This document shows positions 1-64,000 of a DNA stretch of 64,000 nucleotides, piece after piece. Position 1 is the first letter of the stretch, and each line of letters begins with the position of its first letter. The notes under the pieces were generated by a model. The model did not search any database. It was not told the origin of the DNA and saw only the letters and a list, made by a program, of their open reading frames with translations. A program made the position numbers and the translations under genes. Origin of the DNA: Candidatus Krumholzibacteriia bacterium (lineage in GTDB: Bacteria; Krumholzibacteriota; Krumholzibacteriia; LZORAL124-64-63); the NCBI GenBank assembly GCA_016744705.1, contig JADGDU010000001.1, positions 62,001-126,000 of the forward strand, written 5' to 3'.

Positions 1-1397
1 TCAATCTGGCTGACGCTGTGGGCCAAACTCTCATAGACGTGCTTCCGGATGGCCATCGCCAAGAAGTATCGGAAGCTCTGGCAGCAGCCCGCACCGGTCA
101 ATGCCCCCAGGCTTTAACCATCGCCACAGACAATGGCGAAGCCGAAAGCCACTGCGAAATTCGGTGCAGTAATTGTGGAGAGGGTAACTTGCTTATTCTG
201 GTCCGGGATATCACTCGGCGCCGAGCCCTGGAAATGACTCTGCAACAATCCCAAAAGATGGAAAGTCTGGGACTGATGGCAGGTGGCATTGCCCACGACT
301 TCAATAATCTGTTAACGGGAATCCTCGGCAATGCACAATTGGCCAAGGAAGACGCCATCGCTGGCTCGGACATGGATCAGGCCCTGGCTTCCATTGAGGG
401 CAATGCTCTCCGAGCCTCAAAATTGACCGGTAACCTACTGGCCTATGCCGGAGACGCCCACATCACTGTGGAACCGCTGAACATGAATTCACTGGTCACT
501 GAGTTAACCGGCATGATGGAGGCTGTCATTCCGCGACGCGTGGGACTCAAACTTGATTTGCACCAAGAGCCCCAATGGATTGCCGGCAACGAGGCCCAAA
601 TAACCCAGATCCTGCTCAACCTCATCCAGAATGCCAAGGAAGCCATCGGCCCAAACGTTGGTAAGATAACCATCTGCCTGAGACCTCAGACTTTCCCTCT
701 GGCTGAAATGCCCAAATGGTTCTGGGGTGAGGAGCTCCCTCCTGGCCCGGTGGTGGCTCTGGAAGTTTTCGACACCGGCTGTGGCATCCCGCCAAAGGTC
801 CAACAACGCATCTTTGATCCCTTCTTCACATCAAAAGACAAGGGCCGTGGTCTCGGCCTAGCTGCCGTACTGGGCATCATCATCAAACACGGGGGAATGT
901 TGACCTTGGAATCGGCCGAGAGACAAGGCACCATGTTCCGGATCCTGTTACCGACCGCCGCTCCTCCCTCGGTTCTCGTGGAGGTGCCAACCGCCAACCC
1001 CGAACCAACAGCGCGGGGCAAGATCTTGGTTGTCGATGATGAACCAGAAGTTCGCCAGATGGTGGTCACCTATCTCCAGAGAAAGGGGATGCAAACCCTT
1101 GAGGCCGAAAATGGTGCTGTGGGTGTTACTCTTTTCCGGGAACATCGAGACGACCTGGACGCGGTGGTGATGGATTTTTCCATGCCAGTTATGAACGGAG
1201 CCCAAGCCCTTGAAATCATACGCAAGGAGGCCCCCCGGCTACCCATTGTGATGATCAGTGGATATGGAGATCAAAAGGAGCTCGAGGCCCTGGCCCACGA
1301 GCTCTTCACCAAGTTTCTCCCCAAGCCGTTCAATCTGGAGGAATTGGGACGCAATCTGGATGCCATTTGCCACGGAGCCCAACAGACAAAGGGCTAA
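1..1397 (+). CDS. Hybrid sensor histidine kinase/response regulator (5' end outside window)
   Basis: Cytoplasmic PAS-HisKA-HATPase_c-REC protein that would sense a signal through PAS and pass phosphate from His to its own receiver Asp. The frame is open to the window edge, and the first visible residues (VGQTLIDVLP) look like the inside of a PAS domain, so the true start is upstream; a GTG at 18 is not a convincing start. Visible: PAS end (to about residue 70), H-box GGIAHDFNNLL with His near residue 93, N-box NLIQNAKEAI, G-boxes DTGCGIPP and GRGLGLAAV, then a REC domain opening KILVVDDEPEV with acceptor Asp in VVMDFSMPVMNG and Lys in FLPKPF. No output domain follows the receiver. Family is clear; signal and partner are unknown. 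Confidence 0.9.
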   Translation, partial: NLADAVGQTLIDVLPDGHRQEVSEALAAARTGQCPQALTIATDNGEAESHCEIRCSNCGEGNLLILVRDITRRRALEMTLQQSQKMESLGLMAGGIAHDFNNLLTGILGNAQLAKEDAIAGSDMDQALASIEGNALRASKLTGNLLAYAGDAHITVEPLNMNSLVTELTGMMEAVIPRRVGLKLDLHQEPQWIAGNEAQITQILLNLIQNAKEAIGPNVGKITICLRPQTFPLAEMPKWFWGEELPPGPVVALEVFDTGCGIPPKVQQRIFDPFFTSKDKGRGLGLAAVLGIIIKHGGMLTLESAERQGTMFRILLPTAAPPSVLVEVPTANPEPTARGKILVVDDEPEVRQMVVTYLQRKGMQTLEAENGAVGVTLFREHRDDLDAVVMDFSMPVMNGAQALEIIRKEAPRLPIVMISGYGDQKELEALAHELFTKFLPKPFNLEELGRNLDAICHGAQQTKG

Positions 1398-1419
1398 AAA
1401 ATGGCCCCAGCCTCCAGGG

Positions 1420-1956
1420 TCAATCCTTCTGACCCAAGCTTCGCCATAGCCCCACCAAAAAGACCCCCAGGGAAAGCCCCATGCCCGAATGGATGAAAGC
1501 ATAAAGGATGTATCTTAAGGAACTTGATCCAGCCAAAAAGGCCGCATCGACAGCTCCCATATCCACCTGTCCATGACGCACCGCCAACAAAATGAAATAT
1601 CCCTTGAAGAGTTGCAGAGCGATGTTGGCTGCAACAAAAGGTAAAAAACCCCAAGTGAGGACGGCAAGCATAGGGTTGCCCACTGGCGAGCCACCGGCTT
1701 TTAGCCCCATCACCAGAGCGCCGGCCAATGCCAGGGGCAAAAAGACGCCCAGAGTAAAGACATGGCCATGGACCAAAGCCAAAGGCAACGTTGCCTGTAA
1801 ACGCAGTCCGTCAGGCGCCTCAGCATAGGTCAGTTTGTGGGCAGATTCCTGGTAAGAGATACCGATCAAAAGGCCGAAAATTGCCAAGGCAATGGCATAG
1901 CGGATAAGGATCTTGATCACTCTATTATAAGATTTTGGTAAGGCCTGGTCAGACAT
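1420..1956 (-). CDS. DUF2871-like four-helix membrane protein
   Basis: Inner-membrane protein of 178 residues with about four hydrophobic helices. The second helix carries LPLALVHGHVFTLGV and the last IHSGMGLSLGVFLVG, which match the pattern I know from DUF2871 (histidines in the membrane segments), a family of unknown function; assignment is from memory of the pattern. I chose the ATG at 1956 (protein MSDQALPK...) because an AGGAG sits seven bases upstream; a longer frame begins 36 bases earlier without a good ribosome site. Its 3' end faces the upstream kinase with 22 bases between stops. Confidence 0.6.
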   Translation of the reverse strand: MSDQALPKSYNRVIKILIRYAIALAIFGLLIGISYQESAHKLTYAEAPDGLRLQATLPLALVHGHVFTLGVFLPLALAGALVMGLKAGGSPVGNPMLAVLTWGFLPFVAANIALQLFKGYFILLAVRHGQVDMGAVDAAFLAGSSSLRYILYAFIHSGMGLSLGVFLVGLWRSLGQKD

Positions 1957-2154
1957 GAAATACTCCTGGTCAGAAAAAGAAAGCTCGCTCAAGAACCCTT
2001 GGGCCCCATAAGATACCTTTGGTCCTGGGGGCCAACCATGGCGAAAATAACCTTTAGTCGCTAATGTGGGTAAGATTAATCCTCATTTGAAAAACTGAAG
2101 AGTATACGCCAACCGGGATCATGCCACCTACAGGCAAAAGCTAAAAGGAGTTTC

Positions 2155-3237
2155 ATGAGGATGCTTTTCTTTGTTTGGGCTCAAAACAAAAGGCAATTTT
2201 GGATAGCCGGGTTGATTTCAACTCTGCTCATAGCCACGCTGTCAGCCCATGCCCAAGCTGAAGAATCTTCCCCTATTTTTAGAGGGCAGTTTTTCGACAG
2301 GGCGGGAACTTCGGTTCCCGGCGGACATCTTTTATTCCAGGGGCCCGAAGAATATCCACTCCAATTCGAAGTCACTGAAAGCGGAAACTTTGAATATTCT
2401 GCGGCAGACTTTCATCCATATGAAATTTACCAAGTAGCCTATACCGACTCTACCGACCGGGTCATCTGCACCATGGACGAATGGCAATTCAAACCCGAAG
2501 AATATGACCAGCAATTTGATGCCTTTCAAAACGTCAACAAGTTCAACTTAACCATAGCTTTCTGGGATACCGGGGAACTGATTCCTTCGGAAAACAAACA
2601 AACCCGCATGGGTTTTTACGCAAAAAAGGTGCGCAACCCCTGGTGGTATGAACCTTTATCCCTGTCTATACCCCAGTACTTATTCTCAGCCCAGATCTGT
2701 TTTAATTTTGGGCATAATTGGACAACCAACAGCAATGCCCTCGGTGGCGTGGTTGGTCATTCGCCTGGCCTGAATGTGGCAGGAGCTTATCGTTTCGGCT
2801 ATCCTCAAAAGTCAAAAACCGGCGGTTCCGCCATCACCTTCCGTGAAATATCTTTGTCCTACGCCTTCAATGGTTATGACATCAATCAGGCCTTTGAGTC
2901 TGGCCGCACCGCCGATGTTCAATTCCACCGCATCACGGCAGCCTACAGCTTTGGTCGTATGAGCTCCGATCTCAAGAGGCACTTTGCCGGGGGCCCGGCC
3001 GTCAGTTGGGGAGGGATTTACGATGGCTCCACTCCCCTGGAATACATGGATCGAAGTTTTGGCATGATCGGTTTCGGAGCGCAAGGCAAAGTGATCCGCC
3101 GGGTCGCCCATGCCATGGGCAAGGACTGGGGCCTCCACGCTCAATTGGAGTTGATGTATTACGCTGCTGATCGTGGTGAAAACGATTTTTGGTATGGGCT
3201 GGCTCCCTCTTTATCCATGGGTGTCATTATTTATTAA
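2155..3237 (+). CDS. Secreted/outer-membrane beta-barrel-like protein of unknown function
   Basis: 360 residues with a signal peptide (hydrophobic core GLISTLLIATLSA, likely cleavage after AHAQA), a soluble N-terminal part to about residue 130, then alternating aromatic/hydrophobic strands (for example ISLSYAFNGYDINQAF, FHRITAAYSFGRM, LHAQLELMYYAADRG) typical of outer-membrane beta strands; the last strand ends in Tyr (SMGVIIY), compatible with BAM recognition. AAAGGAG lies just ahead of the ATG. I do not recognise a family. It is followed by a lipoprotein gene on the same strand 51 bases later, so the two may be co-transcribed. Confidence 0.65.
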   Translation: MRMLFFVWAQNKRQFWIAGLISTLLIATLSAHAQAEESSPIFRGQFFDRAGTSVPGGHLLFQGPEEYPLQFEVTESGNFEYSAADFHPYEIYQVAYTDSTDRVICTMDEWQFKPEEYDQQFDAFQNVNKFNLTIAFWDTGELIPSENKQTRMGFYAKKVRNPWWYEPLSLSIPQYLFSAQICFNFGHNWTTNSNALGGVVGHSPGLNVAGAYRFGYPQKSKTGGSAITFREISLSYAFNGYDINQAFESGRTADVQFHRITAAYSFGRMSSDLKRHFAGGPAVSWGGIYDGSTPLEYMDRSFGMIGFGAQGKVIRRVAHAMGKDWGLHAQLELMYYAADRGENDFWYGLAPSLSMGVIIY

Positions 3238-3288
3238 TTAGAAAGGCCGGCCCGTGCTACAGAATAAGACCAGGGAAAGGATTTGCTT

Positions 3289-4446
3289 GTGACAAACGAT
3301 CGTAGAGCCACTGCAGGGAATTGCATCCCCTATTTGTGCTTCCTACTACTGCTGCTGGTTGGTTGTGACGAGACCAATTCGGATTGGAGTTCTGTGGGGA
3401 AAACCGAAAAAGGTATTGGAGTCAACATCGCCGAGGACGTGCTCAGTGAAGGGGGTGCGCCCATCACCATTTCATTTGTCCTGACCGCTGAACCCGAACA
3501 TTTTGTCGACATCAAAATCCAAAATCCGGATGGCCAAATGGAAATAGATTTGGAGGCTCCGTTGAGGATTATGCCTATTGATTGGAGAGACACTCTTCGC
3601 ATTGATGTCAGCGCCCGTTTGGACCATGTGATTGAGGATAGCCCCCACTCAGGATTGTTGAACATTATTTCCGAATCCACCGATTCGGATTACAACCTTG
3701 ATCTCACCGGAAACGATCCCCTCATTTTCAACATTCTGGATGGGGATGTGGCCGGTCTGGGCATTCTCACTGATCCCCTGGTTGTAGAAGAAATGGCCGA
3801 GGAATTGACTCCCCTCTTCCTGAGTTTGCTATGCCAACCTCTTGCAGATGTTGCCGTCAGTGTGAGGTTGGTATCTCCAGATTCTTACGTTTCATTTGTA
3901 CCCGAATCCCCAACTCTAATTTTCACTCCAGAAAATTGGAATATCCCCCAGGCTGTTTATGTCCAAATCGCTGGAGATGACATTTATGGTAATCACCGCA
4001 CCAACGGATTGGCTTTTTCACTGGAATCCGTTGATGAGAATTACCATTCGCTGGCCATTGAAACTGCGGAATTAATCATTATTGATACCAGTCCCTTGCC
4101 CCAAATCACCTTTAATCAACAGTTACTCAGCTCATTGACTGAGGGGAATTTTGTCACCTTTGATTTTATGATGGAAATGCAAGGGTCTTGCGTTGATGAC
4201 GTGCTGTTTTCCATCATGGCAGCCTCCAACGCCAGCTCACCCCAACCGGGATCTGATTTTGTCGCCCTGCCGGATACATTGGTTTTTGAGCCTGGTCAAA
4301 ATGAAATGACGGTTTCTATGGAAATTATTAATGATGATGAAGTGGAAAATGCTGAGATGGGGGTTTTTAGTATTTTGGCTTTGGATAATTGTGTTGTTGG
4401 CGGTGGCACAATCCAAATCAGAGTAGTCTTCATGGATGACGATTAG
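3289..4446 (+). CDS. Lipoprotein with Calx-beta-like domains
   Basis: 385-residue predicted lipoprotein: hydrophobic stretch CFLLLLLVGC gives a lipobox with Cys as the lipidated residue and Asp at +2. The body contains at least one Calx-beta-like unit (GSDFVALPDTLVFEPGQ then IINDDEVENAE), and two weaker repeats upstream, so it is probably an all-beta, calcium-binding surface or periplasmic protein. I prefer the GTG at 3289, eight bases after AGGGAAAGG; a TTG two codons earlier is too close to that site. The stop codon TAG is formed by the TA target of the inserted element at 4446-4609 plus the first base of the element. Confidence 0.65.
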   Translation: MTNDRRATAGNCIPYLCFLLLLLVGCDETNSDWSSVGKTEKGIGVNIAEDVLSEGGAPITISFVLTAEPEHFVDIKIQNPDGQMEIDLEAPLRIMPIDWRDTLRIDVSARLDHVIEDSPHSGLLNIISESTDSDYNLDLTGNDPLIFNILDGDVAGLGILTDPLVVEEMAEELTPLFLSLLCQPLADVAVSVRLVSPDSYVSFVPESPTLIFTPENWNIPQAVYVQIAGDDIYGNHRTNGLAFSLESVDENYHSLAIETAELIIIDTSPLPQITFNQQLLSSLTEGNFVTFDFMMEMQGSCVDDVLFSIMAASNASSPQPGSDFVALPDTLVFEPGQNEMTVSMEIINDDEVENAEMGVFSILALDNCVVGGGTIQIRVVFMDDD

Positions 4447-4609
4447 GTTGTGCCTTTGAAATTGTGTCTGTTGGCTTTTTTTGAGTAAGTCTTTGAAATC
4501 ATTTAGTCTTGAATCTTCTTTTCATGTCATTCAGAAAAATAGTTGTTCACAAGAATATTGCCTGGTCTGTAACCGGGTACAGACCAGACACAATTTCAAA
4601 GGCACAACC
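4446..4609. mobile_element. MITE-like element, 164 bp, 28-bp terminal inverted repeats, TA target duplication
   Basis: Positions 4443-4470 and 4585-4612 are perfect inverted copies (28 bp including the flanking TTA/TAA). The element proper starts GGTTGTGCC and ends GGCACAACC and is bounded by TA at 4444-4445 and 4610-4611, the target choice of IS630/Tc1-mariner transposases. It has no coding capacity and is more AT-rich than its neighbours. Inside, next to the right arm, 4564-4571 and 4578-4585 form a second perfect 8-bp hairpin with a 6-base loop. Taking out the element and one TA restores the sequence GATTAAAATTT, in which both convergent genes would end in TAA; the insertion changed both stops to TAG and altered neither protein. 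No transposase is in the window. Confidence 0.75.
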
Positions 4610-5454
4610 TAAAATTTCCGGTTGGGGTTTTTCCATGTGGACTCGGCCGGAATTTTTTCCACCGTATCCCAATGCTCAACAACCCGCCCATCCTCAATTC
4701 TAAATAAATCATAAAACGCCACATGTTCGTTCATAAATTGGCCTTCAGAAACGGCCAGAACAAAATTCCCCTCTCCCAACACCATGTGATTCTTTTCATA
4801 AACCATCGGCATGCCAACCTTGGCCAGCTCCTCCAATGCTTCGCCCAGCCCAGTCAGGCCATCTTTCACTCCGGGATTGTGCTGGTCATATTGATCGACT
4901 GAAATATAGTCCGTGATTTTTTCTGGAGCAGCGCCCAGGAAGACATCGGCCATAAGGTCCTTTACGAGGGCCTTATTCACTTCAGTTTTTTCGTGATCCT
5001 TTAGCTCTGTTTGGCCGTCAAACTGGGTTCGTCCAGATGCCGTTTCATTAGCGATTACCTGAAGATTATCCCAGTGTTCCACAATCAGGCCTTTTTCAAA
5101 CCGGAAGATATCGAACCCTGCTTTCGGTCCAAAAAAATCATACTTTGTATGGGTGAAAACATAGTCGCCATCTTCAAAAGCGCGGATGATTTCCACTTTT
5201 GCTCCGCCTTCGGGCAACTGCGCCATTACGGCTCCAAAGCCCTCAAGGCCATCCCCTACAGCCAGATTATGTTGGATATACTTTTCTGGATTAATGTATG
5301 CAATGGGGGCTGGATCGCCTGATTCCATACTGTTTAATAGTTCCAGTACTTTTTGACGATTTGTTTTTGTTTCCATGGTCTTCATCTCCTGGCTTGCGCA
5401 TCCTGCTAGTGTTAGCAGGACGGCGGAAAAGATTGCAATTATTGCCCTCATCAT
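4609..5454 (-). CDS. Lipoprotein with two SnoaL/NTF2-like domains
   Basis: 281 residues. The N terminus is a lipoprotein signal (IFSAVLLTLAGC). Two tandem SnoaL-like (NTF2 fold) domains follow, recognisable by paired motifs: YIQHNLAVGDGLEGFG and FRFEKGLIVEHWDN in the first (about residues 35-135), YDQHNPGVKDGLTGLG and FRIEDGRVVEHWDT in the second (about 155-265). Such proteins are often annotated as predicted SnoaL-like aldol condensation-catalysing enzymes, but the substrate is unknown. The start is one of two adjacent ATGs (5454 or 5451) behind GGGAG; a longer frame to 5493 lacks a ribosome site. It lies 47 bases downstream of the marR-type gene on the same strand, so it is a candidate target of that regulator. 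Confidence 0.75.
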   Translation of the reverse strand: MMRAIIAIFSAVLLTLAGCASQEMKTMETKTNRQKVLELLNSMESGDPAPIAYINPEKYIQHNLAVGDGLEGFGAVMAQLPEGGAKVEIIRAFEDGDYVFTHTKYDFFGPKAGFDIFRFEKGLIVEHWDNLQVIANETASGRTQFDGQTELKDHEKTEVNKALVKDLMADVFLGAAPEKITDYISVDQYDQHNPGVKDGLTGLGEALEELAKVGMPMVYEKNHMVLGEGNFVLAVSEGQFMNEHVAFYDLFRIEDGRVVEHWDTVEKIPAESTWKNPNRKF

Positions 5455-5501
5455 TTTCTCCCAGCTTTGTTCGTGGCCGAACCTTTTTCTCAAAAAAAGG
5501 T

Positions 5502-5960
5502 TTATTTCCTTTGGGTTGATTTTTGCAGATTACCAAGCACCTGCGCTAATAATTTCACCAGCGTCTCTTGGTCTTCAGATATCATATCTCCATAGACTTT
5601 TGCCAACAGTTTATCCGAGATATCAGCAACAGGTTGCTCTAGCTCATGGCCTTTTGCGGTAAGCTGAACCAGCATAATTCGCCTATCTTCCGAAGATTGG
5701 AATCTTTCCACGTAGCCGTAGTGTTCCAATGTATTGATCATCCCGGTGACAGTAGACTTTACCCGCCCTACCTTCTCAACGATCTCTTTCATAGCCACTG
5801 GTCTTTTCTGTTTGAACAGAAAATAGAGAATGGTACCATGGGCAGGCAAAAGGCCATCAGCATGAATACTCTGGAGCTCCTGCTCCAGAAGGACATTAGC
5901 CTGCTCTCGAATCCGAGAGATTTGGCCGATAATTCCGTTTATTTCTTTTTGTACTGTCAT
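5502..5960 (-). CDS. MarR-family transcriptional regulator
   Basis: 152-residue winged-helix regulator. The wHTH is visible as PVAMKEIVEKVGRVKSTVTGMINTLE followed by the wing YVERFQSSEDRRIMLVQLT (DRR of MarR wings present), flanked by long helices for dimerisation. It would bind a palindrome and release it on ligand or oxidant binding. The ATG at 5960 is preferred over an in-frame TTG at 5996 because that TTG is part of the promoter -35 box. With the -10 box only eight bases from the ATG, the mRNA would be leaderless or nearly so, in line with the absence of a Shine-Dalgarno sequence. It is divergent from the aromatic fusion gene and upstream of the SnoaL lipoprotein gene. Confidence 0.85.
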   Translation of the reverse strand: MTVQKEINGIIGQISRIREQANVLLEQELQSIHADGLLPAHGTILYFLFKQKRPVAMKEIVEKVGRVKSTVTGMINTLEHYGYVERFQSSEDRRIMLVQLTAKGHELEQPVADISDKLLAKVYGDMISEDQETLVKLLAQVLGNLQKSTQRK

Positions 5961-5967
5961 GAGGGAA

Positions 5968-5993
5968 ACAATAGTTCGTGCCCGAACTATTGT
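5968..5993. promoter_or_regulatory. Palindromic MarR operator
   Basis: Perfect 11-bp inverted repeat, ACAATAGTTCG at 5968-5978 and CGAACTATTGT at 5983-5993, around a 4-base centre. It fills the promoter of the marR-type gene (spacer and -10), which implies autorepression. It also lies upstream of the divergent aromatic fusion gene, whose control by the same site is possible but not shown. Confidence 0.75.
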
Positions 5994-5996
5994 CAA
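5968..5996 (-). promoter_or_regulatory. Sigma-70 promoter of the marR-type gene
   Basis: On the minus strand TTGACA (5996-5991) and TATTGT (5973-5968) are 17 bases apart. The expected start point falls at about 5961, directly at the ATG (5960), giving a leaderless transcript. The operator palindrome covers spacer and -10. Confidence 0.65.
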
Positions 5997-6092
5997 GAAG
6001 GTTTTTTGGATCTAATTTCCTCCAGTATGAATAATTGCGCCCGAAATCAAACAGAGACCATAAATGTCTTCAAACCCGCACAAGGATCAGCC

Positions 6093-8114
6093 ATGAAGAA
6101 AATTGATGATGCTCGCCAGAACCTGGACCAACTGGATTCCCAATTGTTGGATATCCTGGCCGAACGCATCAGCATTGTGCGAGATATTGGAGAGCTGAAA
6201 GCAAAGAAAGGTATGCCCGTACTGGATGTGCATCGTGAGCGAGCTTTGCTCACACGCATTCTTGAAAAGACCGACGAGCGTGATTTGAGCCAACACTTTG
6301 TCTCTCAAATTTTCAGGCAGATCATTCGTTATGGGCGTAGCACCCAGGAAACTATTCTGGCTCCACTGACACACGAATCGCCCGTGGTGCAATATCAGGG
6401 ATCTCGAGGGGCCTTCAGCTGGCTGGCCGCCCATAAATACTTCTCCGTGCGGCATTCAGATTTTCGCATGACGGGATCGCACACTTACCAGGAGGCCATC
6501 GAAGCAGTGAGCAGCGATAAGGCCGCCTACGCTGTGCTGCCTTTGGAAAACTCCTTGGCCGGTTCATTTCATGAGGTGATCGACCTTGTGGCCAAGAGCC
6601 CCTGTAGTATTGTGGGCGAAGAAATTATTCCCATCGACCTTTGTCTGGTGGCCTTGCCTGGCACCGACATCAGCGACCTGCAGGTGGTCTACAGCCACCC
6701 CGTGATTTTGCAGCAATGCGCCCGCTACCTGGCCACCCTCGACGGTGTGCGGACCCAGACTCACGAAGACTCTGCCGAAGCTGCAGGCAAAGTTCAAAAA
6801 GACGGGCTCAAATCTCAGGCGGCCATTGCCTCACGCCATGCGGCTGAGCTGAGCGGATTGGCCATTCTGAAGGAAGACATCACGGGTGCCGGCGCCGACA
6901 CCACCCGCTTTGCCATCATCGCCAAACAACCCGTTTCCGTGGATGGGCACTTGCCTGCCAAAACCAGCCTGGCTTTGAATTTGCCCAATGAAGCCGGAGT
7001 TTTGGCCAGCATCGTCAATGCCTTTGGGAAACAGGGCATCAACATGGGCAAACTGGAATCCAGACCCAGCAGCGATGGCTCAGGCCTGACCAGATTCTAC
7101 ATTGAGTTGGATGAAAACGCTGATAATCCCGGGCTGAAAGAAGCCGTGGATTCGGTGCGAAAAATTGCCCGCAGCTTGCGCATCCTGGGTTGCTATGTGG
7201 ATCGGGCGCGTCTGGAAAGCGAGTCCGATGAATTGCTGGCTCGGGCGGTGGATCCTGACCCTGATTTGTCTGCTGTGGATTTGCAATCCCTGCCCGGTAA
7301 ATCGCCTGCGAAAAAACACGCATCCAAAAAGTCCCACTACAAATTTGACTCCCAGCCCGAAGGGGAAGGATTCATCGTGCAGGTGGGCCAGGTCTGTTTT
7401 GGCAATGGTGGCTTCCACGTCATAGCCGGACCCTGCGCTGTGGAAACCCCCACCCAACTGGACATCGCCGCTCGCGATGCGCGCAATGCTGGCGCCGTAA
7501 TTCTGCGTGGCGGTGTTTTCAAACCCCGCTCCTCCCCCTACTCCTTTCAGGGTTTGGGTTGGGAAGGTTTGCGTTTATTGCGTGAAGCAGGCGACAAATA
7601 CAACCTGCCCATCGTCACCGAAGTGATGGCTCCCGAGCAAGTGGGCCGCATGGCCGAGTCGGCCGATATGCTGCAAATTGGAGCGCGCAACATGCAGAAT
7701 TTTGATCTGCTGCGCGAGGTTGGCCGCACTGATCGCCCCGTATTGCTCAAACGGGGATTGATGGCCAGCATTGATGAATTTTTGATGGCCGCTGAGTACA
7801 TCATGGCCCAGGGAAATTTCCAGGTTGTCTTATGCGAACGGGGGATTCGTACTTTTGAAACAGCCACTCGCTCAACCCTGGATTTGTCTGCTGTGCCGGT
7901 GTTGCGTGAGCGGACACATTTGCCCGTGTGTGTGGATCCAAGTCACGCCGCTGGCCGGCGATCCTTGGTGGCACCGCTATCCCGGGGGGCCCGGGCTGTG
8001 GGTGCAGATAGCATTATGGTGGAAATTCATCCTGACCCGGCAAACGCTTTGTGTGATGGACCTCAGGCTTTGTCAGGAAAAGCCTTGGCTGAGTTGATTG
8101 CAGAATTGAAATAA
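6093..8114 (+). CDS. Trifunctional chorismate mutase / prephenate dehydratase / DAHP synthase
   Basis: 673-residue fusion that carries the first step of the shikimate pathway and two steps of phenylalanine synthesis in one chain. Order: AroQ chorismate mutase (about 1-85, RQNLDQLDSQLLDILAERI), prephenate dehydratase (about 93-270; GSRGAFSW, VLPLENSLAGSFHEVIDL, DTTRFAII with the TRF motif), ACT domain (about 283-360, ESRPSSDGSGLTRFYIEL), a Lys/Ser/Pro-rich linker (about 385-420), then a type I-beta DAHP synthase (about 430-673; AGPCAVET, GGVFKPRSSPYSFQG, LLKRGLMAS, ERGIRTFETATRSTLDL, VDPSHAAGRR). CM-PDT and CM-DAHPS fusions are known; this combination is unusual. The ATG at 6093 has AAGGA six bases upstream; an in-frame ATG at 6027 has none. 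The ACT domain should give Phe feedback on the dehydratase. Confidence 0.93.
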   Translation: MKKIDDARQNLDQLDSQLLDILAERISIVRDIGELKAKKGMPVLDVHRERALLTRILEKTDERDLSQHFVSQIFRQIIRYGRSTQETILAPLTHESPVVQYQGSRGAFSWLAAHKYFSVRHSDFRMTGSHTYQEAIEAVSSDKAAYAVLPLENSLAGSFHEVIDLVAKSPCSIVGEEIIPIDLCLVALPGTDISDLQVVYSHPVILQQCARYLATLDGVRTQTHEDSAEAAGKVQKDGLKSQAAIASRHAAELSGLAILKEDITGAGADTTRFAIIAKQPVSVDGHLPAKTSLALNLPNEAGVLASIVNAFGKQGINMGKLESRPSSDGSGLTRFYIELDENADNPGLKEAVDSVRKIARSLRILGCYVDRARLESESDELLARAVDPDPDLSAVDLQSLPGKSPAKKHASKKSHYKFDSQPEGEGFIVQVGQVCFGNGGFHVIAGPCAVETPTQLDIAARDARNAGAVILRGGVFKPRSSPYSFQGLGWEGLRLLREAGDKYNLPIVTEVMAPEQVGRMAESADMLQIGARNMQNFDLLREVGRTDRPVLLKRGLMASIDEFLMAAEYIMAQGNFQVVLCERGIRTFETATRSTLDLSAVPVLRERTHLPVCVDPSHAAGRRSLVAPLSRGARAVGADSIMVEIHPDPANALCDGPQALSGKALAELIAELK

Positions 8115-8157
8115 AGAGGGGACCAAATCCAATTTGCCGCCGCTCAGGGCCAAAACT

Positions 8158-8178
8158 TCACCCAGCATTGTTGGGTGA
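8158..8178. terminator. Hairpin between convergent genes
   Basis: 7-bp inverted repeat TCACCCA/TGGGTGA with a 7-base loop between the ends of the aromatic fusion gene and the M14 peptidase gene. There is no clear U-tract on either side, so its terminator activity is uncertain. Confidence 0.4.
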
Positions 8179-8187
8179 TTACAAAAG

Positions 8188-9729
8188 TTACCGGACAACA
8201 GTCACTCGTCCTGTTTGTCTTTGATCGCCAGCAACCACTCTCACCAAATAAACCCCACCGGAAATCTGATCCGGCAGTTTCAAATCATGAGTTCGTCCTG
8301 ACTCCAGATCACCACCCAGAATACCCACCCTATGCCCCCGTAAATCAAACAACTCCACTGTGGCAGATGGTAATCCGGCGGGCATTTCCAACCGGACAGA
8401 ATGATCTGATCCCAGCACATGGGCCGTGGCCAGCCAGGGATATTCAATGGCGGGCCCAACACCACTTGTACTAGCCACCAAGTCAAAATCCAGCTGTTCC
8501 CAACTGGAGGCCACAGAAACGCATTGGGTTTGAGGGAAATATCCTTCGCAAGAGGCGGTCACAGTGTAACTACCCGCAGTGGTGAGCCGGTGGTACATTC
8601 CATGGCCCGCTTCCGTCAGACGCGGCCCCACCAGATCACTGTGCATCTCATCAATTTTCACCTCGGCAACCAGAGCCTCACCGGTTCCCTCATCTCTGAC
8701 CTGCCCCCGAATTCCCGGACCTTCAAGGACGCGATCAACCAAAGCATTGCTGCCTCTGGCTACCCGGGCACCGACTGTGTCCACCTGGGCACCGGACCAC
8801 CAGCAGTGGTCGGAAATTTCCATGATGTAGGCCAAAATCCCCGTACGCCCATACACCCAACATTGCTCCTTGGGCAACGTACTGTATGCATAGATGTCGT
8901 GGTACGGGTTGCCGTCTTCATTGAGAGTGGCACCGGCCCAGAGTTCGGCCACATCTTCAGATACGGCAGCGTCTGGCCCCATGCCCCCACCACCATTGTC
9001 CACCCACGGCCAAAAAATATAACTTCGCCAGGAAATGGTCACCGGAGAGTGATAGTCCACCACCACCACAGGGCGTTGTTGGAGAATGAAATCACGCACT
9101 GCTGCGATTTCCGGTTCGCTAAAGGGGAACGGTCCTTTGTATTTCAGTGATGAGGAATTATCCTCGTCATATTCATCCCAATTCCAATCCCAGTTTCGGT
9201 TCAGATCCACACCGTCTGCGGGAAAATCAACCTCACCGTTTTGGTTGTTATCACGCAAGGTTTTGCGCCAATCGGCCCAGGCTACATCCCCACTGAAAAC
9301 ATGATGATGACCATCGACATTGAGGATGGGCACAAAGAAAATCTCCAGGCTGTCCACCCTTGCGGTGGTGGCGGGGTTTTTTCCGTATCCGAGCAACAAC
9401 GCTTCCATGCTTTTCATGATGGCCGTGGTACCGTTGGGTTCATTCGAATGCAGTGCGCCGTGAAAAAGCATCCGCGGTTCGGCTTCGGAGATGGCCGCGT
9501 TGTCAGAAATACGCACCATGGGAATGTCGACCCGCCGGCCGCTGGTGCCGATGGTGGTCTGGTGAAAAATATCAGGGTATTGGGCTTCCCAAATATCAAA
9601 CTGAGCCTGGATGTCGGCCAGGCGCCAATAGTGAGGATCTGGCTCGGTGGCCGACGCCGCGATTGAGCAGAGTATCAAAACGCCTAACAGTATGGCAAAC
9701 AGACGACTTCGAAACACGGACAAGACCAT
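8188..9729 (-). CDS. Secreted M14 zinc carboxypeptidase with FlgD/T9SS-like C-terminal domain
   Basis: 513 residues. Signal peptide (LFAILLGVLILCSIAASA), then an M14 catalytic domain: zinc ligands in HGALHSNEPNG (HxxE) and the later His of VVVDYHSP, substrate-binding Asn-Arg in GVDLNRNWDWNWDEYD, and the catalytic Glu in AYIMEISDH. A carboxypeptidase regulatory-like beta domain (about 340-420, IRGQVRDEGTGEALVAEVKI) follows, and a C-terminal beta-domain of FlgD/T9SS type (VELFDLRGHRVGILGG, GGVYLVRVVAGDQRQTGRVTVVR split over the last strands). It should be exported and cleave C-terminal residues of proteins or peptides outside the cell. It lies 113 bases downstream of the subtilase operon on the same strand and may extend that protein-degrading unit. 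Confidence 0.88.
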   Translation of the reverse strand: MVLSVFRSRLFAILLGVLILCSIAASATEPDPHYWRLADIQAQFDIWEAQYPDIFHQTTIGTSGRRVDIPMVRISDNAAISEAEPRMLFHGALHSNEPNGTTAIMKSMEALLLGYGKNPATTARVDSLEIFFVPILNVDGHHHVFSGDVAWADWRKTLRDNNQNGEVDFPADGVDLNRNWDWNWDEYDEDNSSSLKYKGPFPFSEPEIAAVRDFILQQRPVVVVDYHSPVTISWRSYIFWPWVDNGGGGMGPDAAVSEDVAELWAGATLNEDGNPYHDIYAYSTLPKEQCWVYGRTGILAYIMEISDHCWWSGAQVDTVGARVARGSNALVDRVLEGPGIRGQVRDEGTGEALVAEVKIDEMHSDLVGPRLTEAGHGMYHRLTTAGSYTVTASCEGYFPQTQCVSVASSWEQLDFDLVASTSGVGPAIEYPWLATAHVLGSDHSVRLEMPAGLPSATVELFDLRGHRVGILGGDLESGRTHDLKLPDQISGGVYLVRVVAGDQRQTGRVTVVR

Positions 9730-9800
9730 CCCCAGGTTGTATTCAGGTTCATTATGATGATGGAACAGGGATGATTATAACACACTTGGCGGGAAAGAAG

Positions 9801-9832
9801 TGCCCCCAGAGATGTGCGCATCCCCGGGGGCA
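9801..9832. terminator. Stem-loop downstream of the subtilase operon
   Basis: TGCCCCC at 9801-9807 pairs with GGGGGCA at 9826-9832, with an inner GATG/CATC stem and TGCG loop. It stands just after the subtilase stop, between it and the M14 gene. The T-run on the minus strand lies before the stem and only CTTCTTT follows it, so this may be a weak terminator or an mRNA-stabilising hairpin. Confidence 0.45.
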
Positions 9833-9842
9833 TAAAAAAGCA

Positions 9843-12581
9843 TCATCTGGTGAGGATGATCTTCCTGGACAGAGTTTGCCCCTGCCCACTCATGCGGACA
9901 AAATAGACACCCGCTGGAAGCAGACGACCACTGTCGTCATGGCCGTCAAAAATCATAGATTTTTGACCTTCTCCACCTTGTTCGTGGCGCATCTGGCGCA
10001 CCCGCCGTCCCCGCACATCAAATACGGAGAGTTCAAAGCTACGCCCACCTTGCAGGGCAAAGCTGACGACCATGTCGCCTGGGGCCGGGTTGGGACTCAC
10101 GTTCAGATATCCCGTCGGCACCATATTGCCCTCCACCAAATCCAAAGGAGCACCGCTGGCATCGACCATGAGCACTCCTGCAGTGCGGGCAGGAGCGGGT
10201 TGGTTGCCAGTGAATTCAAAAGGAACCAGCAGGTTGATTCCCTCAGGCGGGAAGCTTCCCCCCAGATCATAGAGCAGAACCCGCAGTTGGTTGCCGGCCA
10301 CACCGGCTGTGACCTGAACGCTGGCATCGCACTCCAGATCTTCCGGTTGCCACCCGGCGCCATCCAGGTTCAGAGCAAACTGCCCTGCCACCACGCCAGA
10401 GCCTTGCACCATCACCGGCTGCCACCAGCGGCCGTTCTGCCACAGAGGCTGGGCCAATTGGAAATTCACGGGCCCCATGGCTGGGGCTGAAAAACCGGGT
10501 TGCTCAATTTCCAGAATGAAGCTGACCATACGGGCCAAATCCGAAGCGTTCAGAACGCCATCTCCGCTGGGGGATGGGTACACATCACCTTGGGCTTTGG
10601 CCTCAGTGGTCAGAGGGTTGGCTATGGGGTCGGCAATGTGATTGGCTAGCATAACCAAGTCCAAAACCGAGGTGGTTTCATCGCCATTGACATCTCCGGT
10701 AGGCGGCGGACCTGCGGTGGCCACGGCTTGGATCGCGGCCATGGCATCCACTTTCCCTGCACCAAAAGCCACATTCCAGCCATCGCCGGTGAAGCCGTCG
10801 GTGGCGGCGCTTCCACGCATGGCGGCTTTGATTTGTTCAGCCGTCAACGTTCCGTTTTTTTCCAGCATTAACGCCGCTACGCCGCATACAAATGGGGAAG
10901 CCATGCTAGTGCCCTGGCTGAAAAAATAATGACTGTCAGGGCTCAGCCAATCATCGCCGGGGTAAGGACTGGTATCGGCACTATAGGGGGCAAACATGCC
11001 CATGCCAGGGGCGCTGATGTCGGGCTTTTCCCGGTTGTCGCGAGTGGGGCCAAAAGAACTAAATGGAGCGCGGTCGCCCTCTGCTGCAGCTCCCCATGAT
11101 CCACCATATTGTCGCCCGCCAGCCAGACTCAACCACTCATTTTTAGTTTTGTAAGCCGCCACGGTGATGGCCGCCTCACTAGTACCCGGCATGCCCACAG
11201 AATACGTTTGGTCGCTATTTGGGAAGGTCGTGAGCATGGTCGATGTGGCCACCCAGGCATGGGCCGTTCCCGAGCCACCATTGATGCTAATAGTCCAGTT
11301 GCCTGCCCCAGGCGCAGTGCCGTCACTGTCGTCTAACTGGATGATCATTTGCTTGTCGCCATTGGAGGGGTTGCCCGTGGCATTGTCCACCGCCACACTG
11401 CCGTAAGTCCCTGAAACACTGTCAAAATTATCAGACAATACGGTGATCAAGGTGTTTCCACCCAAGCTGATGGTCACCGAGGGACTGGCATCCCCATCCA
11501 CCCATACATTCACGATGGCGCGGTCGTTTCCACTGCCCGGGTTGGTAGCGTAAGTGGGAATTTGGAGCTGCAAATCTGTGCCGAAGGCAGGCCCGCTGTC
11601 ATGCAACAACCTCTCCCCTTCATTGCCAGCAGCCACACAGAAAACCACACCTGAGCCAGACAAATCGTTGATGATTTGTTCCTGGGCACTGGATCCATCG
11701 TGAGGCCCCATGTGCCCGCCCAACGATAAGTTGATGGCAATGGGACGGCCCATCGCCGCTGCTTTTTCCTTCAGATAAAACAAAGCGTCGATGACCTTAT
11801 CCTCCGGAAACCCTCCCAGGTTATCATCAAACGCCTTGGCGAAAAGGATTCCCGCATGAGGGGCCACCCCGCTGTACTGTCCCGCGGATTCAAACCCATT
11901 GCCGGCGGCGATGCCCGAAACGTGGGTGCCGTGACCGCTGTAATCCACCTCCAACAATGTGCCCGCATCAATTTGAGTGGCATTGTATTCGGCTCCATAA
12001 TCGTAGCCGGTGGGCGGTGTACCCGTGGAAAACATATCCCAGATATACTCGATGCGTGTATCGCCGTCGGCATCATTAAAATCAGCATGTCTCCAATCGA
12101 TACCCGAATCGATAACACCCACCAAAACACCCGAACCGGTGTAGGCAGGCTCTCCGGCCCACACCTCATCAACCCGTCCGTCAACCAAAGCGGCGTCCAT
12201 CAAAGGTTGCAGCAAACGGGCCGCCTCCACATGGGCGATGCTTTCATCGGCTTCCAACCAAGACAGAGATGACAAAGGCAATCTGGCGGTGGCAAATTTC
12301 GAGGTGCGCGAACCGACCACCAGTCCGGGCACCGCTGACAAATGAGGGCGGCCACCTTCCAAATGCAGGATCACTGCCACCGTCGGATCGGCTGGATTCT
12401 CTGAGGAGTCGACCACCAGGAAACTTTCGTAATTCAAACCATGGGAGACCTTGGCGGCCTTGTCCCTGGTCAATCCCTTCAACAGGGGGTCCATGGTGGC
12501 GGCATGTAACGATCCGGCCATTAAGGCCAGAAGCAGTACCGCAGCCAGGGTCATTTTTGATTGGTTGAAACCGGCAAACAT
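9843..12581 (-). CDS. Secreted S8 subtilisin-like protease with dockerin and FlgD/T9SS-like C-terminal domain
   Basis: 912 residues. Signal peptide, inhibitor-like prosequence (to about 125), S8 catalytic domain with Asp near 158 (VGVIDSGIDW), His near 217 (YSGHGTHVSG) and Ser near 559 (FSQGTSMASPF), and a PPC-like beta insert between His and Ser. A type I dockerin follows (about 629-690): two F-hand calcium loops, GDVNGDETTSVLDLVMLANH and GDGVLNASDLARM. Then comes a beta domain that itself resembles cohesin (about 705-815) and a C-terminal FlgD/T9SS-like domain (about 830-912, FELSVFDVRGRRVRQM). Start at 12581 has AGGAG five bases upstream, better than an ATG two codons earlier. It is the last gene of an operon that begins with a cohesin protein, which could dock it. 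Confidence 0.9.
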   Translation of the reverse strand: MFAGFNQSKMTLAAVLLLALMAGSLHAATMDPLLKGLTRDKAAKVSHGLNYESFLVVDSSENPADPTVAVILHLEGGRPHLSAVPGLVVGSRTSKFATARLPLSSLSWLEADESIAHVEAARLLQPLMDAALVDGRVDEVWAGEPAYTGSGVLVGVIDSGIDWRHADFNDADGDTRIEYIWDMFSTGTPPTGYDYGAEYNATQIDAGTLLEVDYSGHGTHVSGIAAGNGFESAGQYSGVAPHAGILFAKAFDDNLGGFPEDKVIDALFYLKEKAAAMGRPIAINLSLGGHMGPHDGSSAQEQIINDLSGSGVVFCVAAGNEGERLLHDSGPAFGTDLQLQIPTYATNPGSGNDRAIVNVWVDGDASPSVTISLGGNTLITVLSDNFDSVSGTYGSVAVDNATGNPSNGDKQMIIQLDDSDGTAPGAGNWTISINGGSGTAHAWVATSTMLTTFPNSDQTYSVGMPGTSEAAITVAAYKTKNEWLSLAGGRQYGGSWGAAAEGDRAPFSSFGPTRDNREKPDISAPGMGMFAPYSADTSPYPGDDWLSPDSHYFFSQGTSMASPFVCGVAALMLEKNGTLTAEQIKAAMRGSAATDGFTGDGWNVAFGAGKVDAMAAIQAVATAGPPPTGDVNGDETTSVLDLVMLANHIADPIANPLTTEAKAQGDVYPSPSGDGVLNASDLARMVSFILEIEQPGFSAPAMGPVNFQLAQPLWQNGRWWQPVMVQGSGVVAGQFALNLDGAGWQPEDLECDASVQVTAGVAGNQLRVLLYDLGGSFPPEGINLLVPFEFTGNQPAPARTAGVLMVDASGAPLDLVEGNMVPTGYLNVSPNPAPGDMVVSFALQGGRSFELSVFDVRGRRVRQMRHEQGGEGQKSMIFDGHDDSGRLLPAGVYFVRMSGQGQTLSRKIILTR

Positions 12582-12595
12582 AAGCACTCCTATGG

Positions 12596-13198
12596 CTATT
12601 TCAGGCTCTGCGTCGGACGCATGAGTGTGGGTTCTTTGAGCTGGCGCAGATGATCCCAGGCCAGGATGTCGAAAATCACTTCACTGGTGGCATCGAAGGT
12701 GGCCAGCCCCGCCTTTACGCTGCGCGGTTGGGCCCCGACAGCTACCAGGGCCTCTTTCAGGCCAGCACTGTCTTTGTCAAAAGTGCCAATGATAGCGTAG
12801 CTTTTTTCACGCCATTGGGGTTGGGCCATTTCTTTCAGCAGGGTGCTTCTCAACTGAGGATCCAGCTTTTTCGCCGCTTGTCCATCGCCCCACAACACCA
12901 GGCTCTGCAGCCCCTCTACCTCGGCCAGAGCCGGTACCATCTCACGGTTGACCTTAACCAGTGTGGACGGGCCGAAGTGTCCCAGTTGCTGCCCCTCGGG
13001 ACCCAGCTTGGGCAGCTTGCCCAATGTGCTCTCAGCCTGAAGGCAGAGCAGCAAATCAGAGTCGGCAGGCAGAGCCGCGTAACGGTCCAGAGATTTTTGG
13101 TCGGCTAAACCGGCCAGCTCACCGGGGAGGTTATCTTTGCAACCGGTCAAAAGGGTCAAAACCCCCAACAAAATTATTATTCTGAATTTGATATCCAT
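12596..13198 (-). CDS. Lipoprotein of unknown function (protease operon)
   Basis: 200 residues, lipobox LLTGC after a short hydrophobic signal. The rest is soluble with no domain I recognise; it has a repeated pattern of helix and strand resembling a small alpha/beta domain (DSDLLLCLQAESTLGKL, SYAIIGTFDKDSAGLKEAL). The ATG at 13198 (MDIKFRI...) follows AGGAGAAGAG; an upstream extension to 13285 is inside the previous gene and implausible. The gene sits 10 bases after the TPR lipoprotein and 14 before the subtilase, so it is co-transcribed and probably works at the outer membrane with the protease. Confidence 0.75.
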   Translation of the reverse strand: MDIKFRIIILLGVLTLLTGCKDNLPGELAGLADQKSLDRYAALPADSDLLLCLQAESTLGKLPKLGPEGQQLGHFGPSTLVKVNREMVPALAEVEGLQSLVLWGDGQAAKKLDPQLRSTLLKEMAQPQWREKSYAIIGTFDKDSAGLKEALVAVGAQPRSVKAGLATFDATSEVIFDILAWDHLRQLKEPTLMRPTQSLK

Positions 13199-13208
13199 CT
13201 CTCTTCTC

Positions 13209-13874
13209 CTATCCCGAGTATTGCTCTGAGAGCTGGAAAATGAACGCCAGAACAGCGGCGTTGAAGCTGTTGTACGAAGTGCCACCCACCATCCAGGTGG
13301 AAGGAATATCAGAATCGATCCCGCTGGCTTCGAGCAGCTCTGCTCTTTCCAGAGCTACATCCAAATTCCCGAGAGCAGCTTGGGCGCTGGCGCTGATGAC
13401 CAACATGTCCGCGCCGTTGATGCTGGGTTGGTGGCTGAAAACGAACGAGGGATCATGGCCCACAAACCACAGAGCCAGGGTATCGGCTAATGCCAGGTTT
13501 GTGCCCCCTTGAGCCAACCGGGCCGCAGCGTGGCCGGCAATCACATAACTCTCTTCTTCCCCGGCAGCCACGGCGGCCACAAACGCGGCAGCGGCTGCAT
13601 CATAACCCGAGGCATCCACAGCCAGCTTGAGCAGGCACCAACCTTTACCGGCCGAAGCCTCCCCATAACTTGGGTCCAGAGCTAAGGCAGCATCAAAATC
13701 GGCCTGGCCCTCGGTGAAATGATCGCTTTCAAAATAGGTCCATCCGCGAGCGGTGAACTCAGACGGTGTGTCGGGCACTGTGGGTGTTGTGGGCGGATCA
13801 TCGTTGCTGCTACTGCATCCGGCCAGGACCAGCAAAAGAACCAGCATCAACAGATGGGAAATTCGGAATTTCAT
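13209..13874 (-). CDS. TPR-repeat lipoprotein (protease operon)
   Basis: 221 residues with lipobox VLAGCSSS. Ser/Thr/Pro linker (DDPPTTPTVPDTPSEF), then TPR-like helical repeats: ARGWTYFESDHFTEGQADF and AASAGKGWCLLKLAV type pairs, and later SASAQAALGNLDVALERAELL. Such proteins usually serve as protein-protein scaffolds at the envelope. It lies between the cohesin-protein gene (10-base gap) and the second lipoprotein (10-base gap). Confidence 0.8.
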   Translation of the reverse strand: MKFRISHLLMLVLLLVLAGCSSSNDDPPTTPTVPDTPSEFTARGWTYFESDHFTEGQADFDAALALDPSYGEASAGKGWCLLKLAVDASGYDAAAAAFVAAVAAGEEESYVIAGHAAARLAQGGTNLALADTLALWFVGHDPSFVFSHQPSINGADMLVISASAQAALGNLDVALERAELLEASGIDSDIPSTWMVGGTSYNSFNAAVLAFIFQLSEQYSG

Positions 13875-13884
13875 GAATATCCTC

Positions 13885-14625
13885 CTAAGGAAGCGCCAGA
13901 GTAACCTGGTCGGTTCCCGTGCCGTTGGTGTTGGAATCGGTGGCGGTCAGGGTCAAGGTGCTTTGGGCGGCTGCGACCACATACTGGCCCAGAAAAACCC
14001 CGCCGCCGAGACTGGACATGACCACTGAATCGCCGCTGGCACTTACGGTGGGCAAGTTGCCAGAACCGCCGGTGATGGTGACCATGATTTTTACGATGGT
14101 GGTATTGCCCGGGTTTTTGAGACCCACCACTTTCAGCACCGGGACACCAGAAGGAGCCGCCACCGTCAGGCTGCCCGCAGTTCCCGTGGCCAACAGAGCA
14201 GCGCCATCAGGATCCGAGAGGACAATATCCTGAATCACCAGGCTGGTCATTTCTGAGGTCTCACCTTGCATGGAGAAGACCAGATCAGCCACGGGCTCGT
14301 ACCCGTGGGCCAGCCCCCCCGAACCAGGAGAATACATTACGACCCGCAGAAGTCCCGATTCAATGACTCTGCCTTCAACCGTCATGCCAGCACTGTCATC
14401 AGTCAGGGCAATGCTGCTGAAAACGGCTACGGTGGAGTCGAAGTGAACGTCAAATTGGATACCACAAACAGAATCTTCGTTGGCCAGATTCAAGGTGACA
14501 GTGGCCGGGGCACCGGCAGGCGCCGAGCCATCAGACAAAATCAGAGTATAGCCCTGGACTTGCGCTGACGCCGGAAGGGCCGCCAAGGCAAGAAGGGCCA
14601 AAACCATGCAAAATCTCAATCGCAT
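13885..14625 (-). CDS. Secreted cohesin-domain protein
   Basis: 246 residues. Signal peptide (MVLALLALAALPASAQ), then a cohesin-like beta-sandwich (about 24-150): GAPATVTLNLANEDSVCGIQFDVHFDS, VIESGLLRVVMYSPG, PVADLVFSMQGE and DIVLSDPDGAAL follow the strand order of cohesins (quoted in pieces). The second half (about 160-246) is a Thr/Ser/Gly-rich beta domain ending DQVTLALP, with no anchor visible. Cohesins bind dockerins, and the last gene of this operon encodes a protease with a dockerin, so this protein may hold that protease on the surface or in a complex. AGGACAG precedes the ATG. First gene of a four-gene operon. Confidence 0.75.
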   Translation of the reverse strand: MRLRFCMVLALLALAALPASAQVQGYTLILSDGSAPAGAPATVTLNLANEDSVCGIQFDVHFDSTVAVFSSIALTDDSAGMTVEGRVIESGLLRVVMYSPGSGGLAHGYEPVADLVFSMQGETSEMTSLVIQDIVLSDPDGAALLATGTAGSLTVAAPSGVPVLKVVGLKNPGNTTIVKIMVTITGGSGNLPTVSASGDSVVMSSLGGGVFLGQYVVAAAQSTLTLTATDSNTNGTGTDQVTLALP

Positions 14626-14832
14626 AACTGTCCTGTCGGGTTCAGGTTACTGAGGGTGTGACTACTCTTGAGAATTCGGCTGCAAAGGCCCCCACCTTAA
14701 GCAGATCTCATATATTTTTCAGGCCCGGGGGCGACCTGTCAAGTCATTGCTGGTTTGCTCTGGACCAGTTTAAAACAGTATACAAAATTCCCACCCCCGG
14801 CACGTCCTTACCATAAAGGATTTCAGGAGGAC

Positions 14833-14861
14833 TTGACATTTGCCGAAGGAGTCTTTAGAAT
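14833..14861 (+). promoter_or_regulatory. Sigma-70 promoter of the methionine operon
   Basis: TTGACA at 14833-14838 and TAGAAT at 14856-14861 are separated by 17 bases, close to consensus. The transcript should begin near 14868 and carries the leader peptide, attenuator and then metB and the metL-type gene. Confidence 0.75.
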
Positions 14862-14910
14862 TTGGTCCTCAATCAAGTCAGATGAAAGAGCGCCACGGCG
14901 CAGGAGCATC

Positions 14911-15027
14911 ATGTTTTTGAATCGCACATATCTCAATATTGCAACCATCCCAATGACCATGGCTATGCCCATGGCCATGGCTATGCCATGGCCGGGTGCT
15001 GTGCGTTCGCATGGGAGGATGATCTGA
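14911..15027 (+). CDS. Methionine-rich leader peptide of the met operon
   Basis: 38-codon ORF starting ATG at 14911 after CAGGAG. It has eight Met codons, six of them within eleven residues (positions 15-25; codons at 14953, 14959, 14965, 14971, 14977, 14983), sequence PMTMAMPMAMAMPWP at the core. It is located between a near-consensus promoter and an intrinsic terminator directly upstream of metB. Slow decoding of these codons when Met-tRNA is scarce would stall the ribosome and, by the pairings described for 14992-15103, allow read-through. It is not expected to have a function as a protein. A longer in-frame extension to 14755 starts upstream of the promoter and is rejected. Confidence 0.85.
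   Translation: MFLNRTYLNIATIPMTMAMPMAMAMPWPGAVRSHGRMI
14973..14993 (+). promoter_or_regulatory. Leader hairpin inside the Met-codon run
   Basis: GGCCATGGC (14973-14981) and GCCATGGCC (14985-14993) form a perfect 9-bp stem with a TAT loop. It coincides with the last three clustered Met codons, where a pause hairpin that synchronises RNA polymerase with the leading ribosome would be expected. Confidence 0.6.
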
Positions 15028-15081
15028 CCTGAACTGATCGACCTGACATGAAGAACATCCTGAGGGAAGCACACCACCTGG
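14992..15081 (+). promoter_or_regulatory. Predicted antiterminator pairing of the met attenuator
   Basis: 14992-14998 can pair with 15075-15081 (7 pairs, one G-U), 15000-15004 with 15069-15073 (5 pairs) and 15006-15008 with 15066-15068 (3 pairs), with one C-C mismatch and one bulged G. The 3' side includes the whole 5' arm of the terminator (15073-15081), so the two structures exclude each other. The 5' side begins just after the Met codons, where a ribosome stalled on them would leave it free. Confidence 0.7.
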
Positions 15082-15103
15082 CCTTAACCACGGTGGTTTT
15101 TTT
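15073..15103 (+). terminator. Attenuator terminator upstream of metB
   Basis: ACCACCTGG (15073-15081) pairs with CCA-C-GGTGGT (15088-15097, one bulged C) around the loop CCTTAA, followed by seven T (15097-15103). It is an intrinsic terminator placed between the leader peptide and the metB ribosome site. Confidence 0.85.
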
Positions 15104-15138
15104 GTGCCAATTATTCCCTGTTCCAGGAGTTTTCGATC

Positions 15139-16314
15139 ATGCCAGCAAACAACTACAACACAGTGTGCATACGCGGCGGCCAGGACGCCGACCCCACCCA
15201 CGGAGGCATCTTGCCCCCGGTCTACCAAACCACCATTTTTCGCCGCAAAGTTGTGGGCGAAGACCAGGACTTCACCTACAGCCGAGTAGACAATCCCACT
15301 GTGGCGGCCCTTGAATCCAGACTGGGCGCTCTGGAAAACTGCCTGCCTGCAGTGAGTTTCAGCAGCGGAACCTCGGCCATCAGCACCCTCTTTCTGGCAC
15401 TGTTGAAAAAGGGCGACCACGTGGTGTGTTCTGATGTGGTGTATGGCGGGACTTATCGCTTTTTGGTGGAAGTGCTCGAAAAACTGGGAGTCACCAGCGA
15501 TTTTGTGGACACCTCTGATCTGGCTTCCACCAAAAGAGCCCTGCAACGCCCCACCAAGTTGCTGCTATTGGAATCTCCTGCCAACCCCACCCTGAAACTG
15601 ACCGACATCGCCGCCAATAGTGACCTTGCACATGAGTACGGAACGTTGGTCGTGGTGGACAATACTTTCCTTACTCCTGTGCTGCAGCGCCCTTTGGATT
15701 TGGGCGCCGACCTCACCATCTATTCCACCACAAAGTTCATAGACGGCCATAACGCCACCATCGGGGGAGCTCTTTGCACCCGCGACGAAGCCATCCGCGA
15801 AGAACTGGCCTTCTACCGAAAATGTGTGGGCACAATCCAAACAGCTCACAATGCCTTTTTGACTTTGCAGGGCTTAAAAACCCTGCCTTTGCGCCTCAAA
15901 CAGCAAACGTCAAACGCCCTGGCAGTGGCCAGCCGGTTGGAGGGTAACCCCCATGTGAAAGAAGTCATTCATCCTGATTTGCCCTCATTTCCCCAGAGGG
16001 AATTGGCAGACCGACAGCAGGCCTCAGGGGGCGGTTTGGTGACCATCGTATTGCACGGTGGGTTGCCCGAAGCCTGTCGAGCCCTGGGAGCCTTGAAGCT
16101 TTGCACCCCCGCCCAAAGTTTGGGAACGGTGGAAACACTGGTCACTCACAACGCCACCATGACCCATGCGGAAGTGCCCGATGAGCGGCGCTTGCAATTG
16201 GGTATCGTCGATGGATTGGTCCGCATTTCCGTCGGACTTGAAGACCCTCAGGACATTGCCGCTGATCTGGAACAAGCTCTCACCATTGCCTTCAAGGAGG
16301 TGTGCCATGCATAG
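15139..16314 (+). CDS. metB: Cystathionine gamma-synthase family PLP enzyme
   Basis: 391 residues, full length for the Cys/Met metabolism PLP-dependent family. Features: Tyr-Ser-Arg motif TYSRVDNPT (PLP phosphate), SSGTSAIS, the Asp of VVVDNTF that contacts the PLP ring nitrogen, and the Schiff-base Lys in IYSTTKFIDGHN. It would join activated homoserine and cysteine to cystathionine (or, with other specificity, act as gamma-lyase or sulfhydrylase); operon context with an aspartokinase-homoserine dehydrogenase and a Met-rich leader favours biosynthesis. AGGAG lies nine bases before the ATG. It overlaps the next gene by 8 bases, so they are translated together. Confidence 0.88.
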   Translation: MPANNYNTVCIRGGQDADPTHGGILPPVYQTTIFRRKVVGEDQDFTYSRVDNPTVAALESRLGALENCLPAVSFSSGTSAISTLFLALLKKGDHVVCSDVVYGGTYRFLVEVLEKLGVTSDFVDTSDLASTKRALQRPTKLLLLESPANPTLKLTDIAANSDLAHEYGTLVVVDNTFLTPVLQRPLDLGADLTIYSTTKFIDGHNATIGGALCTRDEAIREELAFYRKCVGTIQTAHNAFLTLQGLKTLPLRLKQQTSNALAVASRLEGNPHVKEVIHPDLPSFPQRELADRQQASGGGLVTIVLHGGLPEACRALGALKLCTPAQSLGTVETLVTHNATMTHAEVPDERRLQLGIVDGLVRISVGLEDPQDIAADLEQALTIAFKEVCHA

Positions 16315-18040
16315 CCCCATCGTAGTTTTGAAATTTGGTAGTTCGGTGCTCGAAAACCATGACGCTCTTCCTGCAGCAGTGCTGGAAATTTATCGGGAGA
16401 TCAGACGCGGCAGGCGGGTCGTGGCTGTGGTCTCCGCCTTCGGCAATCGGACTGATGAGTTGCTCTCTTCGGCCCGGCAATTGTTTGACGAGCCCGACCC
16501 TTCCAGCCTGGCCCGGCTACTGGAAACTGGCGAAGCAGAAGCCGCTGCCACCCTGGGACTGGCTTTGGATCAGGCTGGTGTTCCGGCCCGAATTTTGGAT
16601 GCGGGACAAATTGGCCTCACCACCAGCGAAGATATTTTGGATGCCGAGCCCCACGATTTTGACGTGGTGCGTTTGCGACAGGAATTGTTGGATGTCCCCG
16701 TCATTGTAGTACCTGGATTCAGTGGAAAATTGAAAAGCGGCGCACCGGCTTTGTTGGGCCGGGGTGGCTCTGACCTCACGGCTCTCTTCCTGGCCCATGG
16801 CTTAAGAGCTGCGGAATGCCGATTGCTGAAAGACGTAGATGGCTTGCTTCAAGTGCGTGAAGATGGCAGCCTGGATTACGGCACCCGTTACGCCACCGCA
16901 AGTTATGACGAGTGCTTGCGAGTGGGCGGGCCCTTAATCCAACCTAAGGCCGTAGAATTTGCAGCACGCCATAACTTGAGTTTCCGCATCGCCAGCTGTG
17001 GTTCCGGAGGTGGTACTTTGGCGGGCCCAGTGAAAAGCCGGTTTGAAAGTGTGGACCCGGCACCAGCCCCCACGACCGTGGTTTTGGGAGGTCTGGGAAC
17101 GGTGGGCCTGGGAGTCTTCCGCTGGCTGCAAAGTCTGAAAACCGACTTCCAGGTGGTGGGCATTCTGGTCCGGAATTTGACCAGCCCCAGGCCAGAAGAC
17201 GTCCCCTCTCATTTGCTCACAGACTCTGTGGAAAAGCTTTTGGAGACCCAACCTGAATTGGTCATTGAGGTCGTGGGAGGCACCGGGGCTGCCGCCGATC
17301 TGGTGCATCAGGCTCGTGCCGCCGGGAGCCGGGTTGTCAGTGCCAACAAACAGTTATTGGCCATCGAACCGGAACTGTTGAAAGAAACCGCCTTTGGAAA
17401 TGGCAGACTGATGGCCTCGGCCAGTGTTGGTGGCAGCGTTCCCGCCCTGGAATCGGTGGCCTCATTGGTTCAAAGAGAAGAAGTCGTTTTGGTCCAGGGA
17501 ATTCTCAACGGAACCTGCAATTTCATCCTCGACAGAGTCAATGGAGGGATAGAAGTTGAGGACGCCCTGGCCCTGGCCCAGGACCTGGGACTGGCGGAAG
17601 CCGACCCCCACCTGGATGTCAGCGGACTGGATTGTGTTTACAAACTGTCCTTGCTGGCCACTCGCGCCTTTGGTGAAGAGGTGACTGTTGACCTCATCGA
17701 ATGTGAGGGGCTGGACGGAATCACCGCCGAACGTTTGCAGCAAGCTACTGAAAACGATGGCGAGTTGAAACTGGTGGCTTCTGCCAAACGTACATCTTCT
17801 GGTATTAAGGCCCGCGTTGGGCTGGAGATTTTGCTCCCACATCATCCTTTGTTTGGCTGCGAGAAGGAAGCCAATCGCTTGGTCATTGAGACTGAAGGGC
17901 ATCGCCAGGTTGTTTTTGATGGCAAAGGGGCTGGGCGCTGGCCCACCACGGTGGCGGTGGTCGGTGATGTTCTGCAATGTCGTCGGGCTGATTTGAGTAC
18001 GGGCAAGGAACGGGGCTTGAGGAGGGCCAAAGCATCCTGA
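16307..18040 (+). CDS. metL: Bifunctional aspartokinase-homoserine dehydrogenase without ACT domains
   Basis: 577 residues, well below the roughly 810-820 of E. coli ThrA/MetL. Aspartokinase part (about 1-245): VLKFGSSVL, GRGGSDLTALFLA, KDVDGLLQV. It joins directly to homoserine dehydrogenase (about 258-577): nucleotide-binding GLGTVGLGV, VSANKQLLA, NGTCNFIL, GLAEADPHLDVSGLDCVYKL and GKGAGRWPTT. The region where ACT regulatory domains normally sit is missing, so allosteric inhibition by Thr, Lys or Met is not expected; the leader attenuator may carry the control. The order metB then AK-HSD is the same as the E. coli metBL operon, hence the symbol, which is an inference. The ATG at 16307 has a perfect AAGGAGG and overlaps the metB stop. 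Confidence 0.9.
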   Translation: MHSPIVVLKFGSSVLENHDALPAAVLEIYREIRRGRRVVAVVSAFGNRTDELLSSARQLFDEPDPSSLARLLETGEAEAAATLGLALDQAGVPARILDAGQIGLTTSEDILDAEPHDFDVVRLRQELLDVPVIVVPGFSGKLKSGAPALLGRGGSDLTALFLAHGLRAAECRLLKDVDGLLQVREDGSLDYGTRYATASYDECLRVGGPLIQPKAVEFAARHNLSFRIASCGSGGGTLAGPVKSRFESVDPAPAPTTVVLGGLGTVGLGVFRWLQSLKTDFQVVGILVRNLTSPRPEDVPSHLLTDSVEKLLETQPELVIEVVGGTGAAADLVHQARAAGSRVVSANKQLLAIEPELLKETAFGNGRLMASASVGGSVPALESVASLVQREEVVLVQGILNGTCNFILDRVNGGIEVEDALALAQDLGLAEADPHLDVSGLDCVYKLSLLATRAFGEEVTVDLIECEGLDGITAERLQQATENDGELKLVASAKRTSSGIKARVGLEILLPHHPLFGCEKEANRLVIETEGHRQVVFDGKGAGRWPTTVAVVGDVLQCRRADLSTGKERGLRRAKAS

Positions 18041-18052
18041 TCAGATCGTTAA

Positions 18053-18079
18053 GGGGCTCTCGGCTTTGGCGAGAGCCCC
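18053..18079. terminator. Terminator between met operon and acs
   Basis: Perfect 10-bp stem GGGGCTCTCG/CGAGAGCCCC with a 7-base loop, just after the metL-type stop and facing the acs stop. AACCTTTT follows on the plus strand, a modest U-tract. Confidence 0.75.
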
Positions 18080-18091
18080 AACCTTTTGTGG

Positions 18092-20047
<1,956 letters not shown>

Positions 20048-20271
20048 GGGGCACCTCTTTGGGGAAATTTATTGAGTGGGATTCCATGTAGTGATTCTAG
20101 CATTGGTTGGGCATTGTGGCAAACCTATAGGGGAATAGGGGGTGTTTTACTCCTGGAGAAATGGTATTTCAGAACATATTCCAACATTTTCCACTGCATT
20201 GTTCATTTTCCGGAAGCGTTACAGCCTCATCCTCTCATATACTCCCGATTAACTTAACCCAGGGAGCCCCA

Positions 20272-21318
20272 GTGAAGACCTCAAATCTACCAGAACGAGA
20301 AACCATGCACCAAGCCGTGGTTAACAAAGACACATCATTTGAAGGCATCTTCATTGTCGGTGTCAAAACCACAGGTATTTTCTGCCGCCCCGGTTGCCCA
20401 GCCCGGGCTCCCAAAATCGAAAACACAGAATTCTTTTCTACTGCCAAAGAAGCCCTGCAATTTGGCTACCGCCCTTGCAAAATGTGCCGTCCGCTGGAAC
20501 ACGCCGGTGAGCCACCCTCCTGGCTTCGCGAAATACTGACCGAGGTCAATAGCAATCCTTCCCTGCGTCTCAAAGATTACGAAATTCGCCAACGGGGTGT
20601 CGATCCCGCGCGCATCCGGCGCTGGTTCAAAAAGAACCACGATATGACCTTCCAGGCCTACCTGCGCTCTCGCCGCTTGAATGAGGCATTCGGCCGCATC
20701 CGCCATACCTCCAAGGTCACCGAATCGGCCTTCGACAGCGGATACGATTCTCTTAGTGGGTTCAACGATGCCTTCAAAAAAGCCACTGGGTTTGTGCCCT
20801 CACAATCGGGCCAACGCAACATCATCACCATCACCCGCATTCTTTCTCCGTTAGGCCCATTATTCGCCGGAGCCACCAGCAAAGGAATTTGCCTGCTCGA
20901 ATTCACCGACCGGCGGATGCTGGAAACCCAAATCAAAATTTTGCGCCAACGACTCAACGCCGAATTCATACCTGGAAAGAATGAACATTTTGATGCCCTG
21001 GACCAACAGCTGGGCGAATATTTCCGGGGCCAGCGTCGACAATTCGACTTACCTCTGGTGATTCCCGGCACTGAATTCCAACAACTCGCCTGGCGTGCCC
21101 TCACTAAAATCCCCTATGGCGAGACCAGAAGTTATGGCCAACAAGCCCAGGCGATGGAAAATCCCAAAGCCCTGAGGGCCGTAGGAAAAGCCAATGGCGA
21201 CAACCGACTCGCTATCATCATTCCCTGCCATCGGGTCGTGGCTGCTGATGGATCTTTGACTGGTTATGGTGGAGGGCTATGGCGGAAAAAGTATCTATTG
21301 GATCTGGAAAAACGCTAG
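20272..21318 (+). CDS. ada: Ada-like bifunctional DNA repair methyltransferase/regulator
   Basis: 348 residues. N-terminal Ada zinc domain with four Cys (IFCRPGCPAR and YRPCKMCRP; the first of these is the methyl-phosphotriester acceptor in Ada), an AraC-type HTH (LKDYEIRQRGVDPARIRRWF, FDSGYDSLSGFNDAFKKATG), and a C-terminal O6-methylguanine methyltransferase with the active Cys in IIPCHRVV and the YGETRSYG and GTEFQQLAW motifs. It would repair alkyl damage and activate its own transcription when methylated. I chose the GTG at 20272 (AGGGA six bases upstream); the frame is open further upstream to 20161, and an ATG at 20305 is also possible. Confidence 0.9.
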   Translation: MKTSNLPERETMHQAVVNKDTSFEGIFIVGVKTTGIFCRPGCPARAPKIENTEFFSTAKEALQFGYRPCKMCRPLEHAGEPPSWLREILTEVNSNPSLRLKDYEIRQRGVDPARIRRWFKKNHDMTFQAYLRSRRLNEAFGRIRHTSKVTESAFDSGYDSLSGFNDAFKKATGFVPSQSGQRNIITITRILSPLGPLFAGATSKGICLLEFTDRRMLETQIKILRQRLNAEFIPGKNEHFDALDQQLGEYFRGQRRQFDLPLVIPGTEFQQLAWRALTKIPYGETRSYGQQAQAMENPKALRAVGKANGDNRLAIIIPCHRVVAADGSLTGYGGGLWRKKYLLDLEKR

Positions 21319-21344
21319 AGATAGCCACTTCCTGTGCAACAAAA

Positions 21345-21376
21345 AAAAAGGGACCGGCACATGCCGAACCCTTTTT
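21345..21376. terminator. Bidirectional terminator
   Basis: AAAAAGGG (21345-21352) pairs with CCCTTTTT (21369-21376), with an inner CGGC/GCCG stem. A- and T-runs on the two sides give U-tracts in both directions, between the ada stop and the convergent small secreted-protein gene. Confidence 0.8.
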
Positions 21377-21397
21377 AATGAATACCAAATAATCTGA

Positions 21398-21826
21398 TTA
21401 ACGGTACATGCTCTTCACCGAATCAAAGCTGACCTCATCAGAAGCCACGGTGCATTCCAGGTCGAAGTCAAAAGCTGAAGGGTTTTGGCCATCAAGAGCC
21501 GATTGCAAAACCACAGTAGCGCCTGCCACCTGATAGTCTCCATCCCATTCACCGGAGAAGCAGTACTCAAAATTACCGCTGCCAGGCTCATGGGTGATCA
21601 GTAAAGTTTCCCCAAAGTTGGTCACTTCTTCGCCCTGGCCATCAAAAATGGTGACGCTATACTCCAAACTTCCTTCATCCACACTCGAGATGAAATAGAC
21701 GCTGGTGCAAAGTTCCCAGCCTCCACAATCGGCGTTGCCTTCCACTTCAGTGACATGGCAAGCGGAAGCCACAGCAGGCAGAGTCAGTGTGAGCAGACCT
21801 AAAGCTAAGATCAGTATCTTTTTCAT
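21398..21826 (-). CDS. Small secreted protein with C-terminal KSMYR-type motif
   Basis: 142 residues: signal peptide (ILALGLLTLTLPAVASA), then a short beta-rich body with four Cys in its first part (ACHVTEVEGNADCGGWELC) and further strands (SLEYSVTIFDGQGEEVT, NFEYCFSGEWDGDYQV, ATVVLQSALDG). It ends DEVSFDSVKSMYR, the signature shared with three other secreted proteins in the window. No family recognised. GGAGGGG precedes the ATG. Confidence 0.75.
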   Translation of the reverse strand: MKKILILALGLLTLTLPAVASACHVTEVEGNADCGGWELCTSVYFISSVDEGSLEYSVTIFDGQGEEVTNFGETLLITHEPGSGNFEYCFSGEWDGDYQVAGATVVLQSALDGQNPSAFDFDLECTVASDEVSFDSVKSMYR

Positions 21827-22013
21827 AAAATCCCCTCCAGGAATCGGTGGTTGGGTTTGCCTTGTTTTCTAATGTGAAATAATCATACCATACATCAACA
21901 ATATAACACAACCACTTTTAATTATTTTTTCCCAGAAAGATGGTAGACTAGCCATTACTGTGGTAAATTAGGCAACAAACCACTATTCCACCCCTTGACG
22001 CTCAAGGAGCGCC

Positions 22014-23132
22014 ATGCTCTCCCTTATCGCCATCGCTAAAAATGAAGCCGCCAATATGGCTAAATTCCTACGCCATCATCACAGCCTTTTCGACGAAATG
22101 ATTGTGGTAGACACCGGCTCCACCGATAAAACGGCAACCATTGCCGCCCAAAATGGTGCCCGGGTCTTCTCTTTCCAGTGGTGCGATGATTTTGCCGCCG
22201 CCCGGAATTTTTCCCTGGAGCAGGCCACCGGACGGTGGGTCATGTATCTCGATTTTGATGAAATGATTGCCCCTTCCGACTTCAAACGGATCAGAGAAGT
22301 CATCAAAGGCCCCCTTGCCTGTTACATTTTGCCCCAATGGAACTATTACAACCACCCCCAACATCAGGAATGGCAGCCCGTGAGAGGCCGCTATCCCAAG
22401 CGTGAAAAAGGCCAACTGGGTTTCTTTGTGGCGGACCAATACCGACTCTTCCCCAATGGGTTAGAGCTGCAATGGCATGGCCGGGTGCACGAAGACCTGG
22501 CGCCATCCGTGAAAAAGGCCGGCTTCAAACCCGCTGGCCTGGACGTTCCCATTCACCACTACGGTTATGTGGAAGGCGACGAACGCAATACTGGTCGCAA
22601 TGAGATGTACGGCAAACTGGTGCGGAAAAAAGTGGCAGACGACCCCAATGATTGGAAGGCCGGTTTGGAGTTGGCTTACATTCTGGTTCAGGAAAATGAG
22701 GGTCGGCAAGCCATTCCCATTCTGGAAAAGTTGGTTACCAATGGGCCTGAAGGCCCGGTCTTGAGCCGAGCTCAGGTCATGTTGGCCACCCTATACCACG
22801 CAGACCATCGCTCTGACGAGGCCATCGCCGTCTTACACGAAACTGTTGTGGCCAATCCCTCTTGGTTATTTGGATGGACCGATTTGATCAAACGGCTCAT
22901 CGAAGGCAGCCACTGGGAGCAGGCCGAAGCCGCCATGAAGGTGGCCAAAGAAACCTTTGGCGAAGATCCTCTGTTGCTAAAACTGGAGTGCCAATTGCTG
23001 ATCAAAACCAGGCGCATTGTAGAAGCCATCCCCGTGGCACGCCGGGTCAGCCAGCTAATGCCCGGCATGCACGAATTTGACAACCTGGCTGACAAATGCG
23101 AAGCCCTCGCCCGCAAAGAAGGACTGATCTGA
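22014..23132 (+). CDS. Family 2 glycosyltransferase with TPR-like C-terminal half
   Basis: 372 residues. GT-A fold N-terminal half: LIAIAKNEAANM, VVDTGSTDKTATIAAQNGA, and the DxD-type metal motif in MYLDFDEM. The C-terminal half is alpha-helical with TPR character (AQVMLATLYHADHRSDEAIAVL, EQAEAAMKVAKETFGEDPLLL), as in the TPR-glycosyltransferase group that modifies proteins or peptides. It may add sugars to an exported polymer or protein; acceptor unknown. AAGGAG lies upstream of the ATG. It faces the M64 peptidase gene with a single base between the stops. Confidence 0.85.
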   Translation: MLSLIAIAKNEAANMAKFLRHHHSLFDEMIVVDTGSTDKTATIAAQNGARVFSFQWCDDFAAARNFSLEQATGRWVMYLDFDEMIAPSDFKRIREVIKGPLACYILPQWNYYNHPQHQEWQPVRGRYPKREKGQLGFFVADQYRLFPNGLELQWHGRVHEDLAPSVKKAGFKPAGLDVPIHHYGYVEGDERNTGRNEMYGKLVRKKVADDPNDWKAGLELAYILVQENEGRQAIPILEKLVTNGPEGPVLSRAQVMLATLYHADHRSDEAIAVLHETVVANPSWLFGWTDLIKRLIEGSHWEQAEAAMKVAKETFGEDPLLLKLECQLLIKTRRIVEAIPVARRVSQLMPGMHEFDNLADKCEALARKEGLI

Positions 23133-23133
23133 A

Positions 23134-24606
23134 TTATTCAGTGTACCGTTCGGTCACTTCCCGGATGCCCGCACTGCAGGCGGCGCAGAATTTTTTCAAC
23201 CCTTTGGTGAACATGATGCAATCCAGCTCTGAACGATACATGCCTTCTGAAACATAACCGGCCCCTTCAAAGGCCCCCACCTGCCCAAAGGATTCATTGT
23301 TTTTAAACCATTCATCCACCCGCTGCTGGTGCGATTTGGACCAGGCTTCGCCTTCGGCCTTAGCGGCTGCAATCTCCTCCGGGCTGCCTCCGTTGTTCAT
23401 CAGATCAGCGATGCGTTTGTTCTGCTGGGCGCGCCCTTCGTTGTACTCCCTATCCATGGCATCGTACGCCGCTTTATTCCACGGTGTTGGCAGGGCGGTC
23501 TCCGGTTCAATCAAATGCTGCCACTTGGGGTTGCCTGGCTCCAGCATCGCTGAAATATTTCGCTCGTGAGGCTCCATGCCTGCCGGATAGAAATCGTTAT
23601 AGGCGGTGCTTGACGAATAATATTCATCGGCCAAACCGGCAAAGCTGTGCCCGAATTCGTGTAAAAAGACAAACGGGCTCCACTGATTATCACTGGTGAA
23701 AGTGCAGAACAAATTGTAGATGCCGCCGCCGCCATACCGTTCATGATTGACCATGATATAGAGCACATCATAAGGGACGTTGGCTGCCACATCGCGGATA
23801 GAACGGTTGTCTTCCGTTAAAAGATAGCGCTCAGACCCCAGTGAATCGAAGGTGCTGCCCAGTGATGTCTTGCGGTGCACTCCTCGGCTGGGCTCGTCGC
23901 AGCCACTTTCCTGAGAGGGCAACAGCACCCCCCAGATATTGAACTTGTCAGCCATGCTTTTATAAGGTTCGTAACTGAGCATCAAATCAGAAGCGCGCTG
24001 CACATCGGCCCGGAATTTATCTTCTTCATCGGCCGTATAACCATCACCCAGGATGGCAATGTCCACACGCCCGTGAGAGCTTCCGTGGTAAGCTGCTTTC
24101 ATCACAATCACATCTTCATCCAAAGCATCTTCTCGGATCATGTGCCATTCAGGGTCGATGCTCACTCGGTAGATTTCCTTGAGTGTCATATCTTTCTGAC
24201 GCACTTCCAGAGCAAATTCCACCGTTTGTCGGGGAAACGGAATGAGGGCCGATTCATGGTAGGTTCGTCTGATACCTTCAGCTGCAGGGGCCGTCGTTTT
24301 CCACTCCCCGAAATAACTGTCGAAACCTTTGGAGAAGAGTAGCTCTCCACTTTCTGCATCGTAAATTTTGGTGTAATAGCGCCCCAGATCCAGATCATCG
24401 ATCAAATGGATTCGGCTACCGGAGAACGTGCCCTGGCGCCAAACCTGGTCCAGAGAGATGATCTCTTCATGGGAATTTCCGGTGTGGTAATAATCGATGC
24501 GCATGGTTTCGTCACGGAAATGGTGACTAAAAACGGGGTCGGCCAAAGCGGACGTGGCCAACCCCATGATCATGAATGAAACCAGCAATTTTTTGAGGAT
24601 ATTCAT
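23134..24606 (-). CDS. Secreted M64 (IgA-peptidase family) metallopeptidase
   Basis: 490 residues with signal peptide (LVSFMIMGLATSALA). The metzincin-like zinc site is FLHEFGHSFAGLADEYY (HExxHxxxGxxDE), which is diagnostic for M64; the start of the domain is VDIAILGDGYTADEEDKF. An N-terminal beta domain (about 25-170) is typical of longer family members. The last part has CAACSAG near the end, a possible disulfide or metal pair. It should cleave proteins in the periplasm or outside. It shares an operon with the YceI gene (4-base gap, YceI gene downstream on the plus map but transcribed first). Confidence 0.9.
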   Translation of the reverse strand: MNILKKLLVSFMIMGLATSALADPVFSHHFRDETMRIDYYHTGNSHEEIISLDQVWRQGTFSGSRIHLIDDLDLGRYYTKIYDAESGELLFSKGFDSYFGEWKTTAPAAEGIRRTYHESALIPFPRQTVEFALEVRQKDMTLKEIYRVSIDPEWHMIREDALDEDVIVMKAAYHGSSHGRVDIAILGDGYTADEEDKFRADVQRASDLMLSYEPYKSMADKFNIWGVLLPSQESGCDEPSRGVHRKTSLGSTFDSLGSERYLLTEDNRSIRDVAANVPYDVLYIMVNHERYGGGGIYNLFCTFTSDNQWSPFVFLHEFGHSFAGLADEYYSSSTAYNDFYPAGMEPHERNISAMLEPGNPKWQHLIEPETALPTPWNKAAYDAMDREYNEGRAQQNKRIADLMNNGGSPEEIAAAKAEGEAWSKSHQQRVDEWFKNNESFGQVGAFEGAGYVSEGMYRSELDCIMFTKGLKKFCAACSAGIREVTERYTE

Positions 24607-24610
24607 CAGC

Positions 24611-25210
24611 TTACTTCCGCTTCACACCCTCAATTTCCAGGGAAATTTTTACATCGTTACCGATGATCAGCCCGCCACCCTCCATGGCCTTGCCGTAGCT
24701 CAAACCCCAATCTTTACGATTGATTTTTCCTTCGGCCGAAAATCCGACCCGGTCATTGCCCCAGGGATCAGTGATGGCTCCATTAAATTCCACTTCCAGG
24801 GTCACCGGGAGGGTCACTCCGTGCATGGTTAACGTGCCCGTCATTTCCCCCTCTTCCTCGTCTTCCATTTTGAAACCAGTGGATTTGAAGACCATGGTGG
24901 GAAACTGCTCCACATCGAAGAAATCTTCATTGCGCAAGTGATCGTCCCGATCTCCGTTGCCAGTATCCACCGACTTCATCTGTATAGTGGTTTCAACACT
25001 CCAATGCTCAGGTTGACCCGCCACAAAATCGAAAGCTCCTTCGAAAGAAGTGAAAGAACCCTTCACATTGCTGATGGCCATATGTTTGACCTTGAAACCA
25101 ACTGAGCTGTGGCTGGCATCGATGTCGTAGGTCTCCGCAAAGGTAGCTGGAGCCCACAAGGCAGAGGCTACAAGCACTAAAATGGGCAAAAATATTTTCA
25201 TGGGTTTCAT
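24611..25210 (-). CDS. YceI-family periplasmic lipid-binding protein
   Basis: 199 residues, signal peptide (FLPILVLVASALWAPATFA), then a full YceI lipocalin-like barrel: YDIDASHSSVGFKVKHM, VKGSFTSFEGAFDF, RDDHLRNEDFFDVEQFPTM and NRKDWGL motifs. YceI proteins bind isoprenoid or other amphiphilic molecules in the periplasm. AGGAGATAAAA precedes the ATG. First gene of a two-gene unit with the M64 peptidase. Confidence 0.92.
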   Translation of the reverse strand: MKPMKIFLPILVLVASALWAPATFAETYDIDASHSSVGFKVKHMAISNVKGSFTSFEGAFDFVAGQPEHWSVETTIQMKSVDTGNGDRDDHLRNEDFFDVEQFPTMVFKSTGFKMEDEEEGEMTGTLTMHGVTLPVTLEVEFNGAITDPWGNDRVGFSAEGKINRKDWGLSYGKAMEGGGLIIGNDVKISLEIEGVKRK

Positions 25211-25469
25211 TTTTATCTCCTGGTCTGTTCCAAGGTGGAAAGGCGTTATTTAAATGCCTTAACATTATAGTCTTACTTTTAGTTTTCGCCCCTCGAGGGA
25301 GATTTGGCTGATGTTCCAGCCATTTGGAACACCAGCATCCAGAAAAAACCAAAATCGTCAAATTCTGAAACACAGCAGTTAGCGGCTATTTAATGGCGCC
25401 ACTAAACTGTCTTTAATGCTGGTGAGTGGATTATCCCTCACCCATTGTCCCTTCTCTTGGAGGTCCCTC

Positions 25470-26114
25470 ATGCAGAGAATGTTACTCATTGCTTTGGCTC
25501 TCACCTTGGTCGCAGGTGGCGCCTTGGCCGAAACAATCACCATCGATTGTGTTGGCACTGTGGAATACAACCAATTCAACAGTGGAACCTTTGGTGATGT
25601 CAATTCAGGCGACGCAGTTCTGGCCACCTTTACCGTGGATTCAGATAACTTCATCGACAGCACCAACTACGGAGTCCGGTCCTATCCCATTGACATGAGT
25701 TCTTACCAACTGACCATCGGTTCCGTAGGACCCGTTGCTCTGGTTGACCCTCAACCCAATGATGCCACCGTGTACTTTGTATTGCGCAACGCGGACCCTG
25801 TTGCAGACGGATTCTTCCTGGCCGGTGAGCCAGAATGGGACAACACCAACGCAATGTTGGATGCTCCCGGTACCATTGATCCCTATTTGGGATTCCATTG
25901 GGCCGTAGGCTACGAAGGTTATACTCTGGATTCTTTGGACATCCTGGATGCGGCTGGAACCTATGATTACACTGGATTGACCAGTTTTTACACGGCCATC
26001 CAGGATGCTTGGGCTGATCCCATGGGTCTGGAATATGTCACTATTACCATCTCCGGCGGTACTGTGGCCACAGATGAATCCTCATGGGGGAACCTGAAAG
26101 CTCTCTACAGATAA
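25470..26114 (+). CDS. Secreted protein with C-terminal KALYR-type motif
   Basis: 214 residues: signal peptide (MLLIALALTLVAGGALA) and an all-beta body resembling the filament/PEP-CTERM-type beta domains (TITIDCVGTVEYNQFNSG, LATFTVDSDNF, YQLTIGSVGPVAL). It lacks the PEP motif, membrane helix and basic tail of PEP-CTERM proteins; instead it ends TVATDESSWGNLKALYR. The ATG at 25470 has TTGGAGG upstream; the frame is open 54 bases further but without a ribosome site. Function unknown. Confidence 0.75.
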   Translation: MQRMLLIALALTLVAGGALAETITIDCVGTVEYNQFNSGTFGDVNSGDAVLATFTVDSDNFIDSTNYGVRSYPIDMSSYQLTIGSVGPVALVDPQPNDATVYFVLRNADPVADGFFLAGEPEWDNTNAMLDAPGTIDPYLGFHWAVGYEGYTLDSLDILDAAGTYDYTGLTSFYTAIQDAWADPMGLEYVTITISGGTVATDESSWGNLKALYR

Positions 26115-26131
26115 GACAACGGAAACAATGG

Positions 26132-26152
26132 CCCGGGGAAAAATTTCCCGGG
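26132..26152. terminator. Hairpin between convergent genes
   Basis: CCCGGG at 26132-26137 pairs with CCCGGG at 26147-26152, extended by AAA/TTT on the inside. It is located just after the secreted-protein stop; U-tracts on either side are poor. Confidence 0.5.
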
Positions 26153-26157
26153 TCATA

Positions 26158-27432
26158 TCATCTTTTCCGGAAAAGGGCTTCCAAAAAACGAGATTTCATC
26201 TGCTTGCTGGCCATGACCCGATGCACAGGCGGTAAGGCCAGAATAGCCCCCAACAGCGTCGCCAACGCCCGATGACTGGCCATGATCTGGTTGTCAAAAA
26301 TCAGGTTCTGCAATTTGCCTCGTTCAATGGCCATCAGCACATACCGTTGGGCATTGTCTACAGGCGTGATAATCCGCGCCGCCCTTGACCTCAGGGTCAT
26401 GCTCTCTTGATGGCAAGCCCGGACGCAGACTCCACAACCCAGACATACATCTTCATCGAGCCTGGCTACTTTCATCTTCGGTTTTTGGGCATTGTTGGCC
26501 GAGACCAGAGCCAGCGCTTCCACCGGGCAGGCCGTGACGCAACGCCCACATCCGTTGCAAGTGGCATCATCAATTTCCGGTAAAAAATTGCTCGTATGGA
26601 TGGGTTGCAAATGGGCGAATCGCCGAGAGGCTTCCATGGCTTCACAGCAACAACCGCAACAGTTACAAATGAAGCTCACCCGCTTCTGAACATTTTCCCC
26701 AAATTGCACCAGGCCACGTTCGTAGGCTTCGGTTAGAAGATCCATGCCTTCAGAATTATCGATGGCCCTGGCGTGGCCATGCTTGGATAAAGACTCGGCA
26801 CAGCCGTTGAAGGTCATGCATATGTCCATGGGGGCATCACAGGCCCCATCCAGATGTTCCTTTTTGTGGCGGCAATAACACATGCCCACGCCAATGTGAC
26901 TGGCTGTGCTGACGACCTCACTGGCCTTTTCAAAATCCAGCACATAAGCCGCGTTCTCGTTGGAAAGCACCGGCTCCTGAACAAAGATGCGCCCCATCTG
27001 GGTCTCGCCCTCGGCAAACAGAGCCTTTACAAAATCTTCTTCAACATTCAGGTATTCGTGAAAAAGCTGGCTGAGAGCTTTTTGATCGATATCCCCCCGG
27101 GTTCTCATGAGTGAAAACTCAAAAAAACCAGCCATGGGTGGGGGCAAAGAATAGACAGAACGGCCCCGGCGCTCCACATCCACCAGGAGAGCCCGACTGG
27201 CCAACTCTTCCAGAATTTTGCGGGACTCGGTGAGGGGTAATTTCCAGGCACGGGAAGCCACTTCGGCGGTGAAAGGCTTGATGGGCAACTGAGACAGGAG
27301 ACCCGCCTCTTTTTCATTCATCAGAATCGCCAGAATCCGGTTTAACACAGCCGAGGGAGGCGCCCCCTGTGGTGAACGGTTCAGACGAGTGACCAGTTGG
27401 TCATAACCTTTTTTTACTGTGCGGTGAGCCAT
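26158..27432 (-). CDS. Cytoplasmic 4Fe-4S dicluster protein with two extra Cys motifs
   Basis: 424 residues. The N-terminal third looks like a winged-helix or all-alpha domain (FTAEVASRAWKLPLTESRKI). The middle has GMCYCRHKKEHLDGACDAP and ICNCCGCCCEAM, Cys groups that could bind further clusters. The C-terminal third has two ferredoxin motifs, CNGCGRCVTACPVEA and CLGCGVCVRACHQES. No signal peptide or transmembrane segment is evident. I recognise it as a widespread but uncharacterised 4Fe-4S protein group, presumably in electron transfer. Start at 27432 (GAGGGAA upstream) is chosen over a TTG at 27459. Confidence 0.8.
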   Translation of the reverse strand: MAHRTVKKGYDQLVTRLNRSPQGAPPSAVLNRILAILMNEKEAGLLSQLPIKPFTAEVASRAWKLPLTESRKILEELASRALLVDVERRGRSVYSLPPPMAGFFEFSLMRTRGDIDQKALSQLFHEYLNVEEDFVKALFAEGETQMGRIFVQEPVLSNENAAYVLDFEKASEVVSTASHIGVGMCYCRHKKEHLDGACDAPMDICMTFNGCAESLSKHGHARAIDNSEGMDLLTEAYERGLVQFGENVQKRVSFICNCCGCCCEAMEASRRFAHLQPIHTSNFLPEIDDATCNGCGRCVTACPVEALALVSANNAQKPKMKVARLDEDVCLGCGVCVRACHQESMTLRSRAARIITPVDNAQRYVLMAIERGKLQNLIFDNQIMASHRALATLLGAILALPPVHRVMASKQMKSRFLEALFRKR

Positions 27433-27605
27433 ACTTCCCTCGTTTTCGTTGGGTGCCAAGGGATTATATCATCTTCCGCGAAAGAATCATCCTCAAAAAC
27501 AGCTCCTGCTACGTCTTTAAAGAGCCTTTTCCCCCCACCCAAGTGTGGATATTTGGTATACTTATCTCAGGTATCTTTTTGAAGAACTCAATTGGGGGGG
27601 AACCC

Positions 27606-29132
27606 ATGCGTCGCCTTACTTTAGTAATCCTGTGGTCGTGCTTGTTAACGTCTGCCTGTCTTGCCCAATTTGAAATCGATCCCATCACTTTTTCAGAATC
27701 CTCTTGTACCAATCCGGCCTTGGCCTCGTCCCCGGATGGTCTCACCATGTTGGGTTTTGAACTTTCCGGCGATCCTTTGCTGCAGGACTTTGTAGCAGCC
27801 CAGCCTCTGATGACAGTCAAATCTGACACATACTATCCCTACAACCCTCAAATTTTGGGGGCCGGATCTTCCCCGAGCATTTGTTGGGCATGGGATGGAT
27901 TCCATCTGGCTTTTGTAAGCGGGCCTATGATTCTTCTTTTCCACTCTGATTCCGAAGGCAACTGGGACACGGAAAATTACACAATGCTTGAACCCTACGG
28001 CCCTGTGCGAAGCCTCGAATTACTGGGAACACCCTGGGATTCCGGTTCTCCCCATGCTTATCTGGCCGTACACTCCACCGACGGCGCCGGCGGTCAATCC
28101 AACCGGGTGCAACTGGCCACTTATAATGAAGCTGGCTGGTCAGACCTGGAAATGCTGGACTGGGATCCTCATATGGCCAACCCCGAATTGGCCTTCTATG
28201 TTGGTTCCTACACCCCCACCCCTCAACTCTTTTACCTCGGTGGCGAAGGCCTTGGTGCCACTATTCTGAAATCATCTATTCTCGTACCCGGATCCGGCTG
28301 GAGCGATCCTGTTCTCGTCACAGATAGCACAGGAATGCCTTCACCCATCGCCAATGAGTTTGATGTCGCCGCTGGCTACGGTAGTGGGGACATCGACATC
28401 CTGGGTTTGGGCATGCAACCCACCTGTCCCTGCGGCAGCATCCACTTGCATTCCTATGTCTCGGTGATCGGCTCCTGGCAAGTCCAACATGTGACTGAAC
28501 CCTACGCCCACTTCGACTGGCCCAAGTCACCCAAAGTGGCTTCTGCATATGAAAGCCTGATTGCCCATGCCTTCTGGTATCAGGAGGCCGTGGCTGAAGA
28601 CTTTACTCCCTTCAACCAAACCCTCGAATACCGAACCATCGCAAACGGAGAAATGACAGACGCTGGCCACTTCCTGGAAGGCGCCGATCTGGGTGGACGA
28701 ATAGGATCAAGAGTGGCTCTCTCCGTGGATTATCATGACCATCCGGTCCTTGCCTGGACACGAACCGACACCATTCTCGGAGAGCCTCAACCAGAGCAAA
28801 TATGGGTGGCCCGAAACTGGATTGCTTCTGCAGTACAAGAGCCTGATTTGAATTCCCCAGTATTGAATCTGGTGGCCTGGCCCAATCCATTTAACCCCCA
28901 GGTGAGCCTCGCTTTTGAGCTGAATCAGACCCAGGCAGTACAACTGGATGTTTTTGATGCACGGGGCCGGCGTGTCGCTCATCTGCTCGGTGGTGTGGTT
29001 GAGACTGGATCGATGGAAACGTCATGGAACGGCCAAGACGATTCTGGTCGTAAACTTCCCAGTGGTGTCTATTTTGCCCGTTTGGCCACAGACAATGAAA
29101 AGGTAGTTTTGAAACTGGTTCTAGTTGAATAA
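27606..29132 (+). CDS. Secreted protein with FlgD/T9SS-like C-terminal domain
   Basis: 508 residues: signal peptide (TLVILWSCLLTSACLAQ), a long beta-rich body with repeating SxxxAWxxDG-type strands (PSICWAWDGFHLAFVSG, HAYLAVHSTDG, VALSVDYHDHPVLAWTRTD) that suggests a beta-propeller, and a C-terminal sorting-type domain: AWPNPFNPQVSLAFEL, QLDVFDARGRRVAHLLGG, PSGVYFARLATDNEKVV. It ends in Glu rather than the Arg of the other FlgD-like tails. The ATG at 27606 follows a GGGGGG run; the frame is open to 27453. Likely a surface or secreted adhesin-like protein; function unknown. Confidence 0.75.
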   Translation: MRRLTLVILWSCLLTSACLAQFEIDPITFSESSCTNPALASSPDGLTMLGFELSGDPLLQDFVAAQPLMTVKSDTYYPYNPQILGAGSSPSICWAWDGFHLAFVSGPMILLFHSDSEGNWDTENYTMLEPYGPVRSLELLGTPWDSGSPHAYLAVHSTDGAGGQSNRVQLATYNEAGWSDLEMLDWDPHMANPELAFYVGSYTPTPQLFYLGGEGLGATILKSSILVPGSGWSDPVLVTDSTGMPSPIANEFDVAAGYGSGDIDILGLGMQPTCPCGSIHLHSYVSVIGSWQVQHVTEPYAHFDWPKSPKVASAYESLIAHAFWYQEAVAEDFTPFNQTLEYRTIANGEMTDAGHFLEGADLGGRIGSRVALSVDYHDHPVLAWTRTDTILGEPQPEQIWVARNWIASAVQEPDLNSPVLNLVAWPNPFNPQVSLAFELNQTQAVQLDVFDARGRRVAHLLGGVVETGSMETSWNGQDDSGRKLPSGVYFARLATDNEKVVLKLVLVE

Positions 29133-29224
29133 ATCTTTACTCTTCCATTGCATCGCTTCTCTCTTGGGGATATGATTCTTCATCACTTGCCCAATGGATT
29201 CACGGTGCTTGTTGGAGGTATATT

Positions 29225-30418
29225 TTGTTCAGCCAAACCAATCATGTATTGATCATTGAAGACAGTCCCGTTGTAAGGTCTGTAGTCAAACAGATGTTGG
29301 CTAAAGGACATAAAAACACCTTCGAAGTGCACGGATCAGAAAACCTCACCATCGGTCTGCAGTGGCTGGAAAATAACCCCGTCGATGTGATCATTCTGGA
29401 TTTATCTTTGCCTGAATGCACCGGTGTCGAGACCATCGGTATGGTGCGTGCCGCCGATGCCGACGTTCCCATCGTTGTTTTCACTGCTAGCGAAGACGAT
29501 ACTTTGGCCATGGCCGCCATGCACCACGGGGCCGATGATTTTCTAGTCAAAACTGAAGTGAAACAAGGGTCCCTCCTGGGCCGCACCCTACTCTACGCCA
29601 TAGAGCACAAACGAGCTCAAGCTGCCCTCAATCAATACACAGTGGAAATGGAACGGCTGGCTGCGCAGCGTGCTCTTCAGATTGTGCACCAGGATCGCCT
29701 GGCCACCTTGGGCACCATGTCTACCGGTATTGTTCACGAGGTAAGAAGCCCACTTGCTTTCATCACCGACAATGCCCGAAATTTGAAAAGTTCCTGGGTT
29801 CATGTTGAGGCCTGCCTCAAAGAGTGTCGCCAGAACAAATTTGGCGACCAAGAGGAAATTGAATTTCTGTTGGATGAAGCTCCAGAGATGCTTGACGATA
29901 TTCTCATGGGAGTTGAGCGCATTACGAAAATCACCAATGGGCTGAAGAAATTCGCCCGCAAAGATGATGAAGAAATTGTGCCATCCAGCCTTGAAGAATG
30001 CCTTGATTCAGCCCTTATGCTTTGTCAAAATCTCTTGAAATACGGCATTTCCATCCAGAAAGATCTGCACCCTCAGGCCGACCCCATCCCTTTGCGGCCT
30101 CAACCCATCACCCAGGTCTTGATCAATCTGATCACCAACGCGGCCCACGCCATGGACCAAAAAGGGACCCTGAAGTTCACAACCCGCTTTGTCAATGATA
30201 CGGCCGAGCTCACTGTAGAAGATTCTGGCCCGGGAATACCAGCTGACAAACTAGATTCCATTTGGGAAGCCTTTTTCACCACTAAGTCTGAAGATGTGGG
30301 CACTGGACTGGGACTCTCCATCTGCAAAGACATCATTCTGCAGCACGAAGGGTCAATCACAGCCGAAAATACACCTGACTCAGGTGCCCGATTTACAATC
30401 ATTCTACCTGCCGTCTGA
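29225..30418 (+). CDS. Response regulator-histidine kinase hybrid (REC-HisKA-HATPase)
   Basis: 397 residues. Receiver first (about 8-125; LIIEDSPVVRS, acceptor Asp in VIILDLSLPECTG, Thr in VVFTASEDD, Lys in FLVKTE), then a coiled linker, H-box GIVHEVRSPLAF, N-box NLITNAAHAM, G-boxes DSGPGIP and GTGLGLSI. A receiver before a kinase core usually marks a phosphorelay intermediate or an input from another kinase. No membrane segment. The start is a TTG at 29225 with GGAGGT five to six bases upstream; no better ATG exists in this frame ahead of the receiver. Confidence 0.87.
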   Translation: MFSQTNHVLIIEDSPVVRSVVKQMLAKGHKNTFEVHGSENLTIGLQWLENNPVDVIILDLSLPECTGVETIGMVRAADADVPIVVFTASEDDTLAMAAMHHGADDFLVKTEVKQGSLLGRTLLYAIEHKRAQAALNQYTVEMERLAAQRALQIVHQDRLATLGTMSTGIVHEVRSPLAFITDNARNLKSSWVHVEACLKECRQNKFGDQEEIEFLLDEAPEMLDDILMGVERITKITNGLKKFARKDDEEIVPSSLEECLDSALMLCQNLLKYGISIQKDLHPQADPIPLRPQPITQVLINLITNAAHAMDQKGTLKFTTRFVNDTAELTVEDSGPGIPADKLDSIWEAFFTTKSEDVGTGLGLSICKDIILQHEGSITAENTPDSGARFTIILPAV

Positions 30419-30541
30419 TCCATCATTCCCCAAAGAGGGGCCGGCTCTTGTAAATTATGCTATTTTAATGGATCTTCTTAGGCTTATTGCCGTATGCATA
30501 GAATCTTTATTTTAGACTCAACCGAAGGGGAACCTCACATC

Positions 30542-31657
30542 ATGTCGTGGCACCGAAACAGACGCCCTCTGCGCGTCCGGTCGTGGTTTGTTTTTGCAGC
30601 AATCCTGGGGATCATTTCCCTGGCTGGCTGCAGTGAAAACTCAAGCGATGAAGTGGTCTCAAAAGGCCAATCTCAGAAACGGTCAAAAAATGCACAACAG
30701 GCTATCCCTGTTGCCGTCACCAAAGCCACTGAGGGTTCTATTTCCAGCTATTACGGCGCTACAGCCACCCTGGAAGCTGAAAAAGAAGCTCAGGTTTTAG
30801 CCCGAGTCACCGGAGTCGTCAAAAGTCTGCAAGCCGAAGAAGGCGACCTCGTCACCAAAGGCGCCCCACTTCTGCTCATTGAAAATGACGAATACCGCTT
30901 CCGGGTGGAGCAGGCCAATGCCAACACAGTGAATCTGCGCTCCCGATACGAGCGCCTTGAACAAATGGTGGCCGAAGAACTGGCAACCGAAGAAGAGATC
31001 CAAGCCGCCCGCAGCGACTTTGCCAGCGCCGAAGCCGAAGAAGGGCTGGCCCGGTTGAGCCTTTCTTATACCACCGTGGTGGCGCCTTTCTCAGGCCGTA
31101 TCACCCAACGCCTGGTCAACGTCGGGCACAATGTGTCCAGCGGAGGTCCCCTTTTTGTCATGGCTGATTTCGACCCGTTGCTGGCCAAGGTTCACGTGCC
31201 CAGCCGCGAATTCAAACGCCTCCAGAAAGACCAAATCGTACAGTTGGTTCTGGACAGCAATGGCACCCGTCTCGATGGACGAATCAAACTCATCAGCCCG
31301 GTCATTGATCCCACCAGCGGCACCATCAAAATCACTGTTGAAGTGCCCGATTATCCTCAGGGAACCCGTCCCGGTGAATTTGCCCAGATTCAGATTGTTA
31401 CTGAAAGGCGTGACAACGCCACTCTTGTGCCCCGAGCCGCGGTGCAGACCGACAAAGGGGAATCGGTGGTTTATGTGCCCGTCCAGTCAGATGAAAGTCT
31501 GACTGCCGAACGACGTATTGTGGAATTGGGTTTTACTGACGACCTCAACGTGCAAATTCTATCCGGCTTGGAACCAGGCGAGACCATCGTCATCAAGGGC
31601 CAACGCTCGCTTAAACACGGCGCGGTTCTGAAAATTCTTGAGGAGCCAGCCAACTGA
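30542..31657 (+). CDS. RND efflux periplasmic adaptor (membrane fusion lipoprotein)
   Basis: 371 residues. Lipobox SLAGC after a hydrophobic segment, so it is probably anchored in the inner membrane by lipid. Biotinyl-lipoyl-like half motifs (KEAQVLARVTGVVKSLQAEE, DLVTKGAPLLLIEND), a short alpha-hairpin (about 115-165), second lipoyl half (YTTVVAPFSGRITQR) and beta-barrel domains complete an AcrA/HlyD-like adaptor. It links the pumps of the next two genes to an outer-membrane channel, which is not in the window. The ATG at 30542 is preferred to 30494 because the latter lacks a ribosome site. The stop overlaps the next start (TGATG). Confidence 0.9.
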   Translation: MSWHRNRRPLRVRSWFVFAAILGIISLAGCSENSSDEVVSKGQSQKRSKNAQQAIPVAVTKATEGSISSYYGATATLEAEKEAQVLARVTGVVKSLQAEEGDLVTKGAPLLLIENDEYRFRVEQANANTVNLRSRYERLEQMVAEELATEEEIQAARSDFASAEAEEGLARLSLSYTTVVAPFSGRITQRLVNVGHNVSSGGPLFVMADFDPLLAKVHVPSREFKRLQKDQIVQLVLDSNGTRLDGRIKLISPVIDPTSGTIKITVEVPDYPQGTRPGEFAQIQIVTERRDNATLVPRAAVQTDKGESVVYVPVQSDESLTAERRIVELGFTDDLNVQILSGLEPGETIVIKGQRSLKHGAVLKILEEPAN

Positions 31658-34600
31658 TGCGCTCTTTTGTCGAATTGGCGGTGCGCCGCCGCGTCAGCGT
31701 GATGATGACCGCACTGGCCATCATTGCCTTTGGACTGGTGGCCTACAATCGGCTGGCCCTGGAACTTTTTCCAGACATCAGCTATCCCTCCATCACCGTA
31801 CAAACCGACTTCCCGGACACCGCTCCCCAGGAAGTGGAATCTCTCATCACCCGGCCGGTGGAAGAAGCAGTGGGCGTTTTGCGTGGCCTGCAAACGATCC
31901 ACTCCGTATCCCGGGCCGGCATCTCCGAAGTGACCCTGGAGTTTGCCTGGGGCTCGGACATGGATCTGCTGTCCATGGAAGTGCGGGAGAAAATTGACCG
32001 TCTGATCCTGCCCGACGAAGCCAGCAACCCAGTGGTGCTGCGCTACGACCCAAGTCTTGATCCCATCCTCCGCCTGGCCCTATCCGGCGATGAAGACCTG
32101 ATGGTCATGCGACGCCTGGCCGACAAACAAATCAAACAGGATTTTGAGACGACCAAGGGTGTCGCTGCCGCTCATATCAAAGGTGGCCTGGAAGAAGAAA
32201 TCCAGATCGATCTGGACCAGGAACGCCTGGCTGCCCTGGGCATCAGCATTGACCAGGTGCAGCAGGTTGTGGGTGTCAGCAATGTGAATTTGCCAGGGGG
32301 GGCCTTGCGCGGTCAGGACAGCCAATATCTAATCCGGACCATCAACGAATTCACCAGCACTGAAGAAATTGCCGACCTGATCATCCAACAAACCGAGACC
32401 GGCGCCGTGCGTTTGCGGGATGTGGCCACCGTCATTTGGGGGCATCAGGAACGCGAAGAAATCACTCGGGTCAACGGACGCGAGTCGGTGGAAATTTCCC
32501 TCTTCAAAGAAGGCGATGCCAACACCGTCACCGTGGCCAACCGCCTGCGGGAACGAGTGGACCTGTGGCAGGACGGCAAGCTGCCCGAAGGCACCACCCT
32601 GACCGTACTGTTTGACCAGTCTACATTTATCCAACAGGCTGTCAGTGAGGTGGGCAATGCCGCCCTCATTGGTGGTGGACTGGCCATTCTTTTGCTCATG
32701 CTCTTTTTGCGCGATATGCGCAGCACCATGATCATCGCCACCAGCATTCCCATCTCGGTGATCGCCACTTTCATTGCCATGTACAAGATGGATATCTCCC
32801 TGAATATCATGTCCCTTGGGGGGCTCACCCTGGGCATCGGGATGCTGGTTGATAACTCTATTGTGGTGCTGGAATCCATCTACCGGAAACGCAAGTTGGG
32901 TCAATCGCTCTTTGCTTCAGCCATCAGCGGCACCACCGATGTGGGTGGCGCGGTAATCGCCTCAACGCTCACCACGGTGGCGGTATTTCTGCCTATTATT
33001 TTCGTGGAGGGCATTGCCGGACAACTCTTTAAGGACCAGGCACTGACTGTCACCTTCAGCCTGCTGGCCTCTTTGGCCGTGGCCGTAACCGTCATCCCCA
33101 TGGCCAGCGCCCTGGGCAGCCGGTTGCCCCTTGAAGGTCGCAAAATTGAAATTGAACCCCAGACTGATCAGAGCGACACAGGTCAGGCCACCATGACTCT
33201 GGGCTGGTTTTCCCGGGGTTACGACCGACTGCTGGGCGGCGCTCTGAAAATGCGTTGGCTCACTTTGTTCTTGGGTTTTGCTCTCTTTGGCGCCGCAGTG
33301 TGGGGTGTGGGATTGCTCAATACCGAACTCATCCCCCAGCTCAGTGAAGGGGAGTTTTTCTATGAAATCAAGCTGCCCGAAGGAGCCTCTCTCGCTGCCA
33401 CCGATCGCACCATCGCCAGCATGGAAAAAGCTGTGGCCAATGAGGCCTCCATTGACCGAAATTACGCCACGGTTGGCAGCCGTCTAATTTCCGGCGGCAT
33501 GTCCCTGAACACCAAGGCCGAAAACCTTGGTCAGCTCAACATGGTCATGAAAGACAAAAGTGACGGTGAAGGAGAAATGGCTGTGGCCGAACGGTTGCGC
33601 CAAATTTTCCTGGAAACACCTGACCTGGAAGTGAAATTTGGCCGGCCCAGTTATTTCAGCCTCAAAACACCGGTGGAAGTGATCATCTACGGAGAAGACC
33701 TGGACGACCTGCGCGCCTACTCTCTGGATGTGGCTCGCCGCCTTGCTGGAGTGGACGGTCTGGTGGATGTGCGCTCTTCCCTGGAAGCGGGAAACCCCGA
33801 ACTGCAGGTGGTTTTTGACCGGCAGCGGTTGGCTTCTCTGGGCCTGGATATGGGCACACTTTCCGAAACTCTTAAGAACCGTGTCCTGGGCGTTGTGCCC
33901 ACCAAGTATATGGAATCGGATCGGCAAATTGATATCCGAATCCGCAACCGAGTAGAAGATCGAGGCTCTGTGAGCGATGTGCGCAATCTGATGTTGCCTG
34001 GCCCAGATGGCTCTTCTTTGCGGCTGCTCTCGGTGGCCGATGTGACCGAATCCCGTGGGCCTGCGGAAATCCACCGCTTGCAACAGCAACGCGCAGCCGT
34101 GGTTTCGGCCAATCTGGCCGGCACCAGCCTTGGGGCCGCCATCAAGGATGTGCAGCGGGTGATGCAGGAATCGACTCCCCCCACCGGCCTGTCCACCGAT
34201 CTCGGCGGACAAAATAAGGAAATGCAAACCAGCTTCAACAGCCTGCGCTTTGCCATTTTGCTCGCCATTTTCCTGGTCTACCTGGTGATGGCCGCCACTT
34301 TCGAAAGCTTCCTGCATCCTTTTCTGGTCCTCTTCACCATCCCCCTGGCCTTGGTCGGTGTGGTGGCCGGACTGCTGCTCACCAACACCCCCATCACCAT
34401 CATCGTGCTCATTGGTACGGTTATGCTGGTGGGCATCGTGGTCAACAACGCCATTGTGTTGATTGATACAGTGAACCGTTTACGCCGAGCCGGAGTGGCT
34501 CGTGGTGAAGCCGTCGTGCGCGCTGGCCACTTGCGTCTGCGCCCCATTTTGATGACCACTTTGACCACCATTCTGGGCCTGCTGCCCATGGCTTTGAGTT

Positions 34601-34746
34601 GGGGCGAAGGCGCCGAATTGCGCGCCCCCCTGGCCATCACCGTAGCCAGTGGTCTGGCCTTGAGCACCCTGTTGACCCTCGTGGTGATCCCCGCTGCATA
34701 CATGGCCGTGCCTTCGCGTATTGACCCTGATCTGGATGAGGAGTGA
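31657..34746 (+). CDS. RND efflux permease, first copy
   Basis: 1029 residues, standard AcrB/MdtB/MdtC length, 12 transmembrane segments in two halves with large periplasmic loops. Motifs: N-terminal RRRVSVMMTALAIIAFGLV, LFPDISYPSITVQTD, AIPISV-like TSIPISVIATFIAMY, GGLTLGIGMLVDNSIVV (Asp of the proton relay in TM4) and VLIGTVMLVGIVVNNAIV in the second half. It uses the proton gradient to export drugs or other small molecules. It overlaps the adaptor stop by one base and is followed immediately by a second permease, so a hetero-oligomeric MdtB/MdtC-like pump is likely. Confidence 0.93.
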   Translation: MRSFVELAVRRRVSVMMTALAIIAFGLVAYNRLALELFPDISYPSITVQTDFPDTAPQEVESLITRPVEEAVGVLRGLQTIHSVSRAGISEVTLEFAWGSDMDLLSMEVREKIDRLILPDEASNPVVLRYDPSLDPILRLALSGDEDLMVMRRLADKQIKQDFETTKGVAAAHIKGGLEEEIQIDLDQERLAALGISIDQVQQVVGVSNVNLPGGALRGQDSQYLIRTINEFTSTEEIADLIIQQTETGAVRLRDVATVIWGHQEREEITRVNGRESVEISLFKEGDANTVTVANRLRERVDLWQDGKLPEGTTLTVLFDQSTFIQQAVSEVGNAALIGGGLAILLLMLFLRDMRSTMIIATSIPISVIATFIAMYKMDISLNIMSLGGLTLGIGMLVDNSIVVLESIYRKRKLGQSLFASAISGTTDVGGAVIASTLTTVAVFLPIIFVEGIAGQLFKDQALTVTFSLLASLAVAVTVIPMASALGSRLPLEGRKIEIEPQTDQSDTGQATMTLGWFSRGYDRLLGGALKMRWLTLFLGFALFGAAVWGVGLLNTELIPQLSEGEFFYEIKLPEGASLAATDRTIASMEKAVANEASIDRNYATVGSRLISGGMSLNTKAENLGQLNMVMKDKSDGEGEMAVAERLRQIFLETPDLEVKFGRPSYFSLKTPVEVIIYGEDLDDLRAYSLDVARRLAGVDGLVDVRSSLEAGNPELQVVFDRQRLASLGLDMGTLSETLKNRVLGVVPTKYMESDRQIDIRIRNRVEDRGSVSDVRNLMLPGPDGSSLRLLSVADVTESRGPAEIHRLQQQRAAVVSANLAGTSLGAAIKDVQRVMQESTPPTGLSTDLGGQNKEMQTSFNSLRFAILLAIFLVYLVMAATFESFLHPFLVLFTIPLALVGVVAGLLLTNTPITIIVLIGTVMLVGIVVNNAIVLIDTVNRLRRAGVARGEAVVRAGHLRLRPILMTTLTTILGLLPMALSWGEGAELRAPLAITVASGLALSTLLTLVVIPAAYMAVPSRIDPDLDEE

Positions 34747-34750
34747 TGGC

Positions 34751-37700
34751 ATGAATCTGCCCGAATTAGCCATCCGCCGTCCCGTGACCATCATGATGGT
34801 TTTGGTGAGCATTGTGGCCCTGGGTCTGGTAGCCCTCACCCGCCTGCCTTTGGCCTTTATGCCTGACATCACCGAACCCGAACTCTTTGTAAACCTGCCT
34901 TACAACAACGCCTCACCCGAGCAAGTGGAGCAGATGATTGTTCGGCCAGTGGAAGACTGCCTCGGTGGCGTCAAAGGCCTGCAAAGCATCTGGTCGCGTT
35001 CGGGCAGCGACGGCGGCAGGGTGCGCCTCAGTTTCTCCTGGGATACGGATATGCATCTGGCCCGGGTTGAGGTGTGGGAACGCATTGACCGTATACGTGG
35101 CGACCTCCCCGAAGATGTGGGCGACATCCAGGTTTCCACCAATTGGGACTCCCGGGATGCTGATGCTCCCATCATCGAAGCCCGCCTCAGTTCCCCCCGG
35201 GATTTGAGCGAAAGCTACGACCTACTCGAACGCAAAATCATCCGCCCCCTGGAACGAGTGCCCGGTGTGGCCCAGGTTCGGCTCGATGGCGTCAACCCCC
35301 GCGAAGTGCGGATCAACCTGCGAGTGGCCGATCTGGAAGCCCACGGCATCGATGTTCGGGACGTATCGCGAGCCCTCCGCAATAATAATTTCGATCAATC
35401 TTTGGGACAAATTCGCGATGGCGACTCCCGTTGGACCATGCGCACTCTGGGTACCTTTGGCACAGTGGAGCAAATCAGCAACCTGCCTTTGCGTGCCGAT
35501 GGCTTGCGTGTCAGTGACATCGCCGACGTCATCTACCGTGAACCGCCCCTGGAATACGGACGGCATCTGGATGGCAATTTTGCCATTGGCGTTTCTGTCT
35601 CCCAGGAAAGCAAAGCCAACACCGTGGAGGTGTGCGATGCCCTGGAAGCAGCCGTAGCCAAAATGGGCGACGATCCTGAGCTGGAGGGCGTGAACTTTCT
35701 CATCTGGTTCAGCCAGGGTGCCGAGATCAAAAAGACCATGACAGACCTGATGTACACCGGTCTCTTTGGATCTATTTTAGCCGCCGTCGTGCTATTTTTA
35801 TTCCTGCGCCGCGTCTCCACCACCATCGTGGCCGTCTCTTGCATCCCCTTCTCGCTGATTGTGACTTGCGGCATCATTTGGGCCCAGGGCCGATCCCTGA
35901 ATACGCTCACCCTGCTGGGGTTGATTGTGGGCATCGGCATGCTGGTCGACAATGCTGTTGTGGTGATGGAAAACATTTTCCGCTACCGGGAAATGGGATA
36001 CGACCGCAAAACATCTGCCCGCCGTGGCGCCGGCGAAGTGTCCACCGCTGTGATGGCCGCCACCCTCACCTCGGTCATCGTATTCATCCCCCTGATTTTC
36101 AACAAGCCCAGCGAGATGAATCTGTATCTGAAGGAGTTGGGCATCACCGTTTGCCTGACATTGCTCGCCTCTTTGTTTATCAGCCAAACTCTGATCCCCT
36201 TGGCCACATCCAAGTACATCAAATCAAAGCCGCGGAAAAAAGGCGGCACCATGACTGGCCTTGAAGACCGGTACCAGGGCCTGCTGGGTTTCAGTTTGCG
36301 GCACAAATGGTTGAGTCCGGTCATTGGCCTGAGCATCCTTGCGTCCGCCGTCTACCCCTATAACAATGTCGATCAAAACTTTGAGGCCAGTGAGGCCCAG
36401 CTCTTTGTACAATTCCGCTATGAGTTCAGTGAAGAGATGAGTCTCGAGCACAAAGAGACCATCATCACCGAAGTGGAAAAGATTCTCGAACCCCACCGGG
36501 AAGAGCTGTTGGCCCGGTCCATTTACAGCTTCTGGAGCGACCGTTGGTCACTGACCCGCGTCTACCTCGAAGAGGGAGAAGCCAACGATGAAAACATGGG
36601 CAAAGTGCGGGACCGTTTGCGGGAATTGCTGCCCGAAATAGCCGGAGTGAACCTGCGCGTCCAGGACAACAACCAAAGCTGGCGCATGCACCGGGGCCGC
36701 AACCGGGTGGCTTTTCAAATCATTGGCGACGACACGGAAATACTCATGAGCCTGGCTGAAAAAGCCATCCAGCGCATTGAAACCATCCCTGGTCTGAAAG
36801 ATGTTCAAACACGCCATGCTGAAGCCCAGCAGGAACTGCATATCGTCCCTGACCGTGATCTGGTGGCCCGTTTCGACGTGAACCCGGACCAGGTCTCCCA
36901 AGTCATTGGCCTCACTTACCGTGGCCGCCGGTTGCAACGTTACCGCACTGCCGATGGCGAACGCGAAATGCGCCTGACTTTGGATGAGCAGGAAACCGAA
37001 AGCGTACAACAGCTTCAAAACCTGCTGTTGCGCACTCCTGATGGTGAGAAAATCCCCTTGGCTGCCGTGGCCGACTTCAACCAGGAGACTGGCCGCGAGC
37101 GCATCCAGCGGGACAACCGCATGACCAGCATCTGGGTCAATGCCCGCTACAACGAAGGCACCAGCGAGCAGTACATTCCCCAGGTGAAAGAAATTTTAGC
37201 CGACATGGATTTCCCCTACGGCTACCGCTGGACCTTTGGTAGATGGGAAGCAGAGCGGAAAGAACAATCGCGGGAATTCCTCGTCAACCTGGGCCTGGCT
37301 TTGATGCTCATCTTCGCCGTGATGGCCGGTCTTTTCGAGTCGGTCCGCCAAGCCCTGGCCTTGATGGTCTCTCTGCCCTTCGCCATTGCCGGAGCCCTCT
37401 GGACCCTGCATCTGACGGGTACGGATTTCGACCAACCGGCCGCCATCGGCTTGTTGTTATTAATTGGTATTGTGGTGAATAATGGAATCGTGATGCTGGA
37501 ACACATCAACCAGTACCGGCGCCGCGGCATGGACCGCAATGAGGCCATGCTCAAGGGTGGCCGGGAGCGACTGCGTCCTATTCTCATGACCGCCGTAACC
37601 ACCTTGCTGGGACTGGTTCCCATAGTGGTTCAGAAGCCATCTTTGGGCGGTATTTATTATTACTCGATGGCCTTGGTTATCATGGGCGGATTGTTCGTCA

Positions 37701-37837
37701 GCACATTCCTGACGGCCGTATTATTGCCCACTACCACATCTCTGATCGAAGACATTTTCAGCAGCCTTGGACGTTTTGCACGGCGGTTTTTGCGGCTCTC
37801 CCCTTCTAAACCTACCGAGGAACAGGAAGCTGCTTAA
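34751..37837 (+). CDS. RND efflux permease, second copy
   Basis: 1028 residues, second RND permease in the same operon (GAGGAG before the ATG at 34751, four bases after the first pump's stop). Same architecture: LPELAIRRPVTIMMV, FMPDITEPELFVNLPY, VVAVSCIPFSLIVTCGII, GLIVGIGMLVDNAVVV, GLLLLIGIVVNNGIVML. It keeps the TM4 Asp-Asn pair (LVDNAV). Sequence is clearly diverged from its neighbour, as in MdtB/MdtC, so this is not a recent duplication. Its last 26 bases overlap the 3' end of the convergent metA gene. Confidence 0.93.
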   Translation: MNLPELAIRRPVTIMMVLVSIVALGLVALTRLPLAFMPDITEPELFVNLPYNNASPEQVEQMIVRPVEDCLGGVKGLQSIWSRSGSDGGRVRLSFSWDTDMHLARVEVWERIDRIRGDLPEDVGDIQVSTNWDSRDADAPIIEARLSSPRDLSESYDLLERKIIRPLERVPGVAQVRLDGVNPREVRINLRVADLEAHGIDVRDVSRALRNNNFDQSLGQIRDGDSRWTMRTLGTFGTVEQISNLPLRADGLRVSDIADVIYREPPLEYGRHLDGNFAIGVSVSQESKANTVEVCDALEAAVAKMGDDPELEGVNFLIWFSQGAEIKKTMTDLMYTGLFGSILAAVVLFLFLRRVSTTIVAVSCIPFSLIVTCGIIWAQGRSLNTLTLLGLIVGIGMLVDNAVVVMENIFRYREMGYDRKTSARRGAGEVSTAVMAATLTSVIVFIPLIFNKPSEMNLYLKELGITVCLTLLASLFISQTLIPLATSKYIKSKPRKKGGTMTGLEDRYQGLLGFSLRHKWLSPVIGLSILASAVYPYNNVDQNFEASEAQLFVQFRYEFSEEMSLEHKETIITEVEKILEPHREELLARSIYSFWSDRWSLTRVYLEEGEANDENMGKVRDRLRELLPEIAGVNLRVQDNNQSWRMHRGRNRVAFQIIGDDTEILMSLAEKAIQRIETIPGLKDVQTRHAEAQQELHIVPDRDLVARFDVNPDQVSQVIGLTYRGRRLQRYRTADGEREMRLTLDEQETESVQQLQNLLLRTPDGEKIPLAAVADFNQETGRERIQRDNRMTSIWVNARYNEGTSEQYIPQVKEILADMDFPYGYRWTFGRWEAERKEQSREFLVNLGLALMLIFAVMAGLFESVRQALALMVSLPFAIAGALWTLHLTGTDFDQPAAIGLLLLIGIVVNNGIVMLEHINQYRRRGMDRNEAMLKGGRERLRPILMTAVTTLLGLVPIVVQKPSLGGIYYYSMALVIMGGLFVSTFLTAVLLPTTTSLIEDIFSSLGRFARRFLRLSPSKPTEEQEAA

Positions 37838-38699
37838 CCAACTGCATCCAATTGGCAAAGACCTGTTTGGCGGCAGGCTTCCAGCTTTCGTGAAGATGTT
37901 CACTGGCTTGCTGTTCCGGGAAATCAGGTGCCGTTTCACCGGCTGATTTTGCCTCGGCAACCAACTTGCCATGATCCATCAGGATCTCCAGCCCGGCCCC
38001 ATCCATAATGTTGTCGGGAATGGGTGGATAGTCTTCTCTTTCTCCTGAGGTGAACAGCCCCACTTCACGCTTGTATTCCTTCAGCAAACTCACCCCGTCA
38101 TATTCAGGGTGCCCCTGCATAAATACCAGGCTGTTGGATTTATTGGCTGCCAGATGCACCCGGGCGTGGGTGTGAATCAGAATAACATCCAGCTTGGCGT
38201 CCTTAAACTGACCCGCCGTCACTTCGTTGTACCGGGATTGGGGCACGGGCACCAAGGCCGTCAAATCTGCTGCCAAAGGGTGTTCCGGCATTATGGTCCG
38301 GTGATCATATACGCCCCAGATTTTCTTGGGCAAAGGCTTCCGTTTTTTATGATACCGAAACTGCATGACCGCATGAGAAGCCAGGCACGAGCACAATGTG
38401 GATCGTGTGTTTTTTTGCGCCCACTCCATGGTCTTTTTGAGGGGCTCCCAGAAAGCCTGAATTTCCAAATCGGGATCGCTGACATTGGCCCCTGTGATCA
38501 CCAGTGCATCTGGTCCCCACTCCCTGATCTGCTCTTCCGTTTGGTAGTTTTCACTGATATATGCCGCAGCCTTTTCGCTGCGGGCGATTTCTGGAAACGT
38601 AAAAACAGACAGTTCAGCGCCAGGCAACAATTCCGTAAATTGTCGATCTGTTGCTTTTAAAGCGGCGTCAGGCATCATGGTCAAAAGGGCGATCTTCAT
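37812..38699 (-). CDS. metA: Homoserine O-acyltransferase, MetA family
   Basis: 295 residues. MetA-type glutamine-amidotransferase fold: KIALLTMMPDAALKATD corresponds to the family opening, RSTLCSCLASHAVM holds the nucleophilic Cys, and QGHPEYDG the catalytic His and Glu; the His of the KIWGVYDHR motif and SRYNEV also match. It activates homoserine with acyl-CoA for methionine synthesis, feeding the metB enzyme encoded elsewhere in the window. At the position that decides succinyl- (Gly) versus acetyl-CoA (Glu) in characterised MetA, the motif here reads TGANVS, that is Ser, so the donor cannot be read off. The ATG at 38699 has GGAG upstream at about ten bases. The gene overlaps the convergent RND permease by 26 bases. 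Confidence 0.85.
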   Translation of the reverse strand: MKIALLTMMPDAALKATDRQFTELLPGAELSVFTFPEIARSEKAAAYISENYQTEEQIREWGPDALVITGANVSDPDLEIQAFWEPLKKTMEWAQKNTRSTLCSCLASHAVMQFRYHKKRKPLPKKIWGVYDHRTIMPEHPLAADLTALVPVPQSRYNEVTAGQFKDAKLDVILIHTHARVHLAANKSNSLVFMQGHPEYDGVSLLKEYKREVGLFTSGEREDYPPIPDNIMDGAGLEILMDHGKLVAEAKSAGETAPDFPEQQASEHLHESWKPAAKQVFANWMQLVKQLPVPR

Positions 38700-38746
38700 T
38701 TTATACGTGCTCCAGATTATCTGCTGAGAGAGGTGCATTCACTTCC

Positions 38747-39829
38747 CTATATAGTTCGTCTGCGCTCAATTTGAAAGCCTCCCGATTTCCAGCTGTAACT
38801 TCCTGCCGGTGATTTTACCATAAACCCCATGGCTGCAGATTGTTGCCGGTGGAGTATCGCGTGACATCCTGAACAGACCACCATGAGGTTCTGGGAATCG
38901 TTGGACCCTCCCTGCACCCGCGGCACCTTATGATGCACTTCCAGAAATCGATTGTGCTCACATCCCGGCCCTTCGCACTTGTGCCTGGCCCTGGCCAATA
39001 CAAATCGCCGGGTGGCTGGTGGGATGGAGGTTGTATTGCGGCGACCAGGTTTGCTTATCTGGCAATCACTTTGGGCCTTTTGAAGCTCGGCTTCGCTGAG
39101 TGCCAATTCCCCACGGCTGGTTTGTACAGTGGCTAATTCGCACCTTGGGCAATGATGGACATGCAACTGAACTGGTGGCTTTGCCTCTACCGAAAGTTCC
39201 CCCCGGGGGGAACATTCCTCGACGTATGCGCCCATCATTTCTAACAAGGCCTCCACCTTTTCGGTTGATGCATGCCCTCTTTTTCTAACCTGCTCCCACA
39301 GGGCCTCATACCGGGCAAACTGGGTCGGGGTCATTTCCAAATGGACATGCACAGGCACCACTGCGGCTGGCTTGGGTTTGGCCGGCACCGGTAGCAAAGA
39401 CACTTGCCCCACTGCATCATCAACGGCTTTCTGTTTTGCTCGTTTGACCTCAACTTCTAAAACCCGCCGCGAATTATTCAAAGCCAGGTCCAGCCATTCA
39501 TCCTGATTGCCCACATCAGCCACCGTGGCCAAAACCCGGGCCGCGGTGTACCCCAATTCTCCCGATTCCACTTTATCTTTAACCTTGGGTAGTTTTTTGA
39601 AAGAGCGGCATAGTTGCAAATAATCGCCGGTGCGGCTGCTGGAAAAGCCCAATTCCTGTTTGGCGTATTGATTGATAGAGGAATATCCCAACTCCCGATA
39701 GAGCTTGCGTTGGTGAATATCTTCGAACCACAGAACCGAGCACTGTTTGGCATTGTCCATGGTTTTGAGAGAAGATTTGATGGCCTTATTAGCCGTTTTT
39801 GCTGGCTGGTTGCTGAGGAATTTTAGCAT
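38747..39829 (-). CDS. HNH endonuclease-domain protein
   Basis: 360 residues. N-terminal helical region (LYRELGYSSINQYAKQELGFSSSRT, VARVLATV-like TAARVLATVADV) of the type seen in DUF222/HNH proteins, a basic linker, then a C-terminal HNH: CEGPGCEHNRFLEVHHKVPR, GGSNDSQNLMVVCSGCHAIL, with four Cys for a zinc knuckle and the HH pair of the active site. These proteins occur in many copies in some genomes and are thought to be mobile-element or defence associated; role unproven. ATG at 39829 with AAGGG eight bases upstream; GTG three codons earlier is possible. 47 bases upstream of metA on the same strand, but a functional link is unlikely. Confidence 0.8.
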   Translation of the reverse strand: MLKFLSNQPAKTANKAIKSSLKTMDNAKQCSVLWFEDIHQRKLYRELGYSSINQYAKQELGFSSSRTGDYLQLCRSFKKLPKVKDKVESGELGYTAARVLATVADVGNQDEWLDLALNNSRRVLEVEVKRAKQKAVDDAVGQVSLLPVPAKPKPAAVVPVHVHLEMTPTQFARYEALWEQVRKRGHASTEKVEALLEMMGAYVEECSPRGELSVEAKPPVQLHVHHCPRCELATVQTSRGELALSEAELQKAQSDCQISKPGRRNTTSIPPATRRFVLARARHKCEGPGCEHNRFLEVHHKVPRVQGGSNDSQNLMVVCSGCHAILHRQQSAAMGFMVKSPAGSYSWKSGGFQIERRRTI

Positions 39830-40056
39830 GGTTTTCACCCTTCAGATGGTATGGAAAGAGGTGAAATCAGCATAGCGAAACTTTGGCGAAACTGCAATGT
39901 ATTTCTTTAATTTTAAACAACTTAATCTAGCACCAAACAAAAACAATTGGTACTGGCTACCCAACCCCAAGTAAAAGAACATTTATTCCTCAAACACTCC
40001 CAAACATGGTATTGTCATAAATTGGATTTTTCAATTCAATCGGCTTAGGAGGAATC

Positions 40057-41136
40057 ATGATACGCCACCTCGTTGCACTGATGTTCATCCTCATTTTCAC
40101 CAGCCCCTCGATGGCAGTTGACTTGGGCAATACGCTCGACACCCCCAAATCCAACTCCCACATTGGCCAAAACCCAGGCACTCCAGACGGCCGCGAAGGC
40201 GGCGAAGATATCAGCACCGCCTTTCTCATCCCCGCCCTGCCTTTCCATGATACCGGCAACACCTCTGATAACCTCGACGACTATGATGTCGAATGCCCCT
40301 ATGGTGGTATGGCCAAGGACGTAATCTACAGCTACGTGCCCCCAACCAATGAATACGTCAATGTCGACCTGTGCGGATCAAGCTTCGACACCAAAACTTA
40401 CATTCTGGATGGCGCCTTTAACGTCATTGCTTGCAATGACGATTACTACAGCGATGACGAATGTGGCAGCTACGTCTCATTCATCGAGGCGGCCTTTCTT
40501 GAAGAAAGTGTGCAGTATTTCATTGCAGTGGATGGGTATGGTTCACACTCCGGCGATTACATCCTGGATATCACTGTGTTCACTCCTCCGCCTCCCTGTT
40601 TCCTCACCTGCGACGGTCTGCCCGAAGGTGAACCGGCCCTGGGTCCCAACTACAGTGACGCCTTCAACGGTGGCTGCAACTCTCCCGAGTACGGCAACCC
40701 TTTCGCCGACCTGACCCAAGCTGGTGATGCGGCTGGGGAACTGGTTTATTGCGGCAGTTCAGGCTGGTATTCAGTAAATAACAGTCCCGTCCGTGACACC
40801 GACTGGATGCATTTTATGGTTGGTGCGGCCGGATTAATCCAGTGGACTCTGGATGCGGAACATCCTGTCTTCGGCTTTCTGCTGGGAGGCGATTGTGAAT
40901 CCGGGGCCGTGATACAAGATCAGATAACGGCTGGTCCCTGTCTGCCTGCCACCCTGATGGTTCAGGGAGAACCCGGCGACATCGTGATGCTCTGGGTCGG
41001 CCCGACAGAATACAGTCCTCCATTCGGTTTCGTGGGACATGAATTCAATTATCTGGGCCACTTCACAGGGCTCGCCTCCGGAACCGTCCCCACAGATAAT
41101 TTCAGCTTCGGAGCCGTGAAAAGCATGTACCGATAA
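40057..41136 (+). CDS. Secreted protein with PPC-like domain and C-terminal KSMYR motif
   Basis: 359 residues. Signal peptide (LVALMFILIFTSPSMA). A beta-domain like bacterial pre-peptidase C-terminal (PPC) domains is visible at about 75-180 (VNVDLCGSSFDTKTYILDG, VIACNDDYYSDDECGSYVSF, YFIAVDGYGSHSGDYILDI), with acidic calcium-type loops; a second, related domain follows (about 195-340; DTDWMHFMVGAAGLIQWTL). Several Cys could form disulfides. It ends TVPTDNFSFGAVKSMYR, the shared C-terminal signature. No catalytic domain. AGGAGGAATC precedes the ATG. Confidence 0.8.
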   Translation: MIRHLVALMFILIFTSPSMAVDLGNTLDTPKSNSHIGQNPGTPDGREGGEDISTAFLIPALPFHDTGNTSDNLDDYDVECPYGGMAKDVIYSYVPPTNEYVNVDLCGSSFDTKTYILDGAFNVIACNDDYYSDDECGSYVSFIEAAFLEESVQYFIAVDGYGSHSGDYILDITVFTPPPPCFLTCDGLPEGEPALGPNYSDAFNGGCNSPEYGNPFADLTQAGDAAGELVYCGSSGWYSVNNSPVRDTDWMHFMVGAAGLIQWTLDAEHPVFGFLLGGDCESGAVIQDQITAGPCLPATLMVQGEPGDIVMLWVGPTEYSPPFGFVGHEFNYLGHFTGLASGTVPTDNFSFGAVKSMYR

Positions 41137-41141
41137 TTAAA

Positions 41142-41171
41142 ATGAGGCGGAGCCCCAAAGCCCCGCCTCAT
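41142..41171. terminator. Bidirectional terminator
   Basis: 9-bp stem ATGAGGCGG (41142-41150) and CCGCCTCAT (41163-41171) between the stops of the PPC-like protein gene and the convergent uracil/xanthine permease gene. Confidence 0.65.
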
Positions 41172-41198
41172 CATCAACCACAACTTTTAACCTCAGCC

Positions 41199-42434
41199 CT
41201 AGTCAGCCTGTTCCGGCAAAACAATATTCAGCAGAATTGCAATAAGAGCCGACAGGCCAATGCCCTGCATGGCAAATTCACCAAAATTGAAAACCATGCC
41301 GCCAATGCCAAAAACCAGGGTGATGGCCATAATGGCCATGTTCCGGGGATTCATCAGATTGATCTGGGCCCTGACGAGGCTTCCCATACCGATGGAAGCA
41401 ATGGCCCCAAAGAGCAAGACCATGATGCCACCCATCACAGGTGCAGGAATGGTCTGCAGCACCGCGCCCAGCTTACCCACAAAGCCCAGCAAGATTGCTG
41501 TGCCCGCTGCCCAGGTCATGATCACGGGATTGAAAGCCTTGGTTAAGGCTACTGCGCCCGTCACTTCGCTGTAAGTTGTGTTAGGTGGGCCGCCCAGCAT
41601 GGCCGCAAAGGTGGTGGCAATGCCATCGCCCAGCATGGTCTTGTGCAGACCAGGCTCTTTCACATAGTTCTTTCCAGTCACACCACTGATAGCCACCACG
41701 TCACCAATGTGCTCCACCGCCGGAGCAATGGCCACCGGCAGCATGAAGAGGATAGCCTGGAAATTCCACTCAGGAAAAACAAAAGCCGGCATGCCAATCC
41801 AGGCCGCAGCAGTCACCGGTGCAAAGTCCACCATTCCCATGAAGAGAGCGGTGATATACCCAGCGGCAATGCCACAGAAAATGGGAATCAGCTTGAACAA
41901 TCCGCGACCAAAAACCGAGGCGATGACCGTGACAGCCAAGGCCAGCATCGAAACAGCCAAAGCCTGTCCCATGGGGAACAGTTCGAAAGAGCCATCACCG
42001 GTTTTACCCAAGGCCATGTTCACGGCCACTGGAGCCAGGTTCAGCCCAATGACGATGATAACCGGGCCAGTCACCAGTGGGGGCAGGAAACGGTCGATAA
42101 AAGCAGGGCCACGCAATGCGATGACTCCGGACAAGAGCGCGTAAAACAAACCCGCGGCAGCCAGGCCACACAAGGTGCCCGGCAAACCAAAGGTTTGGGT
42201 GCCATAAATGATTGGGGCGATGAAAGCAAAACTGGAGGCCAGAAAGACAGGCACCTGCCGGCGAGTGATCACTTGGAAAATGAGCGTACCCACACCAGCT
42301 GTAAAGAGGGCCACATTGGGGTTCAAGCCAGTCAACAGCGGGACCAAGACAAGGGCCCCAAAGGCTACAAATAGCATCTGAGCGCCAATTAGTGGCTTTT
42401 TCCAGCCGGTGAATTCAATGGTTTCTTCAGTCAT
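41199..42434 (-). CDS. Uracil/xanthine permease family transporter (NCS2)
   Basis: 411 residues with the 14-helix UraA-like pattern. Motifs: LIGAQMLFVAFGALVLVP at the N terminus, the substrate-site Glu in IAPAVEHIGDVVAISG, and the family signature MLGGPPNTTYSEVTGAVALT with the second Glu. Length and N terminus are close to UraA, so uracil is the likely substrate, but xanthine cannot be excluded. Imports nucleobase with protons through the inner membrane. The frame is open to 42635; I chose the ATG at 42434 because AGGA is upstream and the longer N terminus (FKRTSLFLLESV...) does not fit the family. Confidence 0.9.
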   Translation of the reverse strand: MTEETIEFTGWKKPLIGAQMLFVAFGALVLVPLLTGLNPNVALFTAGVGTLIFQVITRRQVPVFLASSFAFIAPIIYGTQTFGLPGTLCGLAAAGLFYALLSGVIALRGPAFIDRFLPPLVTGPVIIVIGLNLAPVAVNMALGKTGDGSFELFPMGQALAVSMLALAVTVIASVFGRGLFKLIPIFCGIAAGYITALFMGMVDFAPVTAAAWIGMPAFVFPEWNFQAILFMLPVAIAPAVEHIGDVVAISGVTGKNYVKEPGLHKTMLGDGIATTFAAMLGGPPNTTYSEVTGAVALTKAFNPVIMTWAAGTAILLGFVGKLGAVLQTIPAPVMGGIMVLLFGAIASIGMGSLVRAQINLMNPRNMAIMAITLVFGIGGMVFNFGEFAMQGIGLSALIAILLNIVLPEQAD

Positions 42435-42654
42435 CGGGACCATCCTGCTGCTTGGGTGAGGACGTGCAGTCGGCCTGATCGAAGCCAGCCCAACCGGTTG
42501 ACGGGCGCACCATACCACAGACTCCAAGAGGAACAAAGAAGTGCGCTTAAAAAACATGGGAAATCCTGTTGCTTCAGTAAATTTTGAATAAACAAAATCT
42601 TCCCGGGGTAGTATCTTGGCAAAAACCACAAACAATACTCTTGCAAGGGCTGTT

Positions 42655-44535
42655 ATGAAAAATCAAACTAGTGTTCAGATCCAGCGGAACGACTATGGGT
42701 TGCATATTGTATTTCCCCTGCTCTTGTTGCTCCTGCTTTTTAGCGCCAATCAAGCCCAGGCAGCCAAATCTTATCGCATGGAACAGGTTTCCATCGTTGC
42801 AGACCTCGCTGCCGATGGATCCATGAAGGTCGCCGAAGAGCGCACCTACCGCTTCAAAGGCAAATTCAAATATGCATTCCGGTCATTTGCCCTGGACTCA
42901 AGAATCAAATATGAGAATTTCCTGGTTTCAGAAAATGACCAACCTTATGCCCTTTCCGACAGCAAAGAGCCTGGTACTTACACCGTAACCACCACTGACG
43001 AGGACATTGAAGTGCGCTGGTATTTCCGGGCCCGCCGCGAGACCAAGGCTTTCAAAATCGAATACACGGTTCAAGATGCCGTGAAACGACACCTGGATAG
43101 CGCCGTCCTTTATTATCAATTCCTTGGTGGCGGCTTTCGCAAATCTACACAGTTGGTGGATATATTAGTCAACCCGCCTGTGCCGGTGGATGAATGGGAT
43201 GTCCGCCAGTGGGCCCATGGCCCTTTATGGGCCAGCAGTGAAACCTCTGCTCAAGGGACCGTCACAGCCACTTGTGAAAATCTTCCCAGGAAAAAGTTCT
43301 TTGAGCTGCGCATTCTCTATCCTGCCGAGATGTTCAGTGACGCTCCCTTGATTTCCAGCTATATCGTGGGCGAAGTCACAGCCGAAGAAAGCGCTTGGGC
43401 AGACGAAGCCAATTGGCGGCGCGAAGAAGCAAACAACAAAGCCATCGCTCTGAAAAAAAGACAAGGCATTGGCTTGTGGGCACTGCCCGCGTTTGTCTTG
43501 TTGGCTGCCGGTTGGTTCTACCGAATATTCAAACAATACGGCACCCGGCCAACCACTCCTCCGGTGCCTTCCCAGTCTCCGGAAATCCCTTCGGATTTAC
43601 CCCCCGCCATTGTGAGCTATTTACTAAATGACAGATCCGTGGGCGCTTCGGCCATCATGTCGACATTGATGGATTTAGCCCGGCGAGGCTTCCTGGAATT
43701 TAAGGAAGAACATGAGCTGGGGAAAAACTTCATGGGCAAGGAGAAATGGGAGACGAACCATTCCTGGACCCTCAAAAACCTGCATTATAAAGAGCACAGT
43801 CACGAACTGATCGGGTTTGAAGACATGCTCATCAAGTTTGTTTTTGAAGACCTTGCCGAGGCTCAGCCCAGCGGATCAGCCACCATCAGTGTGAGCCTGA
43901 AACAGTTTAAAAACGAGAATACCAAAGTAGAGAAATTTTTTGGCACCTGGACCGAAACCATTAAAAAAGAAGCCGAAAAATATAACTTTTTTGATCAGAA
44001 GAGTTTCAAGGGTCGCGATCGAGGTGTGATTCTGGGTTTGGTCACCATAGTAGTAGCCGTGCCCATGATTCCGTTGGTTCACGCCTTAGCTTTAATTCCT
44101 GCGGTGGCAGGTGTCACCATACTCTTGGCATCGCTGGGTATTGTGCACCACACTCGTGACGGTTTGATTGCCTCCAAAAAATGGAAGAGCCTTAAGTCCT
44201 ATCTGAAAAAACAGGGATTCAAATCAGCAGAACCCCAATCAGTTCTGGACTTCATCGAACCCTATTTCATCTATGGGGTGGTCATGGGATTGTCCAAAAA
44301 TCAACTGGAGGGCCTGGGTTCCATGATTCCTGCTGAGAAGGGTCTTTTTTACATGCCCTGGTATCATCATGCCCAATCAGCGGGTGGATTTGACAGTGGC
44401 TCTTTTGGCACTTCGTTTTCCACCGCCGTGGCCAGTGGTGACTCGGCCGTGTCCAGCTCTACCGGTTCCGGTGGCGGTGCCAGCGGCGGTGGCGGTGGTG
44501 GCGGAGCTGGTGGCGGCGGCGGCGGGGCTGGCTAA
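42655..44535 (+). CDS. DUF2207 membrane protein with glycine-rich tail
   Basis: 626 residues. N-terminal signal or transmembrane segment (IVFPLLLLLLLFSANQAQA), a periplasmic DUF2207 beta domain (about 35-250; QVSIVADLAADGSMKVAEER, YRFKGKFKYAFRSF), a transmembrane helix (GLWALPAFVLLAAGWFYRI), a cytoplasmic winged-helix-like segment (SAIMSTLMDLARRGFLEFK), two more hydrophobic helices near 470-510 and a C-terminal Ser/Gly tail with long runs of Gly. This is the usual plan of DUF2207 proteins, whose function is unknown. Start is the ATG at 42655 (AAGGG upstream) rather than a TTG at 42616. Its stop is one base from that of the convergent chemoreceptor gene. Confidence 0.85.
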   Translation: MKNQTSVQIQRNDYGLHIVFPLLLLLLLFSANQAQAAKSYRMEQVSIVADLAADGSMKVAEERTYRFKGKFKYAFRSFALDSRIKYENFLVSENDQPYALSDSKEPGTYTVTTTDEDIEVRWYFRARRETKAFKIEYTVQDAVKRHLDSAVLYYQFLGGGFRKSTQLVDILVNPPVPVDEWDVRQWAHGPLWASSETSAQGTVTATCENLPRKKFFELRILYPAEMFSDAPLISSYIVGEVTAEESAWADEANWRREEANNKAIALKKRQGIGLWALPAFVLLAAGWFYRIFKQYGTRPTTPPVPSQSPEIPSDLPPAIVSYLLNDRSVGASAIMSTLMDLARRGFLEFKEEHELGKNFMGKEKWETNHSWTLKNLHYKEHSHELIGFEDMLIKFVFEDLAEAQPSGSATISVSLKQFKNENTKVEKFFGTWTETIKKEAEKYNFFDQKSFKGRDRGVILGLVTIVVAVPMIPLVHALALIPAVAGVTILLASLGIVHHTRDGLIASKKWKSLKSYLKKQGFKSAEPQSVLDFIEPYFIYGVVMGLSKNQLEGLGSMIPAEKGLFYMPWYHHAQSAGGFDSGSFGTSFSTAVASGDSAVSSSTGSGGGASGGGGGGGAGGGGGGAG

Positions 44536-44536
44536 C

Positions 44537-46645
44537 TCAATGCAACTCCAAAACAGCATCCATCTCGTCCCACATGTTTTCCGCGGGTTCAGTGGGGTCT
44601 GCAAACGGGTCTTCCCCTAGGGGCGCAAGACTGACCTCACCTGAAACCTTGAACTTGCCCATCAGCGAGGAAAGAAGTTTCGTCTGGGACGACAGTTCCT
44701 CAGACACCGCAGCAGTTTCTTCCGCATTGGCAGTAGACGACTGAGTAGCCTGGTCAATTTGCTCCAGCGCCAGAGTGATCTGATCCACCGCTTCGCGCTG
44801 CTGCTCATTGGCATCGGCAATCTCTTCCACCACCGAAGCAATGGTCTCGATGGACGAAACAACCGCGACCAATTCACTGGCAGTTTTATGGGCGATGTCG
44901 CCCCCTTTGCCTACCCTCTCCAGGGACCCGTTGATCAGAACATTAGTCTCCCGGGCAGCCTTGGCGCTGCGCTGGGCCAGGTTGCGGACTTCTTCCGCCA
45001 CCACGGCAAACCCCTTGCCATGCTTACCGGCCCGAGCAGCCTCCACGGCCGCATTCAATGCCAGCAGATTAGTCTGGAATGCGATATCATCAATGACCTT
45101 AATGATCTTGGCAATCTCACCACTGGAATCCTGGATATCAGCCATGGCTTCGGTCATCTCTTCCATGGATTGGTTTCCACTCTGAGCGGCCGTGCGCGCT
45201 GCCTTGGCCAGCTCCGAAGAATGGCGAGCATTATCTGCATTCTGGGTCATTTGATCACGGATTTCTGTGACCGAAGCATGGGTTTCCTCCAGGCTGGCCG
45301 CCTGCTCAGTAGCACTTTCGGCCAGAGATTGGCTGGTGGATGACAATTGGCCCGCCCCCTGATCAACCTCGACCACTGCCAGAGTGGCCTGTGAGACCAA
45401 GGTTTCCAAATTCTGGTTCATGGTTTTGAGGGCTAATCCCAGAGAGTCTTTTTCGCTTGCTGGCACGATCTCGTGGGTCAAATCTCCATCGGCAATGGTC
45501 TTGGCCATTTGGGCCTTACCTTCCAGAGAGTCGGCCATCTCGTCCAGAGCCCGAGTCATCTCGCCCAATTCATCACCGCTTATTAAATTCAACCTCTGGC
45601 TCAAGTCACCTTTTCTTAATTCGCGAGTAAACCTGAGAGTCTTGTTGATGGGGCCGGTAATTTTTCCAGTGACCCAAAGCCCCACCCCGGCGGCCAGGAT
45701 TAAGGCGGCCAGAGAGCCTGACCAAGTAAACACCGTTTGTTTCACACTGGCGGCCCGCTGGGCTTCTACGAGCTCAGATCGGTGCTCATCCAGAAATGTG
45801 ACTGCTTTTGTCATGGCACCCTGAACTTCTTTCAAGGCTGGTTCGGCTTGGTCTTGGATGATGGCTCGGGCCACCACCTGCGACCCGGTCCTCTCATCTT
45901 CCAAGGCCTGCAATTCATCAAACAAAAGGCCCAACTGGGCCAAATGAGTTTGAGTTTCATCCCGGAAAATGCCTAACCGAACTGCCTCGTCAGATTCATT
46001 TTTGATACTCACCGCAGTGCCATGCAGGCTTTCATGTTCCTTTCGGACCACAGCTACTTTCGCAGCAAAAACAGACGATTGTATTTCCAGGTCCGTGCAT
46101 TCGGACCCGTTCAACCACTGGCCAAATTGGCATTTGGTATGATCTGTCTGGACCTGAATTTCCCGACCTTCAATAAGGTCTTCAGTCAAAGCCACAGTCC
46201 ATGCCTGGTGTTCGGCCAATCGTTTGTGCAAAGTATTTTGCAGACCGGGATGAATTTGCAACCATTGGCTTTTGATCTCTTTGGCAGCATGATGCAGGCG
46301 ACCATGGGCTGGTTTCATCTGTTCAAAGTACCCGCCCAATTCTTGATCATGAGCTTTAATCTCCTGCAATCCCTCACCGTATAAAAACTTCCCCAAGGCA
46401 CATTGGTGATCGTCCAATTGCAACTTGAGTTCTTCTTCATTATTCATCACAAAGCGGTTCAGCCCGGCCAACCACATATGATGATCAATCTCACGGCTTT
46501 TTATCAACTGTACATGTTCGTTATTCAGATGGAGCTCGTCATTGATGGCACCGGTGCGAGAAACGGTCAAAGCCAGAGGGCCAATGCTTAGGCACAGAAT
46601 GCCAATGGCCAAAAAGCCCAACAGGAGTTTTGTTTTGATTTTCAT
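44537..46645 (-). CDS. Methyl-accepting chemotaxis protein with two periplasmic CZB-like domains
   Basis: 702 residues. TM1 ([19 protein letters not shown]), periplasmic part (about 35-310), TM2 ([18 protein letters not shown]), HAMP, and an MCP signalling domain with the hairpin tip [20 protein letters not shown] and [14 protein letters not shown]. The periplasmic part has two similar units, [12 protein letters not shown]...HQCALGKFL...HGRLHHAA and [12 protein letters not shown]...[10 protein letters not shown]...HESLHGTA, each with the His/Cys pattern of the chemoreceptor zinc-binding (CZB) domain. CZB domains are usually cytoplasmic, so a tandem periplasmic pair is odd; it suggests sensing of zinc or of oxidants through the Cys. 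No C-terminal CheR-binding pentapeptide. Confidence 0.85.
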
Positions 46646-46870
46646 TTTCCCTGGTTCTTTCGATTGGTGCCAAATTGCCTTTCTCTGGTTTTCGGATACA
46701 GAATCACACTGGTTTAGTGTTTTCTTTAATCAAAAGACAGATTATCACTCAAAATTTCTTCCCACAGGTTTATGAGATCCAGTTGTTCTTTAGGAATTTG
46801 ATGATTCCTATACGATCATACTATAACCTGACTAAGCTTGTTTATTCCTCCTCCACCTGAAAGGTCTGTC

Positions 46871-47938
46871 ATGGCCACCATCACCATCAAAACCATCCCC
46901 GGCGATGGCATCGGCGTTGAAGTCATGAGCGAAGCCCGCCTTGTTCTGGACCGCCTGTCCGCTTTACACGGCGGATTGGATTTCCAATACCACGAAATGC
47001 CCTGGAGCTGTGCCTGGTCCCTGGAACACGGGCGCATGATGCCTGAAGACGGGCTCCAGGTTTTGTCCGATTGCGATGCCATCCTGCTCGGTGCTGTCGG
47101 TTATCCCGGGGTACCCGACCATGTTTCTCTGCGCGGATTACTGTTGCCCATCCGTATGGGTTTTGACCAATTTGTGAATCTGCGCCCGGTCAAATTGCTG
47201 CCCGGCCTGGATACCCCATTGAAGGTGGCTGCCGATAAAACCATCGACTTTGTTGTGTTGCGCGAAAACACAGAAGGGGAGTACTGCGGAGCTGGGCGAC
47301 TGGAGAACCCAGGCACCGCCGATGAAACTGCTGTGCAGGAAGCACGCTTCAGCCGCCAAGGCACCGAACGCATCATTCGCTACGCTTTCGAGACGGCCCG
47401 CAAACGGGCCAGCCACCAACTGGTTTCTGCCACTAAAAGCAACGCCCTAAACCACAGCATGGTCTTCTGGGATCGCATTTTTGATGAAGTCAAAGCAGAT
47501 TTCCCGCAACAACAAACCCGAAGCATGCATGTGGACGCCTTGGCTGGGCTGTTTGTCCTGGACCCCGCCAGCCTCGACGTGGTGGTGGCCAGCAACCTCT
47601 TTGGTGATATCCTCACTGATCTGGGATCAGCCATTCTCGGCAGCATTGGCATTTCCCCTTCAGCCAACCTGGATCCCACCCGGCGGTATCCCAGCATGTT
47701 TGAACCGGTGCACGGATCGGCTCCCGACATCGCTGGCCGCGGATTGGCCAACCCCACAGGGATGTTCTGGACCTGCGCCCTGATGCTGGAACACCTGGGC
47801 CAACAGGAATTGGCCGACCACTTGATGCAAGCCCTATCCGGCGTTCTGGCCCAACGCCAGGTGCGTACACCTGATCTGGGTGGCACCGCCTCGACTCGGG
47901 ACATGACCAACGCCCTTTTGCAAAGGTTGGACCAATGA
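46871..47938 (+). CDS. D-malate/tartrate dehydrogenase (isopropylmalate dehydrogenase family)
   Basis: 355 residues, beta-decarboxylating dehydrogenase. IKTIPGDGIGVEVM N terminus, LLGAVGYPGVPDHVSLRGLLLPIR (close to TtuC/DmlA rather than LeuB; quoted in pieces below 20 residues: LLGAVGYPGVPDH, SLRGLLLPIR), VVLRENTEGEYCGAG, NLFGDILTDLGSAI and EPVHGSAPDIAGRGLANP. It would oxidise D-malate to pyruvate and CO2, or act on tartrate, with NAD. Start at 46871 follows AAGG. Its ATGA overlap with a DcuS/CitA-type kinase gene, then a DcuR/CitB regulator and a facing Dcu transporter, points to C4-dicarboxylate (D-malate) use. Confidence 0.85.
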   Translation: MATITIKTIPGDGIGVEVMSEARLVLDRLSALHGGLDFQYHEMPWSCAWSLEHGRMMPEDGLQVLSDCDAILLGAVGYPGVPDHVSLRGLLLPIRMGFDQFVNLRPVKLLPGLDTPLKVAADKTIDFVVLRENTEGEYCGAGRLENPGTADETAVQEARFSRQGTERIIRYAFETARKRASHQLVSATKSNALNHSMVFWDRIFDEVKADFPQQQTRSMHVDALAGLFVLDPASLDVVVASNLFGDILTDLGSAILGSIGISPSANLDPTRRYPSMFEPVHGSAPDIAGRGLANPTGMFWTCALMLEHLGQQELADHLMQALSGVLAQRQVRTPDLGGTASTRDMTNALLQRLDQ

Positions 47939-49542
47939 AACGCCTGTTACCCCAGTCCCTGCAGGCCCAGATGATCCTCCTGCTGGGGTTGTTGGTGCTC
48001 GTGCAGATCGGCATCAGTGGTATCATCGTCGGCAGCCTGGTGTCCGACATTCTCGACAAACAGATAGGCAAGCGGGCCTTGGATATTTCCGAAACGGTGG
48101 CCCGCAATCCCTTGGTGATGCGCCGTGTATCTGAAGGCGATCCTCAGAGTGAAGTGCAGAAACTGGCGGAGACCATTCGGCAGGCTACAGACGCAGAATA
48201 CGTAGTGGTCTGCAATGTGGATGGCGTGCGTCTTTCTCATCCCGATCCCTGGAAAATCGGAAAGCCTTTTGTAGGCGGAGACGAGACCAGGGCCTTGCAA
48301 AATGGGGAGAGTTATACATCTGAAGCCATCGGAACCCTGGGGCCCAGCCTGCGCGGCTTTGCTCCCATCCATAGCGCAGATAACCAAGTCGTAGGTTTCG
48401 TCGCAGTTGGTTATCTGTTGGAGGATGTGGACCGTATCGTCATCAAACACCAGCTCCAGCCAAGGGTCTTTGTCTTCATGATGGCTCTGGTCAGCCTGCT
48501 CGGTGCTGTGCTCATTTCCGGGCATTTCAAAAGTGCCATCCTGGGTCTGGAACCTCGTGAAATTGCCAATTTGTATCAGGAGCGCGGGGCCATCATCGAA
48601 AGCATCCGAGAAGGAGTTTTGGCCGTAGACCACAAAGGTCACCTCCGCATGGCCAACCAGGCCGCCAGACAAGATCTGTCCTTACCAGGCGATGAAACTC
48701 TCCAACTGCTGACTGTTGAAGAGGTCCTGCCTTGCGTCCCCTTCGAAGAAGCCCTTACCACCGGGAAGCCTGTGCTTGATCGCGAGGTCTTGCGGGATGG
48801 AGTTTCTCTGATTTTCAACCTCATCCCGGTGCATCATCAGCAGCGAGTGATGGGGGTAGTGGCCAGTTTTCGGCGCAAAGACGAGCTTGATTTGGTCACT
48901 CGTGAACTATCCCAGGTGCGCGAGTATTCCGAGTTGCTGCGGGCTCAGGCTCATGAACATAGTAACCAGTTGCACACCGTGGCCGGACTGATCCAAATTG
49001 GCGCCACCGAAGAAGCCCTGCACCTGATTCTGGACGAAGCCACCGACTATCAGGAACTGATCAGCCTGTTGAATGAAGCCGTGCCTCATCCTTTGCTTTG
49101 CGGCCTCATTTTGGGCAAGTGCAACCGAGCCAGTGAATTGAAAGTTGAATTAAAGGTGGATCCGGAGAGCTCCCTGCGAGACATCCCTGAGGTTTTGCCC
49201 CAGGAAAGGATCGTCACTGTATTGGGCAATCTCATGGACAATGCCCTTGAAGCAGCCGTGGCTGGTCCTGGACGCCCCAAAACAGTGCAGCTGAACATGA
49301 CAGATCTGGGTCACGATTTGATCATCGAAGTTGAGGACTCGGGAGCGGGCGTGGCCCCCCATGAAGTGGAACATATTTTCAAACGAGGCGTGACCAGTAA
49401 AAACGGCGATGGCCACGGCGTGGGCCTGCACCTGGTTCACGAAAATCTGAACGTGCTCGGCGGTTACATCACCGTCGGCAGCAGTGAGCTGGGCGGTGCT
49501 CTTTTCACTGCCATCATCCCTAAAAAGGACCATCCTTCATGA
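47935..49542 (+). CDS. CitA/DcuS-type sensor histidine kinase
   Basis: 535 residues. TM1 (MILLLGLLVLVQIGISGI), periplasmic PASc domain with ligand motif VRLSHPDPWKIGKPF, GGDETRALQNGESYTSEA and GTLGPSLRGFAPI, TM2 (VFVFMMALVSLLGAVLIS), cytoplasmic PAS, then the SpoOB-type H-box AQAHEHSNQLHTVAGL and an ATPase with NLMDNALEAAV, DSGAGV and GVGLHLV. These kinases sense di- or tricarboxylates outside the cell. The start overlaps the dehydrogenase stop by 4 bases (ATGA) and the stop overlaps the regulator in the same way. Confidence 0.92.
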   Translation: MKRLLPQSLQAQMILLLGLLVLVQIGISGIIVGSLVSDILDKQIGKRALDISETVARNPLVMRRVSEGDPQSEVQKLAETIRQATDAEYVVVCNVDGVRLSHPDPWKIGKPFVGGDETRALQNGESYTSEAIGTLGPSLRGFAPIHSADNQVVGFVAVGYLLEDVDRIVIKHQLQPRVFVFMMALVSLLGAVLISGHFKSAILGLEPREIANLYQERGAIIESIREGVLAVDHKGHLRMANQAARQDLSLPGDETLQLLTVEEVLPCVPFEEALTTGKPVLDREVLRDGVSLIFNLIPVHHQQRVMGVVASFRRKDELDLVTRELSQVREYSELLRAQAHEHSNQLHTVAGLIQIGATEEALHLILDEATDYQELISLLNEAVPHPLLCGLILGKCNRASELKVELKVDPESSLRDIPEVLPQERIVTVLGNLMDNALEAAVAGPGRPKTVQLNMTDLGHDLIIEVEDSGAGVAPHEVEHIFKRGVTSKNGDGHGVGLHLVHENLNVLGGYITVGSSELGGALFTAIIPKKDHPS

Positions 49543-50222
49543 CCGACTTGCGTGTGCTCATTGTGGAAGACGACCATCGCATTGCCGATCTGCACCGGCG
49601 TTTCACCGAAAAAGTAGCCGGCTTTGAAGTGGTGGGCATTGCTTCCGACTATTCTGATGCAGCAGAGCAGGCGCACATTTTGAAGCCAGACCTGGTGCTG
49701 TTGGATTTGTACTTGCCCGAAGGCAATGGACTGGATCTATTGCTTGAATTGCGTGGCCAGAACCTGGTCGTCGATGTGATCCTCATCACCGCCGCCCGGG
49801 AAGCCGAGACTTTGCAACGGGCCTTGCGCGGTGGTGTGTTTGATTACATCATCAAGCCAGTGGTCTTCAACCGGTTCGAAGAATCTCTGAACAAATTCGC
49901 TCTGACTCGGCAGCGCCTGGCTAAGGCCAAGGATGTGGACCAGGCGGAAGTGGACCGTCTCATGCACGGATCAGTGGAAAACCCAAGCAGTCCCAGCGAC
50001 ACACCCAAAGGCATTGACCCCCTCACTCTTGAAAAAGTGCAGGCCCTTTTTCCAAAAGGCTCTGATGGTGGTTTGAGCGCCGATGCCTTGGGCAAAGCCA
50101 TCGGAGCCAGCCGCTCCACCGCCCGCCGCTATCTTGAATATCTCGTCAGTGCGGGATTCCTGGAGGCGGACGTCAATTATGGCACAGTTGGACGCCCAGA
50201 ACGATTTTACCGTCGGCGGTGA
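49539..50222 (+). CDS. CitB/DcuR-type response regulator
   Basis: 227 residues. Receiver domain (VLIVEDDHRIADLHRR, Asp in VLLDLYLPEGNG, Lys in DYIIKPVV) and the C-terminal HTH of this class (SADALGKAIGASRSTARRYL, VNYGTVGRPERFYRR). It would be phosphorylated by the preceding kinase and activate genes for C4-dicarboxylate uptake and conversion, such as the dehydrogenase and the facing Dcu gene. Translationally coupled to the kinase gene. Confidence 0.92.
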   Translation: MTDLRVLIVEDDHRIADLHRRFTEKVAGFEVVGIASDYSDAAEQAHILKPDLVLLDLYLPEGNGLDLLLELRGQNLVVDVILITAAREAETLQRALRGGVFDYIIKPVVFNRFEESLNKFALTRQRLAKAKDVDQAEVDRLMHGSVENPSSPSDTPKGIDPLTLEKVQALFPKGSDGGLSADALGKAIGASRSTARRYLEYLVSAGFLEADVNYGTVGRPERFYRRR

Positions 50223-50237
50223 TCCTTACCAAAAAAA

Positions 50238-50263
50238 GCGCCCCGGTTGTGCAACCGGGGCGC
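50238..50263. terminator. Strong terminator between dcuR-type and dcu genes
   Basis: Perfect 12-base inverted repeat GCGCCCCGGTTG/CAACCGGGGCGC around two bases, preceded on the plus strand by seven A (50231-50237), which form the U-tract for transcripts of the minus-strand Dcu gene. It also lies just past the stop of the response regulator gene. Confidence 0.85.
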
Positions 50264-50303
50264 CATATTCCGCCTGGGGGGATGAGACGGAATTTTATTC
50301 CCA

Positions 50304-51629
50304 TTAAATCAGCACCATCGCCAACGCATAACCCACCACACAAGCCACACCCACACCGATGAGCCCTGGCACCATGAAGCTGTGATTGAAGTACCACTTG
50401 CCAATCTTGGTGGTTCCCGTCACATCGAAGTTTACGGTAGCAATATCGCTGGGGTAGTTGGGGATGAAGAAGTAACCGTAACAAGCAGGCAGGATACCGA
50501 TCAACAGAGCAGGGCTCAATCCCAGACCCAAAGCCACCGGCAGCATCATGCGGCACGTGGCGGCCTGGCTGTTGACCACTACCGAGACGATGAACATGGC
50601 CAGGGCGAACGTCCAGGGATAGCTCGTCACCATACCGGTGATGCCGGCTTTGAATGAAGGCATGGCATACTGGAAATAGGTGTCGCTCATCCAGGCAATA
50701 CCGAAGATGGCAATGGCCGCCACCATTCCGGATTTGAAGACCACACCATCAGGTACTTTGGCCGTTTTAGTTTTGGTCACCAGCAAAATGATTCCACCGA
50801 AGGCCAGCATCATCATCTGAATCACAACCGACATCTTGATGGGCTTGGTGGCGTCACCGATGATGCGCAAGTCTTTGAACATGGCCACAATCACGATAGT
50901 CACGATGGCCAGGACAAACAGCAACACAGCGTTCCGGGCACTGCTGGGCAGTTTTTCATCCAAAGTGGTGGCCGTGGTATTTTCAATCTTTTCTTTCCAC
51001 ATGGGATCCTGCAGACGCTTTTGGTATTCGACGTCATCAGCCAGATCCTTGCCCCGGCGCATGCTCCATAGTGCTTGAGCCAGCACCCCAATCAATGTGG
51101 CCGGAATGGTAACCGAAAGAATACTCAACAAGGTGATGCTGTGGGTGACATCGGAAAGTTGGGCCAGGTAATAAACCACCGCCGCAGAGATCGGGCTGGC
51201 CGTGATACCCATTTGGCTGGCCACCGACGCTGAAGCCATGGGGCGTTCGGGACGAATGCCGTTCTTCAATGCCACATCACCAATGATAGGCATCACCGAG
51301 TACACAGCATGTCCGGTTCCCAGCATGAAAGTCATGAACCAGGTGACGAGGGGACCGAGGATGGAGATCCGTGTGGGGTGGGAACGCAAAATGCGTTCAG
51401 CCACCTGCAGCATGTATTTCAGACCGCCGGCAGCCTCAAGAATGGAAGCGCAAGTCACCACTGCCATAATGATCAACATCACAGTGACTGGCGGGCTGGT
51501 GGGCGGCATCTGGAAGATGAACACTTCCACAAGCAGGCCAATGCCTGAAACCACACCCAGGCCAATGCCACCGTAACGGCTTCCCAGGTAGAGCATGAGA
51601 AGCAAAAATCCGAACTGCAGGTAGAGCAT
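50304..51629 (-). CDS. Anaerobic C4-dicarboxylate transporter, DcuA/DcuB family
   Basis: 441 residues, about 10-12 hydrophobic helices. Family motifs: GVFIFQMPPTSPPVTVM-like EVFIFQMPPTSPPVTVML, TFMLGTGHAVYSVMPIIGDV, ERPMASASVASQMGITASPI (pore region), VVNSQAATCRMMLPVALG and FFIPNYPSDIATVNFD near the C terminus. Exchanges or imports fumarate, malate, succinate or aspartate through the inner membrane. It faces the dehydrogenase/two-component operon and ends at a strong terminator. AGAGGATATATC precedes the ATG. DcuA versus DcuB function cannot be told from sequence. Confidence 0.92.
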   Translation of the reverse strand: MLYLQFGFLLLMLYLGSRYGGIGLGVVSGIGLLVEVFIFQMPPTSPPVTVMLIIMAVVTCASILEAAGGLKYMLQVAERILRSHPTRISILGPLVTWFMTFMLGTGHAVYSVMPIIGDVALKNGIRPERPMASASVASQMGITASPISAAVVYYLAQLSDVTHSITLLSILSVTIPATLIGVLAQALWSMRRGKDLADDVEYQKRLQDPMWKEKIENTTATTLDEKLPSSARNAVLLFVLAIVTIVIVAMFKDLRIIGDATKPIKMSVVIQMMMLAFGGIILLVTKTKTAKVPDGVVFKSGMVAAIAIFGIAWMSDTYFQYAMPSFKAGITGMVTSYPWTFALAMFIVSVVVNSQAATCRMMLPVALGLGLSPALLIGILPACYGYFFIPNYPSDIATVNFDVTGTTKIGKWYFNHSFMVPGLIGVGVACVVGYALAMVLI

Positions 51630-51926
51630 GATATATCCTCTTCGTCTGGGCTCATGATAATCCCAATCCGCCTGGGAATGGGGTGATGAGAGGATTTTAT
51701 GATATCAGGGAAACGAAAGGAAGATTCTGCAACTAAGCGGTTTACAGTTCTTTGTGCGCATTTTGTTCATAAAGTTCAGGGTCCAACCAAAACTAATTGA
51801 GATAACTTTGATCCTTTTTTCTGGGGAATGACGCGTTCATGGGTAAGAAAGAATATTTGTTGGCTGGTGCGTGGGCGTCCTCGTCCTTCAGCCCCGACTG
51901 GTCAACATCCCCTTGAAAGGACTATT

Positions 51927-53093
51927 ATGCTTACCATTCGCTCACTCATGCTCCTAACAGGCCTGCTGTTACTGGCCCTTCCGGCCTTCGCTGTGGACAC
52001 CTATCAGTTCACCATCAACAGCAATTCCCCGCATACCATTGAAACCGGTTTGATCATCCAACAGGGTGACCGCATTCTCATTCAGGCCGAAGGCGCCATG
52101 CGGTACAGCACCGGTCGCCCAGTCATGGACGGCTGGTTCGACCCTTCGGGCTTGGGCAGGTTAAATCGTGCGGGCCAGATTCTGGGAGACAGTTCTTATG
52201 GAACATTGATCGGTTCTTATTACTCCACCCTCAACAACGGATTTGTGATCGGAGACTTGGCCTCATTCAATGTACAGGGTTCGTCCATCGGTACGGAACT
52301 GCTGCTCGGGGTCAATATGTCCAGCAGTGACCTGAGTTCCGCTGAAGGGGCCTTCAAGGTGCATGTCACTCGTTTCCAGGATTCAGAAGTAGACCAGGTG
52401 ACCTTGACCATCGATGCGGATACCATCCAACCAGTGGCCACCGGCATTATCGCCCACCAGGGAGATCAGTTCCTGGTTCTGGGTCAAGGAGCCGCCAAAG
52501 TGATTGGTAGCCGTCCCGTGACTGGTGGCTGGTTTGATGCTTCCGGGTTGGGCGTCCTCAGCCGCGCTGGCCAAATTTTCCCCCTAACAGCGTACGGGAG
52601 CCTCTTGGGTACCTTCAATAATGTCCTCGGTGCGGGCTTCTCCATTGGAGATGCTACATCCTGGGATACCCAACCTGCGGATTGGAACGACGAATTAAAG
52701 CTGGGCTTGAACATGAGTGATAGCGACTTAGCATTGATGGAAGGGTCCATCGTAGCTCACGTTTTGCGGATCGGCTCTGGAGCAATGTCTTCAGTGGACG
52801 GAGCCGCAGTACCCGGCGCCATCGTCTCGCTGGGCAACTACCCCAACCCCTTCAACCCCATGACCAAAGTGCATTTTGAATTGAACCGCCCCACGAATGT
52901 GCGGGTCTCCATTGTGAATGTGGCTGGGGAATTGGTACAAACTCTGGCCAACCGGACTTACCCCGCCGGCTCCCACCACATGAACTGGGATGGACGGGAC
53001 GCAAGCGGAAAGGGCCAGGCTTCGGGAACCTACTTTTTGCGACTGGAAACCAACGAGACTGTCCAGAATCACAAACTGACACTCGTACGATAA
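51927..53093 (+). CDS. Secreted protein with two PA-IL lectin-like domains and FlgD/T9SS-like tail
   Basis: 388 residues. Signal peptide (LMLLTGLLLLALPAFA). Two tandem, clearly related beta domains of about 130 residues (about 19-150 and 152-275), each with a pattern of IETGLIIQQGDRILIQAEG / VATGIIAHQGDQFLVLGQG, GRPVMDGWFDPSGLG / SRPVTGGWFDASGLG, and RAGQILGDSSYGTLIGSY / RAGQIFPLTAYGSLLGTF. The plan resembles the calcium-dependent galactose lectin LecA (PA-IL). The tail is a sorting-type domain: GNYPNPFNPMTKVHFEL, RVSIVNVAGELVQTL, ASGTYFLRLETNETVQNHKL. Likely a surface carbohydrate binder. AAAGGA precedes the ATG; the frame is open to 51828. Confidence 0.75.
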   Translation: MLTIRSLMLLTGLLLLALPAFAVDTYQFTINSNSPHTIETGLIIQQGDRILIQAEGAMRYSTGRPVMDGWFDPSGLGRLNRAGQILGDSSYGTLIGSYYSTLNNGFVIGDLASFNVQGSSIGTELLLGVNMSSSDLSSAEGAFKVHVTRFQDSEVDQVTLTIDADTIQPVATGIIAHQGDQFLVLGQGAAKVIGSRPVTGGWFDASGLGVLSRAGQIFPLTAYGSLLGTFNNVLGAGFSIGDATSWDTQPADWNDELKLGLNMSDSDLALMEGSIVAHVLRIGSGAMSSVDGAAVPGAIVSLGNYPNPFNPMTKVHFELNRPTNVRVSIVNVAGELVQTLANRTYPAGSHHMNWDGRDASGKGQASGTYFLRLETNETVQNHKLTLVR

Positions 53094-53118
53094 AGCCACA
53101 GGTTGGCTCTAAGTCGGA

Positions 53119-53164
53119 GGGGGCCGGTGCATGCTTAGGCATGTGGCCGTGCCCCCATTTTTTT
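53119..53164 (+). terminator. Terminator after the lectin-like gene
   Basis: GGGGGC (53119-53124) pairs with GCCCCC (53151-53156); CGG/CCG and CATGC/GCATG extend the stem; seven T follow (53158-53164). The U-tract overlaps the stop codon of the convergent sigma-factor gene. Confidence 0.8.
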
Positions 53165-53750
53165 ATCCAGCAGCAGAATCCATCTCCCGCCGCAGCCAGG
53201 AACGAGCGCCGCGCCAAGCCCGCTTGACAGTGACGGACGAACAGTCCAATGCCTGGGCGGTTTCTTCAATGGACAGCCCGGCAAAATATCGGCATTCCAC
53301 AACCCTGGCTCCGCGAGAATCGAATTCAGCCAGCCGGTCAAGGGTCGCATCGAGCATGATTATATCTTCGGCACTGAGTTCTCCGGTGCTGCTTTTGTCT
53401 GCCACATTGAGCCCTGCGTTCAAAGTCAGAGGCACCGCGCCTCCCCCGCGTTTGGACCGGTTGCGATGGCGGGCACGATCCACCACCACCCGCCGCATGG
53501 CCATGGCTGCAATAGCCAGAAAATGGCCCCGCCCCTGCCAGGTGACCTGGGATTGGTCCACCAGCCGCAGATAAGCTTCATGCACCAGATCAATGGTGGC
53601 CAGAGTAGGCTGGTTCACTTCATTGCGAAGCACCTTGCGCGCCAGTGATTGCAACTGGTCATAAACCAGAGGCAAAAGCAGGTCTACATCGGGTTCCGTG
53701 CCAGAGCCTGCCAATTGCAACAAGCGTGTTACTTCGGAGCGTTCACTCAT
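53163..53750 (-). CDS. ECF-type RNA polymerase sigma factor
   Basis: 195 residues. Sigma region 2 (LVYDQLQSLARKVLRNE, DLVHEAYLRLVDQ, GHFLAIAAMAMRRVVVDRARH) and region 4 (VVECRYFAGLSIEETAQALD, SVTVKRAWRGARSWLRRE). The form is that of the kinase-associated ECF families found in Planctomycetota, Acidobacteriota and relatives, which have no anti-sigma factor and are controlled by a neighbouring Ser/Thr kinase. Its ATG overlaps the kinase stop (ATGA), so here the sigma gene follows the kinase. Confidence 0.9.
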   Translation of the reverse strand: MSERSEVTRLLQLAGSGTEPDVDLLLPLVYDQLQSLARKVLRNEVNQPTLATIDLVHEAYLRLVDQSQVTWQGRGHFLAIAAMAMRRVVVDRARHRNRSKRGGGAVPLTLNAGLNVADKSSTGELSAEDIIMLDATLDRLAEFDSRGARVVECRYFAGLSIEETAQALDCSSVTVKRAWRGARSWLRREMDSAAG

Positions 53751-56086
53751 GAATCGCTCCTTTCTTCTGCCTGAGTGATCAGGTCTGCCGCGCGACGAGT
53801 TTCATCATCCTCCGGCCCTGAGTTTTCCAAATAATAAACATGGGCTTGGCGGAGATGAATCAAGGCATCGTCTGTTCGGCCAGCCGCCAGAGTCAGACGG
53901 CCCAGCTCAAGACAATCTTGGGCCACGAATGGATGATCATCCGGAAGGGCAGCCCTATCGATTTCCAAGGCCCGGGCCATTGTTGAAATGGCGCGTTCAA
54001 GATCGAGCTGCTGCTCTGCCACCAGGGAGAGGTTGACCAACCCCGATGAGATGCGCGGATAATTGGGCCCCAGGGTCCGGGTCCAAATGTCGATGGCACC
54101 ACTCAGAAGCGAGTCGGCCGCCGCAAGGTTCCCCATGTCCAAAAGGAGACGCCCAAGATTGTTCATGGTATTGGCCACATAGGGATGGTCACCACCCAGA
54201 TTCGCCTGCCTGATTTCCAAGGCCTCCCTGAACATCGGTTCTGCCTCTTCCAGACGGTCCAGATAAAGCAGTGAAGAAGCCAGGTTGTTGAGGCTCTGGG
54301 CTATCTCAGTGCTATGCTCACCCGGCAAAGCCCGGCGCATGGCCAAAGCTTCCTTGTCCAGGGGCAAAGATTCTTCATTCCGGTCCTGATTGGACAGACT
54401 CCAGGCCAAATTATTAAGACTTTCGGCAATATCCCCGTGGGGAGCCCGATACAACTCCCGCCGCATTTCCAGAGCTCTGCGAATATTCTGTTCTGCTTCA
54501 GTGGTTTTCCCCAATCGATCCAAAACTGTCCCCAGATAATCAAAACTCCCGGCTAGTTCCGGATCAGGGGATTCTTTGAATTCGCTTCTGAGCGAGACGG
54601 CTTTCTGGATCAACACCAGCGCCCGATCATAATGCCCCAAGTTGCCATAGAGCCGGCTCATGAGATGGCAGAAGGTAGCGTTCAGATCCGGTTGATCACT
54701 CAGCTCGTTGGTTAACCGCTCTTCGTTGAGGCGCAAAAAATCTAACACGCGCAGGGTATCCCCACCCGCCACCGAACCATGAATAGGATCCGAAACATCG
54801 AACATGTCCACCAAGACAGCAGTCACTTCTTCAGCCCGATCACGTTGCAAGACAATTTCCGTATTCTGGTGTTCGATTTCATTGGCCTGCCGGCCCATGG
54901 CCAGAGCAAATCCCAACAGCACGACGAAAGTAGCCACCGTCGCCCCTACCCCCAGACGGTTGCGCCGGATAAATTTTCTGGCCCGGTAACCCATATTATC
55001 CCGCCGGGCCGATATGGGTAGTCCCGCCAGGTGGTCACGCAAATCCCCAGCCATAGCTACGGTCGTAGGATAGCGTCGAGTGGGATCTGGATGCATGGCC
55101 ACCTGCACAATTGTATCCAAATCGCCTCGCAGTTTCCTCGCCCAATCCACAGGCGTGGCGCTGGGTTTTGGCAGGGACAAATCGTCCATAACAGAGCTCA
55201 AGCGGTGAAGCGGAACCTCGGTCAGATCATAGGGGCACTTCCCCGTCAGCAGGACATTCAGCAGGATTCCCAGGGACCAGACATCGGAAACCGTGGTCAT
55301 GGGTTCCCCTCGAATTTGCTCCGGACTGGCATAGTTGGGAGTCAAGGCCCTCAGGCCCAAAAGGGTCTGCTGGGCCTCGGGATTGTTGCGGTCATCCAAC
55401 AAGGTGGCAATTCCAAAATCGAGGAGCTTGACCTTACCCTCCCGGGTGACCAAAACATTGCTGGGCTTGAGGTCTCCATGCACCACAAGGTTGCGGTGGG
55501 CGTGCTGCACAGCGGCGCAAGCTTCACAGAGTAGCTTGATGCGCTCAGCCAGAGGCAGGCTGTTCTCTTCACAGTATTTGTCGATGGGGAGCCCATCCAC
55601 ATATTCCATGGAAAAGTAAGGCACCCCGTCATCGGTCATGCCTCCATCGTAGAGCAACGCAATGTTAGGATGAGCCAGGGACGCCAGGATTTGTCGTTCA
55701 GCCTGGAATCGCCGAATAACACGATTGGTGTCCATACCTCTTTTGATAATTTTCAGAGCCACCCGTCGTTCGAATTGCTCATCAACACGATCCGCCAGGT
55801 AGACAATGCCCATGCCACCCTCGCCTAGGGTTTCGGCGATGCAATAAGGCCCAACCGTGGCCCCTGGCAGAAGCTCAGGATTGTCTTCCTGGCCCAGGGA
55901 CAGTTGAGCAACGGCAGGTTCGGCCAGAAAACCCGGATCATCGGCAGCCAATAGGGAACGGACTTCTACAGCAAGAGAAAGGTCCTCTTTCTCAAGGTCC
56001 ACCAGAGCCGGCTCACGCATTTCCATCGGGAGGTCCGCGATGGTATCGAAGTGCTGCCTGATAATTTGCCATCTTTTTGGATCCAA
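53747..56086 (-). CDS. Membrane Ser/Thr protein kinase with TPR domain
   Basis: 779 residues. PknB-like kinase (about 80-345): GEGGMGIVYLA glycine loop, VALKIIKRG with the ATP Lys, catalytic loop VHGDLKPSNVL (HGD instead of the usual HRD), DFGIA, and activation segment TPNYASPEQIRG. A transmembrane helix (VGATVATFVVLLGFALAM, about 378-395) is followed by an extracytoplasmic TPR array of the tetratricopeptide_10/12 type (about 470-770), for example EIAQSLNNLASSLLYLDRLE and YVANTMNNLGRLLLDMGNLA. It probably senses through the TPRs and phosphorylates the co-encoded ECF sigma factor. First gene of the two-gene unit. Confidence 0.9.
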   Translation of the reverse strand: MDPKRWQIIRQHFDTIADLPMEMREPALVDLEKEDLSLAVEVRSLLAADDPGFLAEPAVAQLSLGQEDNPELLPGATVGPYCIAETLGEGGMGIVYLADRVDEQFERRVALKIIKRGMDTNRVIRRFQAERQILASLAHPNIALLYDGGMTDDGVPYFSMEYVDGLPIDKYCEENSLPLAERIKLLCEACAAVQHAHRNLVVHGDLKPSNVLVTREGKVKLLDFGIATLLDDRNNPEAQQTLLGLRALTPNYASPEQIRGEPMTTVSDVWSLGILLNVLLTGKCPYDLTEVPLHRLSSVMDDLSLPKPSATPVDWARKLRGDLDTIVQVAMHPDPTRRYPTTVAMAGDLRDHLAGLPISARRDNMGYRARKFIRRNRLGVGATVATFVVLLGFALAMGRQANEIEHQNTEIVLQRDRAEEVTAVLVDMFDVSDPIHGSVAGGDTLRVLDFLRLNEERLTNELSDQPDLNATFCHLMSRLYGNLGHYDRALVLIQKAVSLRSEFKESPDPELAGSFDYLGTVLDRLGKTTEAEQNIRRALEMRRELYRAPHGDIAESLNNLAWSLSNQDRNEESLPLDKEALAMRRALPGEHSTEIAQSLNNLASSLLYLDRLEEAEPMFREALEIRQANLGGDHPYVANTMNNLGRLLLDMGNLAAADSLLSGAIDIWTRTLGPNYPRISSGLVNLSLVAEQQLDLERAISTMARALEIDRAALPDDHPFVAQDCLELGRLTLAAGRTDDALIHLRQAHVYYLENSGPEDDETRRAADLITQAEERSDS

Positions 56087-56251
56087 CTGTGTTCCCCTGA
56101 TTTAAAAAGGATTTTTTTTCTCCTCATTATATCACAAAACAGGATTCACTTTCAGATTATTTAGTTTGGGTTTGCGGAAATAATCCCTGACAGAAATTTG
56201 ATCCACGGGTATCATCCGTTTTTAATAACCTTTTTGAATAAGGATCCAATT

Positions 56252-58699
56252 ATGGCCTTGCGTAAGATCGACCCGACCATCTTTTTCAAAAACAGCCTGG
56301 TTCTGATATCTGCTATTATTTTAGTTTTTTTAGTGAGTGTCAGTTTCGTTTATTATTACGGGCTACAGAGTTTATCCCAACGATACATCGAAGAAATTAA
56401 AGCTGGAATCCTGGCCCAAAAAAAGGAATACGTCAAAGCTGCGGTTGACCGAACCATTGAAGATATCGAATACGAGAGATCAATTCTCACTGAAATCATC
56501 ACCGCCCCCCATACTCCACCAGGCCTTGATTCCAATAGCGAAGAATGGCAGCAAATCAGCCTGAAAATGCGCAAGAGATTAGCTGCCGGCCGCATTCGAC
56601 AAACTTTATTAAGTCACAATGGCTACATCTGGGTTAACCAAGTCCTCAACTACGAAGGAGGACCTAATTACGCCATCCGCCTGGTCCACCCAAACCTACC
56701 CGAAACTGAAGGGGACAGCCTCTCTACTGAATCCACCGACGTGCAAGGTGGAACGCCCTATCTAGTGGAACTCGAAGGGGTGAAAGCCAAAGGTGAATTG
56801 TTTTTTAATTATTGGTTCAAGAAAAAAGACAGTCCTCAGATCAGTGAAAAAATAACCTACGCCAGATTGTACAAAGAATTTGATTGGATCGTCGCCTCGG
56901 GTGTCTATGTGGATGACCTAGATGACATGGTAGCCGCTGAAGCTCTTCATGTTCACGATTTAACCCGCATAAAATTCCTCTGGACCTTGCTTCTCACCTG
57001 CACAACCCTGCTCCTTGTTTTGCTCATTGGGACCTTGATCCAACGCCGCTTCAACACGGCCCTGGTTTTCTGGGCAAACCAGGAAAAATCCAGCCAAAAT
57101 GAACTGAGAAGATTGAACAACGAGCTTGAAGAACGAGTCAGGGAACGCACGCATGAACTCACAGAGCGAGAGCAATGGCTGACCATGGCCACCGAAGCAG
57201 GAATGGTGGCGATCTGGGAGTACGACCCCATCCAGGATGAAGTTACCAAGACCAACAACTATATGGAAATGTTTGGTTTGGAAAACTCAGACCCATGGGG
57301 CAGCGCTGAGTTCCTGCAAACTGTTCATCCAGACGACAAAGCCTCAATCATAAACCTCATGGCCTCAATTAATGAACCCGAGGGCCAAGACAATTATCAA
57401 CTAGGGATCAGAGTGATCTGGCCTGACAAGAGCCTCCATTGGCTCACCGTCAGCGGCTACGTATCCCAGCGTGACACAACAGGCCACGCCACCAAAATCA
57501 TTGGACTGATTCACGACACTACCAATATCAAAACCATGGAAATGAAGTTTCTGCGCGCTCAAAAAATGGAAGCCATCGGAACTCTTTCCGGTGGCATTGC
57601 CCATGACTTCAACAACATTCTCAGCTCAATTTTGGGATATGCAGAACTCGCCCAGTCGGATGTGACCTCTAACTCCCAAACCTTCGCCGACCTGGACAAC
57701 ATCCTAATCGCCAGCCGGCGCGCCCGTGACCTTGTCCACCAAATCCTGACTTTTTCTGGGCAGGAAGGAAAAGATCTCCACCCGATCCTTCCCCAGCACG
57801 TGGTTTCTGAAGCCCTCACTATGTTGCGGGCCTCCATACCTACGACAACCCTTTTAACTTCCCATATCGATCCTGACTGTGGATCCATTCTCGGTGATTC
57901 CACAGGCCTCCACCAAATGGTGATGAACCTTTGCACCAATGCCCTGCACTCTTTAAAAGATGAAAAAGGGGAAGTTCAGCTGACCTTGGAGCCAAGACAA
58001 GTTCTGGCCCATGACTTCCAGGACCATGAAGCTGTGGCGCCTGGAGATTATATCGTTTTGACAGTCAAGGATGACGGCGTGGGAATAGATCCCAACCAGG
58101 TGGATCGGATCTTCGAACCTTACTTCACAACGAAAAAATCAGGCGCCGGCACAGGCTTGGGCTTGGCAGTAACTCATGGCATTGTTGAAGATATGGGCGG
58201 CTTCATCCGCATCAAGACCAGTCTGGGTGCCGGCAGTGAATTCTCTTTGTTTTTCCCTGTGATCCCGGAAAAATCTTTGGAACTGTCAGCCCATAATATG
58301 GAACCCAAAGAGTTACCCAACTCCTTAACCGGACGAATACTGTTGGTAGACGATGAAGAGCAGTTGCTGGAAGCAACCGAGCGGCGCTTGATCTCTTTTG
58401 GGTGCAGCGTTACAACCGAGGCCGACAGTGCCCTCGCCCTGGAAAAATTTCAAAAACAACCCGAGGCCTTCGACCTCGTCATCACCGATCAGACCATGCC
58501 TGGTCTTTCCGGAGTTGAACTCACCCAGCAAATTCTTGCCCTCCGGCCAGACTTGCCTGTGATCCTGTGTTCTGGATTCAGTAACATCGTCAATGAGGAA
58601 AACTACACCCAATTCGGGATCAGTTGTTTTCTCAGCAAACCATTTAACCATACAACATTACAGCAAACTGTAAGTCAGATTCTGGGCAAAAACCAATAG
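56252..58699 (+). CDS. Cache-PAS hybrid sensor histidine kinase/response regulator
   Basis: 815 residues. TM1 (SLVLISAIILVFLVSVSF), periplasmic single-Cache_2 domain (about 40-240; HNGYIWVNQVLNYEGG, RLVHPNLPETEGD, KITYARLYKEFDWIVASGVY), TM2 (FLWTLLLTCTTLLLVLLIG), coiled coil (ELRRLNNELEERVRERTHEL), PAS, H-box GGIAHDFNNILSSILG, N-box NLCTNALHSL, G-boxes DDGVGIDP and GTGLGLAV, and a REC domain (ILLVDDEEQLLEATE, Asp in LVITDQTMPGLSG, Lys in FLSKPF). Senses a small external ligand, likely a carboxylate or amino acid from the Cache type. AAGGA precedes the ATG at 56252; the frame is open to 56198. Confidence 0.92.
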   Translation: MALRKIDPTIFFKNSLVLISAIILVFLVSVSFVYYYGLQSLSQRYIEEIKAGILAQKKEYVKAAVDRTIEDIEYERSILTEIITAPHTPPGLDSNSEEWQQISLKMRKRLAAGRIRQTLLSHNGYIWVNQVLNYEGGPNYAIRLVHPNLPETEGDSLSTESTDVQGGTPYLVELEGVKAKGELFFNYWFKKKDSPQISEKITYARLYKEFDWIVASGVYVDDLDDMVAAEALHVHDLTRIKFLWTLLLTCTTLLLVLLIGTLIQRRFNTALVFWANQEKSSQNELRRLNNELEERVRERTHELTEREQWLTMATEAGMVAIWEYDPIQDEVTKTNNYMEMFGLENSDPWGSAEFLQTVHPDDKASIINLMASINEPEGQDNYQLGIRVIWPDKSLHWLTVSGYVSQRDTTGHATKIIGLIHDTTNIKTMEMKFLRAQKMEAIGTLSGGIAHDFNNILSSILGYAELAQSDVTSNSQTFADLDNILIASRRARDLVHQILTFSGQEGKDLHPILPQHVVSEALTMLRASIPTTTLLTSHIDPDCGSILGDSTGLHQMVMNLCTNALHSLKDEKGEVQLTLEPRQVLAHDFQDHEAVAPGDYIVLTVKDDGVGIDPNQVDRIFEPYFTTKKSGAGTGLGLAVTHGIVEDMGGFIRIKTSLGAGSEFSLFFPVIPEKSLELSAHNMEPKELPNSLTGRILLVDDEEQLLEATERRLISFGCSVTTEADSALALEKFQKQPEAFDLVITDQTMPGLSGVELTQQILALRPDLPVILCSGFSNIVNEENYTQFGISCFLSKPFNHTTLQQTVSQILGKNQ

Positions 58700-58793
58700 A
58701 GCCGGCAGCCCCAGGCCATTGACAGCAATCCTCGGAAAACTCTATACTTTAAGTAGATGCGAAATTGCTTTCAACCAAGGCCATGGGGAGATC

Positions 58794-59855
58794 ATGAGAA
58801 AAACCATCCTGGGGATTGCCGTTCTGCTGTCTTATTTGATCAACTCTCATTCTGCCTTTTCCGTTGATTGCCTGGACTACTCCCAGGAAGGCACCCTCGA
58901 TATCCTCCCTGCCTTCGACATGCAAATTATCCCCGACGAATATTGGATCACTGGGTTTACCGCTCATGGAGATTTTGTAGGAGCCCTGTTTAGTTTTGAT
59001 TCGTCCACTTATCGAGGCATTAAATTTTTCCAACTGGATTCAGCCAGCGTACCCCAAAATCTTTCCAGTGACACGAGTTATGAGGCCCAATACAGACTTG
59101 GGGTAGGGGATGGTTCTATTGCCAGTTACCGAAAATGGTGGTTCGAAGAATCGGGCACGATATATGAAAACCACGTGCTCGACTTAGCCATTCAGCCTCA
59201 CCCGAGGGGCCTCCTGGACCACATCGGCAAAACCTGGATACTGGGCCAACGAGCCTATGTTCAGGAAAATGAAACCCTGTGGATTTACTCTCTGGAAGAC
59301 GTCACAGACCCGCAATTACTGGGGTCCATGAACTTTTCTCTTTCCATCGGCACCATGAATAATTATCAAGGCTTGCTTCTGGTGACCACCGGTAACGCCG
59401 AGTTCACTCTTTACGATGCCACGGATGCCAACAACATCCAGTTGGTGGTTCAAGCCACAATGCCTTCCTCTCCCACTTCCGTGGCCTTGGGCAGCGACTT
59501 CATTCTGATGGCCTGCGGAGACGATGGCCTCTTCAAATTTGGCATGTCAGATCCAGCCAATCCTCAAATTCCGAATTCTGGAATTGAGTTTGATGCCCCC
59601 ATTACCAGTGTGGTCCTGAATGGAGATTTTGCCTATGCCGGAGTGGGCACTGAAGTGAGGGCCTTGAATGCCCTGGACAATCCGCCTACTCTCTTGCCTG
59701 GGTTGGTCAGTACCCCTTTCGGTCATTTGCAGCAGGGGACCAATGTCTTGTATTTCTCGGCGGCGCCATGGGTTTATTATATTCCCCTCGATTGTGAAAA
59801 TATGACCCCTGCTGAAACCACAAACCTGGGTGACCTTAAATCCATGTTTCGCTGA
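58794..59855 (+). CDS. Secreted LVIVD-repeat beta-propeller protein with C-terminal KSMFR motif
   Basis: 353 residues: signal peptide (ILGIAVLLSYLINSHSAFS) and LVIVD-like repeats (about 160-320), each with a strand-loop-strand followed by D-x-x-[DN]-P: LWIYSLEDVTDPQLLGSM, FTLYDATDANNIQLVVQ, LFKFGMSDPANPQIPNS. Such repeats form beta-propellers on the cell surface. It ends TPAETTNLGDLKSMFR, the fourth instance of the shared C-terminal signature. GGGGAG precedes the ATG at 58794. The stop is 5 bases from the convergent lipoprotein gene. Confidence 0.78.
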   Translation: MRKTILGIAVLLSYLINSHSAFSVDCLDYSQEGTLDILPAFDMQIIPDEYWITGFTAHGDFVGALFSFDSSTYRGIKFFQLDSASVPQNLSSDTSYEAQYRLGVGDGSIASYRKWWFEESGTIYENHVLDLAIQPHPRGLLDHIGKTWILGQRAYVQENETLWIYSLEDVTDPQLLGSMNFSLSIGTMNNYQGLLLVTTGNAEFTLYDATDANNIQLVVQATMPSSPTSVALGSDFILMACGDDGLFKFGMSDPANPQIPNSGIEFDAPITSVVLNGDFAYAGVGTEVRALNALDNPPTLLPGLVSTPFGHLQQGTNVLYFSAAPWVYYIPLDCENMTPAETTNLGDLKSMFR

Positions 59856-59860
59856 AACCG

Positions 59861-60691
59861 TCACTCGACGACAATATCCAGCTTAACCTTGTCCAGAGGA
59901 TTGTCCGTATTCCTTCCACTGGGATGGAGTTTGAATTCTACGGTGTGGGTACCGGAAGTTAGTTGTTTGCCTGAAATTTCAGTAGTATATGGAGATTCCA
60001 TTGAGGAGTCGTAAAACATCCTGCCACCTTTACCGTCGATGACTGTTTGAATCCAGGCCCCTGCTTTTCTGACCGCTTCCGCGTCGAAAGTGATGGCCAC
60101 CGGAAGGCTGGACCCTGCAGAAATTTTCACCGGGTTTTCCTTTGGTGTCACCAATTTGAATTGATAATTCACCAATTTACTCCAAAATATCTGATCATAT
60201 ACAAATATGGAATTTTCGGTTTGAAAGACACCGACACTCACAGAATAAGACTCTTCTCCTACACTCATCCCGAAATAGATTTCTTTGCATTGGTGGTTAC
60301 CAGCTTCGTATCTGGTTTTGCTTTTTAAAAGCCCGGAATACGTGGCTTGAGTCAGATCACCGTTCTCTGGTTTGGTTTTTTGAATGATATCCTGGAAGGA
60401 ATCCAATGATTCAGAAATGACTTCAGCCACATCAAACGAAGAAGAGAGATCATTTTTGATACTCTTCTCTTTGGGACTCGCCTCATCCAAACTGAGGAGT
60501 AAATCAGCGAGAGTCTCTTCCGTAATCAGCAAAGATGAATACGAATCAGCATCACCGCTTTGCATGGCCTGGAATACAGCCAGACAAATGTCTTCTTCTG
60601 TAACCGGCTTCTTCTCGCCGCAGCCGGTAATAGATATTCCTAAAAGAAACAGTACAGAAAAGAAAACAAGTGCAGTTTTTTTAAACATCAT
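59861..60691 (-). CDS. Lipoprotein of unknown function
   Basis: 276 residues with lipobox ISITGC after a hydrophobic signal. The N-terminal half is helical (DICLAVFQAMQSGDADSYSSLL), like a periplasmic regulatory or NTF2-type start, and the C-terminal half is beta-rich (LPVAITFDAEAVRKAGAWIQ, SGTHTVEFKLHPSGRN). No family recognised. Start is one of several adjacent ATGs (60691, 60688) after AAGGG; a GTG at 60697 is also in frame. Confidence 0.7.
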   Translation of the reverse strand: MMFKKTALVFFSVLFLLGISITGCGEKKPVTEEDICLAVFQAMQSGDADSYSSLLITEETLADLLLSLDEASPKEKSIKNDLSSSFDVAEVISESLDSFQDIIQKTKPENGDLTQATYSGLLKSKTRYEAGNHQCKEIYFGMSVGEESYSVSVGVFQTENSIFVYDQIFWSKLVNYQFKLVTPKENPVKISAGSSLPVAITFDAEAVRKAGAWIQTVIDGKGGRMFYDSSMESPYTTEISGKQLTSGTHTVEFKLHPSGRNTDNPLDKVKLDIVVE

Positions 60692-60854
60692 CCTCACCCT
60701 TGGATTAATGGTGTACTTAACAACCCGACCTGACGGCTGCCCAGTGAAAAGGCTGTCTCAATTTTGCCACCATTTTAACTGCTATGCAAATTTTTTTGTG
60801 AGGGGTTGTCTCTTTTGAACTACGGTAATAGACGTTTGGTTGGGGAAAAAAGGT

Positions 60855-60887
60855 TGTGCCCGGCAACTCCAGGAGCAGCCGGGCACA
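60855..60887 (-). terminator. Terminator of the downstream chemoreceptor gene
   Basis: 10-bp stem TGTGCCCGGC/GCCGGGCACA (60855-60864, 60878-60887) with an inner CTCC/GGAG pair. On the minus strand it is followed by CCTTTTTT, a good U-tract after the MCP gene that ends at 60919. Confidence 0.8.
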
Positions 60888-60918
60888 GTGCTATTTCATC
60901 AGGATAGGTCTCCAGCTT

Positions 60919-62373
60919 TTAGAGCTCGATCTCCTCCATGAAATCATCTTCCATAAGCATCTGGACTTCATCCCTGCGACCACTCGCAACAGGTGCTGGT
61001 GTGGGCTTAAAACTATGAGTTTGGGGAACCGGGGCAATTTTCACTTCTTCATTGTTTCCGCCGATGAGGGTTACAAGTTGCGTCACAATACCCTCGATAC
61101 CCTGGGCCCGAGACGAAAGATCTTTGGCCGTAGCCGCCGATTCTTCTGAATTGGCCGCATTATTTTGCACAACCTTGTCCATGTTTGCCACAGCCAGATT
61201 GATTTGAGAGATTCCCTCGGCCTGATCGACAGAGGCCGCAGCAATTTCCGCCACCAATGATCCCACTTCCTTAGAACTCTCGTTGATCCCATTCAAGTTT
61301 CGGGAAACTTCCTGTGAAACCGCCACACCGGCATCGGCATTGACCTTGGAAATATCAATGAGCTGAGCTGTATTTCGGGCTGCTTCCGCGCTTCGTTGGG
61401 CCAGGTTTCGTACTTCTTCGGCCACCACGGCAAACCCCTTGCCCGCTTCGCCAGCTCTAGCGGCTTCAACGGCCGCATTCAAGGCCAGGAGATTAGTTTG
61501 GAAAGCAACTTCATCAATGGCTTTAATGATCTTAGCGGTCTCTTCGGAGGATTTCTTGATTTTGCCGATGGCTTCGGTCATACGCTCCACCGCACCCACT
61601 CCGTTGGAAACCAGATCCGTAGTACGGGCCATACCAGTGTCAGCTTGCTTCAAGTTGTCCGCATTGCTTTCGGTCATGGCAGACATTTCCTCCAGAGAGG
61701 CAGAGGTCTCTTCCAGATTCGCAGCCTGACCACTGGACCCATCCGCCATTTGCTGGCTGGTTGATGCCACTTGGACCGATGTATTCTTGAGGTCCTCTGC
61801 ACCTTGTCGCAAGAGATCAATGATCTTTTCCATAGGACGGGTAATTTTCCAGCTGAACAGGAAGTAAATGGCCAACGCCACAGCGAAATCCAACAGCAAG
61901 ACACCAGTGATCAGGAGTTGGATAATCTGGTTTGATGCATGTTTGACAAACTGAGAGGTGGTCGAGGCTTGAATCGTGGCCAGAACCTCACCTTCCCGTT
62001 CGATTACTTTTTCCATCAATTCCATTTCCGACGATTGAATCTTTTCCGTCTGGATGGGATTCCATTCACTGTCCCGCTCCATGGCACATATCAAGCTTCC
62101 AGCTGGATCCACCACCTGAACGCTTTTTAAATGATGGTTGCGCATTTCCGAGTGGACAATGGCCAGGAGCTGGTCGTCTGCAAGATTCCAGATGGGTTCG
62201 GCCAAGCTGATTGCCATGCCGTCAAGAGATCCAGCCACGCTTTCGTTTAGCTCAACCTCAAGTTGCTTGTGCAGATAACCAAATAATGCAGTGCCACTGG
62301 CAGCAAACACAACCGTAACTACTGTGACGAGCATGAGACCCACGCGAGTCTGAAGGCTGGCATTCTTGAACAT
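60919..62373 (-). CDS. Methyl-accepting chemotaxis protein
   Basis: 484 residues. TM1 ([20 protein letters not shown]), a short periplasmic domain of about 130 residues ([34 protein letters not shown]), TM2 ([20 protein letters not shown]), then the signalling domain with [20 protein letters not shown] and [16 protein letters not shown]; a HAMP domain is short or degenerate. It ends in an acidic tail ([10 protein letters not shown]) without a CheR pentapeptide. The ATG at 62373 has GAGGA upstream; the frame is open to 62517. Divergent from a periplasmic solute-binding protein gene, which might present ligand to it. Confidence 0.88.
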
Positions 62374-62460
62374 CTTTGCGATCCTCGTTTGATTGTTTTG
62401 AACAGATACCACAACAACATGGCTTCGTGAATTTATTGTATCGGAACAAATTTCCGGAAG

Positions 62461-62489
62461 TTGACTAAAATTCTTTTGCCAATTTATCT
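62461..62489 (+). promoter_or_regulatory. Probable promoter of the solute-binding protein gene
   Basis: TTGACT (62461-62466) and TTATCT (62484-62489) with 17 bases between, 124 bases before the ATG at 62613. Moderate match to sigma-70 consensus. Confidence 0.4.
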
Positions 62490-62612
62490 GCCGCCCAAAG
62501 TCTTCTTGTAAATACATCTTTAGTTCCCCAAAATCCCGCCGAATATGATCCAGTAATCAAAATGGTTCCAGTGTGGGACCTGACTATTTGTCTCAATCGG
62601 AGGATCCCCAAC

Positions 62613-63356
62613 ATGCGTCAACGTTCTCTCATTTCCATTTGTCTCCTGTCTTTCATGATGCTGGCTGCGTCCGCTTCTTTGGCTGAAGACATCACCATTG
62701 CCATTGGTCTTTCTTTGCCTCCTTATGTGATTTCTGATGAACACCGGGGCATGGAACTTGACGTAGCCAAAGAAGCCCTGACCGAGGCTGGCTACACCCT
62801 GGTTCCTAAATATGTTCCTTTCGCCAGAGTAGCAAAATCCATCGCCAGTGGGGCCACCGATGCCGCGCTCACACAGGTTCCTGGAACACACAAGGACCTC
62901 CACTACTCTGATGCAATAATCACCTATCAAAATGTTGCCATTTCCCTGGCTTCATCTTCTCTGAGCATTGACGATGTCAGCGCCCTTTCATCATATTCTC
63001 TGGTGGCCTTCCAGGGCGCCAAAAGCATCCTGGGTGAGGAATTTGCTGCGCAGGCAACAGCAGCCCCCAAGTACGCCGAAATGGCCGATCAGAATAAGCA
63101 GGTTCTTATGATGTTCAAGGGTCGCGCTCAGGTCTTTGTGGGTGACATCAACATCTTCAAGTACTTCCGCCAGGCTCTGAAAGACAAGGGCGCCGACGTC
63201 AACGCCGAGATCGTGATTCACGAAGTATTTTCACCTACCGATTTTTCCATTGCGTTCACCGATGCTGGGGTATGCGCCAAGGTCAATACGGCCCTGACGG
63301 CTATGCGCGCCTCGGGTCGGTACGATGAGATCATGACCAGCTACGTAAAAGACTGA
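62613..63356 (+). CDS. Periplasmic solute-binding protein, family 3
   Basis: 247 residues. Signal peptide (LISICLLSFMMLAASASLA) and a type II periplasmic binding fold like amino-acid-binding proteins (SBP_bac_3): IAIGLSLPPYVISDEHRGME, LDVAKEALTEAGYTLVPKYV, GATDAALTQVPG, and SIAFTDAGVCAKVNTALTAM. There is no ABC permease or ATPase gene next to it, so it may serve a sensor or a distant transporter. GGAGGATC lies upstream of the ATG at 62613. Ends at a strong terminator. Confidence 0.82.
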   Translation: MRQRSLISICLLSFMMLAASASLAEDITIAIGLSLPPYVISDEHRGMELDVAKEALTEAGYTLVPKYVPFARVAKSIASGATDAALTQVPGTHKDLHYSDAIITYQNVAISLASSSLSIDDVSALSSYSLVAFQGAKSILGEEFAAQATAAPKYAEMADQNKQVLMMFKGRAQVFVGDINIFKYFRQALKDKGADVNAEIVIHEVFSPTDFSIAFTDAGVCAKVNTALTAMRASGRYDEIMTSYVKD

Positions 63357-63373
63357 TCTGGTTCATTAAATGG

Positions 63374-63411
63374 AAGAGGCGCACTTCAAATTAGAAGTGC
63401 GCCTCTTTTTT
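63374..63411 (+). terminator. Terminator after the solute-binding protein gene
   Basis: AAGAGGCGCACTTC (63374-63387) pairs with GAAGTGCGCCTCTT (63394-63407) around AAATTA, with a T-run following on the plus strand and the complementary A-bearing flank on the other. Long perfect stem, intrinsic terminator. Confidence 0.9.
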
Positions 63412-63437
63412 CGTACATAGAAATAACGCCCCCACCA

Positions 63438-64000
63438 TCAGCGAGTCCAGTTCACCCGCCCAATGAATCGCCAAACTGCGAAGCCACTGGCCGCACTGAT
63501 GGCCAGCAGCAAAGCCCCCTGCCACCAAGGACCCAAAAGTAACTTCCCCACTCCGAACAGCGCCCCATACACGGAGATCACGCTAAGCAAATACGCCGGC
63601 AACATTTTCAATGGCTTGTCATCGCGTGGAACATCGGGGCAGCGATGAGCAATGCGGTTCCACAGCTGGCCACCGGGACGGATGCGTCTATAAAAACTCT
63701 CCAATGTTTTTTCATCCACTGGCGGCGTCAGCATAGTCACCACCAGGGCCACGGCCACCGTGATGGGCACGATATAATACAGCACATGGGGGTAAGGAAT
63801 GTTCAACCAAAATCGGAAGATCAAGGTGCAGACCAGAGCTGAGGCCATGGCGGAAATCTCAGACCAGGCATTGATACGCCACCAATACCAGCGCAAGATG
63901 TAGATGACCGATACGCCCCCGCTAATGGCCGTGATAATATACCATCCTTCACGAATGGATTGCATCAAAGTGGTGACTAGCATACCCAGAACGGCCAATA
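63438..64000 (-). CDS. Sodium:solute symporter family protein (N-terminal part outside window)
   Basis: C-terminal 187 residues of an SSS-family transporter, cut by the window edge; the frame remains open to the end. Visible: several hydrophobic helices, the family signature LRWYWWRINAWSEISAM, and YPHVLYYIVPITVAVALVV. A cytoplasmic segment (DEKTLESFYRRIRPGGQLW) precedes the last helices, as in the longer SSS members that carry extra C-terminal helices. Substrate (sugar, amino acid, or other) cannot be told. A TTG at 63998 is not the start. Confidence 0.82.
   Translation of the reverse strand, partial: LAVLGMLVTTLMQSIREGWYIITAISGGVSVIYILRWYWWRINAWSEISAMASALVCTLIFRFWLNIPYPHVLYYIVPITVAVALVVTMLTPPVDEKTLESFYRRIRPGGQLWNRIAHRCPDVPRDDKPLKMLPAYLLSVISVYGALFGVGKLLLGPWWQGALLLAISAASGFAVWRFIGRVNWTR

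Follow-up and report, generated by a model that had tools for sequence, protein, structure and literature searches.

A probable methionine leader-peptide attenuator before metB-metL in Krumholzibacteriota, with SAM-I/IV-like riboswitches at sister loci

Introduction

Which signal governs the metB-metL genes of a Candidatus Krumholzibacteriia bacterium, and through what kind of leader does it act? Leader-peptide attenuators are textbook regulators for Trp, His, Leu, Ile/Val, Thr, and Phe, and methionine control is known to run via MetJ, SAM riboswitches, T-boxes, and SahR-type repressors. The question arises from a 64,000-nt stretch of this genome (hereafter the window), in which a short open reading frame (ORF) rich in Met codons and two competing hairpins lie between a promoter and metB. 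An earlier note on this DNA, made from its letters alone, had read the region as a methionine attenuator and had named no Met leader-peptide attenuator known to be characterized.

The known attenuated operons in one compilation include no methionine case (PMC1183508), the work of Seliverstov et al. revealed no RNA structures ahead of the methionine operons of Actinobacteria (PMC1262725), and no Met leader peptide is mentioned in the part of the article by Naville and Gautheret considered here (PMC2965389). However, a reannotation of Streptomyces lividans proposed a Met leader peptide from the Met codons before the methionine transport operon metNIQ; that peptide, MSTTSDRTPATEATTTPGARCMCRRMCAF, has three Met including the start, and a typical Rho-independent terminator is lacking (PMC8079986). 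We found no other report in the open-licence literature, and an earlier one in a subscription journal is possible.

Results

The arrangement of parts described in the earlier note is present. All window coordinates given here are on the plus strand. Transcription would begin at a sigma-70-type promoter, TTGACA-17-TAGAAT (14833-14861), which scores 11/12 and bears out the near-consensus promoter first claimed; promoter-like hexamer pairs lie at the matching place in all 10 leaders with sufficient upstream sequence (the window and nine others). The Met-rich leader peptide ORF, MFLNRTYLNIATIPMTMAMPMAMAMPWPGAVRSHGRMI (14911-15027), has 38 codons, an ATG start, a TGA stop at 15025-15027, and a counterpart in 10 other genomes, and the good ribosome site ascribed to it is a Shine-Dalgarno sequence, AGGAG (14902-14906), 4 nt before the start. 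Its control region (14953-14985) does hold six Met codons in eleven residues (residues 15-25, MTMAMPMAMAM), starting at 14953, 14959, 14965, 14971, 14977, and 14983. Past the Met run, the ORF reads through GGCCGGGTGCTGTGCGTTCG (14990-15009) before reaching its stop. A purine-rich, Shine-Dalgarno-like GGAGGA also stands a few bases before the leader stop (15010-15027 and the matching alignment columns) in most of the ten leaders that we call canonical, meaning all but a divergent one in genome G077; it might delay the ribosome during termination or base-pair with a conserved CATCCTGA further down.

Two helices compete downstream of the Met run. The antiterminator joins a 5′ arm at 14990-15008 to a 3′ arm at 15066-15083 with a core of 14 bp, and the intrinsic terminator (15073-15103) consists of a stem, 15073-15081 with 15088-15097, and a run of seven T at 15097-15103, with a folding energy of approximately −12.6 kcal/mol. 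The segment GAAGCACACCACCTGGCC (15066-15083) can therefore pair either with 14990-15008 or, via its second half, with 15088-15097. The terminator was thus correctly placed at the outset, and the alternative stem, first given as 15 pairs between 14992-15008 and 15066-15081, exists but is slightly larger; it overlaps the terminator 5′ arm as had been said, but takes in 8 of its 9 bases rather than all of them. Overall, the original coordinates were correct to within two base pairs. A simple terminator scanner run on the window did not list 15073-15103, apparently owing to a bulge. Of 200 dinucleotide shuffles of the 237-nt leader, 199 fold less well than the leader itself (z −2.67).

Two further pairings were considered as possible protectors. 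Met codons can form a small hairpin, GGCCATGGC-TAT-GCCATGGCC (14973-14993), which overlaps the base of the antiterminator arm; 89% of its cells are paired in the ten-leader alignment, though it has no double changes there. A region-1 protector in the early ORF, which looked like a copy of the terminator arm, did no better than dinucleotide shuffles (Stouffer z −1.1).

To place the leader among relatives, we took a census of metB homologues in 58 related genomes and then in 80 genomes of the class, which make up the whole phylum sample, so that its distribution was assessed within Krumholzibacteriota. The close relatives are Candidatus Krumholzibacteriia/Krumholzibacteriota metagenome-assembled genomes. 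Eleven of the 80 genomes, from two families, carry a metB at least 54% identical to that of the window, and all of them have the Met-rich ORF, the antiterminator, and the terminator. In each, a short ORF with a ribosome site lies between promoter and first structural gene and has at least 4 Met in 12 residues (up to 7), and a stem followed by at least six U precedes the first gene. The peptides include MYQRRSNSNNAHMGIMRMQMLMTMVMAMPWPGAVRSSGRLI in G001, MTMYRILHHDNARMMMLMPLTMAMAMPGPGRCLFAWRRDR in G030, VKHFVSGTNAQAMMAMTEAMAMPWPVRCAFPRRTIR in G041 of the other family, and MIRMLTMTMAMMPRASGGRPVVD in G077. No such ORF was found upstream of 80 other metB/metC-type PLP-enzyme genes, a few of these stretches being cut by contig ends. 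The earlier note had left to such an alignment whether the Met-rich ORF is missing from relatives; the Met run and both stems persist in every relative that keeps this metB.

A covariance model built from ten leaders gave a matching picture when searched against the 80 genomes: it recovered those ten at E ≤ 4e-22, all 5′ of metB, with the next match at 5e-4. Among the weak matches below 30 bits (L067-L073), only L072, in G077, has a Met-rich ORF and precedes metB; the others have no Met-rich ORF before metB and were treated as chance. In G077 (L072:1488-1827), the divergent Met leader and its terminator are followed by a second small ORF, MTPRSAQIHVMSMSMPRPGR..., which resembles the end of a canonical leader, so that two Met leaders possibly stand in tandem before metB.

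The genes downstream belong to methionine synthesis. The metB-type gene (15139-16314) starts with its own ribosome site and encodes a Cys/Met metabolism PLP enzyme (Pfam PF01053, 1.2e-125; NF005871, 1.8e-114) whose best NCBIfam match is cystathionine gamma-synthase, below the family cut-off. Its end is overlapped by a metL-type gene (16307-18040), recognized by domain matches as a fused aspartate kinase/homoserine dehydrogenase and adjoining metB in relatives. As the earlier note had seen, this enzyme lacks an ACT domain (none matched in a Pfam search), and the window's genome, of 4.43 Mb, has a single homoserine dehydrogenase match. A search of the same genome for SAM (RF00162) and SAM-I/IV (RF01725) riboswitches gave no match. 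Attenuation may be the main control of metB-metL. G041 has aspartate-semialdehyde dehydrogenase (asd; L037:5568-6683, minus strand) in place of metL next to metB, as its following gene, and the Met leader therefore serves a different aspartate-pathway operon there, metB with asd.

Conservation among the leaders is of two kinds. Within the Met run, the ATG codons are fixed while the intervening codons vary: Ala codons between GCT, GCC, and GCG, and Pro codons between CCA, CCC, and CCG. Immediately after it, the RNA motif GTGCGTTC is kept in two reading frames, giving V-R-S in one clade and G-A-F or RCxF elsewhere, and because these nucleotides are kept despite the frame shift, it is the RNA and not the peptide that appears constrained here. 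Comparison of the leaders thus indicates conservation at the protein level for the Met run and at the RNA level for the stretch that follows it. Spacing is also held: in 10 of 11 leaders, namely all ten canonical ones, the last Met codon begins exactly 7 nt upstream of the antiterminator arm, and in these ten the stop lies 42-45 nt past that codon. Unlike the Met codons, the region 5′ of the run is not conserved across leaders. The Met-run DNA is not in itself rare, as patterns of the MxMxMxM type have 23 hits in the window's genome, some of them antisense of His runs. For this reason, the case rests on conservation and position, through which mere chance was set aside, rather than on the rarity of the run. 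Another Met-run-like stretch, at G000:C70:73019-73051 (L218), looks like the antisense of a His-rich run, maybe in a metal-binding protein.

Covariation supports both competing helices. RNAalifold recovered the antiterminator unasked from the ten-leader alignment, with six pairs in the whole fold kept by two-sided changes. When the antiterminator structure was given, 98% of cells were paired and 5 pairs (10 cells) were doubly changed, a covariation score reached by none of 500 shuffles; sliding the helix by one to three columns lowered pairing to 34-51%. In 5 of 10 leaders, all relatives of the window, one A-U pair of the terminator has become G-C, matching a change in the antiterminator. Compensatory changes, for which the earlier note had looked to related genomes, are therefore found in both helices. 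The parts of the leader, their conservation, and their mutually exclusive pairing all emerge, as far as sequence can indicate, from the letters and their comparison.

We then folded only the part of each leader that lies 3′ of a ribosome's leading edge, on the assumption that this edge is 12 nt beyond the first nucleotide of the A-site codon. For a ribosome on the Met codon that lies two codons 5′ of the last one, the predicted probability of the antiterminator was 0.90-1.00 and that of the terminator approximately 0 in each of the ten canonical leaders. A ribosome moved on to the last Met codon covered the antiterminator arm, and the terminator returned in most leaders; with the ribosome at the stop, the terminator was predicted at 0.91-1.00 in the canonical leaders. 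The masked folding that had been proposed at the start thus came out as anticipated in these ten, and the divergent G077 leader fitted the model less well, only partly. Stalls on the first two Met codons of the window's leader do not favor the antiterminator, so only part of its Met run would act. Untranslated RNA at equilibrium was predicted to favor the antiterminator in 8 of 10 canonical leaders. As long as the 3′ arm has yet to be transcribed, 74-93% of the 5′-arm bases are predicted to find upstream partners; this exceeds the codon-shuffled mean in all ten leaders, but clearly in only three.

Not every member of this metB group has a Met leader. In the metB tree, a supported clade (99/97) of 12 sequences comprises nine with a Met leader and three with a SAM-I/IV-like aptamer (G015, G024, and the Acidobacteria genome Mor1); G077, with its Met leader, groups with Mor1, and the leader-type labels require at least two changes. 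A third genome of the G015/G024 genus also carries the aptamer, so that SAM-I/IV-like matches (RF01725) hold the equivalent place before metB in three Krumholzibacteriota relatives of the same family (genus g11) and in Mor1 (L011:1579-1726, minus; L012:2789-2916, minus; L234:533-641, plus; L047:3626-3780, plus). These matches score 26.6-30.9 bits against a gathering score of 41.1, but they have the conserved core and the right place and probably represent a divergent branch that the Rfam threshold misses. The gene order metB-metL is the same at both kinds of locus, with metL next wherever it is visible. Because nearby members of one metB clade carry a SAM-I/IV aptamer instead of the Met leader, the sensor of one operon appears to have been exchanged. 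A separate SAM-I/IV-like match of 37.8 bits in G041 (L206:1501-1620, minus) neighbors a DNA cytosine methylase gene that lies on the opposite strand.

Discussion

We read the leader as a ribosome-mediated transcription attenuator with charged elongator tRNA-Met as its signal, and we put the probability of this reading at roughly 0.86. Scarce Met-tRNA would stall the ribosome on a leader Met codon preceding the last one, leaving 14990-15008 just ahead of it free to pair with 15066-15083 and take the 5′ half of the terminator. With the antiterminator formed, RNA polymerase would read on into metB-metL. Plentiful Met-tRNA would let the ribosome proceed to the stop at 15025-15027. There it would sit in the antiterminator loop, where it may block the apical part or the closing of the helix, or the arm may re-pair upstream behind it; with the antiterminator prevented, the terminator at 15073-15103 would form. 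The stalling, its coupling to transcription, the direction of the response, and the prevention of the antiterminator by a completed ribosome are what we infer. The earlier note's interpretation is largely supported, with a reservation on its trp/his-type geometry: folding agrees that a stalled ribosome frees the arm for the antiterminator, but the stop lies 15-24 nt 3′ of that arm in canonical leaders (~21 nt in the window), so a terminating ribosome would not simply mask the arm as in trp.

Could the peptide rather than the codons be the sensor? Nascent peptides that arrest the ribosome are known from TnaC, which responds to tryptophan, and from MTO1 of plant CGS1, and a conserved M-A-M-P-x-P-G might likewise arrest it on free methionine or SAM and so choose between the same hairpins. 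Such a motif does exist, as AMP(W/G)PG or a one-residue variant ends the Met run in all ten canonical leaders. However, G077 has no PxPG after its Met run, and the conserved codons past the run coincide with the antiterminator arm, where RNA pairing explains the conservation because the nucleotides are kept across frames. Moreover, a ribosome arrested on the last Met codon or 3′ of it would lie over the antiterminator arm, and folding from there gives mostly the terminator. We consider peptide sensing very unlikely.

The RNA might instead bind SAM, Met, or tRNA directly as a riboswitch or T-box, with the ORF incidental, and the SAM-I/IV-like aptamers in the equivalent place at sister loci lend this some appeal. 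A SAM-I/IV riboswitch senses SAM through its aptamer, a T-box answers to Met-tRNA charging by means of a Stem I specifier loop and a T-box sequence, and MetJ and SahR are proteins that respond at methionine operons to SAM or SAH. Yet nothing in the window attains the gathering score of any Rfam family, and even at an E-value of 10 the leader has no riboswitch or T-box match and no aptamer core of the SAM clan (RF00162, RF00634, and RF01725). The conserved structure comprises the antiterminator, the terminator, and the short Met-codon hairpin, with no covarying aptamer helix, and conservation falls on the Met codons and not on the sequence 5′ of them, all of which makes direct binding very unlikely. 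Least probable, to the point of being nearly negligible, is that the Met run reflects a gene for a His-rich protein on the opposite strand, the hairpins being an ordinary terminator. Runs of ATGNNNATG complement CATNNNCAT, at least one further Met run in the window's genome looks like such a reflection, and several leaders have long open spans in the antisense frame; but in G009, G001, G077, and G007 that frame is interrupted fairly close to the run, and the codon variation is synonymous for the sense Ala and Pro and not for the antisense residues, which together led us to rule it out. Likewise, only the sense strand explains the position, the promoter, the covariation of the antiterminator, and the linkage to metB.

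Like the enterobacterial attenuators of trp, his, leu, thr, ilvGMEDA, ilvBN, and pheA, the leader combines a promoter, a short ORF rich in codons for the amino acid of the pathway, and an antiterminator that excludes a terminator before a biosynthetic operon. Unlike them, it would respond to methionine, which is also needed to start every peptide; its ORF runs through the antiterminator arm and stops ~21 nt beyond; it has no clearly supported region-1 protector; and it belongs to the phylum Krumholzibacteriota. The S. lividans metNIQ proposal was likewise assigned to methionine by leader Met codons, but the Krumholzibacteriota leader is a full covarying attenuator before biosynthetic genes. 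Judged from its sequence, this is a real, conserved attenuator of known mechanism, and its methionine specificity is one that we have not found described.

More tentatively, and at slightly less than even odds, we suggest that this is the first true Met attenuator, that it was exchanged with a SAM-I/IV sensor within one metB-metL clade, and that its layout could be adapted to a signal amino acid that initiation itself requires. By layout we mean an ORF that runs through the antiterminator arm, a stop beyond it, and untranslated RNA that tends to read through at equilibrium. As a speculation, default read-through of untranslated RNA would suit a Met sensor, as starvation would also slow leader initiation. 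If the proposal is true, lineages differ in what this one operon senses, Met-tRNA charging in some and SAM in others. A conserved Met attenuator would fill a gap in the list of amino acids and extend the mechanism to Krumholzibacteriota, one operon would show a change between charged-tRNA sensing and SAM sensing, and the leader would pose the puzzle of an attenuator whose signal amino acid also starts its own translation.
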